Positions 1-53,172 of a stretch of 53,172 bases of DNA are shown in pieces (within the stretch, counting starts at the first letter, position 1; every line of letters begins with the position of its first letter). The position numbers were made by a program, and so were the translations under genes. The notes beneath the pieces are model-generated. The model made no database searches and was not told where the DNA came from. It worked only from the letters and a program-made list of their open reading frames with translations. Location: contig JAJYLC010000004.1 of NCBI GenBank assembly GCA_021787935.1, positions 1 to 53,172 on the forward strand, written 5' to 3'. The stretch comes from Chloroflexota bacterium (GTDB taxonomy: Bacteria > Chloroflexota > Dehalococcoidia > SZUA-161).

Positions 1-388
1 ATCTCTGAATACGCTGGGGACGTCCGAAATCGATGATGGCGTCCATAGCGGCGCGGATGCTCCTGCCAGTGAACAGCACATCGTCAACCAGAACGACATT
101 TTTGCCAGTGATGCCGGTGGGTATATCGGTAGGACGGATCACCGGCGGAGTCTCAAGGTAAGGGAGATCATCCCGGTGCAGTCCGATGTCGAGGGTGCCC
201 ACAGGGACGTCTACTCCCTCTGCTTTCTTTATCACCGCTGCGATACGTTGAGCCAGAGGCACGCCGCGAGTATATACACCTATTAACACCAGGTTGTTGC
301 TGCCGTCGTTGGTCTCCAGGACCTCGTGGGAGATGCGAACGAGCGCCCGGCGTATCTCGTCCTCTGTCATTATTACTTTTTCAGGCAT
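1..388 (-). CDS. pyrR: PyrR, pyr operon attenuation regulator / uracil phosphoribosyltransferase (3' end outside window)
   Basis: PyrR binds pyr mRNA leaders in a UMP-dependent way to promote termination, and many members also convert uracil and PRPP to UMP. The visible 129 codons begin [19 protein letters not shown] and include the PRPP-binding signature [20 protein letters not shown] typical of type I phosphoribosyltransferases. The ATG at 388 sits only a few bases after the T-run of an intrinsic terminator. A PyrR-type RNA loop lies further upstream, so the gene is autoregulated. The gene runs off the left edge, so the C-terminus and any following pyr genes are not visible. Identification is firm because protein and cognate leader occur together. 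Confidence 0.93.
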
Positions 389-419
389 AAAAAAACCTCT
401 ACCTTTAAAAAGGTAGAGG
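389..419 (-). terminator. Intrinsic terminator of the pyrR leader (attenuator)
   Basis: Read on the minus strand, a 10-bp perfect stem (CCTCTACCTT with AAGGTAGAGG, plus-strand arms 396-405 and 410-419) closes a 4-nt loop and is followed by six Ts. The T-run ends just before the pyrR ATG. This is the terminator arm of a PyrR attenuator. Confidence 0.9.
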
Positions 420-470
420 GTCACACTCCTTATTAGATTTAGCCAGGTTGTAGGATAACATCACCCCATC

Positions 471-493
471 CTTTCCAGTCTCTCTGGACTGAA
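471..493 (-). promoter_or_regulatory. PyrR-binding RNA loop (anti-antiterminator)
   Basis: The minus strand reads CAGTCCAGAGAGACTG (476-491) followed by GAAAGG. It folds as CAGTC/GACTG with loop CAGAGA. It matches the conserved PyrR recognition loop of Bacillus-type pyr leaders (AGUCCAGAGAG.CUG..AAGG). It lies about 55 nt upstream of the terminator hairpin in the leader, as expected for PyrR-controlled attenuation. Confidence 0.88.
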
Positions 494-515
494 TTAAAGG
501 TTCAACCTGTGGAAC

Positions 516-544
516 ATTATAACAGCTTATCATGTAGTTAACAA
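516..544 (-). promoter_or_regulatory. Sigma-70 type promoter of pyrR
   Basis: The minus strand has TTGTTA (539-544), a 17-bp spacer and a perfect TATAAT (516-521). Predicted transcription starts near 509, giving a leader of about 120 nt that contains the PyrR loop and terminator. Confidence 0.75.
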
Positions 545-565
545 GTGTCATGTAGTTAATAAGTG
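530..565. repeat. 18-bp tandem direct repeat overlapping the pyrR promoter
   Basis: Two adjacent 18-bp units, 530-547 and 548-565, both begin TCATGTAGTTAA and differ at one position (ACAAGTG versus ATAAGTG). The first copy contains the -35 hexamer of the pyrR promoter. Confidence 0.85.
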
Positions 566-978
566 GTTTTTCCTAGAGTGTCTGAAGTTAGGGATAGCAA
601 AAGCACGTTCCTGACCTCTCTCAACAAACAGCATGATTCGCCAAAAGAGCCGCCTGAAGCTGATTTTCTCTTATACGCATATTCACATTTCTCACCTTAG
701 ATTCAAAAAGAGTGCTAAGCAGGTGTTTACACGTGCTAAAAAATGGGTGTCTTTACTTGTACGAAAGCACGAGTTTTCTCAGATGTCAAAGCTGTCTATC
801 TAATATAAACTAATATTTGGATGCATAAAGGTCGAGGAACTACTGGCATTGACTGGAGAAAGGCGTAGTGCGCCTCCAGACTAGAATAAAGCCCGAAAAG
901 TTCAAGTAGGGCACAGCCAGGATTAAGACAGGCAAGCTAAATTCTAATATCGCTCATTGCGATGAAAAGGCTAGTTCG
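566..978. other. Non-coding region between divergent pyrR and polyferredoxin genes
   Basis: I see no convincing ORF here. At 853-879 a bulged hairpin (CTGGA with TCCAG, GGCG with CGCC) could fold in the leader of the downstream plus-strand gene. No known riboswitch consensus was recognised. Confidence 0.5.
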
Positions 979-2493
979 ATGAATGCAAAAATCACTGATT
1001 TTCAAGCTAAGATGGAGCTTACCCTCCCAGCCCCCAGGATCAGGACTCCGCAGAGAGAAGGACTGGCCAAACGGTTTTCTCCTAGCGACAGTAATCTTGA
1101 CCTGACCCGATTGGCCGTTGTAGGTCCTGCCCTGGCAAGAGCAGTTAAAAGTCGGAAGTTTCAGTTCCTAGTAATCCTGCCCAGCCAGATTCTTTTCTGG
1201 CTAGTAATTTTCACGGGGATCTTCGGCGTTATAGACCCCACGAAAAACTTTGCCACGGCAATCACTTGGTATATCTGGTTCGCCTTGATGTTCCCATTGA
1301 CTCTTGCTATCGGCCGGGCATGGTGTGTGACCTGTCCTTTCGGAGGTTTCGGCGAATGGATCCAGCGCAAGACCCTATGGGGCCGTAAACAGAAAACCCT
1401 GGGTTTGGGCTGGAAGATGCCCAAGCCGCTGGCTGAATACGGACTTCTGATAGGAGTGTTTATATTTTTGGGCCTTACCTGGGCCGAGGAGTTCTTTAAC
1501 ATCGCTGGCCCTGGAAATCCGATATTAACCAGCTATATGGTGCTTGGCATCGTCGGATTCGCGGCGGTCAGCTTCTTATTGTTTGAGCGTCGTACTTTCT
1601 GTCGATACCTATGCCCTCTCTCTTCTCTTATCGGCGTCTGCGGTACCACCAGCGTGATCGCTGGATTCAGACCGAAAGACCGGGGCAAATGCTTGAATTG
1701 CCAGACTAAAGATTGCATGCGGGGTGGCAAGGAAGGCTATGGATGCCCCTGGTACACATACCCCGCAACCGCTGATACCAATACCGAATGCGGACTATGT
1801 AGCGAATGCTATAAAGCTTGCCCCTATGACAATATAAGCTTGTACGCTCAGAAGCCTTTGACCTCGGTAGTAGCCCCGCGCAAAAAACCGATAATAGCCT
1901 GGATAGCTGTGATACTCTTGGGGCTGGTACTTTTCCAGCAATGGAATGCCCTTCCTTCATACGCCACAGTGGACAACTGGCTGAACAGCGCGATGCACTT
2001 CCCGAATTATCCCAATCCGATCGATTACATAGGTACCATTGCATTCGTGGCAGTGATTTTCGCTGGATTGGCTTTCCTGGTTTCACGAGCGATCTCCTTC
2101 AGAACCAAGATCGCCAGGTCATTTAATGCTTGGTTTGCACCTATGATGTACGCGTTTATCCCGCTTGTCGGAGCTGATTTCTTGGCAAGGGTAATGCCTA
2201 AATTCATTAACCATGCAGCCGCGGCGGTTGCTACAATCCCCAGCGCGTTCGGGCATCCAGTCGGATTCGGCGACTTCCAGATTCTCAACCTGAGTTGGCT
2301 GCTGCGTTTGCAGTACATACTGGTAGGTCTGGGTACCGTCGGCACAATATACGCCATCTCGAAGATAGCCAAGAAGGACCTGGACCAGCTAACCCAGCAT
2401 AAAACGCTGGCGCGCATAATACCCACCTTGATTGCGGTAGTGGTCGGAGGGGGAATGATTGCACTCTACTTCTTTATGAGCGGAGCCGAGTAA
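979..2493 (+). CDS. Multi-spanning membrane protein with NapH/NosR/CcoG-type 4Fe-4S clusters
   Basis: The 504-aa protein has about nine hydrophobic segments (around 60-83, 95-115, 150-170, 185-205, 305-325 and four in the C-terminal part). Cytoplasmic Cys motifs of the NapH/NosR polyferredoxin type are present: CVTCPFGG near 117, CRYLCP near 212, CLNCQTKDC near 240 and CGLCSECYKACP near 270. Such proteins pass electrons between ferredoxin-like donors and membrane quinones or periplasmic oxidoreductases. The start ATG has a weak AAAAGG 8-9 nt upstream. Thirteen bases separate it from the next gene, a ferredoxin/FAD oxidoreductase, so the two probably form one electron-transfer unit. The substrate is unknown. 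Confidence 0.8.
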   Translation: MNAKITDFQAKMELTLPAPRIRTPQREGLAKRFSPSDSNLDLTRLAVVGPALARAVKSRKFQFLVILPSQILFWLVIFTGIFGVIDPTKNFATAITWYIWFALMFPLTLAIGRAWCVTCPFGGFGEWIQRKTLWGRKQKTLGLGWKMPKPLAEYGLLIGVFIFLGLTWAEEFFNIAGPGNPILTSYMVLGIVGFAAVSFLLFERRTFCRYLCPLSSLIGVCGTTSVIAGFRPKDRGKCLNCQTKDCMRGGKEGYGCPWYTYPATADTNTECGLCSECYKACPYDNISLYAQKPLTSVVAPRKKPIIAWIAVILLGLVLFQQWNALPSYATVDNWLNSAMHFPNYPNPIDYIGTIAFVAVIFAGLAFLVSRAISFRTKIARSFNAWFAPMMYAFIPLVGADFLARVMPKFINHAAAAVATIPSAFGHPVGFGDFQILNLSWLLRLQYILVGLGTVGTIYAISKIAKKDLDQLTQHKTLARIIPTLIAVVVGGGMIALYFFMSGAE

Positions 2494-2506
2494 AGGAGAG
2501 GATTAA

Positions 2507-4174
2507 ATGAACACAACAAGACTGACTGCAGAAAAAGCCACTGCGCTAAAACCTGAAGTTAAAATTATCGAGGAGAGATGTGCCGGGTGTCAGGAATGCA
2601 TCATCCGCTGCCCTACCCAGGCTTTATCTATGGACATTATCAGATGGAAAGCAACAGCCGATAATGACCTCTGCGTGGGATGCAGGCAGTGCGAGCGTAC
2701 CTGTCCTTTTTCGGCTATCAGCGTCATCGGGCCCAGGCTTGTAGCAGAACGGACACCAACCGTGTTCAATAACGGCTCGGAAGTCATAGGCAAGAACAAC
2801 GAAGTAAGGGCAGGGTTTGCTAACCTTGAAGAAGCCATCAAAGAAGCCAAGCGATGTCTGAACTGTCCGGATCCTACCTGCTTTCGCGGGTGCCCGGCTC
2901 ATAATGATATACCTCGGTTTATCGAGGCCATAAGGAACAGAGATTTAGAGTTAGCATCGGAGATAATATCAAAAACCAGTTGCCTTCCCGGTATATGTTC
3001 AAGGGTGTGCAACTGGCCGGCACAGTGCGAGGGTTCCTGTAACTGGGCGCTTGCCGGAGGAGAGCCGGTCGCGATAGGAAAACTCGAAAGATTTGTCACT
3101 GACAACGCAAAACCTATGCCTGTTCGCCAGACATCGGAGAAGGGTAAAGGACTTTCTGTGGTCATAGTAGGCTCAGGACCGGCCGGCATCGCCGCCGCCT
3201 GGGAATTAGCTTCAGCAGGAGCTACGGTCGCCATCTATGAGAAGGACCAGGTCCCGGGCGGAGTTTTGCATTGGGGAATACCTTCATACATACTCCCCGA
3301 TGAGGTATCCGAGCGGCCTATAAAAGCCTTACAGGATGCAGGGGTCAAGATATATACTAATAATCCCGTGTCCCCGGAAGTAATGGAGCGATTACTCAAG
3401 ACACATGACGCAGTAATAGCGGCACAGGGCGCTCCGGTAGCGGAACGCCCCAATATTCCCGGCCTAGATTTAGCGGGTGTAATCAACGCCACTGCTTTCC
3501 TCAGCAAAGCCAAACAGGCCCTTGCGAGTGGCACTCCAATCCCTGAGTTTCGGGGGGCTCAAATCTTGGTTTTAGGTGGGAGCGATACGGCCATAGACGT
3601 GGCGCGAAGCATAGCCCGCCTGGGAGGAAAGGCTGTGATTATCCATCGAAGGGAAGAACAGTTTTCCCGGGCCCGGGAGGATGAGATAGCTGAAGCTAAA
3701 CATGAAGGTGTGGAATTCCGTTTCGCGACTAATATCGCGAGGCTGGAAGGCGATAATGGCAAGCTGAGGCGAGCAGTATTAGTGCGCACGCATCAAAAGA
3801 GGGCCGATTCAGTGGCTGAAGCAGTGAAGGGAACCGAGCAAACCATTGAGGTTAACATGGTTGTGTTAGCCACCGGATACAAGCTCGATTCTCACTTCTC
3901 TACAATTTTCGGACCGTTGCCGCTCAGGCAGCCTCTATCAGACCGCCTTCTACCCGATAGGCGTTGGCAGGCCTCCGGCATCCTGACCAGGAATAACCCC
4001 ATCGGAAAACTTGCCTGGGAAAGGGAATACGGATTGCGGTCTTCAGCCCTGCCCCGGTTCGGTAAACTATGGTTGGTTGGCGATGCTTTAATAGGGCCGT
4101 CTACTGTGGTCGGTTCTATGGCCCAGGGAAAATTAGCTGCCCGAGCGATACTGGAAGGGCGAACCTCTTCCTAG
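2507..4174 (+). CDS. Ferredoxin-FAD/NAD(P) oxidoreductase, GltD/NfnB-like
   Basis: The 555-aa protein has two N-terminal 4Fe-4S motifs (CAGCQECIIRCP, CVGCRQCERTCP; residues 24-75). The GltD-type Cys-rich helical domain follows (CLNCPDPTCFRGCPAH, then CLPGICSRVC), then an FAD Rossmann motif VVIVGSGPAGIAAAWE near 220 and an NAD(P) motif ILVLGGSDTAIDVA near 350. The family comprises glutamate synthase small subunits, NfnB and related flavoproteins that move electrons between NAD(P)H and Fe-S carriers. No glutamate synthase large subunit is adjacent. Pairing with the upstream membrane polyferredoxin suggests NAD(P)H- or ferredoxin-linked electron input to the membrane. A strong AAAGGAGAGG ribosome site precedes the ATG. 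Confidence 0.85.
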   Translation: MNTTRLTAEKATALKPEVKIIEERCAGCQECIIRCPTQALSMDIIRWKATADNDLCVGCRQCERTCPFSAISVIGPRLVAERTPTVFNNGSEVIGKNNEVRAGFANLEEAIKEAKRCLNCPDPTCFRGCPAHNDIPRFIEAIRNRDLELASEIISKTSCLPGICSRVCNWPAQCEGSCNWALAGGEPVAIGKLERFVTDNAKPMPVRQTSEKGKGLSVVIVGSGPAGIAAAWELASAGATVAIYEKDQVPGGVLHWGIPSYILPDEVSERPIKALQDAGVKIYTNNPVSPEVMERLLKTHDAVIAAQGAPVAERPNIPGLDLAGVINATAFLSKAKQALASGTPIPEFRGAQILVLGGSDTAIDVARSIARLGGKAVIIHRREEQFSRAREDEIAEAKHEGVEFRFATNIARLEGDNGKLRRAVLVRTHQKRADSVAEAVKGTEQTIEVNMVVLATGYKLDSHFSTIFGPLPLRQPLSDRLLPDRRWQASGILTRNNPIGKLAWEREYGLRSSALPRFGKLWLVGDALIGPSTVVGSMAQGKLAARAILEGRTSS

Positions 4175-4213
4175 TAGCTCTCAGCTTTAAGGGGAGAGGT
4201 CGAATTCTTAAAT

Positions 4214-5776
4214 CTACGAGCTTTTCAGCTTCTTAATCGCCCTGGGTAAAACCGGAAGCAAATCGCTGGCAACCATACCTGCGTCACCCAATTCTTCCCG
4301 CACCATCCCGCCTGCTGAGCTGTGCAGGTAAGCACCGCAGCAGGCTGCATCGAACGGGGGAAGGCCCTGAGCTAGCATGCCTGCAATAGCCCCGGAAAGC
4401 ACATCACCGGTGCCCGCCGAGGCCAGACCGGGATTCGCCGATGGGTCGAGCTTCGCTCTGCCATCTGGTGCTGCGATAACGGTGTACGCCCCTTTGAGCA
4501 CCACTACCTTTTGCCACTCAACAGCCATCCTTTGGGCCACTTTAAGACGGTTTCCTTGTATCTCAGTAACAGAAATCCCGGTTAACCTGGCCATCTCGCC
4601 GGGATGCGGAGTTAGCACTGCAGGGTATTTCATCTTCTGCCACCACTTATCGGTCTTGGCCAGGGCATTCAGTGCATCCGCATCCAGAACAACTCCTTGG
4701 GGCATAATAGGAGCAAGGGAGAATAATGATTTTCTGACAAACTCCAGGGTTGAAGGATGCTGCCCCAGGCCACAGCCCATAAGGAGCACGTCATATTCCC
4801 GTAGCTGCTCCACAAAAAAAGGCGCTGCCTCGGCACCGATAATATTCGGCTCAGCTTCCGGCAGCGGCGTATAAGTTACCTCGGTCAGCTTCGCCGCCAG
4901 CACTGGCTGAAGGCTGCGGGCTGTTGCCAGAGTCACCAGCCCGGCTCCGACTCTGGTAGCTGCAGCGCAGGCAAGATAGGCAGCCCCGATATAATTTATC
5001 GAGCCAGCAGCTATTATGACCTTGCCAAAGCTGCCTTTATTGGCATTCAGAGGCCTTTTAGGGAGCACAGACTTCACCCACTCCGGGGTGATAAGTGCCG
5101 TATTAATATCGTCGGCAAGCTTCGGTTTTATGCCTATAGGGGCCACAATGACTCTGCCAACCCTCTCCGCGCCGGGGAAATTGAACAGCCCCACCTTGGG
5201 ATAAGCCAGAGTGATAGTTACATCGGCGAAAAGGCACGCTTCATCCACCGCACCTGTATCGGCGTCCAGGCCCGAAGGGAGGTCAACTGAGACTATTGTG
5301 AGATTGGGGCAGCCCTCCCTGAACCTTCTCACCCGCTCCAGTACCTCCTTGATAGTTCCCTGGAGAGGGCGGAGTTTGCCAGTGCCAAACAGAGCGTCAA
5401 CTACTATCTCAGATGAAGAAAGCGCGTCGCCCAGGAAAACAAATTCCTTGTCAGACTCGGCATCCGTATAGGAAAGACCCCGTTCCTGCAGGAGCTTGAA
5501 GTTCTTATCCCCCTCCGCGCGGCGTTTATAAAAATACAGACTCACCTCAGCATCCCAGTCATAGAGATGGCGTGCTGCGACTAATCCATCTCCGCCGTTG
5601 TTGCCCGGCCCTACTAGAATCAAGATGGGACATCCGGCGACACTGCCCCCTCGCAGGTTTCTTATCTCCTCGGCAACAGCTAGGCCAGCGTTCTCCATAA
5701 GCATATCCATGGTGACGCCTGCCTCAACGGACCTCTGCTCCAAGGTGCGCATCTGCTCGCTGGTGACTAGCTTCAA
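4214..5776 (-). CDS. nnr: Bifunctional NAD(P)H-hydrate epimerase / ADP-dependent NAD(P)H-hydrate dehydratase
   Basis: This metabolite-repair enzyme has two domains. The N-terminal YjeF epimerase domain carries LVGPGNNGGDGLVAARHL and VDLPSGLDADTG (about 1-215). The C-terminal ribokinase-like ADP-dependent dehydratase domain carries VLTPHPGEMARLTG and ASAGTGDVLSGAIAGML. Together they restore hydrated NADH and NADPH. At 520 aa it has the usual length of bifunctional Nnr. The start is TTG at 5776, supported by AGGAGG six bases upstream and by a 4-nt overlap (TTGA) with the acpS stop codon, indicating translational coupling. Confidence 0.95.
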   Translation of the reverse strand: MKLVTSEQMRTLEQRSVEAGVTMDMLMENAGLAVAEEIRNLRGGSVAGCPILILVGPGNNGGDGLVAARHLYDWDAEVSLYFYKRRAEGDKNFKLLQERGLSYTDAESDKEFVFLGDALSSSEIVVDALFGTGKLRPLQGTIKEVLERVRRFREGCPNLTIVSVDLPSGLDADTGAVDEACLFADVTITLAYPKVGLFNFPGAERVGRVIVAPIGIKPKLADDINTALITPEWVKSVLPKRPLNANKGSFGKVIIAAGSINYIGAAYLACAAATRVGAGLVTLATARSLQPVLAAKLTEVTYTPLPEAEPNIIGAEAAPFFVEQLREYDVLLMGCGLGQHPSTLEFVRKSLFSLAPIMPQGVVLDADALNALAKTDKWWQKMKYPAVLTPHPGEMARLTGISVTEIQGNRLKVAQRMAVEWQKVVVLKGAYTVIAAPDGRAKLDPSANPGLASAGTGDVLSGAIAGMLAQGLPPFDAACCGAYLHSSAGGMVREELGDAGMVASDLLPVLPRAIKKLKSS

Positions 5777-6138
5777 GGTGATCCTCCTATCACAGAGGCG
5801 ACAGCATAATCCCGGGAATGGGAAAGGCTAATAGCGATCTCAGCTATGCCCAGCTTTCTGGCGCGGGCGAGTGCTCTGCCATGCAGGTAGACCAGGGGTG
5901 CATTGCGTTTATTGCTCAGGATTTCTATATCTCGCCAGGAGACACCCCTCCTGCCCGTACCCAGTGCCTTCATCACAGCTTCTTTACCGGCAAAGCGAAC
6001 TGCCAGTTCCGGCGCTCGATTAAAGCATACCTCAAGTTCCGCTGCGGTATATATCCGGTCAAGGAACCTTTGCCCCCAACGGTCAATAGCACGCTCAATG
6101 CGCTCTATCTCAATTATATCCACGCCGAGATGATGCAT
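5773..6138 (-). CDS. acpS: Holo-[acyl-carrier-protein] synthase
   Basis: AcpS transfers 4'-phosphopantetheine from CoA to apo-ACP. The sequence has the family signatures GVDIIEIERIERAI near the N-terminus and RFAGKEAVMKALGTG with the metal-binding Glu. It is about 121 aa, as usual. I prefer the ATG at 6138 (MHHLGVDIIEIER), which matches known AcpS N-termini; an in-frame GTG two codons upstream (6144) is possible. acpS with nnr is a common bacterial pairing and the genes overlap by 4 nt. Confidence 0.93.
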   Translation of the reverse strand: MHHLGVDIIEIERIERAIDRWGQRFLDRIYTAAELEVCFNRAPELAVRFAGKEAVMKALGTGRRGVSWRDIEILSNKRNAPLVYLHGRALARARKLGIAEIAISLSHSRDYAVASVIGGSP

Positions 6139-6357
6139 CGCCACAAATCCACAAAGGGCTCAGCCCCTTGTTCAATTTTAGTGCCTAAAAGTATATCACA
6201 ACAAAGGCAGGCGGACTATAGTAAACCCTTACCCAAAGGTTGACTTCGGTATGGATTATTTGGTAGACTGAGCGAGGCACGGAAAGGGAAACCTCTTATC
6301 ACCAAACAACCACAAACCACAAATTCGTACAACTAAATATTCTTAAGAGGGTAGAGT

Positions 6358-7617
6358 ATGCCTGAGAAGAAGAAAGTAGAAGGACTCGTCCTGAAGACTC
6401 GTCCTGAAGGATTCCTACCTAAGTATCGAGTGCTGGATCTGGCTGACGAGAAGGGCGCCTACTGCGGCAAACTGCTCGGAGACCTCGGAGCCGAAGTGAT
6501 AAAGGTTGAGCCCCCCACAGGGGACAAAACAAGGTTCCGAGGTCCTTTTTTTAAGAACGAGGTCCACCCTGAGAAGAGCCTGTTCTTCCTCTACTTCAAC
6601 ACCAGCAAGGGTTCGATAACTCTGAACCTCGAGGACAGCGCCGGGCAGGATATATTCAAGCGGCTTCTGGTAAAAGCAGATGTAGTGGTGGAGAGCTTCC
6701 CGGTGGGTTATCTTGCCAAGCTGGGGCTTAATTACCCCAAACTCAAGAAGGTAAACCCCAAACTGGTGATGGCCTCGATAACCCCTTATGGGCAGAAAGG
6801 CCCGCTCTGCGGCTACAAAGCGCAGGACATCAACGTCATGGCCATGAGCGGCTATATGCAGCTTGTAGGCGAGCCCGACCAGACCCCGCTGGTGCTCGGC
6901 GGCGAGCAGTCGTTCTACCCCGGAGCACAGTTCGCCACAGCCGGCACAATAGCAGCCCTATTCTATCGTGATTCTGTGTCAGGGAAGGGCCAGTACGTGG
7001 ATGTGCCCATGCAGGAAGCTATGATCTCTTACTGGCAGGAGCAGACGCCGGTCCCCATGTGGCAGAAGACAAAGGAGAACAACACGCGTGTGGGCGTGAT
7101 GGACGCCATGGTCACACCCTGCGGCCTCTATCCCTGCAAAGACGGCTGGATTTCACTGTGCGTAGTGACCCCGCCGGAGTGGGACACGCTGGCGCAGTGG
7201 ATATTCGAGGTAACCAAAAACGAAGAAGTCCTTAAAAATGAGTATAAAGGCGGACTCCTCGACCGCATGCCTGTGCGCGATATGGTGAACGCGCTGGTGA
7301 TAAACTTCACGGAGCAGCTCACCGGGCGTGAGATCTTTTTGGAGGGACAAAAGCGGAAGCTGGTAGTAATGCCTGTAAACGATGTCCCCTCCCTTCTTAG
7401 CGATACTCAGCTTAACTCGCGTAACTTCTGGGTGGAGCTGGACCACCCTGTCGTGGGCAAGCTGAAATACCCCAGGGGCCCGTTATACAGTGATGCCATT
7501 CCCGCACCGTCAAAAGCGGCTCCGCTGCTGGGCGAGGACAACGAGAGAATATACTGCAAAGAGCTGGGCTTTACCAAGGAAGACCTGGCAGTGCTGCGCG
7601 CCTCAGGTGTAATCTAG
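6358..7617 (+). CDS. Family III (CaiB/BaiF) CoA-transferase, catalytic Asp present
   Basis: Family III CoA-transferases move CoA between carboxylates through an aspartyl-CoA anhydride. The 419-aa protein shows GDLGAEVIKVEPPTGD near 41-56, NTSKGSITLNLED and the active-site region YKAQD157INVMAMSG, with Asp157 at the catalytic position. The start ATG follows AAGAGGG. A second family member begins 38 nt downstream and aligns without gaps around this site but lacks the Asp, so the two may form a heteromer with this chain catalytic. The substrate cannot be assigned. The neighbours (acyl-CoA dehydrogenases, radical-enzyme activase) suggest activation of an organic acid for beta-oxidation-like degradation. 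Confidence 0.9.
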   Translation: MPEKKKVEGLVLKTRPEGFLPKYRVLDLADEKGAYCGKLLGDLGAEVIKVEPPTGDKTRFRGPFFKNEVHPEKSLFFLYFNTSKGSITLNLEDSAGQDIFKRLLVKADVVVESFPVGYLAKLGLNYPKLKKVNPKLVMASITPYGQKGPLCGYKAQDINVMAMSGYMQLVGEPDQTPLVLGGEQSFYPGAQFATAGTIAALFYRDSVSGKGQYVDVPMQEAMISYWQEQTPVPMWQKTKENNTRVGVMDAMVTPCGLYPCKDGWISLCVVTPPEWDTLAQWIFEVTKNEEVLKNEYKGGLLDRMPVRDMVNALVINFTEQLTGREIFLEGQKRKLVVMPVNDVPSLLSDTQLNSRNFWVELDHPVVGKLKYPRGPLYSDAIPAPSKAAPLLGEDNERIYCKELGFTKEDLAVLRASGVI

Positions 7618-7655
7618 AGCATCGAGCGATTGCGAAAGAAAGGAAGGATGAAGCT

Positions 7656-8879
7656 ATGGCCAAGAAAGCTCTGGAAGGCATCAGGGTCATAGAGTTCGGA
7701 CTTTACCTGGCATTGCCCCTGGCTACGCGCCTGATGGCGGCCATGGGGGCGGAGGTCATCAAGGTCGAAACCCTTACCTCTCTGGATATGTCCTGGTTCG
7801 GCCCCATCTACGCTCCGGGTTCGCTGCAACTGGAGTACCGGCCCCTCAAACGCAATGTCACCCTGGATGTGCGCCAGCCCAGAGGCAGAGCGGTCATGGA
7901 GGAGCTGATCAAAAAAAGCGACGTATACATGACGAACCTGGGTGAGGGTTTTTTAACCAAGTTTGGCCTGGATTTCAAACACGTTCAATCGCTGAAGAAA
8001 GACCTCATTGTGTTGTGGCAGACCGGACTGGGCAGCGTAGGCCCCTACGGCGGCTTCAAAGCCTACGGCAGGCTGATGCAGCATGCCTGCGCTGTCTCCA
8101 CGCTGACCGGCTCGCCCGACACACTGGGCGTAGCCAACATCTCGTATTCGGACTATCACACTTCGATATTCAATGCTATGGCAATTATAGGAGCGCTAGA
8201 GAGGCGCCGCCGCACCGGTAAAGGCTGCTTCATAGAGTGTCCCATATATGAATCCGGCGTGGTCACAGTAGGTCCGGCTTTTCTGGATTACCAGGCAAAC
8301 AAAGTGGTGCCGGAGCGCAGGGAGAACAGGCACCGTTTCTTCGCCCCGCACGGCGCTTATCCCTGCAAGGGAACAGACAGATGGTGCACTGTAGCCGTGA
8401 CCAATGAAGCGGAGTGGAAAGCTTTCTGCAAAGTAATTGGCAGCCCTGCCTGGACAAAGTCGCCGAAGTTCGCCACCGCTGCCGACAGGGTCAAGAATGC
8501 TAAGGAGTTGGACGGTTTGATTGAAGGGTGGACACTGGGGTACGATGCTTATGAGGTGATGGAAAAGATGCAGAAGGCAGGGGTGCCTTCCGGTATAGTG
8601 GCTAAAGGAGAAGACCTGGATAAGAGCGAGCATCTCAAGCGCCATGGGTTCTACTATGAGACCGAATTCTACACTGCCGACTTTGAAAAGCCAGGGGTGG
8701 AGTGGCCGGTGGCCGGGATGACGGTCACCTGGAAGGAGCCTGTGTACATGTCCGATACCCCCTGCATGTTCGGACCCATGCACAAGGTGGGGCAGGACAA
8801 TGACTACGTTTACGGCAAGCTCTTGGGCATGTCAAAGGCGGAGATAAAGAAACTAACCGAAGAAGGCGTGTTCAAATAA
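7656..8879 (+). CDS. Family III CoA-transferase homologue lacking the catalytic Asp
   Basis: The 407-aa protein is clearly CaiB/BaiF-like: MAAMGAEVIKVETLTS near the N-terminus, then GLGSVGPYGG and TGSPD. At the active site FKAYG138RLMQHACAVS, Gly138 replaces the aspartate that carries CoA in this family (Asp157 in the upstream paralogue). It follows that paralogue directly in the same orientation. Known heteromeric members of the family, such as benzylsuccinate CoA-transferase, consist of two related chains, so a structural or substrate-binding partner role is plausible. An independent function is also possible. Confidence 0.88.
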   Translation: MAKKALEGIRVIEFGLYLALPLATRLMAAMGAEVIKVETLTSLDMSWFGPIYAPGSLQLEYRPLKRNVTLDVRQPRGRAVMEELIKKSDVYMTNLGEGFLTKFGLDFKHVQSLKKDLIVLWQTGLGSVGPYGGFKAYGRLMQHACAVSTLTGSPDTLGVANISYSDYHTSIFNAMAIIGALERRRRTGKGCFIECPIYESGVVTVGPAFLDYQANKVVPERRENRHRFFAPHGAYPCKGTDRWCTVAVTNEAEWKAFCKVIGSPAWTKSPKFATAADRVKNAKELDGLIEGWTLGYDAYEVMEKMQKAGVPSGIVAKGEDLDKSEHLKRHGFYYETEFYTADFEKPGVEWPVAGMTVTWKEPVYMSDTPCMFGPMHKVGQDNDYVYGKLLGMSKAEIKKLTEEGVFK

Positions 8880-8904
8880 TCAGAATACCGTTTCTCCAAC
8901 CCGT

Positions 8905-8982
8905 CTACCCTCTGGCTGGCTCAGGGCGAACAGATTGGTAGCCTCTCACCGTTCGTGGTGAGCTTGTCAGACCATGAACGGT
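8905..8982. repeat. REP-like imperfect inverted repeat
   Basis: The intergenic unit contains GGCTCAGGGCGAAC (about 8918-8931) and an inverted pair ACCGTTCGTGGT...ACCATGAACGGT (8948-8982). The same two modules recur at 17227-17302. No gene is visible between 8880 and 9036. Confidence 0.7.
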
Positions 8983-9036
8983 TATGTAATGGAAATAACA
9001 ACACAGTATTATCAAGATTAAAGAGGAGGGAATCTG

Positions 9037-9954
9037 ATGCCGGCGAAGGTTAAGAAGTTAACCAATCCCAAGGCTATCGACATGGAGTGCCTGATGAGCA
9101 CTAAGGAAGGAGCGGTCAGCAGAGACCCCGGGATGATTGAGATGCTGGCCGCCTATTTCAAAACAATGGGGCTGCGCATAAAAACCGAGGACGAGCAGGC
9201 CCAAGACTGGAGAGACGCAGGCGTCCAGGTGGTGATTATGAGCCAGGCGCACAAACTGCTCGGCTTCACCGAATGGTCCCAGGTTGTGGAGAGGCATAAC
9301 TACATAGGTCAGCTTAAGAAGGATTACCCCGACGTAATTCTGGGTTTCTGGGTCGGCATCTCCATCGCCGACTTCAGTATCTGGAAAGCCCTGAAAGAAG
9401 TCGAGCGATGTATCAAAGACCTGGGCAGCTTCGGCGTTTTCGTCACCGGAATGTACGGAATCCCTGCCAACGACAAGATGTGGTGGCCCTTCTACGACCT
9501 GTGCCAGGATGCCGGCGTGCCTATCAAGATTTCAGTCGGTGCAACCGCCGGCGGTGCCGGACAGGGCGGCGGCTCGGTAGGCGGTGTGGGCATAAAGCTT
9601 TCAACTGAGAAACCTATACCCAACATAGACGATGTCGCTGCTTCCTTCCCCAACCTGACCATAATCGGGCACCATTATCCCTTTCCCTGGGTCGATGAGA
9701 TGACGGCAGTTATGATTCACAAAAACAACGTGTACTGCGAGGTGCACGGCTGGCGTCCCAAGTATTTCCATGATAACTTCAGGAGAGAATTAAACACCCG
9801 TATCAGGAACAAGATTATGTTCGGCTCCGACTATCCCTTCTTCCCCTATGCCACGCTGTTTGAAGACTGGGAGGCGAGTAATTACAAGCCCGAGGTTCTG
9901 CAGAACGTATACCTCAATACGGCTCGCAAGCTGCTGGGACTGGAAGGCAAATAG
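9037..9954 (+). CDS. Amidohydrolase-fold (amidohydrolase_2-like) protein with degenerate metal site
   Basis: The 305-aa TIM-barrel protein resembles the ACMSD/amidohydrolase_2 family, as shown by IIGHHYPFPWVDE (about 208-220), MFGSDYPFFPY (about 265-275) and the C-terminal NTARKLLGL. The N-terminal metal motif HxH is replaced: the sequence reads IDMECLM. The strand-5 His appears to be replaced in VPIKISVGATAGG. The strand-6 His and strand-8 Asp remain. It may therefore use another mechanism or be non-catalytic. It lies between the CoA-transferase pair and an acyl-CoA dehydrogenase, all on the same strand, so it probably acts in the same catabolic route. An AGAGGAGGG ribosome site precedes the ATG. 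Confidence 0.75.
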   Translation: MPAKVKKLTNPKAIDMECLMSTKEGAVSRDPGMIEMLAAYFKTMGLRIKTEDEQAQDWRDAGVQVVIMSQAHKLLGFTEWSQVVERHNYIGQLKKDYPDVILGFWVGISIADFSIWKALKEVERCIKDLGSFGVFVTGMYGIPANDKMWWPFYDLCQDAGVPIKISVGATAGGAGQGGGSVGGVGIKLSTEKPIPNIDDVAASFPNLTIIGHHYPFPWVDEMTAVMIHKNNVYCEVHGWRPKYFHDNFRRELNTRIRNKIMFGSDYPFFPYATLFEDWEASNYKPEVLQNVYLNTARKLLGLEGK

Positions 9955-9971
9955 CATTTGGGAATATAATA

Positions 9972-10019
9972 ATTGGGTAGGGCGGAGTCCATCCCCGGAA
10001 GGACTTCAGCCTACCCAAT
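9972..10019. repeat. Long intergenic inverted repeat
   Basis: The arms ATTGGGTAGG (9972-9981) and CCTACCCAAT (10010-10019) enclose a second imperfect stem (GGAGTCC with GGACTT). It can form a hairpin between the amidohydrolase-like gene and the acyl-CoA dehydrogenase. There is no T-run, so it is not a clear intrinsic terminator. Confidence 0.75.
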
Positions 10020-10045
10020 GCTCTTGAGAAACGGAGGCTTATCCT

Positions 10046-11218
10046 ATGGATTTCAGCTTTACGCCAGAGCAAGAACGTCTGCGCCTGGAGGTGCGCAAGT
10101 TCCTACAAAAAGAAGTCACCGATGAGATGAAATTAGACTTCAGGTTCGACCGTCCTTACAGCCAGGACACCTGGAAGCTGCTGCGCAAGCTGGGAGAAAG
10201 GGGCTGGCTCTGCCCTCTGTATCCCAAAGAGTGGGGCGGCATGGCTGCCTCTCCACTGGATAACTATGTTGTTCAGGACGAGTTGTCCTATGCCTTTGCC
10301 CCTACTCCATTCGCTGTGATCGGCGCTATGGTGGTAGGGCCAACGCTTCTGATACATGGGAACGAGGCGCAGAAGAAGAAATACCTGCCCATGATAGCCC
10401 GCGGCGAGGTCGAATTCTCTATGGGTTACACCGAGCCCGGCTCAGGCTCGGATCTGGCTTCCCTTTCCCTCAAGGCAGAGGACAAGGGCGATTACTACCT
10501 GCTCAACGGGCAGAAGATGTTCAGCACCAAGGCTGATTTTGCCGACTACGGCTGGGTTGCAGTCAGGACCGACCTGGAGAACCCCAAGAAGCACAAGGGT
10601 ATCTCGCTGCTCATCATAGACCTCAAGAATACCAAAGGCCTGACCATCCGCCCTATTTACAATATGAGCGGCTACCATTCCACCGAGGTTTTTTATGACG
10701 ATGTAAAGGTCCCCAAGGAAAATCTGGTCGGCGACCTGAACCAGGGCTTCTACATCATAGGGGCTGCCTTGCTGTTCGAAAGAGCGGTCACAGTCAGTGG
10801 ATTCCACCGTGCCCTGGAGCTTCTCACAGAGTATGCCAAAACTACCAAACGCAACGGCAAGCCTCTGTCATCCGACCCTCTGGTCAGGCACAAGCTCGCT
10901 GAGATAGAGATGAAGTTCGCCGTGACCAGAGTGCTGTCTTACCGCCTCTCCTGGATGCAGGTTCACAAGATGTTCACCCTGACTGAGGTGGCCATAACCA
11001 AGCTGCTCAGCACCGAGTTGGTGTACGACCTGGCACATGCCGGTATGCAGATACTGGGACACTACGGCGAGCTAGTTCCCGGCTCGAAGTGGGCAGAGCT
11101 TCAGGGGTGGTTTGCCCATATGTACCAGGAGGCGCCGCACTACAAGATAGCCGGCGGCACCTCAGAGATTCAGAGGCAGATTCTCGCCACCCGAACCCTG
11201 GGGCTGCCCCGAGGGTAG
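10046..11218 (+). CDS. Acyl-CoA dehydrogenase, probable catalytic subunit
   Basis: The 390-aa flavoenzyme begins MDFSFTPEQERLRLEVRKF. It contains the FAD/substrate region GYTEPGSGSDLASLSLKA (about 127-144), the helix-G Glu in LLFER (Glu245), where the catalytic base of isovaleryl-type and heteromeric acyl-CoA dehydrogenases lies, and the C-terminal IAGGTSEIQRQILATRTLGLPR. It should oxidise an acyl-CoA to the enoyl-CoA and pass electrons to ETF. A second homologue without the Glu follows after the activase gene, suggesting an alpha2beta2 enzyme. The ribosome site CGGAGG precedes the ATG. The substrate is unknown. Confidence 0.9.
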   Translation: MDFSFTPEQERLRLEVRKFLQKEVTDEMKLDFRFDRPYSQDTWKLLRKLGERGWLCPLYPKEWGGMAASPLDNYVVQDELSYAFAPTPFAVIGAMVVGPTLLIHGNEAQKKKYLPMIARGEVEFSMGYTEPGSGSDLASLSLKAEDKGDYYLLNGQKMFSTKADFADYGWVAVRTDLENPKKHKGISLLIIDLKNTKGLTIRPIYNMSGYHSTEVFYDDVKVPKENLVGDLNQGFYIIGAALLFERAVTVSGFHRALELLTEYAKTTKRNGKPLSSDPLVRHKLAEIEMKFAVTRVLSYRLSWMQVHKMFTLTEVAITKLLSTELVYDLAHAGMQILGHYGELVPGSKWAELQGWFAHMYQEAPHYKIAGGTSEIQRQILATRTLGLPRG

Positions 11219-11268
11219 CCCAATTGCTGACGAAGCCACATCCGAGGATTGAAGGATTGGTTTTGTTC

Positions 11269-12225
11269 ATGGTTAATTTGAGAGATTCATCTTTGAATAA
11301 CTTTGAAGGCAGTAAGAAGACCGGAATCGCAGGCTGCGTATTCAATATAGAGCGGTTCGCTATCCGCGACGGCCCCGGTATCAGAACCACCGTCTTTCTC
11401 AAAGGCTGCCCGCTGAGATGTCTGTGGTGCGCCAACCCGGAATCCATCAGCCCTACACCGCAGCTTTTCTATCTGGAAAATCAGTGCACCAGATGCTACC
11501 GCTGTGTCGAGATATGCCCTAATAAAGCCACAACCAAGTCTGCCGAAGGTGCAATAGTGATCAACCGCAGCCTGTGCAAGGCCTGCGGCAAGTGCGTGGA
11601 GATATGTCCTAACAAGGCCAGACAGATAACTGGCAAGCTGATGACGGCGGATGAGGTGCTGGAGGAAGTCAAGAAGGATGCATTGTTCTACCAGAATTCG
11701 GGCGGCGGCGTCACCTTCTCAGGAGGCGAGCCAACACAGCAGCCCGAATTCCTCTGGCATCTTCTCAAAGGCTCCCAGGATGCCGGCATTCACACCGCCC
11801 TCGATACTACCGGGTTCGTCAAGCCTGACGTCCTGAAAAAGCTCCTGGAGCATACTAATCTGTTGCTTTACGACATCAAGCACATGAACCCGGCAAAGCA
11901 TAAGGAGCTTACCGGCGTCGATAACCGCTTGATTCTGGAGAATGCCAGAATGATTGCCACTATGGGCAAGCCCATGATAATCAGGGTGCCTTTGATACCC
12001 GGCCATAACGATTCCAGGGAAAACATGAAGGCTCTGGCAGAGTTTATGCTCAGCCTGGGACTTAAGAGGGTTGACCTCTTGCCTTACCATTCGCTGGGCA
12101 AGATCAAATACCAGAGACTGGGCACAGAATACAAACTAAGCGACCTCAAACCCTTCGCAGAAGGTGAGGTAGCCAAGATCAAAGCTGACCTTGAGTCCTA
12201 CGGGCTGCAAGTCGGGGTCGGCTAA
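11269..12225 (+). CDS. Glycyl-radical enzyme activating protein (radical SAM)
   Basis: Activases of this type use S-adenosylmethionine and a 4Fe-4S cluster to install a glycyl radical in a partner enzyme. The 318-aa protein has RFAIRDGPGIRTTVFLKGCP with the radical-SAM triad CPLRCLWC. Two extra ferredoxin clusters (CTRCYRCVEICP, CKACGKCVEICP) follow, then the SAM-binding SGGEPTQQPE, as in activases of pyruvate formate-lyase-like and benzylsuccinate-synthase-like enzymes. I chose the ATG at 11269; upstream in-frame codons overlap the previous gene in another frame and show no homology. No glycyl-radical enzyme (RVxGY motif) is present in the window. The next gene starts 15 nt downstream. Confidence 0.92.
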   Translation: MVNLRDSSLNNFEGSKKTGIAGCVFNIERFAIRDGPGIRTTVFLKGCPLRCLWCANPESISPTPQLFYLENQCTRCYRCVEICPNKATTKSAEGAIVINRSLCKACGKCVEICPNKARQITGKLMTADEVLEEVKKDALFYQNSGGGVTFSGGEPTQQPEFLWHLLKGSQDAGIHTALDTTGFVKPDVLKKLLEHTNLLLYDIKHMNPAKHKELTGVDNRLILENARMIATMGKPMIIRVPLIPGHNDSRENMKALAEFMLSLGLKRVDLLPYHSLGKIKYQRLGTEYKLSDLKPFAEGEVAKIKADLESYGLQVGVG

Positions 12226-12240
12226 CCTTAAGGAGGCAGC

Positions 12241-13371
12241 ATGGATTTCGCCCTCAGCGAACAACAGGAAATGCTTAAGAAAGTGGCCAGCGAGTTCCTG
12301 GCCAAGGAATGTACCAAGAAGCTGGTTCGAGAAATGGAAAAGGACGGAAAGGGGTACTCGCCGGAGCTGTGGCAGAAGATGGCAGACCTGGGCTGGCTGG
12401 GCCTGGTCTACCCCGAGAAATATGGCGGCAGCGGGCTCGCCCTCGTTGATTTCACCACCCTGCTCGAGGAGATGGGCAAGGCTATTGTCCCCGGGCCTTT
12501 CCTATCCACCGTCCTCTGCGGATTGGCAATCCTGAAGTGGGGAACGGAAGCTCAGAAAGCTGACTTACTGCCCCGGATAGCCAAAGGAGACGCGATAATG
12601 TCCCTGGCGCTGACCGAGGTAAGCTCGACCTACGATGCGACTGGGATAAAAGTCAAAGCCGTTGCCGACAGCAATGACTTTATTATCAGCGGCACCAAGC
12701 TCTTCGTCACCTATGCCCATGTTGCCGACTACTTGCTGTGTGTCACCAGAACGAAGGCGAGCAGGAACAAGCGTGATGGCATTACACTTTTCCTGATAGA
12801 TACTAAGAGGCCAGGTATAAGCTGCACCCTTCTCAAGACCTTCACCGGCGACAAGAAGTGCGAGGTCGCTTTCAAAAATGTGCGAGTCCCCAAGGGCAAC
12901 ATACTAGGCAAGCCGGACCAGGGTTGGAATATAGTAGACGAGCTTTTAGGGCTGGCCGCGTTCCTGCAGTGCCCCTGGATGGTAGGCGGCACCCAGCAAG
13001 CCCTGGACATGGCGGTGGCCTACGCCAAGGAAAGGTCCCAGTTCGGGCGAGCTATCGGGAGTTTCCAGGCACTTCAGACCAAGATGGCTAACACAGTCGT
13101 CGATGTTGCCGGAGCCAGGGACTTCACCTACTACACAGCGTGGAAGCTTGACCAGGGTATACCCTGCAAGAAAGACATCTCGATAGCAAAGGCATGGACA
13201 GCCGAAGCCTACCGTAAAGCCTGTGTCGAAGGGATCCAGATACACGGAGGCATTGGCATCACCCAGGACCACGATATGCAGCTCTATTATCGCCGCGCCA
13301 AAGGCATGGAAATCGCCTTCGGCGACGTTGATTTCCACTTGGAGCTGATAGCCCAAGAAATGGGTTTATAA
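12241..13371 (+). CDS. Acyl-CoA dehydrogenase homologue, probable non-catalytic partner subunit
   Basis: The 376-aa protein begins MDFALSEQQEMLKKVASEF. It has LALTEVSSTYDATGIKVKA in place of the usual TEPGAGSD loop and ends IHGGIGITQDHDMQLYYRRAK...LIAQEMGL. The helix-G ER pair found in the upstream dehydrogenase is missing here (ELLGLAAFLQ), and so is the GGTSEIQR motif. This is the pattern of beta subunits in heterotetrameric acyl-CoA dehydrogenases. It is a close paralogue of the gene at 29918-31051. The start is supported by AAGGAGG eight bases upstream. Confidence 0.88.
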   Translation: MDFALSEQQEMLKKVASEFLAKECTKKLVREMEKDGKGYSPELWQKMADLGWLGLVYPEKYGGSGLALVDFTTLLEEMGKAIVPGPFLSTVLCGLAILKWGTEAQKADLLPRIAKGDAIMSLALTEVSSTYDATGIKVKAVADSNDFIISGTKLFVTYAHVADYLLCVTRTKASRNKRDGITLFLIDTKRPGISCTLLKTFTGDKKCEVAFKNVRVPKGNILGKPDQGWNIVDELLGLAAFLQCPWMVGGTQQALDMAVAYAKERSQFGRAIGSFQALQTKMANTVVDVAGARDFTYYTAWKLDQGIPCKKDISIAKAWTAEAYRKACVEGIQIHGGIGITQDHDMQLYYRRAKGMEIAFGDVDFHLELIAQEMGL

Positions 13372-13375
13372 CATA

Positions 13376-13401
13376 TATGGGCAATTCATGAATTGCCCAT
13401 A
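13376..13401. repeat. 26-bp perfect palindrome
   Basis: TATGGGCAATTCA is followed directly by its exact reverse complement, five bases after the dehydrogenase stop codon. It can form a hairpin at the end of the catabolic cluster but has no T-run. Confidence 0.9.
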
Positions 13402-13501
13402 CGTAATTATCCGCATAGTTGGGAACGAGGCGCACCTAGGTTCATTAAGACATCTAGAACGAGCTTTCCTTCAGACGTGCCAGTAGGGAGTCTTTTAGAC
13501 C

Positions 13502-14299
13502 CTAACGGCTAGCCGGAGACGGTGCTAATCGTGATGCCGATGTCTCGCGAGGGCGCACTAGCCAGGCTAGCAAGACACCAATCTGATAGAGCGTGATTAT
13601 TGTGCCCGCCACCACTATCTGGTCGAAAGGATTGGGTGATGGGTCGAAAATGGCACCAATCACAAAGGATAAAACGATCATCCACTTCTGAAACCGCATG
13701 AAGCCTTTATAGGAAATGACCCTGAGCTTGGCCAGCAGGTACATCACTAGAGGCGTCTCGAAGGCGAGCCCAATGCCGGCGAGTAGGATGATCAGCAGGT
13801 TCAGGTAGTCGGAAATACGTATCATCGGCGTCACCAGGCCATTCCCGTACGTGAGCAGGAACTTGAACATAATGGGCAATACCAGGAAATAGCCCATGGC
13901 TACGCCGCCAGCAAACAGCAGAATGGTGATGGGCATTACAAGCAACATCAATGCCTGGGTCTTAGCGCTTACTGCGGGCGCAACGAACATTATTATCTGG
14001 TAAACGAGAAACGGCAGCGCAAGCACAAGGCCGGCCATAATCGCAACTGTGATAGTCGCACCCATGAATTCGGTGGGGCTGGTGACGATAGGAGTTGTGT
14101 TAGGTGAGAGCAATCCGTGAGCAGGCGCCAGGAGTAGCTTGAATATCGGATGGTAGAACACAATGGCCAGTACAAATCCAGCCATGCCCACCACAGCCAC
14201 CCACCAGAGCCTGCGGCGAAGCTCCTGGAGATGGGCGAATATGGACATCGGCCGGTCCCTGCTCCCCTTAGCATCCTTTTTTGTTATATGACCACTCAT
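13502..14299 (-). CDS. tatC: Sec-independent protein translocase TatC
   Basis: TatC is the twin-arginine signal-peptide receptor in the cytoplasmic membrane. The 265-aa protein has the N-terminal family motif HLQELRRRLWW (about 22-32), six hydrophobic segments and the conserved FETPLVMYLLAKL near 185-197. Hydrophilic N- and C-termini are cytoplasmic in the family. No tatA or tatB is adjacent in the window. Its promoter is probably at 14450-14476. Confidence 0.95.
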   Translation of the reverse strand: MSGHITKKDAKGSRDRPMSIFAHLQELRRRLWWVAVVGMAGFVLAIVFYHPIFKLLLAPAHGLLSPNTTPIVTSPTEFMGATITVAIMAGLVLALPFLVYQIIMFVAPAVSAKTQALMLLVMPITILLFAGGVAMGYFLVLPIMFKFLLTYGNGLVTPMIRISDYLNLLIILLAGIGLAFETPLVMYLLAKLRVISYKGFMRFQKWMIVLSFVIGAIFDPSPNPFDQIVVAGTIITLYQIGVLLAWLVRPRETSASRLAPSPASR

Positions 14300-14447
14300 A
14301 GGACAAGCTCGCTACGCATTAGGATTTTGCTCTGAAATGCAGGCATATCCCTGTGACTATCCGCTATTAATTTAGGACTTTTGATTTTGCTTGAGCGGGG
14401 GTTCCCCATATCAACTCGAGTGAGCACACCTCTTTGATCTCGAATTA

Positions 14448-14476
14448 ATGGTATACTGAGCACATTCGGTTGTCAA
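14448..14476 (-). promoter_or_regulatory. Candidate promoter of tatC
   Basis: The minus strand carries a consensus TTGACA (14471-14476). Downstream is TATACC after 15 bp or TACCAT after 17 bp (14448-14453). It lies about 150 bp upstream of tatC. Confidence 0.5.
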
Positions 14477-14561
14477 GCTCGTGCACTCGTCCCAGTACTT
14501 TAGCTGACAGCATTATTCCTTTTCTTTCGGTTTTCTCAAAGCGCACAAAAAACTTCTGTGA

Positions 14562-14570
14562 TGTTATAAT
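14562..14570 (+). promoter_or_regulatory. Extended -10 promoter upstream of the PAP2 gene
   Basis: TGTTATAAT combines the extended -10 TG with a perfect TATAAT (14565-14570). The -35 region (CGCACA) is weak. It gives a leader of about 100 nt. Confidence 0.5.
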
Positions 14571-14677
14571 CCCGGGGATTAATGCGGTGGAGAGATTGAA
14601 TACTGAAGGCATTGACAGACAGTAAGCAGGAGCCTATCATCAGACATTGAGTGTCTTGAGGAAGGTAATACCGTGTA

Positions 14678-15295
14678 ATGCCACCGCTTGCAGGATGGAC
14701 GCTATGGATAACAGGGTTTGTGGGCAAAGTCCCCGCACTCGACCACTTGATGCGGTTACTTGTCAACGACTTCTTCATCCTCTTAGTCATATGCCTCATT
14801 ATGCTCGGACTGTGGATTGGCCACCCTGATCGTTCTAAGAGGGAACAACTTCAGAGAGCCGTTATGAATGCGGCTGTCGCATTAGGGATAGCTGCACTGA
14901 TTGTAAAAATAATGAACGTGACTATTCCCGATCTTTGGCCGCGGCCTTTTCAAGTCAATGATTCCGTTATCAGAGAGAGCGCTATACGCGCTACTGAAAG
15001 CATTTTCTATTTCCCCCATGATCCCTCATTCCCGTGCAAACCTACTGCAGTGGCATTTGCGGTGGCCACCGGGGTATGGCTTGGCAATCGCAAGGCGGGG
15101 GTTGTCCTTTACGTATTAGGTACACTCTGGGGCTTGGCCAGGTTCTATGCCGGGACCCAGTTCTTTGTAGACATAGTCGGTGGCGCTGCTATTGGCGTAC
15201 TCACAGGACTCTTTATCAGCAAGGTCTTCATGCCACGTGTGGAACCCTTTCCTACATGGGCTTTAAAGCTGGCGAGATTATTGTATATTGCTTGA
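14678..15295 (+). CDS. PAP2-superfamily membrane protein with both catalytic histidines replaced
   Basis: The 205-aa protein has five or six hydrophobic segments and the layout of PAP2-type lipid phosphatases. The three motifs are degenerate. Motif 1 keeps PRPF. Motif 2 reads PSFPCKPTA, where PSGH-type enzymes have SGHT. Motif 3 reads ARFYAGTQFFVDIVGG, with Gln at the nucleophilic His while Arg and Asp keep their spacing. The fold and membrane location are likely, but phosphatase activity by the usual His mechanism is not. The start ATG follows GAGGAAGG. Its stop codon is directly followed in frame by an acyl-CoA dehydrogenase remnant. Confidence 0.8.
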   Translation: MPPLAGWTLWITGFVGKVPALDHLMRLLVNDFFILLVICLIMLGLWIGHPDRSKREQLQRAVMNAAVALGIAALIVKIMNVTIPDLWPRPFQVNDSVIRESAIRATESIFYFPHDPSFPCKPTAVAFAVATGVWLGNRKAGVVLYVLGTLWGLARFYAGTQFFVDIVGGAAIGVLTGLFISKVFMPRVEPFPTWALKLARLLYIA

Positions 15296-15382
15296 GGCAA
15301 GGCGCTGGAAATCGCCTTCAGCGATGTCGATTACCACCTGGAACTGGTAGCCCAGGAAATGGGGCTATCTATAAAGGGCTGA
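15296..15382 (+). pseudogene. Orphan C-terminal fragment of an acyl-CoA dehydrogenase
   Basis: Directly after the PAP2 stop codon, the same frame reads GKALEIAFSDVDYHLELVAQ and then EMGLSIKG before a TGA. This matches the extreme C-terminus of the dehydrogenase at 12241-13371 (KGMEIAFGDVDFHLELIAQ) and its paralogue at 29918. Nothing upstream of it is dehydrogenase-like, so it is a truncated remnant of a third copy, probably left by a deletion or recombination. Confidence 0.85.
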
Positions 15383-15434
15383 TTCCAGCCGTCCATGGTG
15401 AACGCTGCCCTGGTCCGGAAAGGCCTAATATGTC

Positions 15435-15455
15435 ATTCCTGCCTTGAGCAGGAAT
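15435..15455. repeat. Short hairpin repeat of the ATTCC-CTTGA-GGAAT family
   Basis: ATTCCTGC, CTTGA loop, GCAGGAAT, then CCAG. It has the same loop and flank as the first hairpin in the 105-bp repeats at 28102 and 51227, so it belongs to the same repeat family. Confidence 0.75.
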
Positions 15456-15540
15456 CCAGGTGCCCCTAAACCTTCAGACCCTCTCAAACACAATCCACAG
15501 CAACATAACGCCAGCACTCAGAATTTGATTGTAAAATGTA

Positions 15541-15562
15541 GGGGCGTTCAATTGAACGCCCC
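15541..15562. repeat. 22-bp perfect palindrome (GTAGGGGC family)
   Basis: GGGGCGTTCAA is followed by its exact reverse complement. It is preceded by TGTA, so the left edge TGTAGGGGCG matches the palindrome at 31062-31095. Confidence 0.9.
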
Positions 15563-15609
15563 AATATCATTCAACCCGTTTTGGGAACCGGTCTTAACCT
15601 TCTTTAACC

Positions 15610-16407
15610 TTACTCCATCTTGCGGCTTTCACCTACCAATAGGTCAAGAGTCCCCTTAGTAACTACCCCGGCTCTGTATTCTTTAACCTTCAACTTGCGC
15701 AGAGCTGTTAGTATTTGACTATTATATAAAGTACTACCCCAGTCGGTTTTGAAAAAAGTATGTTTGCACTCACCCATCCACGCCTGTGATACAGTAGCTC
15801 TGGCAGGTATCATAGTAGGGAAGCTCACCTCGCAACCTCTCCAGTTCGCTTTCGGTATATACTTCCACCCCATCCACGGGTTTTCGTTGCCGATATTCTC
15901 GATTTGCTTACGAGTCGCATCATCGACAAGAGCTGCGTTCTTAATCTCGCCCTCGATCAGCTTAGTCCCGTATAAAGAGCAATAAAAACGCCAGTTATCC
16001 CCCTCCTTTTGAGGATTAGGTATATCGGCGTAGAGCTTTGGAGCTCCCAGTAACTCTCGACCCGTAATTATGGGAATCGTATCGTTCTCCCATAACACGG
16101 CAGCATAAGCGCCGATAAATTTGTCCTTCTTTCCTTTGAAAGCTGCCGCTAGATTCACGCCAACAACGTTATAGCCCCGGCCTGCCAGAAAGTCCACTTC
16201 ACGAAATACCTGGCAATACACTGTTACAATAGGTTCGTCAGCAGGCGCATAGGGCTCCGGTAAATATGCCGAAAGGGCGTCTATATCAGTGAGATAAAGA
16301 ATAATCAATTGTGTTACATCGCCATAATGGCATGCCTGCTGGCTGCTCAGCGGACCGAAATTTGTTGGCATAAAATATCCGGTTTTTGCTTTAAACCTGT
16401 ACGGCAT
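15610..16407 (-). CDS. Acetoacetate decarboxylase family protein
   Basis: The 265-aa protein matches the acetoacetate decarboxylase fold family. It has the region TGRELLGAPKLYADI near 138-152, where family members carry the Schiff-base lysine after E-x-x-G-x-P-K. The true decarboxylase has two adjacent lysines and only one is present here, so it may act on another keto acid or as an aldolase or hydratase-like enzyme. A GAGGAG ribosome site precedes the ATG. It follows an MBL hydrolase gene by 28 nt on the same strand. The substrate is unknown. Confidence 0.75.
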   Translation of the reverse strand: MPYRFKAKTGYFMPTNFGPLSSQQACHYGDVTQLIILYLTDIDALSAYLPEPYAPADEPIVTVYCQVFREVDFLAGRGYNVVGVNLAAAFKGKKDKFIGAYAAVLWENDTIPIITGRELLGAPKLYADIPNPQKEGDNWRFYCSLYGTKLIEGEIKNAALVDDATRKQIENIGNENPWMGWKYIPKANWRGCEVSFPTMIPARATVSQAWMGECKHTFFKTDWGSTLYNSQILTALRKLKVKEYRAGVVTKGTLDLLVGESRKME

Positions 16408-16435
16408 GACATACTCCTCTATTTTATTTATTTCA

Positions 16436-17206
16436 TTAAACCTTCAGCTTCATCCCCTCCTGTCCTACCGTAATCTTAATTCCCAATTCTTTCGCCAACT
16501 CTGCTGTCTGTTCTCTGATCTGGTTTTCAAACAGGGGAGCTACGTGGATAACCAATACCGGCGGGAGATAGCCCTTCACCTTCTTAAACTGGGCCAGCTC
16601 TTTACCGAGCAGCCGTGGGGTAAGATGTCCGGCAGGGATGGCATGTTCCTCCAGCTCGTTGGGCATGGTCAAATCTATGATGAGCAACTGCGGCGATATA
16701 TGTTCCCAACAGGAGGATAACCCCGGCCCCGTATCCCCGCTGAAGAAAAAACTCCGCCCATCTTTAGAACTAATCTGGTAGCCCACCGCCGGGGCAGCAT
16801 GTTTGACGGGCAGCGCCAGCACTGTGTAGCCATCTATATTAGTAGCTTTGTTCAGCTCTAATCTATGAAACTTAAGAGATGGTTTCGCTGTCGGTCTTTT
16901 GGTGAAATCGGGATATATAACATCGTTGAGCACATTATTCAATATTGCGTCCAGCGTGCTTGCCTGAGAATATACATTGACAGTCTTCCTGACATAGGAG
17001 AAATTCAAGGCTACAGCAGCTACATCCCTTACATGGTCGTAATGGCAGTGGGTGAGTAGAATGGAGTTCACTTTTTCCTGCTCGGCAAAGGAGAGGCTGG
17101 AGGTAAGGGCACCGGCATCCACGGCAAGTACATCGTCCACTAGCAGAGATGTAAGCCTGGTTTCGACCGATTCAACATTGTGCGCCCCTAAAATCCTTAT
17201 CTCCAT
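16436..17206 (-). CDS. MBL-fold metal-dependent hydrolase
   Basis: The 256-aa protein has the metallo-beta-lactamase zinc motif HCHYDH (within ILLTHCHYDHVRD), a later FFSGDTGPG with the bridging Asp, and a C-terminal His in VLVIHVAPL. The layout resembles RNase Z-like or phosphodiesterase-like hydrolases. I place the start at the ATG at 17206, which has GGAGGG five bases upstream. The same frame stays open for 122 further codons upstream, but that stretch translates the REP repeat at 17227-17302 and is not a real N-terminus. The substrate is unknown. Confidence 0.85.
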   Translation of the reverse strand: MEIRILGAHNVESVETRLTSLLVDDVLAVDAGALTSSLSFAEQEKVNSILLTHCHYDHVRDVAAVALNFSYVRKTVNVYSQASTLDAILNNVLNDVIYPDFTKRPTAKPSLKFHRLELNKATNIDGYTVLALPVKHAAPAVGYQISSKDGRSFFFSGDTGPGLSSCWEHISPQLLIIDLTMPNELEEHAIPAGHLTPRLLGKELAQFKKVKGYLPPVLVIHVAPLFENQIREQTAELAKELGIKITVGQEGMKLKV

Positions 17207-17226
17207 TTTCCCTCCTAAAGCTTCCT

Positions 17227-17302
17227 CCCGTTCGTGGTGAGCTTGTCGAACCATGAACGGGACTGATAGAACCTCACCCTTCGACAGGCTCAGGGCGAAC
17301 GG
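17227..17302. repeat. REP-like long imperfect inverted repeat
   Basis: CCCGTTCGTGGTGAGCTTGT (start 17227) with ACCATGAACGGG, then CCCTTCGACAGGCTCAGGGC (start 17277) followed by GAACGG. The two halves are imperfect reverse complements of each other. The same modules occur at 8905-8982. Confidence 0.85.
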
Positions 17303-17316
17303 TAAATTACCTAACC

Positions 17317-18015
17317 TCACCGAGTAACCAGAAACGGATTGAAGTTGGTACCGTGGTCGTAGGTATCGACGCCCTCTTTTCTCTTCAGGAAGTTGACCAC
17401 CATATAAGTGAAGGGAGTAGCCACCACCTCGTAGCCGGTTTTCACCAGCCAGTGGGTCAGGATTATGCCGACAATTAGAGGCCATGACAGCGTGCCCCCG
17501 AAGGCTATAATAATAAACACTGTAGCATCCAACCCCTGGCCGACCAGGGTTGAGCCGATAGTCCTGCTCCACAAGAAGCGCCCCTTGGTCATAATCTTCA
17601 TCTTGGCCAGCACAAATGAGTTGGCGAACTCCCCGACAAGGTAGGCTGAGAATGAAGCCATCAGAAGCCGAGGGGTATAACCCAGGATGCGTTCATAAGC
17701 ATTCTGGACACCGGAATCAAGCGCAGGTATCCGCCCAGCTACCCAGAAAGCAAACACTGCGATAAGGTTGCACAGGAAGCCCAGCCAGATTACCTTGCGT
17801 GCCTGGCGGTACCCGTAGACCTCGGTGAGTATATCTCCGAATATGTAACTTATCGGGAAAATAACAATAGCTGCAGGAATCGGTCCCGGAAACTGAAACC
17901 CGCCATGCCTGATGGGCTGAATGCCCAGCGTTATCAGCTTAACAGCGATGATATTCGCTGTAATCAGACAGGTTATGAAAAGAGCCGCGATAACTAAAAA
18001 CCGCTGCGAAATCAT
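17317..18015 (-). CDS. Queuosine precursor transporter, YhhQ family
   Basis: The 232-aa integral membrane protein has about six hydrophobic segments. YhhQ/QueT signatures are visible: NIIAVKL near 22, FPISYIFGDILTEVYGYR near 53-70 and SAYLVGEFANSFVLAKMK near 122-140. The family imports preQ0/preQ1 or related deazaguanines for queuosine tRNA modification. It starts 18 nt after corA ends, on the same strand, so it may be co-transcribed. No preQ1 riboswitch is visible in this short gap and no queuosine biosynthesis genes are in the window. Confidence 0.9.
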   Translation of the reverse strand: MISQRFLVIAALFITCLITANIIAVKLITLGIQPIRHGGFQFPGPIPAAIVIFPISYIFGDILTEVYGYRQARKVIWLGFLCNLIAVFAFWVAGRIPALDSGVQNAYERILGYTPRLLMASFSAYLVGEFANSFVLAKMKIMTKGRFLWSRTIGSTLVGQGLDATVFIIIAFGGTLSWPLIVGIILTHWLVKTGYEVVATPFTYMVVNFLKRKEGVDTYDHGTNFNPFLVTR

Positions 18016-18033
18016 CTTGATAGCTTGACCCCA

Positions 18034-19200
18034 CTATATCCAGCGCCAACGATGGAACAGCCAGAACATGAATGCTCCCGGCAACAGCGATATGAGAAGA
18101 ATAACAATAAAAGTCGTGTACGGGCCCCATGCTGTCCACACGTTTGGTGATAATCCGCCGGGCAGGTTTATATTCATTCCATAGAACGTCCCTACCATAG
18201 TAGCAGGGATAGTAATGGTGAATACGATAGTGAGCACGCCAAGTATCCTGTTCGTCCTCTCCTGGCTGAGCAGGTAATCCGTGTCCTTGTAAATCTCGAC
18301 GGTCTCCTGACACTCATCAAGGTTGCTCCAGAGACGAGCCAGGTGGTCATTTATATCGCCGAAATATACCTTTAAGTCAGCCTCGGTATAGCGCTGGGCT
18401 TTCCGTTCAAGGTCACCGACAACCATTTTGATGGGGCCGATGATACGGCGCTGGGCGGCAATGTCGCGGCGCAGGACGGCGACATCCCTGGACGCATTTA
18501 CTTTATCGTCGAAGACCTTGTCCTCTATCTCATCCAGATTAGATAATGTTTTCTTCACCATAGGAAAACAATAGTCCACCAGAACATCTACAATTCGATA
18601 CATCAGATAGCCGGAGTCCTTGCCCAGATACCCCTCGCATACCTGGTCATCCTGCTGGCACCGGGTTGGCAGAGCGGCAAAAGGTTTAAGGTCACCGTTA
18701 TGGACAGTCACCACAAAATCTTTGCCCAGGAATATAGACACCTGGCTCGGCCTGGTGATGCGCGTAGTGTGGTCGAAAACCGGGAAATGGAGGATGCTAA
18801 AAAGATAGTTCTCATACTCGTCGATTTTAGGGAGCTGAACCTTGCTCAAACAGTCGTCGAGGTCGAGGGGATGAAAAGGGTAATTCTGAGCCAGATAGTC
18901 CATTTCTCGCCGCGTGGGCCTTTCGATGTTTACCCAGGTGAGATTTTTCCAGGTAATCTTATTGATGCTGGGTTCCTTCTTGACTCCGCTGGCCGTAAAT
19001 GCATCGTCATCAGCTTTACCGCCTTCCGCCGGCTTTCTCCCCCTAATCATTGAAAGGAGGTTGCCCAGGTAGTCTGAATCATACCGTTCTACTTTCCAAT
19101 CACGGGGGATCTCGAAAATGACGGGGTTCTTTTTGCGCTGAAACGGCAGGTATCCATCACTTCGTCCCATCATCCTTAAGAAGCGACTTATGATACCCAT
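18034..19200 (-). CDS. corA: CorA-type divalent cation transporter
   Basis: CorA proteins are pentameric Mg2+/Co2+ channels. The protein ends with two transmembrane helices separated by the signature YGMN (GTFYGMNINLPGG), preceded by a long acidic/helical cytoplasmic domain. I place the start at ATG 19200 (MGIISRFLRMMGRSDG), five bases after the trxB stop codon, giving 388 aa. An upstream in-frame start at 19251 would lie inside trxB and add no family sequence. Translational coupling to trxB is likely because no separate ribosome site is visible. Confidence 0.92.
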   Translation of the reverse strand: MGIISRFLRMMGRSDGYLPFQRKKNPVIFEIPRDWKVERYDSDYLGNLLSMIRGRKPAEGGKADDDAFTASGVKKEPSINKITWKNLTWVNIERPTRREMDYLAQNYPFHPLDLDDCLSKVQLPKIDEYENYLFSILHFPVFDHTTRITRPSQVSIFLGKDFVVTVHNGDLKPFAALPTRCQQDDQVCEGYLGKDSGYLMYRIVDVLVDYCFPMVKKTLSNLDEIEDKVFDDKVNASRDVAVLRRDIAAQRRIIGPIKMVVGDLERKAQRYTEADLKVYFGDINDHLARLWSNLDECQETVEIYKDTDYLLSQERTNRILGVLTIVFTITIPATMVGTFYGMNINLPGGLSPNVWTAWGPYTTFIVILLISLLPGAFMFWLFHRWRWI

Positions 19201-19204
19201 CGCA

Positions 19205-20122
19205 TTACACCGAAGAAATAAACCTCTCAGCAGTGATTGCAGCGGTGGCACCGTCTCCGGCAGCCGAGACTACCTGGCGTATCGACCCTGCCCTAATATC
19301 GCCGGCAGCGTAGATACCCGGCACTTCTGTTTCCATCTGCCCATTAACCGGAATAAAGCCAACTTCATCCAGGGTAAGCAGATTTCTAAGATAATCTGTG
19401 TTGGGGCGCAGCCCAACAGCTACGAAAACGCCTGACACCTCCACACTTGAACCTTTTCCGGTCTTCACATTCCGTAACTTGACTTCCCTAACCTGCTTGT
19501 CGCCTGTGATAGAATTGACCACCGAATCCCAGACAAACTCTATCTTGGGATTAGCAAATGCCCTATCTTGAAGTACCTTGGTTGCCCTTAGCTGGTCACG
19601 GCGATGGATAACCATCACCTTTGTGGCAAATCTGGTCAAAAAAAGGGCGTCGTTGATAGCAACATTGCCTCCACCCACCACTGCAATTACTTGATCTCTG
19701 AAAAATGCCCCATCGCACATAGCACAGTAGGAAACACCCCTCCCTAAGAACTCTTCCTCGCCCGGCACCCCTAGCTTGCTATGCTCAGAGCCTGCAGCGA
19801 TAATTACAGCTTTGGCGCGATACTGACCCTCGCTTGTAATAACTATTTTTTCGTCCTTAATCTCAATCCCCTGCACCTCAGCGAAAGCAGTCGGTAAACC
19901 ATACTTTGTTGCTTGCTGGGCTATCAGGGCACCGAGCTCGGAACCAGATATCCCCTGGGGAAACCCGGGATAGTTCTCCACCATCTCTGCATTCAATATC
20001 TGGCCCCCCAGCCCTGCTTTTTCGATGAGCAAGGTATCCAACTTTGACCTGGAGGCATACAAGCCAGCACTGAGCCCCGCAGGGCCACCGCCTATGATAA
20101 TCAACTGGTAAGTCTCGTTCAC
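19205..20122 (-). CDS. trxB: Thioredoxin reductase
   Basis: TrxB reduces thioredoxin with NADPH. The 305-aa protein has the FAD motif IIGGGPAGLSAGLYASR near the N-terminus, the redox-active CAMC (SYCAMCDGAFF), the NADPH motif VVGGGNVAINDAL and the C-terminal AAGDIRAGSIRQ. The start is GTG at 20122 with AAAAGG just upstream. trxA lies upstream on the same strand, separated by about 200 nt that can form a branched stem. corA follows with a five-base gap. Confidence 0.95.
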   Translation of the reverse strand: MNETYQLIIIGGGPAGLSAGLYASRSKLDTLLIEKAGLGGQILNAEMVENYPGFPQGISGSELGALIAQQATKYGLPTAFAEVQGIEIKDEKIVITSEGQYRAKAVIIAAGSEHSKLGVPGEEEFLGRGVSYCAMCDGAFFRDQVIAVVGGGNVAINDALFLTRFATKVMVIHRRDQLRATKVLQDRAFANPKIEFVWDSVVNSITGDKQVREVKLRNVKTGKGSSVEVSGVFVAVGLRPNTDYLRNLLTLDEVGFIPVNGQMETEVPGIYAAGDIRAGSIRQVVSAAGDGATAAITAERFISSV

Positions 20123-20265
20123 CTTTTATCCATCCACTCCTAACGGTTTCAAAAAATTACCGCACCATGCCACTTAGCAGATTGATTTTACCATAACATG
20201 CATAGCGGAGGAACAAGTTTTTACTTGCAACGCCAAAGATAGTAGAGGAAACACAAATGGTTTTC

Positions 20266-20316
20266 AAGCCTTAACGGCTGTAAAATCCCATCAGCCGCCC
20301 TCGGGGATTAAGGCTT
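20266..20316. repeat. Nested stem structure between trxA and trxB
   Basis: Outer arms AAGCCTTAA (20266-20274) and TTAAGGCTT (20308-20316) enclose CGGCTG (20275-20280) and CAGCCG (20292-20297). This forms a continuous 15-bp left arm. It starts six bases downstream of the trxA stop codon (minus strand) and could be a processing site or partial terminator. There is no T-run. Confidence 0.6.
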
Positions 20317-20321
20317 AATAT

Positions 20322-20657
20322 TTAGCCTTTACCAGTCAGAACATCATCCAAATGTTTTTTCAGTTCCGCCTTGGGCCTTAGTCCTACTATTTGTTTCACC
20401 GGTTTCCCATCTTTAAAAAGTAAGAGGGTTGGTATGCTGCGAACTCCATACTCCGTTGCCACCTTGGGGTTCTCGTCAACATTCACCTTCCCGAAACCCA
20501 CCTGCCCTGCATACTCACCAGCCAATTCTTCCACAGCAGGTGCAATGGCTCGGCAGGGTGCACACCATGGAGCCCAGAAGTCTACCAGAAAGGGCGTCTT
20601 AGCCTCAATTACTACCCCTTTGAAGTTTTGGTCATCTACCTTGAGCGGCTGTGTCAT
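20322..20657 (-). CDS. trxA: Thioredoxin (WCAPC active site)
   Basis: The 111-aa protein is a standard thioredoxin: DFWAPWCAPCRAIAPAVEEL with the redox disulfide, KVNVDENP, and the cis-Pro region SIPTLLLFKDGKP. The active site is CAPC rather than CGPC, which is common outside Proteobacteria and may shift the redox potential. GGAGG precedes the ATG. It is encoded just upstream of trxB, its expected reductase. Confidence 0.95.
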   Translation of the reverse strand: MTQPLKVDDQNFKGVVIEAKTPFLVDFWAPWCAPCRAIAPAVEELAGEYAGQVGFGKVNVDENPKVATEYGVRSIPTLLLFKDGKPVKQIVGLRPKAELKKHLDDVLTGKG

Positions 20658-20718
20658 AGATACCTCCGGAACAATTTTAACTCGTGAGACTGCTCAAACA
20701 GGCTAATTATCTACGGTT

Positions 20719-21735
20719 CTAGCCCCTTATGGCCTCCACTGCCCCGAACTCCATAACCCTTTTTGCCTTCAGCACAGCATTCTCTATCGCTTTAAAGTTG
20801 CTGCGCCCGTGAGCGACAACAACTACACCCTCTACCCCCAAGAGCACAGCACCGCCATACCCGGTATAGTCCAGTGTGCCGATAACACTGTTTAAGACGG
20901 GACCCAAGACATTGACAGCCTCGTTAAGCTTCGGGTTACCATCCACAGCTTCCCACAGAGTATGGAGAAGCATTTCGCCAAGACCTTCACCCGTCTTAAG
21001 CAGCACGTTGCCCGTAAAGCCGTCAGTCACCAGCACATCGGCTACCCCCTTCGAGAGGTCTCTACCTTCCACATTGCCGATGAAATTGATCTTGGCTTTT
21101 TTCAGCAACTTATGTGCCTTTTGCACCGGCGGGCTGCCTTTCGACTCCTCTTCACCGTTTGAGAGCAGCGCAACTCTGGGATGCTCAATTTTGAAGATTT
21201 TCTCCATATAGATACTTCCCATATGGGCAAACTGTACCAGCATCTCAGGTTTGCACTCGGCATTGGCCCCGATATCAAGGCAGAGAATGGGCCCTGCCGG
21301 AAAGGGGAAGACAGCACCCAGGGCAGGGCGATGGACACCTTTTTTCTTGCCCAGGGTCAGCGTGGCCGCCGTTACTACAGCCCCGGTATTACCGGCGGAG
21401 ACGAATGCTGACGCTTCCTTGTTCTTAAGCAGGTCAATCCCTACCACAATGGACGAGTCTCTCTTGTTCTTAATAGCCCACACCGGAGAGTCACCCATCT
21501 CTATTACCTCGCTGGCATCTGCAATAGTAATCTTATTGCCAGTGTACCCGCATTTCTCCAATTCTTTTTCTAACCTGTCCTCCGGCCCCACCAACACTAT
21601 TTCCAGCTCACCTTCCTTTTCCGCTTCAACAGCGCCCTTAACTATCTCTTCCGGCGCATGGTCCCCACCCATGGCATCCAAAGCAATTTTTGTCTTTTTA
21701 TTATTTGTTTTCTTGGGCTCTTTTTTCTTCGCCAC
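20719..21735 (-). CDS. plsX: Phosphate acyltransferase PlsX
   Basis: PlsX makes acyl-phosphate from acyl-ACP, the donor for PlsY in phospholipid synthesis. The 338-aa protein has IALDAMGGDHAPEEIVKGA near the N-terminus, SAGNTGAVV, LDIGAN, and DGFTGNVLLKTGEG. It starts with GTG after GAAAGGA. Its Lys-rich first 15 residues are an unusual but short extension. It is followed by trxA on the same strand. No fab genes are adjacent. Confidence 0.95.
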   Translation of the reverse strand: MAKKKEPKKTNNKKTKIALDAMGGDHAPEEIVKGAVEAEKEGELEIVLVGPEDRLEKELEKCGYTGNKITIADASEVIEMGDSPVWAIKNKRDSSIVVGIDLLKNKEASAFVSAGNTGAVVTAATLTLGKKKGVHRPALGAVFPFPAGPILCLDIGANAECKPEMLVQFAHMGSIYMEKIFKIEHPRVALLSNGEEESKGSPPVQKAHKLLKKAKINFIGNVEGRDLSKGVADVLVTDGFTGNVLLKTGEGLGEMLLHTLWEAVDGNPKLNEAVNVLGPVLNSVIGTLDYTGYGGAVLLGVEGVVVVAHGRSNFKAIENAVLKAKRVMEFGAVEAIRG

Positions 21736-21840
21736 TGACTATCCTTTCTTCCAGTCGCAGCGCCTGCTCACAGACCCATAAGGTCAGCACAACTCAAGGC
21801 ATATCCTTTATTCCACATCCCATCCATCTCTAATATATTA

Positions 21841-22360
21841 TGTCAAACTCTACAAATACAGCGCACCGTTCTGCGATATGCAGCAAGGTTCTGTTTTGAA
21901 GCGCCTGCTCACCGAATTCTTAGTTCTAATTCCGAGCCGCAACGCTTGCTAACCTGAAAGCTTGCGTTCCTGCGGCACAGACCTGGTTCGGCCAAAATCG
22001 ACAACCCTACGCCACTCGTGATGATAGGTTCTAAATCCTGACTAACGATTCGCGACGGCAGTAAGGTGTGTCGGGGACATAATAAAGAGCAGCCAAAAAC
22101 TGAGCGGAGACCTCGTGCCCACCCACATCAGCGCCTCTGGTAGAGCCCGTTAGATAGCAGGCGCTGCCTGTGGTGCATACATCACGGATCATCAGATCAG
22201 TGGGAAATTGTCCCTTGGTTTCCCCGAGTCTTCGCCGAACTACGGCGACTGGCTTGCCCTGAGTACAGAGATAATTACAGGTAATGGACTTATCCGCCCC
22301 GGCGATAACAACGCACTTGGCAGCCACCGAGCCGATATTAACACCGAGGCAACCGTCCAT
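21841..22360 (-). pseudogene. Decayed 2-hydroxyacyl-CoA dehydratase activase (BadF/HgdC-like)
   Basis: The family uses ATP hydrolysis to drive one electron into 2-hydroxyacyl-CoA dehydratases or benzoyl-CoA reductases. An open frame of 109 codons (22360-22031) reads LGVNIGSVAAKCVVI and later TTGSACYLTGSTRGADVGGH and EVSAQFLAALYY, matching the ATPase fold. It stops at TAG where GGQDSK-like sequence should continue. Homology then goes on in other frames: RVVDFG, then NQVCAAGTQAF (the CAAGTGSF cluster motif), and near 21841-21880 HIAERCAVFVEFD. At least two frameshifts and stop codons therefore inactivate it. The intact family length is about 260 aa. It follows the radical SAM gene on the same strand. 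Confidence 0.78.
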
Positions 22361-22394
22361 CTTAATCCCTCGTTACCTTAAGCTATGGCCAAGG

Positions 22395-23879
22395 TCATTC
22401 AGGCTGTGTGCTTTCTTTTCTCTCTTTTCTGGTGTAATACGCTCTCTTTCTACTTTGTATCTTCTCCGGAGGATGGTCCATCACTTCCATCCACCCTTTA
22501 GCCCAATTATACTCATTCTCAAAGATAGGCGTAAATAGCTCTTCGACCTCATTGCTATATTTATTCAGACGTTCGCCCAGTTCAGGATCGGTAAAAGTCT
22601 GTTCAGCTCCCTCGTGAGTTGGATAAGCGCCCCACCTCTGGATAGCAGTGCGCATTATTTTAGGATGGTCAATAATTGGGCAGGGAAGCAAGGTGTTGTA
22701 ACTGAAGGGCTGCATTTCCCTCAACCCCCTGAAGAAAGGCGAATTGAGCGCCTCCGGCAATGAGCAATTTTTAACATTATTGGTTGCGAAATGCACAAAG
22801 ATACAGGGTTCTACGTCACCCTTATGATTGATGTGGAAATAGATGCGACCTCCGTTTATGCAGCCAGCCGTGAGCGGACCATCGTTCCAGAAATCGATCA
22901 TGAGTATCGGTTTTGTCTTGCGAAAACGGTTTACCGCCAGCCTTAATTTGTTCCTTTGCTCCGGCGTAGGCATCATAGAAGGATCAGGGTCGCGTCCTAC
23001 TGGGATGTATAGGAAATACCAGCCATACATCGCTCCCCTGTCAATCAGCATGTCCATGAACTCGTCGCTGGTAACTGCGTCGACATTTCCCCGGTCTGCC
23101 TTGACGCTGAAACCGAAAAGACAACCGGCTTCCCTGAGATTATCCATGGCTTTCATCGCTCTCTCGAAGGCACCTTTGCCTCTGCGAGCGTCTGTCTGTT
23201 CCTCAAAGCCTTCCAGACTTATCATAGGTGCTACATTACCCATGTTGACCAGCTTGGCAGCCATCTCCTTATCGATCAATGAGCCGTTAGTATAAGGCTG
23301 GAAGCAAGCCTTGGGATGTTTTTTGAATATGTCCAGCAAAGGTTTGTAAACGAAGGGCTCCCCCCCGAGTATGGGCATGAACTTAATACCGATTTGCTCT
23401 GCCTCGGCAACTACCCTATCGAACACCTCAGGCGGCAAATCATCGTCCCTGGTATAGTTTGCCGCATAACAGCCATTGCACTTGTAGTTACATCTCATGG
23501 TAGGGGAAACCAACATAACAGAAGGAGGATTGAAGCCGTACTGCTTCCTGATTCTATCGTATATTTGCTGGTCGCGGAAGAACAGGCTGACTATCATATT
23601 TGCCAGGTAATTCTTGCGCACCTTGGGATTCAGACCTTTCAGAATTCTGGTAAGGAAAGGCCCTCCTGGATTGCCTTCTGCAAGCCAGTTATCGATCCAG
23701 GCAGCGATCATCTTTTGATGCTCTGTCTTGGCAATCCTGCCGAATGTCGAACTCAAGCGCCGATAATTATTCTCTGAAGAGTGGCTGAGCAGCATCAAGG
23801 ACTGGCTGAGAATGTTTTCTGCAATCTCACGTTTCAGCTTCCCGTAAAGCCCCCTCCCCTGAACCAAGACGGTACTCAT
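22395..23879 (-). CDS. Radical SAM protein with CxxxCxxC and a C-terminal Cys-containing region
   Basis: The 494-aa protein carries the radical-SAM triad CNYKCNGCYA (about 134-143), GGEPFVY for SAM binding near 176, and a C-terminal half with Cys residues in AGCINGGRIYF, VEPCIFVHF and LLPCPIIDH that could ligate an auxiliary cluster, as in SPASM-type enzymes. The N-terminal 110 residues are helical and unassigned. A GGGAGGGG ribosome site precedes the ATG at 23879. The substrate is not predictable from sequence or context; the adjacent gene is a decayed dehydratase activase. Confidence 0.85.
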   Translation of the reverse strand: MSTVLVQGRGLYGKLKREIAENILSQSLMLLSHSSENNYRRLSSTFGRIAKTEHQKMIAAWIDNWLAEGNPGGPFLTRILKGLNPKVRKNYLANMIVSLFFRDQQIYDRIRKQYGFNPPSVMLVSPTMRCNYKCNGCYAANYTRDDDLPPEVFDRVVAEAEQIGIKFMPILGGEPFVYKPLLDIFKKHPKACFQPYTNGSLIDKEMAAKLVNMGNVAPMISLEGFEEQTDARRGKGAFERAMKAMDNLREAGCLFGFSVKADRGNVDAVTSDEFMDMLIDRGAMYGWYFLYIPVGRDPDPSMMPTPEQRNKLRLAVNRFRKTKPILMIDFWNDGPLTAGCINGGRIYFHINHKGDVEPCIFVHFATNNVKNCSLPEALNSPFFRGLREMQPFSYNTLLPCPIIDHPKIMRTAIQRWGAYPTHEGAEQTFTDPELGERLNKYSNEVEELFTPIFENEYNWAKGWMEVMDHPPEKIQSRKRAYYTRKERKESTQPE

Positions 23880-24134
23880 TGCCCCTCCCTTATAAGTGGA
23901 TGTTCTCGGTAGCGTCGGAGCAACTAGCTACACCCTTAATTCCGTGGTTCTACCCTATTCCCCTCTTCTTCAATTGAGTATAACATAATCGTGCAAGAAG
24001 CTAATAGCTTCCGTTGTTGTCACACAGTATAGATAGAAACATTGAGCAGGTCAAGCCTTTTGTATTGCTAGTTCAAATATAGAGACCTTACATATTCGTT
24101 ACATCTGCGCTCAATGTGAATAGTCCGCCGCCCT

Positions 24135-24512
24135 CTAGCTTACTGCATTCTCAATATGTTCCAATCGTGAAATCCTGTTGTCAGGGGTAAGTTCCACAGC
24201 TACAACATCGATACGCCACGATAGCGGCTGCCTATCATAGGCTTGCAGATAAGCGTCTGCCAGAGAAATCAGCTTCGCTCTCTTCAAAAATGTAACTGAC
24301 TCCTCCGGTGTGCCGAACGCAGTATTTCTTTTCGTTCGTACCTCTACAAACACCAGGCAATCGCTCTTTTGGGCAATTATGTCAATCTCGCCCTCCCGGC
24401 AGCGGAAGTTTCTCTGAATTATTTTATAGCCATGCTTCCTGAGGTAATCGGCTGCCAGCTTTTCCCCGATGGCTCCAGTTTCCTTGCGTTTCAGAGACAT
24501 GTCTTTTGCCAT
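24135..24512 (-). CDS. YraN/UPF0102 family endonuclease-like protein
   Basis: The 125-aa protein has the family layout: GAIGEKLAADYLRKHGYKII at the N-terminus, then EGEIDIIAQKSDCLVFVEVR, which supplies the PD-(D/E)xK-type residues E, D and ExK-like positions. The family is often found near rnhB or DNA-repair genes and is predicted to act on DNA, although its biological role is not established. Here it lies 61 nt downstream of a UvrD/PcrA helicase gene on the same strand, suggesting a shared transcript. Confidence 0.9.
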   Translation of the reverse strand: MAKDMSLKRKETGAIGEKLAADYLRKHGYKIIQRNFRCREGEIDIIAQKSDCLVFVEVRTKRNTAFGTPEESVTFLKRAKLISLADAYLQAYDRQPLSWRIDVVAVELTPDNRISRLEHIENAVS

Positions 24513-24573
24513 TATCTCTTGCTCTCCGATTAGAAGACGTTGGTTTGAACCCCTCTCTACCGGTTCATAGTTG

Positions 24574-26727
24574 TCACACCTTCTGCAGTGGCGCTAAGCT
24601 GAGCAGGAACTTCTTTACCCCGGCATCCCCCTTAAACGCGATGGTGACTTCATAGTCATCGCCAGAAGGCGAGCTGCTCACTACGATACCCTCGCCGAAC
24701 ATAGCATGGGTAACGTGTTCCCCCGCTTTGAGGGCTGGTTGAGACGGTAAAGAGGCGGTGGAGCTGGGTTTTACTCGTTTATCAGTATCGACAGGATGAG
24801 CATTAGGGGGAGCCACTAAATCCAGAGGGATGTCTTTAAGGAAACGCGATGGCGGGTTGTGAGCGCTGCTCCCCATGAGGCTGCGGCGCAGGGTATAGAC
24901 AAGGTATACCTTCTCCTTGGCCCTGGTTATACCCACGTAGCACAGACGGCGTTCCTCCTCCATCTGCTCCGGGTCGGGGAGCGACTTAAAATGCGGCAGG
25001 ACGCCCTCCTCCATACCGACAATGAACACCACGGGGAATTCCAGGCCTTTAGCCTGATGCAGCGTGATCAGGGTCACCGCATCTACTTTTTCGTCCAGTT
25101 CATCCACATCGGAGACCAGCGCCACCTCTTCCAGAAAGGCCGCCAGAGCTTCCCTGGGTTCGAGGTCTTTGTATCCGGCGGCCACAGTGCGCAGCTCCAG
25201 GATATTGTCCCACCTCTCCTCCCCCTCCGCGCCCTCCAGGGTGAATTTCTTATATCCTGTCCTCTCCAACACCAGGTCGAGCAGGTCCGCCAGACTCAAC
25301 TCCCCACTTCGGGCTATTAATTCGTCAAGCATCTTCACGAAATTGCCCAGTGTCTGCGCGCTCCGTGCCGAAAACGGCGTTTGTTCCTCGCCCTGCGCAA
25401 TAAGTTTGAGGGCATCGTAATATGACAAACTTTTCTCGTTCGCCCACATGGTTAGCTCGGCGACGGTGCGCTGCCCGATGCCCCTGCCCGGAACGTTGAT
25501 AATACGGGTGATGCTGACGGTATCGCGGGGGTTATGTGTCAGCCTGAGATAGGCCACGACATCCTTGACCTCGCGCCGCTCATAGAACCTGGTGCCGCCT
25601 ACCAGCCTGTAGGGCAGTCCGTAACGAACGAACTCCTCCTCAAGAGCACGTGACTGGGCATTGGTGCGGTACATGATAGCACAATCCCCCGCCTTCCAGT
25701 GACCGCTCGCCATCAGCTTCTCTACCTCGTTGACTACAAAGTGGGCCTCCTCCTGCTCGTTATAGGTCTGCACCACAGTGATGGGCACACCCACCTTGTT
25801 CTCCGTCCAGAGCTTCTTCTGCTTCCGCTGCTGGTTGGGAGCGATTACATGCTCGGCAGCCTTGAGGATGGTCTGAGTGGAGCGGTAATTCTGCTCCAGG
25901 AATACAATCTTGACATCAGGGTAATCTTTCTCAAAGTCCAGGATGTGGCGCAGATTGGCCTGCCTCCAGGAATAGATAGACTGGTCGGGGTCGCCCACCA
26001 CGCAGATGTTGCGATACTTCCCAGCCAGTTGCTTGGACAGGATATACTGGGCCAGATTGGTGTCCTGAAATTCGTCTATCATCACGTGTAAGTAGCGGGA
26101 CTGATACTTTGCCAGCACCTCGGGCTTGTTGCGGAAAAGCTGCACCACTCTCATAATGAGGTCATCGAAATCAAGGGCGCTGTTCTCGGCAAGTAACTCC
26201 TGATAGCGCTCGTACACCCGTGCCACCACCTCCTCGTAATAGCTTCCCACCTGCTGCCGGTACTCCTGTGGTGCCAGCAGTCTGGCCTTGGCAGCGGAGA
26301 TAGCCGTTCCTATGGCGCGCGGAGGATATTGCTTCGGGTCCAGTCCCACCTGTTCGATGCTATGCTTCAAGAGGCTGTTCTGGTCTCCTTCGTCATAGAT
26401 AAGAAAATCCTTGTTCAACCCGATATGCTGTGCTTCAACGCGCAGGGTGCGTGCGCAGGTGGCATGAAAAGTACCCAGAGTCAGCCCCTCTACAGTGCGT
26501 CCCAGGAGGTGATATACCCTCTCCTTCATCTCCCGGGCTGCCTTGTTGGTGAAGGTAACTGCCAGGATACGATACGGGCTGATGCCCAGTACAGTTATCA
26601 GATAAGCCACGCGGTGAGCGATGACGCGAGTCTTGCCCGAACCCGGGCCCGCTACAATGAGCACCGGGCCCTCGATGGTCTGAACAGCTTCCTTCTGCGC
26701 CGGATTTAAGTTGGCTAAAATGTCCAT
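24574..26727 (-). CDS. ATP-dependent DNA helicase of the UvrD/PcrA family
   Basis: The SF1 3'-5' helicase acts in repair and replication restart. The 717-aa protein has Walker A VAGPGSGKTRVIAHR (about 25-39), Walker B DEFQDTN near 217, motif III GDPDQSIYSWRQA, motif IV EQNYRST, motif V TLHQAKGLEFPVVF and motif VI VGITRAKEKVYLV. The last 60 residues form the tudor-like C-terminal domain seen in PcrA (HVTHAMFGEGIV). The length fits the family. It is preceded by speE 42 nt upstream and followed by yraN. Confidence 0.95.
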   Translation of the reverse strand: MDILANLNPAQKEAVQTIEGPVLIVAGPGSGKTRVIAHRVAYLITVLGISPYRILAVTFTNKAAREMKERVYHLLGRTVEGLTLGTFHATCARTLRVEAQHIGLNKDFLIYDEGDQNSLLKHSIEQVGLDPKQYPPRAIGTAISAAKARLLAPQEYRQQVGSYYEEVVARVYERYQELLAENSALDFDDLIMRVVQLFRNKPEVLAKYQSRYLHVMIDEFQDTNLAQYILSKQLAGKYRNICVVGDPDQSIYSWRQANLRHILDFEKDYPDVKIVFLEQNYRSTQTILKAAEHVIAPNQQRKQKKLWTENKVGVPITVVQTYNEQEEAHFVVNEVEKLMASGHWKAGDCAIMYRTNAQSRALEEEFVRYGLPYRLVGGTRFYERREVKDVVAYLRLTHNPRDTVSITRIINVPGRGIGQRTVAELTMWANEKSLSYYDALKLIAQGEEQTPFSARSAQTLGNFVKMLDELIARSGELSLADLLDLVLERTGYKKFTLEGAEGEERWDNILELRTVAAGYKDLEPREALAAFLEEVALVSDVDELDEKVDAVTLITLHQAKGLEFPVVFIVGMEEGVLPHFKSLPDPEQMEEERRLCYVGITRAKEKVYLVYTLRRSLMGSSAHNPPSRFLKDIPLDLVAPPNAHPVDTDKRVKPSSTASLPSQPALKAGEHVTHAMFGEGIVVSSSPSGDDYEVTIAFKGDAGVKKFLLSLAPLQKV

Positions 26728-26769
26728 AATTTGATTCTACCACGAAATACTGCGGGGAAAAGGGGATAC

Positions 26770-27684
26770 TTAATACGTGATGACGGGCTTGTCTTTGGTA
26801 ATGACCCGCTTCTCCGTCGCTATTTGCTGGCGGAGATACTTGGGTAAAGAGAATATCCCCGGGTGAGCCAGCCCATCGTAAAATCTGAGTTTTCCCCTGA
26901 CCCGGCTCGCTATCCTGCGGTCTATTTCCTCGGGAGAAAGCTGGCAAGGGTCTAAAGCCTGCGAAGCTGCAGCGAAACCCCAGGGACCGCCGAAGGAAGG
27001 AATCTCGGCCTGATAAGGGGCGACCACAGAGAACACCGCCTTCAAAGTATTCACCACCGCCAGAAATGTGGACGGAAACATCACGCTGGTCGCGCCGGCC
27101 TGGAGCGACATAATGCCGCCCTTCTTCAGCTTCTTGCTGAGGTCCTGATAAAACTCTTTGCTGAAGAGCAGTAAAGCAGGCCCCTCTTCGAGCGGCTCGG
27201 TGAGATCGAGTATCATAACATCGAATTTTTCCTTGGTCTCAGCAATGTATTTCAAGGCATCTGTGTAAATAAGCTCGAGACGGCTGTCGTCGAAGGCTCC
27301 CTGGCTCAACGAGGGCAGATATTTCTGGCATATCTGCGGCACCTTCCTGTCTATATCTACCATAACCACCCTTTTCATCGTCTTGTGCGCCAGCACCTCT
27401 CTCAAAGTAGCGCCCTCGCCACCGCCGGCGATGAAAACTGTCTCAGGCTTGGGGTGGGTAATCATGGGAGGATGAACCAGGGCTTCATGATAGATAAACT
27501 CGTCAGACTCGCTGCACTGAATCTTGCCGTCGAGGATAAGGCATCTGCCGAAGGCAAGGCTATCGATTACCTGAATGGACTGGTATTTAGATTTCCCCAC
27601 ATAAGGCATTGCGCTCACGCTGAATGTCTGGATTAGGTCGGGACTAACGCAATCCCAGAACCAATTGATAGCCTTCTCTGCCAT
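26770..27684 (-). CDS. speE: Spermidine synthase-like aminopropyltransferase
   Basis: SpeE transfers an aminopropyl group from decarboxylated SAM to putrescine or related amines. The 304-aa protein has the N-terminal beta domain, then VFIAGGGEGATLREVL (dcSAM binding, about 89-104), VMVDIDRKV, YTDALKYI and the catalytic-loop VMILDLTEP. The canonical D-x-x-D-P loop is changed to DLTEP, as in some thermospermine- or agmatine-type enzymes, so the acceptor is uncertain. It begins three bases after the speH stop codon, in a two-gene unit. The dcSAM supply is questionable because the linked SpeH lacks key residues. Confidence 0.88.
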   Translation of the reverse strand: MAEKAINWFWDCVSPDLIQTFSVSAMPYVGKSKYQSIQVIDSLAFGRCLILDGKIQCSESDEFIYHEALVHPPMITHPKPETVFIAGGGEGATLREVLAHKTMKRVVMVDIDRKVPQICQKYLPSLSQGAFDDSRLELIYTDALKYIAETKEKFDVMILDLTEPLEEGPALLLFSKEFYQDLSKKLKKGGIMSLQAGATSVMFPSTFLAVVNTLKAVFSVVAPYQAEIPSFGGPWGFAAASQALDPCQLSPEEIDRRIASRVRGKLRFYDGLAHPGIFSLPKYLRQQIATEKRVITKDKPVITY

Positions 27685-27687
27685 ATG

Positions 27688-28032
27688 CTAGAACCCCCTT
27701 TTCAGTTCGACGATGGAGGGATTTTTGCTCTCCAGGCTCTCCATAATAAATCTGGCAGCCTCCTCCGGCTGGAATAGGTCTCCATAGGTGAAAACATCGA
27801 TTGCCGAGTAACCGTATTCCGGCCAGGTATGGATACAGAGATGAGCCCCGGTGATCAATACCACCCCGCTTATCCCCTGGGGCAGGAAGCGGTGGAAGGA
27901 CTCTCCGATCACTGCATTTCCGGCATCCTTGGCTACATTATGGAGAACGCCTTTTATGAAATCCAGATCATCGAGGAGGTCCTTGTTGCACTCCTTCAAA
28001 TCCAGAAGGAAATGTTTCCCCATCGTCCGCAT
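27688..28032 (-). CDS. speH: SpeH/SpeD-type S-adenosylmethionine decarboxylase homologue lacking the pyruvoyl serine
   Basis: Class 1B AdoMet decarboxylases self-cleave before a serine that becomes the pyruvoyl cofactor. This protein has FHRFLPQGISGVV and HLCIHTWPEYGYSAIDVF, almost identical to characterised enzymes. The cleavage motif E-S-H is G-A-H: alanine (GCT) replaces the serine that would be Ser63 in the Thermotoga enzyme, and Tyr replaces the catalytic Cys (FTYGD for FTCG). The His after the serine is retained. It should neither process nor decarboxylate in the known way. Start: a promoter -10 at 28062-28067 puts the transcript start near 28055, so ATG 28032 is preferred over the TTG at 28062. 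Confidence 0.85.
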   Translation of the reverse strand: MRTMGKHFLLDLKECNKDLLDDLDFIKGVLHNVAKDAGNAVIGESFHRFLPQGISGVVLITGAHLCIHTWPEYGYSAIDVFTYGDLFQPEEAARFIMESLESKNPSIVELKRGF

Positions 28033-28061
28033 ACTCTCGGCCCTCAACACAAACTTTTTCA

Positions 28062-28090
28062 ATTATATAGGATGTGGTCGCTTTTCTCAA
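28062..28090 (-). promoter_or_regulatory. Promoter of the speH-speE unit
   Basis: The minus strand reads TTGAGA (28085-28090), a 17-bp spacer and a perfect TATAAT (28062-28067). It lies directly upstream of speH and helps decide its start codon. Confidence 0.75.
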
Positions 28091-28101
28091 ACACCGAGAG
28101 T

Positions 28102-28206
28102 GTTTAGAAACACAATTACCATTCCGTGCTTGACACGGAATCCAGAAAACCCAGTTTCAAAATTACGATGAAGGTATCTGGATACCGACTTTCGTCGGTA
28201 TGGTAG
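28102..28206. repeat. 105-bp dispersed repeat, copy 1
   Basis: It begins GTTTAGAAACACAATTACCA and is identical to 51227-51331 except for one base that I can see. Similarity decays over the next 20 bases. It contains two hairpins: ATTCCGTG-CTTGA-CACGGAAT and ATACCGAC-TTTC-GTCGGTAT. There is no ORF, so it looks like a non-autonomous REP/MITE-like element. Confidence 0.92.
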
Positions 28207-28239
28207 GTCCATTACTAAATGACCTCAAACAGCGTCCTC

Positions 28240-28268
28240 TTTTCAACAGGGCTGGATAAAGGTATAAT
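28240..28268 (+). promoter_or_regulatory. Candidate promoter for the Lrp-like / acyl-CoA dehydrogenase unit
   Basis: TTTTCA (28240-28245), a 17-bp spacer and TATAAT (28263-28268). It lies about 105 bp upstream of the Lrp-like gene. The rest of 28207-28372 shows nothing else recognisable. Confidence 0.6.
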
Positions 28269-28372
28269 ACGATAGGTCTGCCCCTGAAAGATGAGGCTGC
28301 AGTGAGATAGCCAGGAAGCTATCTTCTGGAATTTGTAGGGAGTTATCTTTATGGGGAAAGGGGGATAAACCA

Positions 28373-28612
28373 ATGGCAGCCAAAGCCTATGTGCTGATTG
28401 AAACCTCGGTGGGGAAAACTAAAGACGTGGTACGCGCCATCAGCAAGCTCAAGGGAATGAGAGAGGTACATGCAGTGACAGGCCCCTATGATGTTATCGC
28501 AGTAGTAGAGGGAGCAGACCTGACCGCCGTGGGCAACCTGGTCACCAACCACATCCACCCTGTAGGCGGCATAGCCAGGACTGTGACCTGCCTGGCCATA
28601 GACGTCGGATAG
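28373..28612 (+). CDS. Stand-alone Lrp/AsnC ligand-binding (RAM) domain protein
   Basis: The 79-aa protein consists only of the alpha-beta RAM domain of Lrp/AsnC regulators: AYVLIETSVGKTKDVVRAI, then VHAVTGPYDVIAVVEGADL. There is no helix-turn-helix. Such small proteins bind amino acids or other small ligands as dimers or octamers and may modulate full-length regulators or enzymes. It lies 81 nt upstream of an acyl-CoA dehydrogenase pair on the same strand. A strong AAGGGGG precedes the ATG. Confidence 0.88.
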   Translation: MAAKAYVLIETSVGKTKDVVRAISKLKGMREVHAVTGPYDVIAVVEGADLTAVGNLVTNHIHPVGGIARTVTCLAIDVG

Positions 28613-28693
28613 AGGTATCAGAGCCACCTCTATTTTCAGATGCGGTGAAGAGGAGGTCAGTGGCAACCCTACTAAATTGAAAGGAAGTGATGC

Positions 28694-29881
28694 ATGGATT
28701 TCCGATTCACTGAGGAGCAGGACGCATTTCGCCAGAAGGTAAGGGGCTTCCTGGCGAAGGAGCTCCCCTCCGACTGGCTGACCGGCGGTGCGCCGGAAGA
28801 CGAAACCGACGAGTGGTGGAAGTTCACCCAGAGATTTCTCAAGAGGATTGGCGAGCAGGGATGGATATCAGCAACCTGGCCTAAAGAATACGGCGGCCAG
28901 GAACGTCCGACGTGGGAAGACGCTATCTTAGGCGAGGAGCTCGCCTACTGGAGGGCACCGGCTCAGGACTACTGGTTCCGCTGGAAGATGATCAGCGCCC
29001 TCCTGCTTAATTTCGGCAACGACGAACAGAAGAGGCGGCACCTGCCCGGAATAGCCAGCGGTCAGGTGTACTGGTGCCAGGGTTTCAGCGAGCCGGGCGC
29101 CGGCTCCGACCTGGGCGGCTGTCAGGTAAAAGCCCAGGACAAAGGAGACTACTTCCTGGTCAACGGCCAGAAGATTTGGACCACCGGAGCTCACAGAGCC
29201 CACTGGTGCTTCGCCCCACTGCTCTCAGACCCTGATGCTCCCAAGCGCTCCCGAATGCTCAGCATGTTCCTCGTAGATATGAAATCCCCGGGCGTCACCG
29301 TCAGACGCCTGGAGAGCCTCGAAGGGGTAGCGCACCTCTGCGAGACCTTTTTCGATGATGTCAAAGTCCCCAAAGAAAACCTGGTAGGGGAACGAGGCCG
29401 CGGCTGGCTTGCCGCCATGGCCCTGGTTAATATCGAGAGGTCGGGCCTCGGCTTCGCCTCCATGCCGCAGAAAATCCTTGAGCAGCTTGTGGAGTACGTC
29501 AAAGAGACCAAAGTCGATGGCGTGTCCCTCTCCCAAAACCCCTTAATTCGACGCAAGCTTGCTGAAATGGCCATAGAGATTCAGGTCTGCCGCCTGCTGG
29601 CCTACCGCGTAGCATGGGTGCAGGCCACAAATCAGGACGTAACCTCCGTAGGTGCTATTATCAAGCTGTTCGGCAGCGAGTTAATGCAGAGGGTTGTCGC
29701 TACCGGACTTGAGATACTGGGACTTTACGCGCAGCTTGTTCCCGGGTCGAAGGGGGCCAAGCTGGCGGGCAATATCACCCGTGATTACATGTGGAACCTG
29801 AGCTTGACCATTGCCGGCGGCACTTCTGAGATACAGCGAATTATTATCGCTACCCAGGGGCTGGGACTGCCCAGAATGTAG
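28694..29881 (+). CDS. Acyl-CoA dehydrogenase, probable catalytic subunit (second pair)
   Basis: The 395-aa protein begins MDFRFTEEQDAFRQKVRGFL. It has CQGFSEPGAGSDLGGCQVKA (about 128-147), the helix-G Glu in NIER (Glu248) and the C-terminal IAGGTSEIQRIIIATQGLGLPR. It has the same subunit type as the gene at 10046-11218. The partner gene, which lacks the Glu, starts 36 nt downstream, so the two probably form one heteromeric dehydrogenase. GAAAGGAAG precedes the ATG. The substrate is unknown. Confidence 0.9.
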   Translation: MDFRFTEEQDAFRQKVRGFLAKELPSDWLTGGAPEDETDEWWKFTQRFLKRIGEQGWISATWPKEYGGQERPTWEDAILGEELAYWRAPAQDYWFRWKMISALLLNFGNDEQKRRHLPGIASGQVYWCQGFSEPGAGSDLGGCQVKAQDKGDYFLVNGQKIWTTGAHRAHWCFAPLLSDPDAPKRSRMLSMFLVDMKSPGVTVRRLESLEGVAHLCETFFDDVKVPKENLVGERGRGWLAAMALVNIERSGLGFASMPQKILEQLVEYVKETKVDGVSLSQNPLIRRKLAEMAIEIQVCRLLAYRVAWVQATNQDVTSVGAIIKLFGSELMQRVVATGLEILGLYAQLVPGSKGAKLAGNITRDYMWNLSLTIAGGTSEIQRIIIATQGLGLPRM

Positions 29882-29917
29882 CTTATATAAAACAATGAAG
29901 AATAGGGGGTAAAAAGC

Positions 29918-31051
29918 ATGGATTTCGCACTAAGTGAAGAGCAGGAAATGCTAAGGAATTCAGCCCGCGATTTTTTGACCAAAGAATGTCCCAAGACACT
30001 GGTGAGGCAGATGGAGACAGACGAGAAGGGCTATTCTCCAGCCATGTGGAAGGGTATGTCCGACCTGGGCTGGATGGGACTCGTCTTTCCCGAGCAGTAT
30101 GGTGGATCGGGCATGACTTTTCTCGACCTGTCTATCCTCATCGAGGAGCTGGGAAGGGCACTTGCCCCTTCTCCCTTCCTGCCCACTGTGGTGTACTGCG
30201 GGTTGCCCATCTTGGCGGCAGGTACGGAGGAGCAGAAAAAGCAGTTCCTGCCCGGTATAGCCAAAGGCGACATTATAATGACACTGGCGCTGACCGAGCC
30301 CAGCGCCACCTGGGATGCCGGCGGCATCACCGTTAAGGCAACCGCCGAAGGCGATGATTTCGTAATCAGCGGAACCAAGCTCTTTGTCCATGATGCTCAT
30401 ATAGCCAACTATTTCCTGGTGGTCGCCAGGACTAAAGAAGGCAAGCGCAAGGAGGATGGTATTACCCTCTTCCTGGTGGACACCAAGAGCCCGGGTATAA
30501 AGCTTAACCCGCTGAAAACAATAGCATCCGATAAGCAGTTCGAGGTCGTCTTCAACAAGGTTAAAGTACCCAAGAAGAATATCCTGGGCAAGCTGGACCA
30601 CGGCTGGTCTATAATACAGAATCTCGTGCCCAGGGCTACGTTGGCGCAGTGCGCCTATATGGTGGGCGGCGCGCAGCAGGTGCTGGAGATGACCGTCAAC
30701 TACGCTAAAGAGAGAGTGCAGTTCGGACGCCCCATCGGCAGCTTCCAGGCCATCCAGCACAAGTGTGCCAACATGGCGACCGATGTCGATGGCTCGCGTT
30801 TTATCACCTATCAGGCAGCATGGAAGCTGAGCGAAGGCATGGACTGCGGCCTTGAGGTATCCATGGCCAAGGCGTGGGTCAGCGAGGCTTACCGCCGCAC
30901 CTGCGCCGAGGGTCATCAGATTCACGGCGGCATCGGCTTCATCAAAGACCACGACATGCAGCTTTACTATCGCAGAGCCAAAGCCTCGGAGCTCGCCTTC
31001 GGCGACGCCGACTATCACCGCGAGCTTGTGGCCCAGCAAATCGGCCTGTAG
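29918..31051 (+). CDS. Acyl-CoA dehydrogenase homologue, probable non-catalytic partner (second pair)
   Basis: The 377-aa protein is a close paralogue of the gene at 12241-13371: MDFALSEEQEML, LGWMGLVFPEQYGGSGMT, QIHGGIGFIKDHDMQLYYRR. It lacks the helix-G ER (VPRATLAQ) and the GGTSEIQR motif. By the same logic it is the partner subunit of the preceding dehydrogenase. TAGGGGG lies upstream of the ATG. A perfect-arm palindrome starts 11 bases after the stop codon. Confidence 0.88.
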   Translation: MDFALSEEQEMLRNSARDFLTKECPKTLVRQMETDEKGYSPAMWKGMSDLGWMGLVFPEQYGGSGMTFLDLSILIEELGRALAPSPFLPTVVYCGLPILAAGTEEQKKQFLPGIAKGDIIMTLALTEPSATWDAGGITVKATAEGDDFVISGTKLFVHDAHIANYFLVVARTKEGKRKEDGITLFLVDTKSPGIKLNPLKTIASDKQFEVVFNKVKVPKKNILGKLDHGWSIIQNLVPRATLAQCAYMVGGAQQVLEMTVNYAKERVQFGRPIGSFQAIQHKCANMATDVDGSRFITYQAAWKLSEGMDCGLEVSMAKAWVSEAYRRTCAEGHQIHGGIGFIKDHDMQLYYRRAKASELAFGDADYHRELVAQQIGL

Positions 31052-31061
31052 CATCGTAAAC

Positions 31062-31095
31062 AATGTAGGGGCGACCGTCCGGTCGCCCCTACATT
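31062..31095. repeat. Palindrome of the GTAGGGGC family, 16-bp arms
   Basis: AATGTAGGGGCGACCG (31062-31077), two unpaired bases, then the exact reverse complement (31080-31095). It sits between a dehydrogenase stop codon and the HIT gene. The edges match the palindromes at 15541 and 35486. Confidence 0.95.
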
Positions 31096-31113
31096 AAAAA
31101 CAAGAGCATTTCA

Positions 31114-31452
31114 ATGGACTGCATCTTCTGCAAAATCGCTAACGGTGAGATCAAGAGCGAAATCGTCTATCAGGATGAGACCACAGTCGCCTTCCCCGAC
31201 ATCAATCCCAAAGCGCCGGTGCATCTACTCATAATACCCAGAAAACACATCGAGCGCATTCTCGACCCTGCTGGTGATCAAGAAAAGCTTATAGGGCATC
31301 TGGTAACCGTAGCGAGTAAACTTGCCGAGCAACAGGGCATCTCTAGATCAGGATACCGCCTCGTGCTCAACCGCGGTGCCCATGGCGGTCAGGTTGTTCC
31401 GCACATTCACATCCATCTCCTCGGCGGCCGGCAAATGAGCAAGATGGGCTAG
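31114..31452 (+). CDS. HIT-family nucleotide-binding protein (HinT-like)
   Basis: The 112-aa protein has the HIT layout: CIFCKIANGEI at the N-terminus, and VPHIHIHLLGGRQM with the catalytic histidine triad HxHxH near the C-terminus. HinT-type proteins hydrolyse adenosine phosphoramidates. The length fits. The ATG follows ACAAGAGC. A second, different HIT protein is encoded at 40760-41254. Confidence 0.94.
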   Translation: MDCIFCKIANGEIKSEIVYQDETTVAFPDINPKAPVHLLIIPRKHIERILDPAGDQEKLIGHLVTVASKLAEQQGISRSGYRLVLNRGAHGGQVVPHIHIHLLGGRQMSKMG

Positions 31453-31810
31453 AACACCTCCACTACTTTCCTCATGTTCTTGCGAGGCCATCCGCAGGAG
31501 GCCGCGGCGTAGGTCATTACGTCATTCTGACTCTGAGCAGAGCGAAGGGGAAGAATCTCGCTGCTCGTTTATTCCACTATCAATATACAGTATGTCATTT
31601 CTTGGGAAATAACCTTAATTATGGGTAGGTCGGAGCACCCGCTCCGACTGAGCTCGGCAGGCGCCCCGTGTTATTGCGAGGCCATCCCAAGGAGGCCGCG
31701 GCAATCTCTCGTGCCCCTCACTGAGACAGTAACAATGATAATCTTTCCCTCCCTACAGCATTCGCCATAATTTCGTATCTCGCACCCCAACCCCCTGCGA
31801 CATTTTCCTC
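31453..31810. repeat. Repeat-rich non-coding tract
   Basis: It contains two direct copies of a TTGCGAGGCCATCC...GGAGGCCGCGG unit (31480-31509 and 31674-31702) and a GTCATTCTGACTCTGAGCAG-type repeat near 31522. A stem GTCGGAGC/GCTCCGAC lies at 31629-31648, inside a 24-bp unit (31623-31646) that recurs inverted at 32362-32385. I see no ORF. These look like REP-type elements accumulated next to the packaging genes. Confidence 0.75.
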
Positions 31811-31840
31811 TTGACATTATTAGAACATATGTGCTACTAT
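31811..31840 (+). promoter_or_regulatory. Promoter of the packaging operon with an internal LexA-like box
   Basis: A perfect TTGACA (31811-31816) is separated by 18 bp from TACTAT (31835-31840). The spacer holds GAACATATGTGC (31823-31834), which differs at one base from GAACATATGTTC, the core of the Gram-positive type SOS box. A repressor bound there would block RNA polymerase. This suggests DNA-damage control of the downstream genes, but no lexA is in the window. Confidence 0.6.
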
Positions 31841-31871
31841 ATCGCCTGCGCAATCTCGCTGGAGTGAAAAA

Positions 31872-32024
31872 ATGAGGCTTTTGAGACTGGCAATCGAAAC
31901 CCGGAAATGGGAGTTGGCAGCCCACGTCTTGATCTTGGGAGCTATTAAAGCAAGGCAGAGCGATAATGACAAGCCCCGCATCAAAAACAAGGAAAAGTAC
32001 CAAAGGCAAGGTAAAAAAGCCTGA
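31872..32024 (+). CDS. Small 50-aa protein overlapping the start of the putative small terminase gene
   Basis: This unrecognised short ORF starts ATG after GGAG with a seven-base spacing, a better ribosome site than that of the next gene. Its sequence MRLLRLAIETRKWELAAHVL continues as a hydrophobic/amphipathic helix and ends in a basic tail (KNKEKYQRQGKKA). It overlaps the terS candidate by 59 nt in another frame, as often seen in phage operons. It is the first ORF after the LexA-like promoter. Its function is unknown; a leader peptide for translational coupling is an alternative. Confidence 0.5.
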   Translation: MRLLRLAIETRKWELAAHVLILGAIKARQSDNDKPRIKNKEKYQRQGKKA

Positions 32025-32316
32025 GCAGAGCTTCTACTCCAGAGCCCTGGACGAAGCCGAGGGCCTGGATTTCGAGTTGGCCCAGGATGTTGAGGGCATA
32101 GACGACGAGATTGCCCTGCTCAGGCTCAAGATAAAGTCTATCCTTGAGAGCGACCCCGACAATATAAAGCTCATTGCCGAAGCGACCAACGCCCTATCTC
32201 GCCTGGTCATGGCGCGCTACAAGATGGGCAGTGCACACAAGAAAGCCCTGGCCCACGCCGTAGGCGGCGTACTGAAAGACCTTGCCATACCGCTGGGCAT
32301 CAAATATTTACCGTAG
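31966..32316 (+). CDS. Putative terminase small subunit or packaging-associated protein
   Basis: The 116-aa protein has a Lys-rich N-terminus (KTRKSTKGKVKKPEQ) followed by an acidic helical region (IDDEIALLRLKIKSILES) and a C-terminal helical part. I do not recognise a definite family. Its place directly before a large terminase, its size and its helical/basic make-up fit a small terminase subunit. It could instead be a different phage early gene. The start lacks a strong ribosome site, and translation may be coupled to the overlapping 50-aa ORF. Confidence 0.5.
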   Translation: MTSPASKTRKSTKGKVKKPEQSFYSRALDEAEGLDFELAQDVEGIDDEIALLRLKIKSILESDPDNIKLIAEATNALSRLVMARYKMGSAHKKALAHAVGGVLKDLAIPLGIKYLP

Positions 32317-32329
32317 CATTCTATTTCAT

Positions 32330-32385
32330 GGGTAGCCTGGAGCATCCGCTCCAGGAGCGGCCGGAGCAGGTGCTCCGACCTACCC
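32330..32385. repeat. Compound palindrome between the terS-like and terminase genes
   Basis: Outer arms GGGTAG (32330) and CTACCC (32380-32385) enclose two hairpins: CTGGAGC-ATCC-GCTCCAG (32337-32354) and CGGAGCA-GG-TGCTCCG (32362-32377). The right part is the reverse complement of 31623-31646 with one mismatch. Confidence 0.9.
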
Positions 32386-32402
32386 GTTAAAAACTGCCAA
32401 AA

Positions 32403-33788
32403 ATGATTACACTTAGGCCCTACCAGCTCGAAGTAGCACGCGCTGTCGCCGACAGCGTGGTGAACCGCAGAGGTTTGACCTTCTCGGTCGAGATCGCCCG
32501 TCAGGGTGGTAAGAACGAGCTTTCCGCTCAGCTCGAGGTGCTTCTCCTCACCCTCTTCATCGAAAAGGGAGGCAACGCCATAAAATGTTCCCCCACCTTT
32601 CAGCCGCAGACTTTCATCTCCCTGACGCGTCTGAAGGATAGGCTCAACGACTGGGGCTATGCCGAACTCTGGAAAACCGAGATGGGCCATATCCTGAGTC
32701 TGGGCAACGCCCGTCAGATATTTCTCTCCGCCGATGAGTCAGCGAACGTGGTTGGTAACACCGCCCATATACTGCTCGAGGTCGACGAAAGCCAGGACGT
32801 TTCAAAGGAAAAGTACAACAAGGAGTTCAAGCCTATGGGCGCCGCTACCAACGTCACCACAGTCCACTACGGCACCACCTGGGACGACTCGACCTTACTC
32901 GAACAGGTGAAACAGCTTAACCTGGAGCTGGAGAGAAAAGATGGCATAAAACGTCACTTTCGCTATGACTGGCAGGACGTGGCAGCGTACAATCCCCATT
33001 ACCTCAGCTATGTCCAGGTAGAGAAAGCTCGGCTGGGAGAGAGCCACCCGCTGTTCCTCACGCAGTATTGCCTCCAGCCACTTCACGGCTGCTGTGGTTT
33101 CTTCAGCCCACAGCAGCTCGACCAGCTTCAGGGCACACACATGCGCCGCAGCGCGCCGAAATACCCGAAAACATACATCGCCGGCATAGACCTTGCGGGC
33201 AGCACAGAAGAGGCGGCCGATGCTAAGTTGCGCTCCGCCAGACCTAGGCAGGACTCCACTGTGGTCACCATCGGAGAATTGGACTTCTCAGTCTGCAGCG
33301 ACATGGTGCCCCTGCCGCAGGTCAACATCGTAGAGCACTGCTGCTGGACAGGCAAACCTCACGTGGAGCAATATCCGCAGTTACTCGATGTTCTCAAGAA
33401 TGTCTGGGGGGTCAAAAGGGTAGTTGTGGATGCAACCGGCGTGGGAGCCGGAGTTGCCAGCTTTTTATGCGGCGCACTGGGCATGCCTGTAGTTGTCCCC
33501 TTCCTCTTCACTCAGGCATCCAAATCCAGGCTGGGCTTCGAGCTGCTGGCAGCGATAAACTCCGGCCGAGCCAAAATGTACGCCCGGGACGGTTCGGAGG
33601 ACTACCGTGAGTTCTGGTTTCAGATGGTGAAGGCCAGGAGCACCTTTAGAGCCAATCAGACCATGGACTTCTATGTCGACCCTGCCGTAGGACACGATGA
33701 TTTTCTCTCCAGCCTGGCCCTGCTGGTCGAGGCAGCGCGATATACTCCCAGGTCGGCCCGCGGGCATCTGCGGGAGGCAGCTTTATGA
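32403..33788 (+). CDS. Phage terminase large subunit (packaging ATPase and nuclease)
   Basis: The large terminase pumps and cuts DNA during phage or GTA packaging. The 461-aa protein has an N-terminal ATPase domain with Walker A ARQGGKNE (32-39) and Walker B ILLEVDESQD (about 123-132). The C-terminal RNase H-like nuclease domain has acidic residues in AGIDLAG (Asp263), VVVDATGVG (Asp343) and HDDFLSSLAL (Asp432/433). All expected residues are present, so it appears intact. There is no obvious ribosome site at the ATG, and the compound palindrome lies just upstream. Its stop codon overlaps the next start by 4 nt (ATGA). Confidence 0.9.
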   Translation: MITLRPYQLEVARAVADSVVNRRGLTFSVEIARQGGKNELSAQLEVLLLTLFIEKGGNAIKCSPTFQPQTFISLTRLKDRLNDWGYAELWKTEMGHILSLGNARQIFLSADESANVVGNTAHILLEVDESQDVSKEKYNKEFKPMGAATNVTTVHYGTTWDDSTLLEQVKQLNLELERKDGIKRHFRYDWQDVAAYNPHYLSYVQVEKARLGESHPLFLTQYCLQPLHGCCGFFSPQQLDQLQGTHMRRSAPKYPKTYIAGIDLAGSTEEAADAKLRSARPRQDSTVVTIGELDFSVCSDMVPLPQVNIVEHCCWTGKPHVEQYPQLLDVLKNVWGVKRVVVDATGVGAGVASFLCGALGMPVVVPFLFTQASKSRLGFELLAAINSGRAKMYARDGSEDYREFWFQMVKARSTFRANQTMDFYVDPAVGHDDFLSSLALLVEAARYTPRSARGHLREAAL

Positions 33789-34063
33789 GAGAAGACATTG
33801 AGCCCATCTTCGATTCCCTGCCTGAGTACTCAGAGTACCGTGACCAGGGCTGCGACCTGTCCCCCTCTTGCCTCAAGTGTCCCCTGCCCAGATGCCGCCA
33901 CGATAAGCAGGAAGGAAGCAGGCGTGCATCCAAAAGGCTTAGAAACATGGAGATTTTCAGGCAGCGAACTGCGTCAGGCAGGAGCATATCCGAGCTGGCG
34001 AAAGAATTCGACTTGAGCAAACGTACCATCCAACGCATTATCAGGAGGTTGTCCGGTGAATAA
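33785..34063 (+). CDS. Small Cys-cluster / helix-turn-helix protein of the packaging operon
   Basis: The 92-aa protein combines a Cys-rich N-terminal half, GCDLSPSCLKCPLPRCRHD (C-x5-C-x2-C-x4-C, possible zinc or Fe-S site), with a C-terminal helix-turn-helix GRSISELAKEFDLSKRTIQR of the resolvase/sigma-like type. It is a good candidate for a DNA-binding regulator or for the DNA-recognition (small terminase) component. It overlaps terL by 4 nt and the portal gene by 8 nt, so the operon is intact here. Confidence 0.75.
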   Translation: MREDIEPIFDSLPEYSEYRDQGCDLSPSCLKCPLPRCRHDKQEGSRRASKRLRNMEIFRQRTASGRSISELAKEFDLSKRTIQRIIRRLSGE

Positions 34064-35471
34064 CGAAAACATTGCAGGCACGAAGAAAGGCTATACACGG
34101 GAATCTACAAATAATAACCTGACCTTGCCGCAGCAGATAAACCGCATGGACACGGACAGACTGAGGGAATACCGCGAGAACCTGGAGTTCTACAGCGGAT
34201 CGCAGTGGCTGGGCCGCTCCCGTTCCCGTGAACGGCGGCTTACTTTCAACTATGCCAAGGTCTTCGTGGACAAGATCACCAGCTATCTCATGAGCGGGCT
34301 CAGCTTTGCCATAGACCCGGTTTCAGCCGATGACAGGGAGAGAGCCCGCAGAGCAGAAGAGGCCATATACAAGGTATACGAGTCCAACAATCTGGAGCAG
34401 CTCGATTTCGATACCGAGCTTGACACCGCAATTATGGGGGATGGCTGTTACAAAGTGACCTGGGATTCGCGAGAGCGCCAGGTAAGGGTATCGGCGCCCG
34501 ATGTACAGGGTATTTTCGTCTGGTGGCTCGGCGATGATGTCACCCGCGTATGGCGCATCGCCAGCCGCTACCAGCTATCAGCTGACGAGGTCAAATTCCT
34601 TTACAATGCAGGGGCGACACGACACATTAATCCTGCCACAGGCAAATCCCAATCGACTGTAATCGAGGTGTGGACAGAGAGGAAATTCGAGCTATGGATT
34701 GACAATACGCTGTTCGAGCGAAAGGCTAATCCCTATGGCTTCATTCCCTTCGTCATTTACCCCAACCTCAGGGAGCCCAAGAAGTTCTGGGGAGTTTCCG
34801 ACATCCCCGCGCTTATAGAACCGGCGCGGGAGCTGAACCGCGCTCTGTCCCAGCTTTCCTTAATTCTGGAGCTCTCAGGCAATCCCATCGCCGTTCTGGA
34901 GAATATCGAAAACGCCCAGGACATAGCTGTGCAGCCTGGGGCGGTGTGGGAGATACCAGAGCGCGCCAAAGCATACCTCCTCGACCTGTTACAAGGAGGC
35001 GGGGTAAAGCTGCATGTGGACTATATAGACCTGCTGTATCGCACGCTGCACGACCTTTCCGAATCGCCGCGCACCGCCTTCGGCGACAACGAGCGTGGCC
35101 TCTCCGGGGTGGCCCTGGAGATGGAGCTTCATCCTCTATTACAAAAGGTGAAACGCAAGCGAACTATCAGGACATCTGTGTACCGGCGGCGTAACGAGTT
35201 AATACTGAGGGTGCTGGAGAAGATGACAGGCGAGAGCTTCGGCGATTACCGCTCCCGCATCATCTGGGGGCCGGTCTTGCCACAGGATAGGGGACGCCTG
35301 GTCCGGGAAGAGCAGATACTGGTCGGCTCCGGCGTACATTCACGGCGCAGAGCGATGGATGAGCTTGGCGTAGAAGACCCCGAGGCAGAGTTCGGACGCT
35401 GGCTCGAGGAAGAAGAGAAGATACCTTTAACCCAGAAGAAAACCACAAGTGAAGATGGACAAGGGGCTTAA
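34056..35471 (+). CDS. Phage portal protein (SPP1 gp6 / Phi29-independent type)
   Basis: Portals form the dodecameric DNA-entry channel of the capsid. The 471-aa protein shows the SPP1 gp6-like layout: ENLEFYSGSQWLGRSRSRER near 46-65, LTFNYAKVFVDKITSYLMSG near 66-85, NPYGFIPFVIYPN, and the helical clip/stem region with LSQLSLILELSGNP. The start is GTG at 34056 with AGGAGG eight bases upstream. It overlaps the HTH gene by 8 nt. The last codons lie inside a perfect 28-bp palindrome (35456-35483), so the C-terminus may have been truncated or rewritten by insertion of that repeat. No protease, scaffold or capsid gene follows. Confidence 0.88.
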   Translation: MNNENIAGTKKGYTRESTNNNLTLPQQINRMDTDRLREYRENLEFYSGSQWLGRSRSRERRLTFNYAKVFVDKITSYLMSGLSFAIDPVSADDRERARRAEEAIYKVYESNNLEQLDFDTELDTAIMGDGCYKVTWDSRERQVRVSAPDVQGIFVWWLGDDVTRVWRIASRYQLSADEVKFLYNAGATRHINPATGKSQSTVIEVWTERKFELWIDNTLFERKANPYGFIPFVIYPNLREPKKFWGVSDIPALIEPARELNRALSQLSLILELSGNPIAVLENIENAQDIAVQPGAVWEIPERAKAYLLDLLQGGGVKLHVDYIDLLYRTLHDLSESPRTAFGDNERGLSGVALEMELHPLLQKVKRKRTIRTSVYRRRNELILRVLEKMTGESFGDYRSRIIWGPVLPQDRGRLVREEQILVGSGVHSRRRAMDELGVEDPEAEFGRWLEEEEKIPLTQKKTTSEDGQGA

Positions 35472-35517
35472 GCCCCTTGTCCACAAAGTAGGGGCACAGC
35501 GCGCTGTGCCCCTACTT
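35456..35517. repeat. Two consecutive perfect palindromes (28 and 32 bp)
   Basis: 35456-35483: TGGACAAGGGGCTT plus its exact reverse complement, overlapping the portal stop codon. 35486-35517: AAGTAGGGGCACAGCG plus its exact reverse complement. The second belongs to the GTAGGGGC family. As RNA both form strong hairpins and may end the packaging transcript, although no T-run follows. Confidence 0.95.
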
Positions 35518-35601
35518 AAACTCAGGCGCATATTTGCCAAGTACCGCTCGATGCTTTAGAATTGGCTGTGGCACAATCGCCAAAGGATGTCCAATATTTA
35601 G

Positions 35602-36291
35602 ATGAAGCAAAAGAAGACCCGGGTCATTATCGCCGATGACCATGCTCTGCTGCGGGAGTCGATGAGAGACCTACTCGACCGGCAGGAGGATATAGAAGTG
35701 GTCGGTGAAGCATGTGACGGCGAGGAGGCTATACGGTTAAGCTATGAGTTAAAACCCGATATAGCAGTAATGGATATCGTGATGCCCCGTTTGAACGGTA
35801 TCGAGGCCAGCAAGGAGATTAAAAAAATCAGCCCGGGCACTGCTATTATAATTCTGACTGCTTATGACGATCCTCAATATGTGATGGGCTTGCTCGAGGC
35901 CGGAGCTGCAGGGTATCTGCTGAAAAGCGCTCGCGGCCGTGATGTGGTGGCTGCGATTCGTGCCGTGAGAGCAGGCGAGTCAGTCCTCCATCCTTCAATA
36001 ATAGCTATGCTCCTTAGGAGGGCGATGGGGATGGCGTCTGAGGAAAACAGGCCGAAAGGTAAAGAGACCCTCACCGACCGGGAAATTGAGGTGCTGAAAT
36101 TGGCAGCAAAGGGGATGAGTAATAAGGAAATAGCAGAGAAACTCTCAGTAACCGTTCGCACGGTGAAGGCCCATATCTCCAATGTATTTGCCAAAATGGA
36201 TGTTGCTTCACGCACTGAAGCTATATTGAAAGCAGTGCGAGAAGGATGGCTTGAGCTTGACAAAACTCCCAGCGGGGTCGACAGCGACTGA
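35602..36291 (+). CDS. NarL/LuxR-type response regulator
   Basis: The 229-aa protein has a receiver domain with the acidic pocket ADDH near 11-14, phosphoacceptor Asp58 (IAVMDIVMP), Thr in ILTAYDD and Lys in GYLLKSA. The LuxR-type DNA-binding domain follows: LTDREIEVLKLAAKGMSNKE near 152-171 and VRTVKAHISNVFAKM. The kinase gene starts about 55 nt downstream on the same strand, and that kinase is of the HisKA_3 type that normally pairs with NarL-type regulators. Targets are unknown. Confidence 0.93.
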   Translation: MKQKKTRVIIADDHALLRESMRDLLDRQEDIEVVGEACDGEEAIRLSYELKPDIAVMDIVMPRLNGIEASKEIKKISPGTAIIILTAYDDPQYVMGLLEAGAAGYLLKSARGRDVVAAIRAVRAGESVLHPSIIAMLLRRAMGMASEENRPKGKETLTDREIEVLKLAAKGMSNKEIAEKLSVTVRTVKAHISNVFAKMDVASRTEAILKAVREGWLELDKTPSGVDSD

Positions 36292-36346
36292 GCCTGTTGA
36301 TAGCCTGGTTCCCTGATTGAAATCTCACCCGCTGGTTGGATGTGAT

Positions 36347-37909
36347 ATGTCCCGCAGCAGAAGACTAATTACTCTAAGCACGCTCTCAGGTATACTTGCC
36401 CAGGCCGAGAAAATAGAAGATATCCTTCCCACGGCCATTGGGATAGTTGCCGATGTCATGGGAATCGAGATAGTTCGGATATATACACTGGATACCAGAA
36501 CAAATGAACTCGTGCTATCGGCGTACCGTGGAGTTACCGAGGAATTTGCCCGCATGGTAAGCAGAGTAAAACTGGGCGAGGGACTCAACGGCCATGCTGC
36601 AGAGACCGGCGAACCCATGATGGTGAGCGAGGCCACCCAGGACCCCAGATTGTTCAGGGAGGCGATTCGGCGGGAGAAAATCAGGGCCCAGCTTGTTGTT
36701 CCTATGAAATCGAGGGGACAGGTGGTCGGCACAATCTGTGTGGCTACACGCCAGAAGCAGGAGTTCAGCACCGAGGAAATGGAACTGCTGACAGCCATTG
36801 GCAATCAAATCGGCATCGCTATAGATAAAGCCAGTCTTTATCAGGAACAGGCATCGCTGACCGAGCTATTAAGGTTATCCGAGGCAAAATATCGCGAGCT
36901 ATTCCAGGATGCCAGCGACGCTATCATAATACATGACATGGAAGGTAATATTACCGACGCAAATAAGGCATGTGAAAAGCTGCTAGGTTATCCGGTGGAC
37001 GAGCTGGTAAGCAAGAAGGCTTCAAATTTCCTTCGAACAGACGCTCTCGCCCTGGCCCGTCAAATTCGGAAGAAGCTGCTCAGCGGGGAGAAAATAGAGC
37101 AGCGCTATGAGCAGCATCTAGCCAGACGAGACGGTAGTGAAGCTATCATTGAGATGGTCACCAGACTGATTACCGACAATGGTAAGCCTGCCGGATTCGA
37201 GAATATCGGCCGTGACGTTACCGATGAACGCAAGATGCGGGATAATCTTCGTTTCTACCTGAAGCAGGTCCTACAAGCGCAGGAAGAGGAACGCAAACGC
37301 ATTTCTCGCGAGCTTCATGACGATGCCGGTCAATCCTTACTGCTGCTGATACACCGGTTGGATGCGCTGGCTTCCGACCCTGCTAACAAGCTGCCCAAGC
37401 AGGCTAAAGATAAGGTCACCCGGCTGCATCGCCTGGCTGTGAAGATTCTCGATGGCCTGAGGAGCTACGCCCAGGAGCTGTGGCCTGCTATTCTGGACCA
37501 CATGGGGCTGGTAGCCGCGCTGGGATGGATGGCCGAGAAACTGGAGAGGGAAGGAAAGACGAAAGTTGTCGTGGAGGTACGTGGGGCGGAATTCGAACTG
37601 TCACCTGAGGCTAAGCTGGTACTTTTCCGCATCGCTCAAGAAGCGTTAAATAATGTGAAGAAGCATTCCGAGGCAGCTAAGGTGGTGGTTAAATTGGAAT
37701 ACAAGCTGCAGAAGATAGTAATGACGATAACCGATAATGGCAAGGGGTTTGAGCCGCCGGCAAGGCTGAGCGACCTCGCCAGCATCGGTAAGCTGGGCCT
37801 AACTGGCATGGAAGAACGGGCAAGACTGCTTGGCGGTATTCTACAGGTTCAGTCCAGGCCAGGACAGGGGACGACGGTAACGGCTGAGTTGCCGCTAAGC
37901 AGCACATGA
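36347..37909 (+). CDS. GAF-PAS sensor histidine kinase (HisKA_3)
   Basis: This is a soluble kinase of about 520 aa. It has a GAF domain (about 15-160, VKLGEGLNGHAAETGEP), a PAS domain (about 180-290, FQDASDAIIIHDMEGNITDA) and an HPK7-type phosphoacceptor ERKRISRELHDDAG. The ATPase domain has N box ALNNVKKHS, TITDNGKGF and LGLTGMEERARLLGG. There are no transmembrane segments, so it senses a cytoplasmic signal, possibly redox or a ligand through GAF/PAS. I chose the ATG at 36347; an in-frame TTG at 36317 is also possible and neither has a strong ribosome site. The partner regulator is the preceding gene. Confidence 0.9.
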   Translation: MSRSRRLITLSTLSGILAQAEKIEDILPTAIGIVADVMGIEIVRIYTLDTRTNELVLSAYRGVTEEFARMVSRVKLGEGLNGHAAETGEPMMVSEATQDPRLFREAIRREKIRAQLVVPMKSRGQVVGTICVATRQKQEFSTEEMELLTAIGNQIGIAIDKASLYQEQASLTELLRLSEAKYRELFQDASDAIIIHDMEGNITDANKACEKLLGYPVDELVSKKASNFLRTDALALARQIRKKLLSGEKIEQRYEQHLARRDGSEAIIEMVTRLITDNGKPAGFENIGRDVTDERKMRDNLRFYLKQVLQAQEEERKRISRELHDDAGQSLLLLIHRLDALASDPANKLPKQAKDKVTRLHRLAVKILDGLRSYAQELWPAILDHMGLVAALGWMAEKLEREGKTKVVVEVRGAEFELSPEAKLVLFRIAQEALNNVKKHSEAAKVVVKLEYKLQKIVMTITDNGKGFEPPARLSDLASIGKLGLTGMEERARLLGGILQVQSRPGQGTTVTAELPLSST

Positions 37910-37970
37910 ACTCTAGAAAATTCAAATGTAGTGTTTCCCCAAATAACAACTTATGAGCCTCAGATGGGGA

Positions 37971-38429
37971 CTACAGATATGCCAATAGCAGATTGTTTAT
38001 TACAGCAACCAGAGCCATCACTGCATAAGGAAGGAGCAGGAATACAAAAGCGGCCCGTCCGAAACCTTTGAATCCGGACCTGAGGAGAATAAACCGTAAA
38101 GCTATAGCTGCAATTGATATGGCAAACACAGCGGCCAGGTCGGCCAGGAACAGCCCCGCAAATCCGCCCTTCTCCAGTGCCCATCTGGCGAGTGAGCCAG
38201 CTTCGTTGAGATAACTTTTTCCGCTTAGACCCAGGACGGCGTAAGTGCTGGCATAGTCCATAAGGGCCATAAATATCACGAACGCAAGCAGCCAGGGTTC
38301 CCGCCATCGCCAGATAAATCTTGATGCCGCTTCCATATATCGCTCGGCGCGGCGGTCTCTCTCTACGGCTTTCCTCAATCTGCCCTTTATAAACTGGAGT
38401 ACTGAGTCCAAGGAGTCCCTTTCTTCCAA
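37971..38429 (-). CDS. Small membrane protein of unknown function
   Basis: The 152-aa protein has a charged N-terminal 45 residues (DSVLQFIKGRLRKAVERDRR) followed by three hydrophobic segments: PWLLAFVIFMALMDYASTYA, GLFLADLAAVFAISIAAIAL and AAFVFLLLPYAVMALVAVIN. The pattern MDYASTYAVLG...NEAG recalls small membrane proteins with a D-x-x-ST...G...E-x-N signature, but I do not assign a family. It converges with the kinase gene and no operon partner is clear. Confidence 0.65.
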   Translation of the reverse strand: MEERDSLDSVLQFIKGRLRKAVERDRRAERYMEAASRFIWRWREPWLLAFVIFMALMDYASTYAVLGLSGKSYLNEAGSLARWALEKGGFAGLFLADLAAVFAISIAAIALRFILLRSGFKGFGRAAFVFLLLPYAVMALVAVINNLLLAYL

Positions 38430-38727
38430 CCTATCTACTCCGCCAGTCTCAACCTATCAAATTAAAAGTATAGGTTATCTTATTACAAACTGGTATCCTA
38501 CTTTTGTACTGTGCACTTTATTACTCGAATGCTCCAGGAGAGCAAGAGCAGCATATTCCATGCTCTTCCCTAATCATAATCCTGTCCAACCATTGCTCAG
38601 CTTTTGGCTGACCTTAAAGCTGCACCATCCAAGAATTCCATAGACAATTCGGCTAAATGTGGTTGAACTTAAGAAACAGAGCCGAAGACAGATTAATTCT
38701 GCTTTGAAAGCCAATTATCAGGATAAT
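38430..38727. other. Non-coding region
   Basis: This is an AT-rich stretch between two minus-strand genes. No ORF, repeat or clear promoter motif is visible. Upstream signals for the small membrane protein would lie here. Confidence 0.4.
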
Positions 38728-39387
38728 CTAAAGACCTACTTCAGCATCATCCTTGAATCCGATTTCGAGGTGGGAGCCGTCACAAAACGGTTTGTTCTTG
38801 GAGTGGCCGCATCGGCAGAGTGTGTAATGTTCCGGGCACGCTGGCTCTGATTTCATATCATCTTTTAATCGTATTGCTCCGACCACTTTGAACGGGCCAT
38901 TCTTGGCAACTGTAATGGCAGGCTCGCGTTTGAAGGCCTGACAATGTCTGCCGCCCACCTTGTAGGTCAACGCCCCGGAAGGGCATTTCTTGATAGTCTC
39001 GATAATCTTCTTTACATTGACAGCATCCGGGTTCTCCTCCTCAAAAACCTGAGGCAGATTGTTGACACACGACATGTCGCGGGAGCAGACGTTAGTATTG
39101 TCCACAATGGTGATATTCTTTCCTTTCCATTCTTTTACCTTGCCCGTTATTCTATTTGGGTCCTTATCACCGACAAAGCCGATCTCAGCGTGGGAACCAT
39201 CGCAATAAGGCTTGTTTTTTGAGGCACCGCATCGGCAGAGCGACATGACTGGTTGCACCGGCAGAGGCCGTTCTTCTGAATCTCTAAAGTTCTTGAGGTC
39301 TCTGACTATGTAGGGGCCGTTTTTTACCACCGTGATGATAGGCTTTCGGTTTCTTGGACGCCTGATTCCTGTGTTTGCTTTTTTCAC
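38728..39387 (-). CDS. Double-CDGSH iron-sulfur protein with a central 4Fe-4S-like domain
   Basis: The 219-aa protein has two CDGSH motifs, each C-x-C-x-x2-(S/N)KNKP-x-CDGSH: LCRCGASKNKPYCDGSH (about 50-66) and LCRCGHSKNKPFCDGSH (about 190-206). These bind [2Fe-2S] with 3Cys-1His ligation. Between them, CSRDMSCVNNLPQVF and KKCPSGAL form a divergent ferredoxin domain (Fer4_19 type). The arrangement CDGSH-Fer4-CDGSH is known in bacteria. A redox role is likely but the partner is unknown. The start appears to be GTG with only a weak ribosome site. Confidence 0.88.
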   Translation of the reverse strand: MKKANTGIRRPRNRKPIITVVKNGPYIVRDLKNFRDSEERPLPVQPVMSLCRCGASKNKPYCDGSHAEIGFVGDKDPNRITGKVKEWKGKNITIVDNTNVCSRDMSCVNNLPQVFEEENPDAVNVKKIIETIKKCPSGALTYKVGGRHCQAFKREPAITVAKNGPFKVVGAIRLKDDMKSEPACPEHYTLCRCGHSKNKPFCDGSHLEIGFKDDAEVGL

Positions 39388-39537
39388 ACCACCATTTTAT
39401 CTCTTCTTACATTCGACCGCAATAAGTTGAAATGCTCCCCAAAATACAACCTGGCTTGCTGCGGTTTTGTATAACGATGTGTATACTGGCGTAAGTATTA
39501 CGTGGATGTCACGGCATGTCTGTAGAGAAAAATGAAG

Positions 39538-40593
39538 CTATTTTACAGCATCTGCCTGGCGAATGGACGCCAAATCGAGGTGTTGTTCCAGAAGCTGCAC
39601 TAACTTGTCCACCTTCTGCTCATGGGAGAACTTGGCCTTGTCCCAGACCCTCTCCAGTGCCTCCAGGGTATGCACTGTGTCATCTTTCACCACAGCTACA
39701 GGCGTTTTAACCGCCTTAGCCCGGCTCAGGATGTTGGGCAGAGGACTTATATTGTTGGTGAGTACGAGGCAGTTTGTTAAAGTTTCCAAAGCGGCCAACT
39801 GAATATCCGGGCGGTCACCGCGAGTGACCACTACTTTACGAGGTTTCAGGCTCAGGTACGAAATTGCAGGATCCGGAGACATAGCCCCCACCATTATGCT
39901 CTCCACAAGCTCCCCTGAGCGTTCAGGGGAGTTGAGGATATTTCCTCCCAGATGCTCCGCAAGCTCGCCAACGCTTACGGTGAGCAATACTCGCTCCTCA
40001 GGCAGCACTCCCAGAACTTTAATGCCGCCTCGCTCTATTCCAGGCACGATATCAACTTTCACCGAATCCATCCTGCGCTGGGGCACGGCGTTGATTATCA
40101 CGCCAAGGAGATGTCCGCCCAGCATCTTGGCTGCGTCCACGACCTGGCTGACCCGGAGGGTGCTCTCATAACGGATGATAAGGATAGCCCTGGCACCGAG
40201 CGTTTCTACAATTCGACTTCCAGCAAGCGCCATATCGCTGCCCGCTTTGAAACCGCTCACGCCTTCCAGCAGAACTACATCCTTACCGTGGGAAACCGCG
40301 CCTAGAGCCTCTTTCGCCCTATTGAGCCAGGCAGGTTCCTTTTCGTTTGCTGAAGCTAAGAGATCCTTGGCGCCGAGGTAATTAGGACAAAGCAATTCGA
40401 CCGGTTCTTCCAGAGCCAGCGTAAGTTTTATGAACTCGAAATCTTTATCGCTGGAATCAGCTTTCTCGGCAATAGCCACAGGCTTGAGATACCCTACCTT
40501 CCGGCCATCCGCCCTAAATATTTTGCCCAGCGCAGCACACAAAGCGCTTTTCCCAGCTGCTTCACCCATAGAAGTAAGGTACAAAGCAATCAT
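39538..40593 (-). CDS. BioD-like P-loop / DRTGG-domain protein (phosphotransacetylase N-terminal-like)
   Basis: The 351-aa protein has an N-terminal dethiobiotin-synthetase-like P-loop domain (LYLTSMGEAAGKSALCAALG, VGYLKPVAI, VVLLEGVSGF) and a C-terminal DRTGG-type domain (about 210-320, VVTRGDRPDIQLAALE). This architecture matches the N-terminal region of long phosphate acetyltransferases and free-standing 'BioD-like' proteins of unknown, probably regulatory, role. There is no acetyltransferase domain. A GAGGGA ribosome site precedes the ATG at 40593. Confidence 0.85.
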   Translation of the reverse strand: MIALYLTSMGEAAGKSALCAALGKIFRADGRKVGYLKPVAIAEKADSSDKDFEFIKLTLALEEPVELLCPNYLGAKDLLASANEKEPAWLNRAKEALGAVSHGKDVVLLEGVSGFKAGSDMALAGSRIVETLGARAILIIRYESTLRVSQVVDAAKMLGGHLLGVIINAVPQRRMDSVKVDIVPGIERGGIKVLGVLPEERVLLTVSVGELAEHLGGNILNSPERSGELVESIMVGAMSPDPAISYLSLKPRKVVVTRGDRPDIQLAALETLTNCLVLTNNISPLPNILSRAKAVKTPVAVVKDDTVHTLEALERVWDKAKFSHEQKVDKLVQLLEQHLDLASIRQADAVK

Positions 40594-40759
40594 CTAATCC
40601 CTCATCTCAAGCCCGATTCTAGCTTCGGCGAATCTCGCCAATAAAGTATATCACATCTCCGGCACCTGTCCAAGGCTACAGGCTGTCTCGAAAAAATGAC
40701 TGACTTCTGTTAAAATGCCCAAGGCATCCATTGTCAGGCTTCAAGCAACAGGAGGTAAA

Positions 40760-41254
40760 ATGGAGAAGCTATGGTCATCCTGGAGGACAGAGTACATACG
40801 AGGTGAGAAAACGAAAGAATGCATCTTTTGTCAAAAGCTCCAGGAGAACAAAGACAGTGAAAATTACGTTCTCTTCAGGGGAAAGACGAACTTCGTGATG
40901 TTAAATAAGTACCCTTATAATCCCGGGCACCTGATGGTAGCGCCCTTCAGGCATCTGGCAACACTTGATGAGCTAACTGATGAAGAGCTTTTTGAGCACT
41001 TTGACTCGGTGAGAAGTAGCGTCAGGGCATTAAAAGAGGTGTACAAACCTGAGGGGTTCAACATCGGCATAAATCTGGGGCTGGTAGCGGGGGCCGGGGT
41101 GGAAAGTCATGTCCACACTCACATCGTCCCCCGCTGGAATGGCGACACCAATTTCATGCCTGTATTAGCTGATACCAAAGTATTGTCGGAAGGGCTGGCT
41201 TCAACCTATGCCCAGTTGAAAGAGATAGTCGCCCGGAATATGCGGAGAACCTGA
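40760..41254 (+). CDS. HIT-family hydrolase (Ap4A phosphorylase/hydrolase-like)
   Basis: The 164-aa HIT protein has an N-terminal CIFCQKLQENKDSENYVLFR, then LNKYPYNPGHLMVAPFRH and the histidine triad SHVHTHIVPRWNGDTNFMPV. The C-terminal W-x-G-D-x-NFM extension is typical of the longer HIT branch that degrades dinucleoside polyphosphates or ADP-sugars. I place the start at ATG 40760, with GGAGG five bases upstream; 15 further in-frame codons upstream are not supported. It is divergent from the BioD-like gene. Confidence 0.93.
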   Translation: MEKLWSSWRTEYIRGEKTKECIFCQKLQENKDSENYVLFRGKTNFVMLNKYPYNPGHLMVAPFRHLATLDELTDEELFEHFDSVRSSVRALKEVYKPEGFNIGINLGLVAGAGVESHVHTHIVPRWNGDTNFMPVLADTKVLSEGLASTYAQLKEIVARNMRRT

Positions 41255-41434
41255 TCTCCGAAGATAAAGACGCTTCCCTCCGGGGCACTATGTATTATGC
41301 AAGTTTAAGAGCATCCCTACGAGTCTTCCTTTGTCGTTGTAATCTGTTCCAGGCTGGCTCGCACACAAACCAAGCTCAGGCTGGAGGGGAAAACGCCTAA
41401 AAATTGATAAAAATTCAATATTTCTGCAAGTTAC

Positions 41435-41463
41435 TGGACATTTATTGCGATTTAACTTATAAT
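41435..41463 (+). promoter_or_regulatory. Promoter of the hydrogenase operon
   Basis: TGGACA (41435-41440), a 17-bp spacer and TATAAT (41458-41463) on the plus strand. The expected transcription start is near 41470. Confidence 0.7.
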
Positions 41464-41479
41464 AATAATGGCGTCGATA

Positions 41480-41493
41480 GTGATCTATTTCAC
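41480..41493. promoter_or_regulatory. CRP/FNR-family-like operator
   Basis: GTGA-TCTATT-TCAC is a perfect 4+4 inverted repeat with N6 spacing, flanked by A on the left and A on the right. It resembles TGTGA-N6-TCACA. It lies about 10 bp downstream of the predicted transcription start, a position suited to repression. No cognate regulator is in the window. Confidence 0.45.
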
Positions 41494-41739
41494 AAAGCTG
41501 TAGCGGGATGAGATGAGCGGGCTGCTACGGAGGCAGTAAGCCGCAGGCAATGACAGAGAGGATCACTTGGAACTCCGTTTATCCCCTTTGCCTTATATTG
41601 CGCTGGGCAAGTGGTGATTACTCCCACTGGTTCTCTGCTTACTATTTGAAATCTTCCCTACTCAGAAATGATATGATCCAAGCTATGCCTATCTCTATAA
41701 TTAGCGGATAGTTCACCTAATTGCCAAGGAGGCTTAACG

Positions 41740-43530
41740 ATGTGGAAAACTGAAAGTAAAGGGATAGCCCGCGCGGAGGAAGCAGTAAAACAATTTCTGC
41801 CCCCGTGCCAGATAAAATGTCCCATCAATGAGGACATTCAGCGGACTAATGTACTCATCTCGCTACTTCCTGAGGATCCCCAATTGGCCCGGGAGGGAAT
41901 AATTCAAATAAGTGATTATCTGTACAACAAAAACCCCTTTTTCAATATCTGTGGGTATATCTGCGGATTGTGCGAGCTTGAATGCAATTACAAGGCCAAA
42001 GGAGGGGCTGTCAGGAGGAGGCTTCTCAAGAGGTTCCTATCCGATGTCTTTACCGATTATCTGAAACAAAAAGAGGAATTCAGCATAGTTAAGGACAAGG
42101 AGAATGTCGCTATCGTAGGCGGAGGCCCGGGCGGACTGATGTGTGCCTATGTACTGAGCAAAAAGGGATACCGGGTAACTATATTCGAATCTTCCAATCG
42201 GCTGGGCGGCGCACTCTGGCTAATTCCGAATTACCGTTTGCCCGAAGAAGTTTTGAAAACAACCGTTGACAATTTAGTCAGGATTGCCGGGATAGACGTT
42301 AAATTTGGCGCGAAACTGGGTGAGGGGAAACTGACAATCGAGAGATTAAGAAACGAGGGGTACAAAGCCGTTTTCCTGGCTAAAGGAACGCCTTATCCCA
42401 GGGTTTTGACATTCGACGGCGCTGTTGTAGAGGGACAGGACCTCTCTGGTGTCATGTACGGACATACTCTTCTCTATGAAGTCAGTCACGGCAACATCGG
42501 GGCTAATTATTTTAAGGGCAAGAAGCTAATCGTAATCGGTGGTGGTAATGTGGCTTTTGATGTTGCCAGGACATCGAGGAGGCTGGGTGGAGATGTCACC
42601 GTTGCCTGTTTGGAGAGTGAAGATAAATCTTCGAGGGACGGCATACCTGCCGACGAAGAGGAAATAAGCGCAGCGTGGGAGGAGGGGATAAAGATAATCT
42701 ACTCTCGCGGTGTGAAGAAGATTATCGGAGAACACGGGAAATTCAAGGGGATTGAGTGTCCCAAGTGCACCAGTGTATTCGATGAAAAAGGTTTTAACCC
42801 TAAATTCGACGGCTCCGACTGCTTAGACTTGCATGCAGACATGCTGATAATCACCGTAGGGCAAGTGCCCGACAGGGCTTTCCTGCAAAGGGAAGGGCTT
42901 GTGGATGAGAGAGGCAGGCTTGCGGTTGATCCCTTTACATTGCAGAGTCTGCTGAAGGAGCAGATATTCATAGGTGGGGATGTCAGGAGAATAGGATTCA
43001 TGGCAGAGGCCATGAAAGAAGGGAAAGTAGCTGCCGACTCAATTGAGCGATACCTGAGAGGTCTGGATATGAGGGAGGGCAGGCAGAGGGATTACGAAGC
43101 GTACAGTATTCCGCTGAGGAAGACTTATAAACCTGAAACCGAAGTGGCCTGGATACCTCCGGAGAAGAGGATGCACTTCCAGTTATTTGAGAGAGGGCTT
43201 ACGCTGCAAGAGGCAAGGGCGGAGGCCAAAAGATGTATTACCTGCGGCCCCTGTGTGTCATGCAAGGCCTGCATTTCCATCGGTTTCGAAAAGTCGTTGT
43301 ATGCAGTTGAGGTAGACAGGGAAAAATGCAGCGGTTGCGGCATATGTGTTTTTGCCTGCAATTACAATGGGGCCCATCTGGTTGACATTGACGGGAGGAT
43401 TTCGTCTGCTACTGATATGTTTAAGTGCAAATCTTGCGGTATGTGTGTGGTGGCCTGCCCCTCGGGTGCCCGAAAAATGGTCGACGATGATACGGAGCGG
43501 AGAATTGCCAAGGTTATGGCATCCCTGTGA
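41740..43530 (+). CDS. FAD/NAD(P) oxidoreductase with C-terminal ferredoxin clusters, GltD/NfnB-like
   Basis: The 596-aa protein has an N-terminal GltD-type Cys domain (CQIKCPINEDIQ, CGYICGLCELEC), an FAD motif VAIVGGGPGGLMCAYVLSKK near 123-142, and an NAD(P) motif LIVIGGGNVAFDVARTSRR near 263. A C-terminal part has CITCGPCVSCKAC and two ferredoxin motifs (CSGCGICVFAC, CKSCGMCVVACP). The neighbouring genes encode MvhD-, MvhG- and MvhA-like hydrogenase subunits, where HdrA would normally take this place. It probably links the hydrogenase to NAD(P) and ferredoxin. The AAGGAGG ribosome site is eight bases from the ATG. Confidence 0.88.
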   Translation: MWKTESKGIARAEEAVKQFLPPCQIKCPINEDIQRTNVLISLLPEDPQLAREGIIQISDYLYNKNPFFNICGYICGLCELECNYKAKGGAVRRRLLKRFLSDVFTDYLKQKEEFSIVKDKENVAIVGGGPGGLMCAYVLSKKGYRVTIFESSNRLGGALWLIPNYRLPEEVLKTTVDNLVRIAGIDVKFGAKLGEGKLTIERLRNEGYKAVFLAKGTPYPRVLTFDGAVVEGQDLSGVMYGHTLLYEVSHGNIGANYFKGKKLIVIGGGNVAFDVARTSRRLGGDVTVACLESEDKSSRDGIPADEEEISAAWEEGIKIIYSRGVKKIIGEHGKFKGIECPKCTSVFDEKGFNPKFDGSDCLDLHADMLIITVGQVPDRAFLQREGLVDERGRLAVDPFTLQSLLKEQIFIGGDVRRIGFMAEAMKEGKVAADSIERYLRGLDMREGRQRDYEAYSIPLRKTYKPETEVAWIPPEKRMHFQLFERGLTLQEARAEAKRCITCGPCVSCKACISIGFEKSLYAVEVDREKCSGCGICVFACNYNGAHLVDIDGRISSATDMFKCKSCGMCVVACPSGARKMVDDDTERRIAKVMASL

Positions 43531-43553
43531 AAATTACTCGAAGAGGAGAAGAA

Positions 43554-43979
43554 ATGAGCAGCTATGAACCTAAATTGGTGTGCTTTTCCTGCAAGTTCGG
43601 CTGGGGATATTTGAATACTGAAGAGGCGCTGGCGAAGCAGATAAAGAACTGGGTGCCTATCATCTGCAGCGGCAAAGTTGATAGTTCCCACATTCTTACG
43701 GCCTTCCGACAGGGGGCTGATGGCGTGCTTATACTGGGTTGCCGGGGAGGCGATTGTCATTACCAGGACGGCAATTATGAGGCGAAGAAGAGGGTTTACC
43801 TACTTCATAAGGTACTCGAGTCCTATGGGATCGAAAGCGAGAGGCTCAGGATCGAGCTGTCGATAGACCCTGAAGGGAACAAAATCCCGCAACTCGTAAA
43901 GGAAATGAGTGACAGAATCGCAAAACTTGGTCCTGTCAAGAAGGTAGGAGAGCCTGCCAAGGCTGTGGCAGTGGTCTAA
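43554..43979 (+). CDS. MvhD-like hydrogenase iron-sulfur subunit
   Basis: MvhD/FlpD proteins carry a [2Fe-2S] cluster and pass electrons between an [NiFe] hydrogenase or formate dehydrogenase and HdrA. The 141-aa protein has CFSCKFGWGY near the N-terminus, AFRQGADGVLILGCRGGDCH with the conserved Cys residues, and RLRIELSIDPEG. I chose ATG 43554, with GAGGAG eight bases upstream; a GTG at 43527 overlaps the preceding stop. The next gene starts 18 nt downstream. Confidence 0.9.
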   Translation: MSSYEPKLVCFSCKFGWGYLNTEEALAKQIKNWVPIICSGKVDSSHILTAFRQGADGVLILGCRGGDCHYQDGNYEAKKRVYLLHKVLESYGIESERLRIELSIDPEGNKIPQLVKEMSDRIAKLGPVKKVGEPAKAVAVV

Positions 43980-43997
43980 GAGAGAAAGGAAGCTAAG

Positions 43998-44963
43998 ATG
44001 GCAGATAAACCAAAGGTCGCTATTTGCTGGCTCGGTGGATGCGGTGGTTGTGATGAGGCGGTTGTCGATATAAACGAAGTGCTTCTGCGCGTAGCGAACG
44101 CTACCGACCTGGTATTGTGGCCAGTTGCACTTGACTTCAAATACGACCACATTGAAGCAATGAGCGATGGCGAGATTGTTTTGAGTATTATCAATGGCAA
44201 TGTGAGGAACTCTGACCAAGAGGAAATAGCCAAATTGCTCAGGAAGAAGTCTCAGTTGGTTCTGGCTTTCGGTGCCTGTGCCTGCTTCGGCGGAACGCCT
44301 GGCCTGGCCAACTTTACCACTAAAGAAGATATTTTTAACTGGGTTTACCGGGACGCGCCAACAGTGGTCAATCCCGAGGGGAAATATCCTCAACCGAAAA
44401 GCCGGGTCAATGGGAAAGAGCTGACACTGCCGAAATTCTATGAGCATGTTTTCGCCCTCAATCAGGTGATAAATGTTGACTATTACCTGCCGGGCTGTCC
44501 CCCTCCTCCCTATTTGGTAATGAATGCCGTGAGCGCAGTGCTCGAGGGGAAACTGCCCCCCAAAGGTTCGACATTGTCGCCTCGCAGAGCCCTGTGCGAT
44601 ACCTGCCCCCGGAATAAAACCAAACCGTCCCGGATAGCCTTGAGGGATATCAAAAGAATTCACGAGGTCGAGGCCGACCCTGATTCTTGCTTCCTTGCTC
44701 AGGGAATACTCTGCCTGGGAGCTGCCACTCGCGGCGGGTGCGGGGAGTCCTGTATCAGCATCAATATCCCCTGTCGTGGCTGCTTTGGCCCGGTTGACGG
44801 GGTAGTAGACTCAGGGGCAAAGTTCCTCTCTGCTCTAGCGTCTATTATAGATGCGGAGGATGATGAGGAAATGAAGAAGGTCATTGACAAGATAGATGAC
44901 CCGGCAGGCTACTGCTACCGTTTTTCACTGCCTGTCTCACTTTTGAGAGGTAAAAGGTCCTAA
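43998..44963 (+). CDS. [NiFe] hydrogenase small subunit, MvhG-like
   Basis: The small subunit carries Fe-S clusters from the active site to the electron partner. The 321-aa protein has the proximal-cluster motif CWLGGCGGCDEA (10-21), GACACFGGTPG and LPGCPPPPY. A C-terminal cluster region has CFLAQGILCLGAATRGGCGE and CRGCFGPVDG, matching group 3 (F420-non-reducing) hydrogenases. There is no twin-arginine signal, so it is cytoplasmic. AGAAAGGAAG lies upstream, and the large-subunit gene starts 22 nt downstream. Confidence 0.92.
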   Translation: MADKPKVAICWLGGCGGCDEAVVDINEVLLRVANATDLVLWPVALDFKYDHIEAMSDGEIVLSIINGNVRNSDQEEIAKLLRKKSQLVLAFGACACFGGTPGLANFTTKEDIFNWVYRDAPTVVNPEGKYPQPKSRVNGKELTLPKFYEHVFALNQVINVDYYLPGCPPPPYLVMNAVSAVLEGKLPPKGSTLSPRRALCDTCPRNKTKPSRIALRDIKRIHEVEADPDSCFLAQGILCLGAATRGGCGESCISINIPCRGCFGPVDGVVDSGAKFLSALASIIDAEDDEEMKKVIDKIDDPAGYCYRFSLPVSLLRGKRS

Positions 44964-44985
44964 CGAACTTGGAGGAGCTGAGAAG

Positions 44986-46449
44986 ATGACTAGTAAGGTA
45001 ACGATAAACCCGATTACCAGACTTGAAGGACACGGGAAAATCGAGGTCTTTTTGGATGACAAAGGGAATGTGGAGGACGCTTACTTCCAGGTAGTCGAGT
45101 TGAGGGGTTTCGAGCGGTTCTGCATAGGCAGGCCCGCAGAGGAAATGCCGAGGATAGTGCCTAATATCTGCGGCGTATGCCCCACCCCCCACAATATGGC
45201 GTCTACAAAAGCCCTTGATGACCTGTACGGCGTTGAGCCAACCCCCACTGCCAAGCTAATAAGGCAGCTCCACTTAAATGCATTCTACGTGGAAGACCAC
45301 TATGTTCATTTCTTCTTTCTCGCTGCCCCGGATTTCGTGGTGGGCCCTGATTCCGACCCCGCATTGAGGAACGTCGTTGGTTTAGTAAATAAGGTGGGAA
45401 TAGATATAGGCGGCAAGGTAATAGATGTGAGGAAGAAGTGCAGAGAGATAATAAAGCTGATAGCCGGCAAGCCGTGTCACCCTGAAGGAGGCCTACCTGG
45501 AGGAGTTCCCAGAGGTATTACTGAGGAAGAAAGGAAATGGATTAAAGAGACAGCCGACTACAGCGTTGAGTTTGCTCGTTTCGCTCTGGAGATATTCAAG
45601 CAGGCCGTCCTGGATAACAAGGAGTACCTGAAGCTGGTCCTCAGTGACGCTTATAAGCTCAACACCTACTACATGGGATTGGTAGATGAGAACAAGAGAG
45701 TCAATTTTTACGAGGGTAAGTTGAGGGTGGTCGATCCCAGCGGGGCCGAATATGCGCTGTTTGACTATCGCGATTACATTAGCCACATAGGCGAGTGGGT
45801 CGAGCCCTGGACGTACATAAGGTTAACCCATCTAAAGAAAATCGGTTGGAATGGCTTGCACGACGGTAAGGGAACCTCATTGTATCGTGTTGGGCCTTTA
45901 GCTAGGCTGAATGTAGCCGAGGGTATGCTGACGCCGCTGGCGCAAAAGGAATATGAGTCCATGTATGATACACTGGGTGGCAAGCCAAGTCACCATACTC
46001 TGGCTTACCACTGGGCCAGGTTAATCGAAGCGCTTCAGGCTGCGGAGCATCTGCAGAGAATAGCGGATGATCCCCTGCTGACCAGCAAAGATATACGCAA
46101 CATGGACTTGAAATTGAAAAGACGGGGTATCGGTTGCCTCGAAGCCGCCCGAGGAACGTTAATCCACCATTATGAGACGGACGAACGCGGGATAATCACA
46201 AAGGTGAACTTGATTGTGGCCACCCAGCATAATGCAGCCCCGATAAGCCTTTCTGTGAAGAAAGCGGCCCAGGCCTTTATAAAAGGACCCGAGGTTAAGG
46301 AGGGGCTGCTCAATATGGCGGAGATGGCATTCAGGCCTTATGACCCTTGTCTGGCATGTGCCACACATGCCCTGCCGGGCGAGATGCCTTTGATAGTGAA
46401 TATAAGAGATAAACACGGCGATTTGATACGGTCTGTGCAAAGAGATTGA
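44986..46449 (+). CDS. [NiFe] hydrogenase large subunit, MvhA-like
   Basis: The catalytic subunit carries NiFe(CN)2CO. The 487-aa protein keeps both metal motifs: L1 RGFERFCIGR...NICGVCPTPHN (Cys62, Cys65) and L2 DPCLACATH (Cys455, Cys458, His461). A 26-residue tail after His461 fits the peptide removed by a maturation endopeptidase. No maturation genes (hyp, protease) lie in the window. The order GltD-like / MvhD / MvhG / MvhA suggests a cytoplasmic group 3 hydrogenase linked to NAD(P)H or ferredoxin. GGAGGAG precedes the ATG. Confidence 0.93.
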   Translation: MTSKVTINPITRLEGHGKIEVFLDDKGNVEDAYFQVVELRGFERFCIGRPAEEMPRIVPNICGVCPTPHNMASTKALDDLYGVEPTPTAKLIRQLHLNAFYVEDHYVHFFFLAAPDFVVGPDSDPALRNVVGLVNKVGIDIGGKVIDVRKKCREIIKLIAGKPCHPEGGLPGGVPRGITEEERKWIKETADYSVEFARFALEIFKQAVLDNKEYLKLVLSDAYKLNTYYMGLVDENKRVNFYEGKLRVVDPSGAEYALFDYRDYISHIGEWVEPWTYIRLTHLKKIGWNGLHDGKGTSLYRVGPLARLNVAEGMLTPLAQKEYESMYDTLGGKPSHHTLAYHWARLIEALQAAEHLQRIADDPLLTSKDIRNMDLKLKRRGIGCLEAARGTLIHHYETDERGIITKVNLIVATQHNAAPISLSVKKAAQAFIKGPEVKEGLLNMAEMAFRPYDPCLACATHALPGEMPLIVNIRDKHGDLIRSVQRD

Positions 46450-46630
46450 TTACGGGCCACAAACTGAAGTATTATGTGGGCCTAGCTGGGTCAGCAGGCA
46501 AATAACGACACGCTACAGTGCGTAGCAGCACACATATTTCTCCAGTTCGTCGCCTGCAGATTTGCCGGGAACAGCGTTATTAAGCTTGATACATCGTCTT
46601 TGGCTGAGTCGGATAGATTGAAGCTAGAGA

Positions 46631-48079
46631 TTGGATGGTATTAAAAAGATAGATAACGTGATCCCACAAGAACAAACTGCAAGAGACCATACACCCGAGG
46701 CGAGAGCCTTGCTGTTTCGTCTCAGGGTGTATGTTAACATGAGGTGGCTCGTTGTTCTCGGGATCATCGGCTGTACCCTGGTTGCCTCACAGGTATTCCA
46801 CATCGGCTTCCCCACCCTCCCGGTATACATTATTTGTGCTGTTATCGTTTTGTATAATCTTCTGCTATTTCGCTGGACGCGGAGTCTGCAAAACGAAGAA
46901 GCCGGACTGGTCGTTAAGAAGGCCGAGACTCAAGGGGATATCCAAATCCTTCTCGACCTGGTAACGCTCACCGTACTGCTGCATTACACCGGCGGCATAG
47001 AAAATCCATTCATATTCTTCTATCTGGCCCATACTATTGCTGCAAGCATAGTACTCCCCAAGAGGCAGGCATATATATTAGCCACTTTGGCTATATTTAT
47101 GATCACGCTGGTGGTTTCCCTGGAGTACGCCGACGTAATACCTCATGTTAACCTGCAGGGATTTGCAACTCCTGATCGCTACAAGCAATTCAGCCGTGTG
47201 GTAGGTGTGCTATTTGCGGTCGCAACGCTATCCTACGGGTGTACATATGTGGTCACCGCCGTTGCGGGAGAACTGAGGAGAAGGCAGCGAGAAATGGTGC
47301 GACTAAGAGACCAGCTTATCGAGAAAAGAACCGAGGAGTTAGAACTGGCATCCAATGAGATAGCCAAACTGGAGGATGAAAGGAACCGCTTCGCCAGGTT
47401 TCTCGGCGTAGTCGCTCATGACCTCCAATCTCCTCTCGTCGCTACACAGAGTTTAATATCCTACATACTGGATGGATATACGGGACAGATTACCGAGGGA
47501 CAAAAAGATTTGCTGGACAGGGGCGTTCGCAGAATCGACAGTCTCCTGACATTGATCACCGACCTTCTGGATATCCCCCGCATAGAGACTGGTCAGATAA
47601 AGCGAGAAATGCGGGAAATCTCCTTGAATGAAGTGGTCAAACGTTCCCTGGAAGGACTCGATAGCCTGGCAGAGCAAAAAGGATTAACTTTAAAAGTGGA
47701 GCTGCCCGCAGTTGAGCCCAGGGTAAATGGAGCTAGCCGCAGGCTACAGCAAGTCATGACCAATCTGGTAAGTAATGCTATCAATTACACCAACGAGGGT
47801 ACGGTGCTGGTCAAGGTCGCTGACGGCGACAATGAAGCACGTGTTGAGGTTATAGACAGCGGCATAGGCATCTTGCCCGAGGACTTGCCCCGGTTGTTCA
47901 ATGACTTCTTCCGCGGCAGCAATGTAGGCAGCAAAGGAACCGGATTAGGTCTGTCTATATCCAAAAGGATAGTCGAGGCACATGGTGGTAAAATATGGGC
48001 TGAAAGCCCTGCCCCTGAAACCAAGAAAGGAAGTAAGTTCAGCTTCACTATTCCAAAGAAGCCAGCGGCTGCACATTAG
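46631..48079 (+). CDS. Membrane sensor histidine kinase with RegB-like quinone motif
   Basis: The 482-aa kinase has six transmembrane segments in residues 35-215. The motif GGIENPF (121-127) is identical in pattern to the GGxxNPF ubiquinone-sensing motif of RegB/PrrB. A short coiled linker precedes HisKA FLGVVAHDLQSPLVA (phosphoacceptor His263). The ATPase domain has N box NLVSNAINYT, VEVIDSGIGI and GTGLGLSISKRIVEAHGG. It should sense quinone redox state. It follows the hydrogenase genes by 181 nt and precedes a single-domain response regulator by 62 nt. The TTG start is uncertain; a GTG at 46658 is an alternative. Confidence 0.88.
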   Translation: MDGIKKIDNVIPQEQTARDHTPEARALLFRLRVYVNMRWLVVLGIIGCTLVASQVFHIGFPTLPVYIICAVIVLYNLLLFRWTRSLQNEEAGLVVKKAETQGDIQILLDLVTLTVLLHYTGGIENPFIFFYLAHTIAASIVLPKRQAYILATLAIFMITLVVSLEYADVIPHVNLQGFATPDRYKQFSRVVGVLFAVATLSYGCTYVVTAVAGELRRRQREMVRLRDQLIEKRTEELELASNEIAKLEDERNRFARFLGVVAHDLQSPLVATQSLISYILDGYTGQITEGQKDLLDRGVRRIDSLLTLITDLLDIPRIETGQIKREMREISLNEVVKRSLEGLDSLAEQKGLTLKVELPAVEPRVNGASRRLQQVMTNLVSNAINYTNEGTVLVKVADGDNEARVEVIDSGIGILPEDLPRLFNDFFRGSNVGSKGTGLGLSISKRIVEAHGGKIWAESPAPETKKGSKFSFTIPKKPAAAH

Positions 48080-48141
48080 GAGAAGCGGAAATAGACCCGA
48101 ATCGGGTTGTAACTAAATAAACAGATAAGGAGGGAATCGCC

Positions 48142-48519
48142 ATGAAACGTAAACCAAAGATCCTGGTTGTTGACGATGATGTCGATCTTGTAGCAGTAAT
48201 GAAAGGCACCCTGGAAGGCAAGCCTTATGAAGTAGTAGTAGCCTATAATGGAAAAGAGGGATTGGAGAAGGCTAAAAAAGAGAAACCCGATTTAATTATC
48301 CTGGACATAATGATGCCGGTAATGGATGGTTTCAACTTTGCTGAGCAATTCAGTAAAGACGCATCGCTGGTAAAAATCCCGGTCCTGGCACTCACGAGTT
48401 TCTCGGACTCACTAGGGCAGCCGTTTCCCTTCCAGGTTTCCGAGTATATTCGAAAACCCTTGAAGCCTAAAGAGCTAATCGCTAAGGTCGAGGAACACCT
48501 GAAAAGGAAGGGCCTTTAG
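48142..48519 (+). CDS. Single-domain response regulator
   Basis: The 125-aa protein is a receiver domain only: acidic pocket VVDDDVDL, phosphoacceptor Asp in IILDIMMPVMDG, Thr/Ser in LALTSFSDS and Lys in YIRKPLKPKEL. It has no output domain, so it likely acts through protein contacts or in a phosphorelay, rather than as a DNA-binding RegA-type partner. It lies directly after the membrane kinase. GGAGGG precedes the ATG. Confidence 0.92.
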   Translation: MKRKPKILVVDDDVDLVAVMKGTLEGKPYEVVVAYNGKEGLEKAKKEKPDLIILDIMMPVMDGFNFAEQFSKDASLVKIPVLALTSFSDSLGQPFPFQVSEYIRKPLKPKELIAKVEEHLKRKGL

Positions 48520-48537
48520 GTCTTATATGAACGTGGC

Positions 48538-49272
48538 TTAACGCATCTCGCCGAACTCGTATAATGTGACGGCGGCTGTTACTAGACCTGCGGTCTCTGC
48601 CCGCAGTATGCGGGGGCCCAGGCTTACAGGCTCGACCCCGCTACTCTGAGCGACTCCTATCTCGTGAGGAGAGAAACCGCCCTCAGGGCCGATAAAGATG
48701 CTGAATTGGGGGATTTTCTCCGTTTGATGATGGACCCGGAGGACATCGCTAATTCCTTGTGCCTTTTCCACCTCCCAGGGAAGCAATGAAACTCCGCTTG
48801 CAGACCTGCACGCCTCAGTGAAACTAATAGGCTTATGTAGAGTTGGAAGCTTTCCGCGCCTGGATTGTTCCGCAGCTTCGACGATGATGCTCCTCCAGCG
48901 GCTGAGCCGCCTGCCATCCGGTTCGCCCGCTACACACCGTTCGCAGATTACCGGTACAAAGCCAGCAACGCCGATTTCCGTACACTTCTGAAGAACAAAC
49001 TCGAAATTGTTCCCCTTGAGCAACGCCTGATACAGGGTGATCTTCGTGCGGGGTTCAGCAACAGCCAGCGATTTACGGATTACCCTCCCTGCAACTTTGC
49101 TGCTGTCCACTTTTTGCAGTTCGACCTCATATTCCCAGCCACTATTATCGAGAACAATAATATTGTCACCGGCTCCCAAGCGGAGTACATGGCGCAGTCG
49201 GTGAACCAGCCTGCCGGTAATAGTTACTGTGCCATCGGCAAGCCAATCTTCGGGCAGGAAAAAACGATGCAT
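48538..49272 (-). CDS. rsmE: 16S rRNA (uracil1498-N3)-methyltransferase
   Basis: RsmE is a SPOUT-fold enzyme that methylates U1498 of 16S rRNA with SAM. The 244-aa protein has a PUA-like N-terminus (GRLVHRLRHVLRLGAGDNI) and the knotted SAM site IGPEGGFSPHEIGVAQ followed by SLGPRILRAETAG. It starts just after an intrinsic terminator that follows dnaJ, with only GAAG as a ribosome site. dnaJ-rsmE (often with prmA) is a frequent gene order. Confidence 0.94.
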   Translation of the reverse strand: MHRFFLPEDWLADGTVTITGRLVHRLRHVLRLGAGDNIIVLDNSGWEYEVELQKVDSSKVAGRVIRKSLAVAEPRTKITLYQALLKGNNFEFVLQKCTEIGVAGFVPVICERCVAGEPDGRRLSRWRSIIVEAAEQSRRGKLPTLHKPISFTEACRSASGVSLLPWEVEKAQGISDVLRVHHQTEKIPQFSIFIGPEGGFSPHEIGVAQSSGVEPVSLGPRILRAETAGLVTAAVTLYEFGEMR

Positions 49273-49280
49273 CTTCGATT

Positions 49281-49307
49281 AAAAAACCCTGGCTCTTCAG
49301 GCCAGGG
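49281..49307 (-). terminator. Intrinsic terminator between dnaJ and rsmE
   Basis: On the minus strand CCCTGGC, a 7-nt loop and GCCAGGG are followed by six Ts (plus-strand A-run 49281-49286). It ends eight bases before the rsmE ATG. It would end the dnaJ transcript or act as an attenuator for rsmE. Confidence 0.88.
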
Positions 49308-49354
49308 CACTTTAGGTATCAACAGGGCTGGATAGGAACGCTCGTTTCACCATG

Positions 49355-50473
49355 TCATGATCCGCTTCCGAATGTATCCTTAATTTTCTCAAAGAAGCTC
49401 TTGTCCTCTTTAGGCAGTGCGGCCTTGCCCAAGGTTTTCGCCAGCTCTTTGAAAAGCTTCTTCTGCGTTTCATCCAGGGACGTGGGGGTAACTATCGAGA
49501 GTTTCACCAATTGGTCGCCGCGCCCGGTGTGGCGCAAATGGGGAACACCCTTCTCTTTGATACGGAAAACCCTGCCAGTTTGGCTGCCTGCGGGTATTTT
49601 CAGGGAGACATCGCCGTCAACAGTTGGAATTTGCAACTCGTCGCCGAGAGCCGCCTGAGCGAAGTTTATCGGCAGTTCGTACAGAATGTTATCGCCTTCC
49701 CGTTGAAAGAACTTGTGTTTTTGTACCGATAGTGACACATAGAGATTGCCGGGCGAACCGCCCTGTTTCCCGGAATCCCCCTCGCCGCTCAACCGAATCT
49801 GCGTTCCTTCATCGACACCCGGCGGTATCTTGACCATGATCTTGCGCTCGAACCTCTCCCTGCCCTGGCCATTGCAGCGGGAGCAAGGTTTGGTGATGAT
49901 TCTGCCTTCACCGTGACAGCGACTGCACGTGGTTACGTTGATGAACTGGCCGAATATGCTGCGTTGAGTCCGGCGCACCTCTCCTGTTCCATTGCAGGTA
50001 GGGCATTTAGCAGGCTGACTCCCCGGCTCGCTTCTGCTTCCTTTACAGACTGAGCACACTTCGGTGCGCACAATCTCTAGCTCCTTCTCAGTGCCGAATA
50101 TAGCCTCCTCGAAGGTGATAGCTAGGTGATAGCTCAGGTCAGCGCCCTGCTGGGGGCCTGCATGCCTGGTCGCACCACCGAAAAAGGCATCGAAAATATC
50201 GCCAAAGCCGCCAAAGTCGAAGCCCTCGAAGCCCCGGCTGCCAAACCCCTGAGCCCCGGCGTGGCCAAAGCGGTCATAAGCGGCACGTTTCTGCGAATCA
50301 CTGAGGATATCGTAGGCTTCCTTGACCTCCTTGAATTTCTCTTCGGCCCCGTCGTCCTTATTGCGGTCGGGATGGTATTGAAAGGCCAATTTCCGGAAAG
50401 CCTTCTTAATTTCCTCATCGGAGGCATTTCTATCGACGCCGAGAACATCGTAGTAATCGCGTTTGCTGGCCAT
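49355..50473 (-). CDS. dnaJ: Chaperone protein DnaJ
   Basis: DnaJ is the Hsp40 co-chaperone of DnaK. The 372-aa type I protein has a J domain with the HPD motif (YHPDRNKDD), a Gly/Phe region ([18 protein letters not shown]), four zinc-binding CxxCxGxG-type motifs (CSVCKGSR with a changed last Gly, [24 protein letters not shown]) and the C-terminal substrate domain. The first motif ends SR rather than xG. dnaK and grpE are not in the window. Confidence 0.95.
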
Positions 50474-50630
50474 AAGCTTTAATCCTAATTCTTGCTAATC
50501 TAATATTATAGACCACACATATCCTCTGTACAAGTTTATGGCCGTCGGTTTTGGAAGTCTTCATTCTCCTGATATACCCAGTCTAGGCCAGTTTGACTCA
50601 CTGGCACGCAAAGGATAGAATTTTATCAGT

Positions 50631-51179
50631 ATGATTGGTGATGAGCTGATTCTAACCGGACAAAAGGTGGTGTTGCGAGAGAAACGTCTCAGTGACACTG
50701 CTAACGACTACGCGTGGAGAACAGACCCTGAGTTGGCCCGCTACGATGCAGCACTTCCCCTGAAGCTGTCTCTTCGGGAGTTCACGCTTTACTACACGGA
50801 GCAAATGCGAGCCTTCAAGGAAGACCGGCGCTGGTTTGCCATAGATACCCTTGACGGCAAGCACATCGGGAACTGCATGTACTACGATGTGGATAGGATA
50901 CGGAGGCAGGCCAAGATGGGTATCATAATCGGCGACCGGGACTACTGGGGCAAGGGCTATGGTACCGATGCTGTAATGACGCTGGTCTCCCATATTTTTC
51001 ACGACCTGAATTTGGAGAGGGTTTACTTGGATACCCTGGACTGGAATGCCAGAGCCCAGAGATGTTTTCATAAGTGTGGCTTTGTAGTCAACGGGCATGT
51101 CAACGACAAGGGACACAACTTTATAATTATGGAGCTATATAGAAGCTGGCTGCAGCCGTCCCAGGTGGACGATGTCTGA
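50631..51179 (+). CDS. GNAT-family acetyltransferase (RimJ/RimL-like)
   Basis: The 182-aa protein matches the RimJ/RimL branch of GNAT enzymes: VVLREKRLSDTANDYAW at the start, KMGIIIGDRDYWGKGYGTDA (acetyl-CoA binding loop, Q/R-x-x-G-x-G variant) and LDTLDWNARAQRCFHKCGF near the C-terminus. It could acetylate a protein N-terminus, a small amine or an antibiotic. It is an isolated gene; the start is the ATG at 50631 with no strong ribosome site. Confidence 0.88.
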   Translation: MIGDELILTGQKVVLREKRLSDTANDYAWRTDPELARYDAALPLKLSLREFTLYYTEQMRAFKEDRRWFAIDTLDGKHIGNCMYYDVDRIRRQAKMGIIIGDRDYWGKGYGTDAVMTLVSHIFHDLNLERVYLDTLDWNARAQRCFHKCGFVVNGHVNDKGHNFIIMELYRSWLQPSQVDDV

Positions 51180-51226
51180 TACGTCCGCTGCACCCTTAGT
51201 TCTTGACTATCCGCTTTAATGAGGAC

Positions 51227-51331
51227 GTTTAGAAACACGATTACCATTCCGTGCTTGACACGGAATCCAGAAAACCCAGTTTCAAAATTACGATGAAGGT
51301 ATCTGGATACCGACTTTCGTCGGTATGGTAG
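51227..51331. repeat. 105-bp dispersed repeat, copy 2
   Basis: It is identical to 28102-28206 except for one visible base (CACG versus CACA near the left end) and in the same orientation. It lies between the acetyltransferase gene and dnaN. Hairpins with loops CTTGA and TTTC are conserved. Confidence 0.92.
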
Positions 51332-51362
51332 ACTCATTGCTAAACGACCGCCTTCATGCTAC

Positions 51363-51392
51363 TTGACGCAGTGGATGATTGCAGGGTATACT
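51363..51392 (+). promoter_or_regulatory. Promoter of dnaN
   Basis: TTGACG (51363-51368), an 18-bp spacer and TATACT (51387-51392), with the dnaN ATG 34 bases further downstream. Confidence 0.7.
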
Positions 51393-51426
51393 ACTCCCAC
51401 TATTCACTCAGAATGGGTGGTGAACG

Positions 51427-52554
51427 ATGAAAGTTTCATGTTCTCAAGAGGACTTAAGTAAAGGGTTGGCGATAGTGGGCAGGGCGGTGGCAACCAGGGC
51501 TGTTATGCCCATAACCAACAATGTTCTGATAGCCACAGAGGGCTCTCAACTCAAGCTGGCTGCGACTAATCTCGAGATTGCCATAAGTTGCTGGATACCA
51601 GCCACTATCGAAAAGGAGGGCACAGTTACCATTCCAGCGAGGCTGGTCACTGATTTCGTCAATTCTCTCCCCAGCGGCCGGATAGACATGTCCCTTTCTC
51701 CTCGCAGCAAGAGCGTGGAGCTGAGGTGTGCCCGTCACGAGGCGCATATCAGCGGACTGGACCCCGCTGATTTCCCGGCTATCCCCAAAATCACCGATGG
51801 GTTGAATGTCAAGATTAAGCCCGGCGACCTGAGAATGGCGATCAACCAGGTGGTGTTTGCCGCAGCATCCGAAGAGTCACGCCCCGTCCTCACCGGTGTC
51901 CATGCCGAATTTGAAGGGGAGCAGCTTACTCTGGCGGCTGCCGATGGTTTCCGGCTGGCTGTACACAAGGTAACGCTGGCTAAGGGTGTGGATACCAGGA
52001 CAGCCATCATTATTCCTGCGCGCTCCCTTAACGAGCTAACCCGTCTCATCAGCGAACAGGAAGAGCCCGTAGAGCTTACCGTCAATTCGCAAAAAAGCCA
52101 GGTGCTGTTCCGTATGAAAAATGTGGAGATGGTGTCCCAGTTGATACAGGGCACTTTCCCAAACTATTCCCAGCTTATACCCAAGAGCTACACTACCAGG
52201 GCTATACTCAATCTCTCAGAGTTCCTCAGAGCGACCAAAAGCGCCTCTATCTTCGCCAGGGACGGCAGCGGCATAGTTCGGCTCCAGATAATGCCCAGGG
52301 ATGGCAAGGGAAAGATAGCCATCTCAGCGCGTGCCGAAGAGATCGGCGATAATCTGGGCGAGGTCGATGCCACTGTCGAGGGAGAGGAAGCCAAGATCGC
52401 CTTCAATAGCAAATACCTGATGGACGTTCTGGGTGTTCTCAACAAAGACCAGGTAGCTCTGGAGACCACAACCTCCTCCAGCCCGGGTGTTATCCGCCCG
52501 GTTACCGACGAAAGCTACGTCCACGTAGTTATGCCGATGTTCGTTCAGTGGTAG
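51427..52554 (+). CDS. dnaN: DNA polymerase III beta sliding clamp
   Basis: DnaN encircles DNA and tethers the replicative polymerase. The 375-aa protein has three repeats of the clamp fold. It begins MKVSCSQEDLSKGLAIVGRAV and has AAADGFRLAVHKV in the second domain. It ends HVVMPMFVQW, where other clamps end with VMPMRL-like residues of the partner-binding pocket. dnaA is not adjacent, so this is not a canonical oriC arrangement. Its last 26 bases overlap the converging recombinase gene. Confidence 0.95.
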   Translation: MKVSCSQEDLSKGLAIVGRAVATRAVMPITNNVLIATEGSQLKLAATNLEIAISCWIPATIEKEGTVTIPARLVTDFVNSLPSGRIDMSLSPRSKSVELRCARHEAHISGLDPADFPAIPKITDGLNVKIKPGDLRMAINQVVFAAASEESRPVLTGVHAEFEGEQLTLAAADGFRLAVHKVTLAKGVDTRTAIIIPARSLNELTRLISEQEEPVELTVNSQKSQVLFRMKNVEMVSQLIQGTFPNYSQLIPKSYTTRAILNLSEFLRATKSASIFARDGSGIVRLQIMPRDGKGKIAISARAEEIGDNLGEVDATVEGEEAKIAFNSKYLMDVLGVLNKDQVALETTTSSSPGVIRPVTDESYVHVVMPMFVQW

Positions 52555-53172
52555 GTAAAGCTAGAGGTATCACGCCCTGAATCTCTACCCTCTCGGCGCT
52601 CGCGTAGACCTTGATGTCCAAGGCGTCTAGGGCAAGCCGTTTCGTCTCCGGCGTAGCGTTTTTCAGGTTATCCAGCACGCTCTCATACAGTTGGCCTAAC
52701 TTGATTTTGGCTTCTGCTAAATTGGTGATATTGTCCCTGGTATTCTCCAGGTCAGTCAGTTTGGCCTCATCATCTCGGCGCAGGCGCTTGAGGTTATTGA
52801 GACGGTCTAGGACTTCATCTTGACCGAACTCTCCCAGTTCCAGGGCCTGAAGTAAGTTGGCTCTGCGCTGCTCGTAGTTCTTCAAGTTCTTCTTTAGTGT
52901 CTTAATCTCAATCTGTATGGCCTCCAGGTTGCCTACATCGCTCGCTTCCGCAAGCTGGCGCAATACCAGTTCAGGATTGGAAAGTACCGCTTCTGTTTTA
53001 GCCCATACCATCTCCTCCAGGTCATCTGCTCGTATGTATCGCGCCGAGCACATCTTACCGTGGTTCTCGTAGGGCCTGGCACTATTGCACTGGTAATAAC
53101 GATACTTCTTATTGAGCACATGACCGACAAGTGGCTTACCACAGACGGCACAGTACGCGTGATTTCTCAGCA
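52529..53172 (-). CDS. Serine recombinase, C-terminal part (5' end outside window)
   Basis: The visible 214 codons read into the window from the right edge: YCAVCGKPLVGH, then KYRYYQCNSARPYENHGKMC, i.e. the recombinase zinc-ribbon (CxxC...C...C). A long coiled-coil follows (IQIEIKTLKKNLKNYEQRRA and onward), as in large serine integrases. The catalytic resolvase domain must lie beyond 53172. The C-terminus converges on and overlaps dnaN by 26 bp, a position expected if the element is integrated at or near the dnaN 3' end. Confidence 0.85.
   Translation of the reverse strand, partial: LRNHAYCAVCGKPLVGHVLNKKYRYYQCNSARPYENHGKMCSARYIRADDLEEMVWAKTEAVLSNPELVLRQLAEASDVGNLEAIQIEIKTLKKNLKNYEQRRANLLQALELGEFGQDEVLDRLNNLKRLRRDDEAKLTDLENTRDNITNLAEAKIKLGQLYESVLDNLKNATPETKRLALDALDIKVYASAERVEIQGVIPLALPTTERTSA

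Follow-up and report, generated by a model that had tools for sequence, protein, structure and literature searches.

In bacterial AdoMetDC, two half-sandwiches dimerise face to face; in eukaryotes two of them became fused, and the eukaryotic enzyme carries its pyruvoyl group in the N-terminal half only (PMC5201418; PMC10407285). The C-terminal half of this class 2 enzyme, itself without pyruvoyl, faces the pyruvoyl half and the two make one site. Similarly, in fusion proteins of Lentisphaerota (Victivallis vadensis) a degenerate C-terminal SpeD domain faces the pyruvoyl half (PMC10407285). The trypanosome prozyme is an allosteric partner of an AdoMetDC whose single chain already holds a complete active site (PMC5201418). 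In human spermine synthase, the N-terminal domain, a non-catalytic unit of AdoMetDC fold tied to an aminopropyltransferase, brings about dimerisation and is required for the enzyme to function (PMC3585406). Moreover, SpeD has given rise to an arginine decarboxylase, SpeDA, which is clustered with SpeY/SpeB (PMC10407285, Li et al. 2023). For the class 1b AdoMetDC of T. maritima (TM0655; structures 1TLU, 1VR7 and 3IWB, and 1TMI for the S63A mutant), processing requires Ser63, His68 and Cys83 (PMC10407285).

Here, we analysed a window of 53,172 nucleotides (the whole stretch of DNA under study) that encodes SpeH', a catalytically dead SpeH/SpeD homologue with the same fold and the same partner-side residues as TM0655 and the same place before speE as the canonical SpeH of its class. 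Compared with class 1b AdoMetDC, SpeH' is without the pyruvoyl Ser, Glu62 and Cys83, and as a homodimer it cannot be a self-sufficient enzyme. Among the open-licence papers searched, none describes a bacterial SpeD that is dead, stands alone and is maintained by selection, and the Lentisphaerota fusions are the nearest case.

The speH'-speE locus and its relatives

The window belongs to a genome assembly of 2.68 Mb whose nearest named relatives are Dehalococcoidia (Chloroflexota) metagenome-assembled genomes (MAGs). SpeH' is read as a minus-strand frame that ends 3 bases before the start of speE, also on the minus strand (Table 1). The frame begins with ATG 28032 and runs on upstream to TTG 28062. 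A promoter-like site ends exactly at 28062, which makes a TTG start unlikely and argues for ATG 28032, the start taken here. In an earlier note on this DNA, made from the letters alone, the same site was called a strong promoter; it does match 11 of 12 consensus bases, but such sites are no commoner in the region than in shuffled sequences. No riboswitch was found upstream of SpeH' at gathering level, and there was no PADLOC match that would associate SpeH' with defence. Elsewhere in the window, a PyrR binding site RNA (RF00515) lies at 387-504 on the minus strand, with 58.6 bits, above the gathering score.

Table 1. Coordinates of the SpeH' gene, its codons of interest and its surroundings in the window
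Feature	Position	Strand	Basis
SpeH', catalytically dead SpeH/SpeD homologue, 114 aa	27688..28032	-	PF02675, TIGR03330, fold match to 1TMI
speE, aminopropyltransferase, GGGEG motif	26770..27684	-	co-directional, 3 bases downstream of SpeH'
Promoter-like site TTGAGA-17-TATAAT	28062..28090	-	upstream of ATG 28032; 11/12 consensus
Codon 49, Phe, retained partner-side residue (human Phe223)	27886..27888	-	16/16 orthologues
Codon 55, Ser, retained partner-side residue (human Ser229)	27868..27870	-	always Ser (16/16); mostly Thr in canonical SpeH of the class
Codon 62, GGG (Gly), in place of Glu62 of the cleaved Glu-Ser bond	27847..27849	-	alignment
Codon 63, GCT (Ala), in place of pyruvoyl-forming Ser63	27844..27846	-	alignment to T. 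maritima AdoMetDC
Codon 68, His, retained partner-side residue (human His243)	27829..27831	-	16/16 orthologues
Codon 72, Glu, retained partner-side residue (human Glu247)	27817..27819	-	16/16 orthologues
Codon 83, TAT (Tyr), in place of catalytic Cys83	27784..27786	-	alignment

In profile searches SpeH' matched PF02675 at 8.9e-34 to 3.1e-34, and it reached 122.7 bits against NCBIfam TIGR03330 'adenosylmethionine decarboxylase' (cut-off 75.65), so that automatic annotation would label it an active enzyme. Its alignment with T. maritima AdoMetDC is gapless, and residue numbers are therefore common to both proteins. The best sequence match in the PDB is 1TMI, the crystallised non-processing S63A mutant of that enzyme, and the predicted fold (mean pLDDT 92.9) agrees with 1TMI at a TM-score of 0.92 and 1.2 A. 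Fold, sequence score and His68 are thus those of class 1b AdoMetDC, while Ser63 and Cys83 are missing, so that SpeH' is almost certainly not an active SpeH.

Of the 18 genomes of the order, 16 gave an orthologue of SpeH' next to speE, always with SpeH' on the 5' side. None came from G010 or G015; speE lies at a contig end in G010 (family f3). In family f1, Gly62 and Ala63 occur in all nine copies, and position 83 is Tyr in three and His in six. The seven copies of family f2 share Gly62; six have Ser63 and one has Ala63, and at position 83 six have His and one has Gln. Canonical SpeH proteins elsewhere in the class carry Glu-Ser and Cys. As a separate observation, one distant SpeD of the class (G038 C64, L149) has Lys-Ser-His in place of Glu-Ser-His at the cleavage site. 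By a pattern search of 393 class genomes, the Ala63 form was found only in the nine f1 genomes and one f2 genome, and viral contigs gave no match for phage copies with Ala63.

The 16 dead copies form a single clade (100/97), in which f1 and f2 are each supported and the Ala-bearing f2 member is nested within f2. This nesting indicates that Glu62 and Cys83 were lost first, and that Ser63 was lost at least twice. Since Tyr83 is restricted to the subclade of the window genome (G000), G001 and G004, and His is the commonest state at position 83 in the clade, Tyr83 most likely derives from His (CAT to TAT).

The SpeH' lineage persists across two families, and its median dN/dS is 0.114 in f1 and 0.131 in f2; canonical SpeH of the class has 0.155 and f1 speE has 0.125. 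By these ratios, SpeH' is a functional protein under purifying selection. The missing catalytic residues might in themselves suggest a decaying pseudogene or a sequencing artefact, but this has next to no probability: the frames are intact in 16 genomes with dN/dS of 0.11-0.13, which rules out decay, and MAGs assembled independently from other genera show these residues too, with the Ala63 form across nine f1 genomes, which rules out sequencing error.

Residues lost and residues kept

The reference for conservation was a set of 22 positions at which 53 canonical SpeH proteins from the class agree to 95% or more. Within this set, changes at active-site positions in the dead copies are confined to Glu62 (16/16), Cys83 (16/16) and Ser63 (Ala in 10/16); A34, I60 and A76 are changed in part of the SpeH' clade only. 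Phe49, Pro51, Gly53, His64, His68, Thr69, Trp70, Pro71, Glu72, Asp79 and Phe81 are invariant in all copies, both Pro51 and Pro71 being kept. The earlier note had read Ala for the pyruvoyl Ser and Tyr for the catalytic Cys, and had proposed to align relatives at these two positions; both readings are borne out. Its statement that the rest of the active-site block is conserved is right for the partner-side residues and overlooked a third change, E62G. Its single-base codon steps are not the history of position 83, where Tyr most likely came from His.

Human AdoMetDC has Glu67, Ser68 and Cys82 in its N-terminal half and Phe223, Ser229, His243 and Glu247 in its C-terminal half; the numbering of the human sequence is consistent at these positions, and F223, H243 and C82 are named in the literature. 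The human motifs F-x-P-x-G-x-S and I-H-x-x-P-E correspond to F49..S55 and H68..E72 of T. maritima AdoMetDC, with the same residues in the window protein. SpeH' has therefore lost its own pyruvoyl side and retained the residues that it would lend to a partner, and this division of losses and retentions along the two sides of a shared site suggests that two chains complement each other in one site. In the model predicted for SpeH', the strand order places positions 62, 63 and 83 at one end of the sheet and 49, 55, 68 and 72 at the other. In this model residues 63 and 68 lie in one strand (63-70), about 16 A apart, so that His68 would serve only the serine of a partner chain and not its own residue 63.

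It is highly improbable that SpeH' is still a decarboxylase, either processed at another residue or active without pyruvoyl, because Glu62 and Cys83 are gone from every copy and Ala63 is the very state of the non-processing 1TMI mutant, although Ser63 is kept in 6 of 7 f2 copies. It is very unlikely that SpeH' binds AdoMet or a polyamine without decarboxylation, and regulates or catalyses something else. The retained fold and AdoMet-side residues and the persistence of the lineage across two families would suit such a sensor or new activity, in which Tyr or His at position 83 could have a role, but position 83 varies (His, Tyr, Gln) and no new invariant catalytic-looking residue is present; among sites that used to be conserved, Gly62 is the clearest case of a newly fixed state.

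The speE gene of the window keeps essentially all class-conserved residues, which indicates that decarboxylated AdoMet is still needed; loss of SpeE function is not supported. A SpeY/homospermidine route in place of SpeE is ruled out, as SpeY was found in 0 of 18 genomes of the order. In many relatives (L009, L020, L064 and other loci), the stop-to-stop frames of speH and speE overlap, suggesting a tight coupling of the pair. Throughout the class, SpeE has Glu in its GGG(D/E)G motif, a state linked mainly to thermospermine synthases (PMC11107197), and to judge from this motif the product of the class enzyme may not be plain spermidine.

The constant position 5' of speE, together with a match of the SpeH' model to the N-terminal domain of human spermine synthase (3C6K, E 9.8e-7), raises the alternative that SpeH' belongs to the aminopropyltransferase next door as a subunit, required for oligomer formation or for the handling of decarboxylated AdoMet. 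We regard this as quite unlikely. The same gene order occurs with active SpeH, so the linkage is inherited; Phe49, Ser55, His68 and Glu72 would not stay conserved for a structural role; and the enzyme that decarboxylates AdoMet would be left unexplained. Human spermine synthase has lost the corresponding His and Glu. Its N-terminal domain resembles SpeH' as a non-catalytic unit tied to an aminopropyltransferase and differs from it in being fused, in the loss of the active-site residues and in its dimerisation role.

A second SpeD homologue as the candidate partner

The earlier note allowed that SpeH' might be the only SpeD homologue of its genome, which proved wrong: a PF02675 search of the window genome gave exactly one other gene, SpeD2 (G000:C151:54104-54499), in which Glu, Ser, His and Cys are kept. 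The SpeD2 and SpeH' genes are not adjacent. SpeD2 is present in 14 of 16 genomes with SpeH', the window genome included, versus 6 of 19 with canonical SpeD/SpeH (Fisher 0.0016, kinship ignored). Its median dN/dS is 0.069 in f1 and 0.146 in f2.

In f1, SpeD2 lies directly upstream of the agmatinase gene speB, and its relatives in other Dehalococcoidia occur in genomes without speE and in SpeD2-SpeY-SpeB clusters. SpeD2 therefore has the SpeY/SpeB context of SpeDA; it is without the FxPxG motif of AdoMetDC (the adenine-side motif), and the residues for SpeDA processing (Ser63, His68 and Cys83) are present in 29 of 29 SpeD2 proteins. OKR-type decarboxylases (PF01276) were not found in the order, PdaD-type arginine decarboxylase (PF01862) was found in none of the f1 genomes and in the order only in G011, and the only PF02784 protein of the window genome is LysA (461.9 bits). 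SpeD2 is thus the only candidate source of agmatine in f1, where it stands beside speB with no other arginine decarboxylase found, and from this context it looks like an arginine decarboxylase of SpeDA type. If so, f1 would have no intact AdoMetDC of SpeD type left, though speE is intact. The source of decarboxylated SAM, which the earlier note had called unexplained, is therefore a real problem and a sharper one than was stated there.

Two further observations concern agmatine genes. The PdaD-type pyruvoyl arginine decarboxylase of G011 (C155:460-1920; L184, L204), an f2 genome, is an additional gene beside an agmatinase-family gene, and G022, a 2.4 Mb MAG of the same class, has twelve arginase/agmatinase-family matches, several of them in tandem on contigs C21 and C163.

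We lean towards an explanation in which SpeH' and SpeD2 pair into a heterodimeric AdoMetDC with one active site per dimer; here we infer the pairing, the activity and the substrate. SpeD2 would supply the self-cleaved pyruvoyl serine, the preceding Glu and the catalytic Cys, and SpeH' would supply the facing, AdoMet-binding half of the site with Phe49, Ser55, His68 and Glu72. A fuller scheme is put forward tentatively, at somewhat less than an even chance: in this split bacterial AdoMetDC, the heterodimer would decarboxylate AdoMet and, in f1, SpeD2 homodimers would in addition decarboxylate arginine and so supply the agmatinase encoded beside SpeD2, one pyruvoyl chain having two jobs set by its partner. 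In f2, the same pair would remain after an ornithine decarboxylase took over diamine synthesis, and SpeD2 would serve the AdoMet role only.

The sister family bears on this scheme. SpeD2 adjoins a PLP decarboxylase in five f2 genomes, and the one tested matched best lysine/ornithine and eukaryotic ornithine decarboxylases (227 bits, below the LysA cut-off). Agmatinase is absent from 6 of 7 f2 genomes with SpeH', several of which are incomplete. With this neighbour and agmatinase mostly absent, SpeD2 of f2 is not needed for agmatine. By the tree, f2 SpeD2 is orthologous to f1 SpeD2 (98/87). The KPxDW loop of the SpeD2 lineage is found in 0 of 6 f2 proteins versus 22 of 23 elsewhere, and Thr69 in 0 of 6 versus 23 of 23, whereas Glu62, Ser63 and Cys83 are kept in 29 of 29, f2 included. 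It appears from these sequences that, with the arginine role gone, the side of SpeD2 that would face another SpeD2 was relaxed and the pyruvoyl side was not. Relaxation on one side only matches the prediction of a heterodimer with SpeH'.

Several points weigh against the SpeH'/SpeD2 heterodimer. The two genes are apart in the genome. Among genomes with SpeH', SpeD2 is missing from G017, which is 53% complete, and from G008, a single-contig MAG estimated to be 70% complete that has dead SpeH and speE but neither SpeD2 nor agmatinase speB. At G008 C1:866000-876000 (L219), the holB-PSP1 neighbours of the SpeD2 locus are present and are followed by unrelated genes. Unless this assembly is faulty, SpeH' can persist in the absence of SpeD2, as would also suit a partnership with SpeE, and G008 is the strongest single point against the pairing. 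In addition, SpeD2 keeps Ser55, its own His68 and mostly Glu72, and might suffice alone. In that case SpeD2 would have a complete AdoMetDC site, or dual specificity for arginine and AdoMet, and SpeH' would only stabilise or activate it. Such allostery has a proven precedent in the prozyme of the same superfamily (PMC5201418), and the co-occurrence of the two genes fits it as well. We consider it unlikely, because it leaves the fixation of the partner-facing active-site residues in 16/16 SpeH' proteins unexplained, and because SpeD2 has no FxPxG motif and belongs to a lineage that resembles SpeDA.

Counterparts of SpeH' and their meaning

Like the trypanosome prozyme, SpeH' is a dead AdoMetDC paralogue under purifying selection, with an intact paralogue in the same genome (14 of 16 genomes). 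A prozyme-like pseudoenzyme that activates another decarboxylase was suggested in the earlier note; the conserved pseudoenzyme and the second SpeD homologue make a partnership plausible, and the part that changes is the mechanism, which is likely complementation and not allostery. A trypanosome prozyme proper is ruled out, since the prozyme is a class 2 single chain of two sheets without the active-site residues, whereas SpeH' is a bacterial class 1b half-sandwich of 114 aa that keeps one side of the site.

The FxPxGxS...IHxxPE residues of the C-terminal half of class 2 AdoMetDC are kept in SpeH', and by this analogy SpeH' is probably comparable to the silent half of that enzyme in the form of a separate gene. 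The halves of the eukaryotic and Lentisphaerota proteins are fused, whereas SpeH' is encoded separately and its proposed pyruvoyl half comes from a SpeDA-like lineage. SpeDA itself has been described as working alone, with no pseudoenzyme partner.

As databases call SpeH' an active AdoMetDC, annotation of the spermidine pathways throughout the order relies on a dead subunit. If SpeH' and SpeD2 do pair, a pseudoenzyme partner would set the substrate choice in an enzyme derived from a homodimer, and the SpeH'/SpeD2 pair would be a living, unfused model of a step toward the one-site eukaryotic AdoMetDC, with one catalytic and one silent half.
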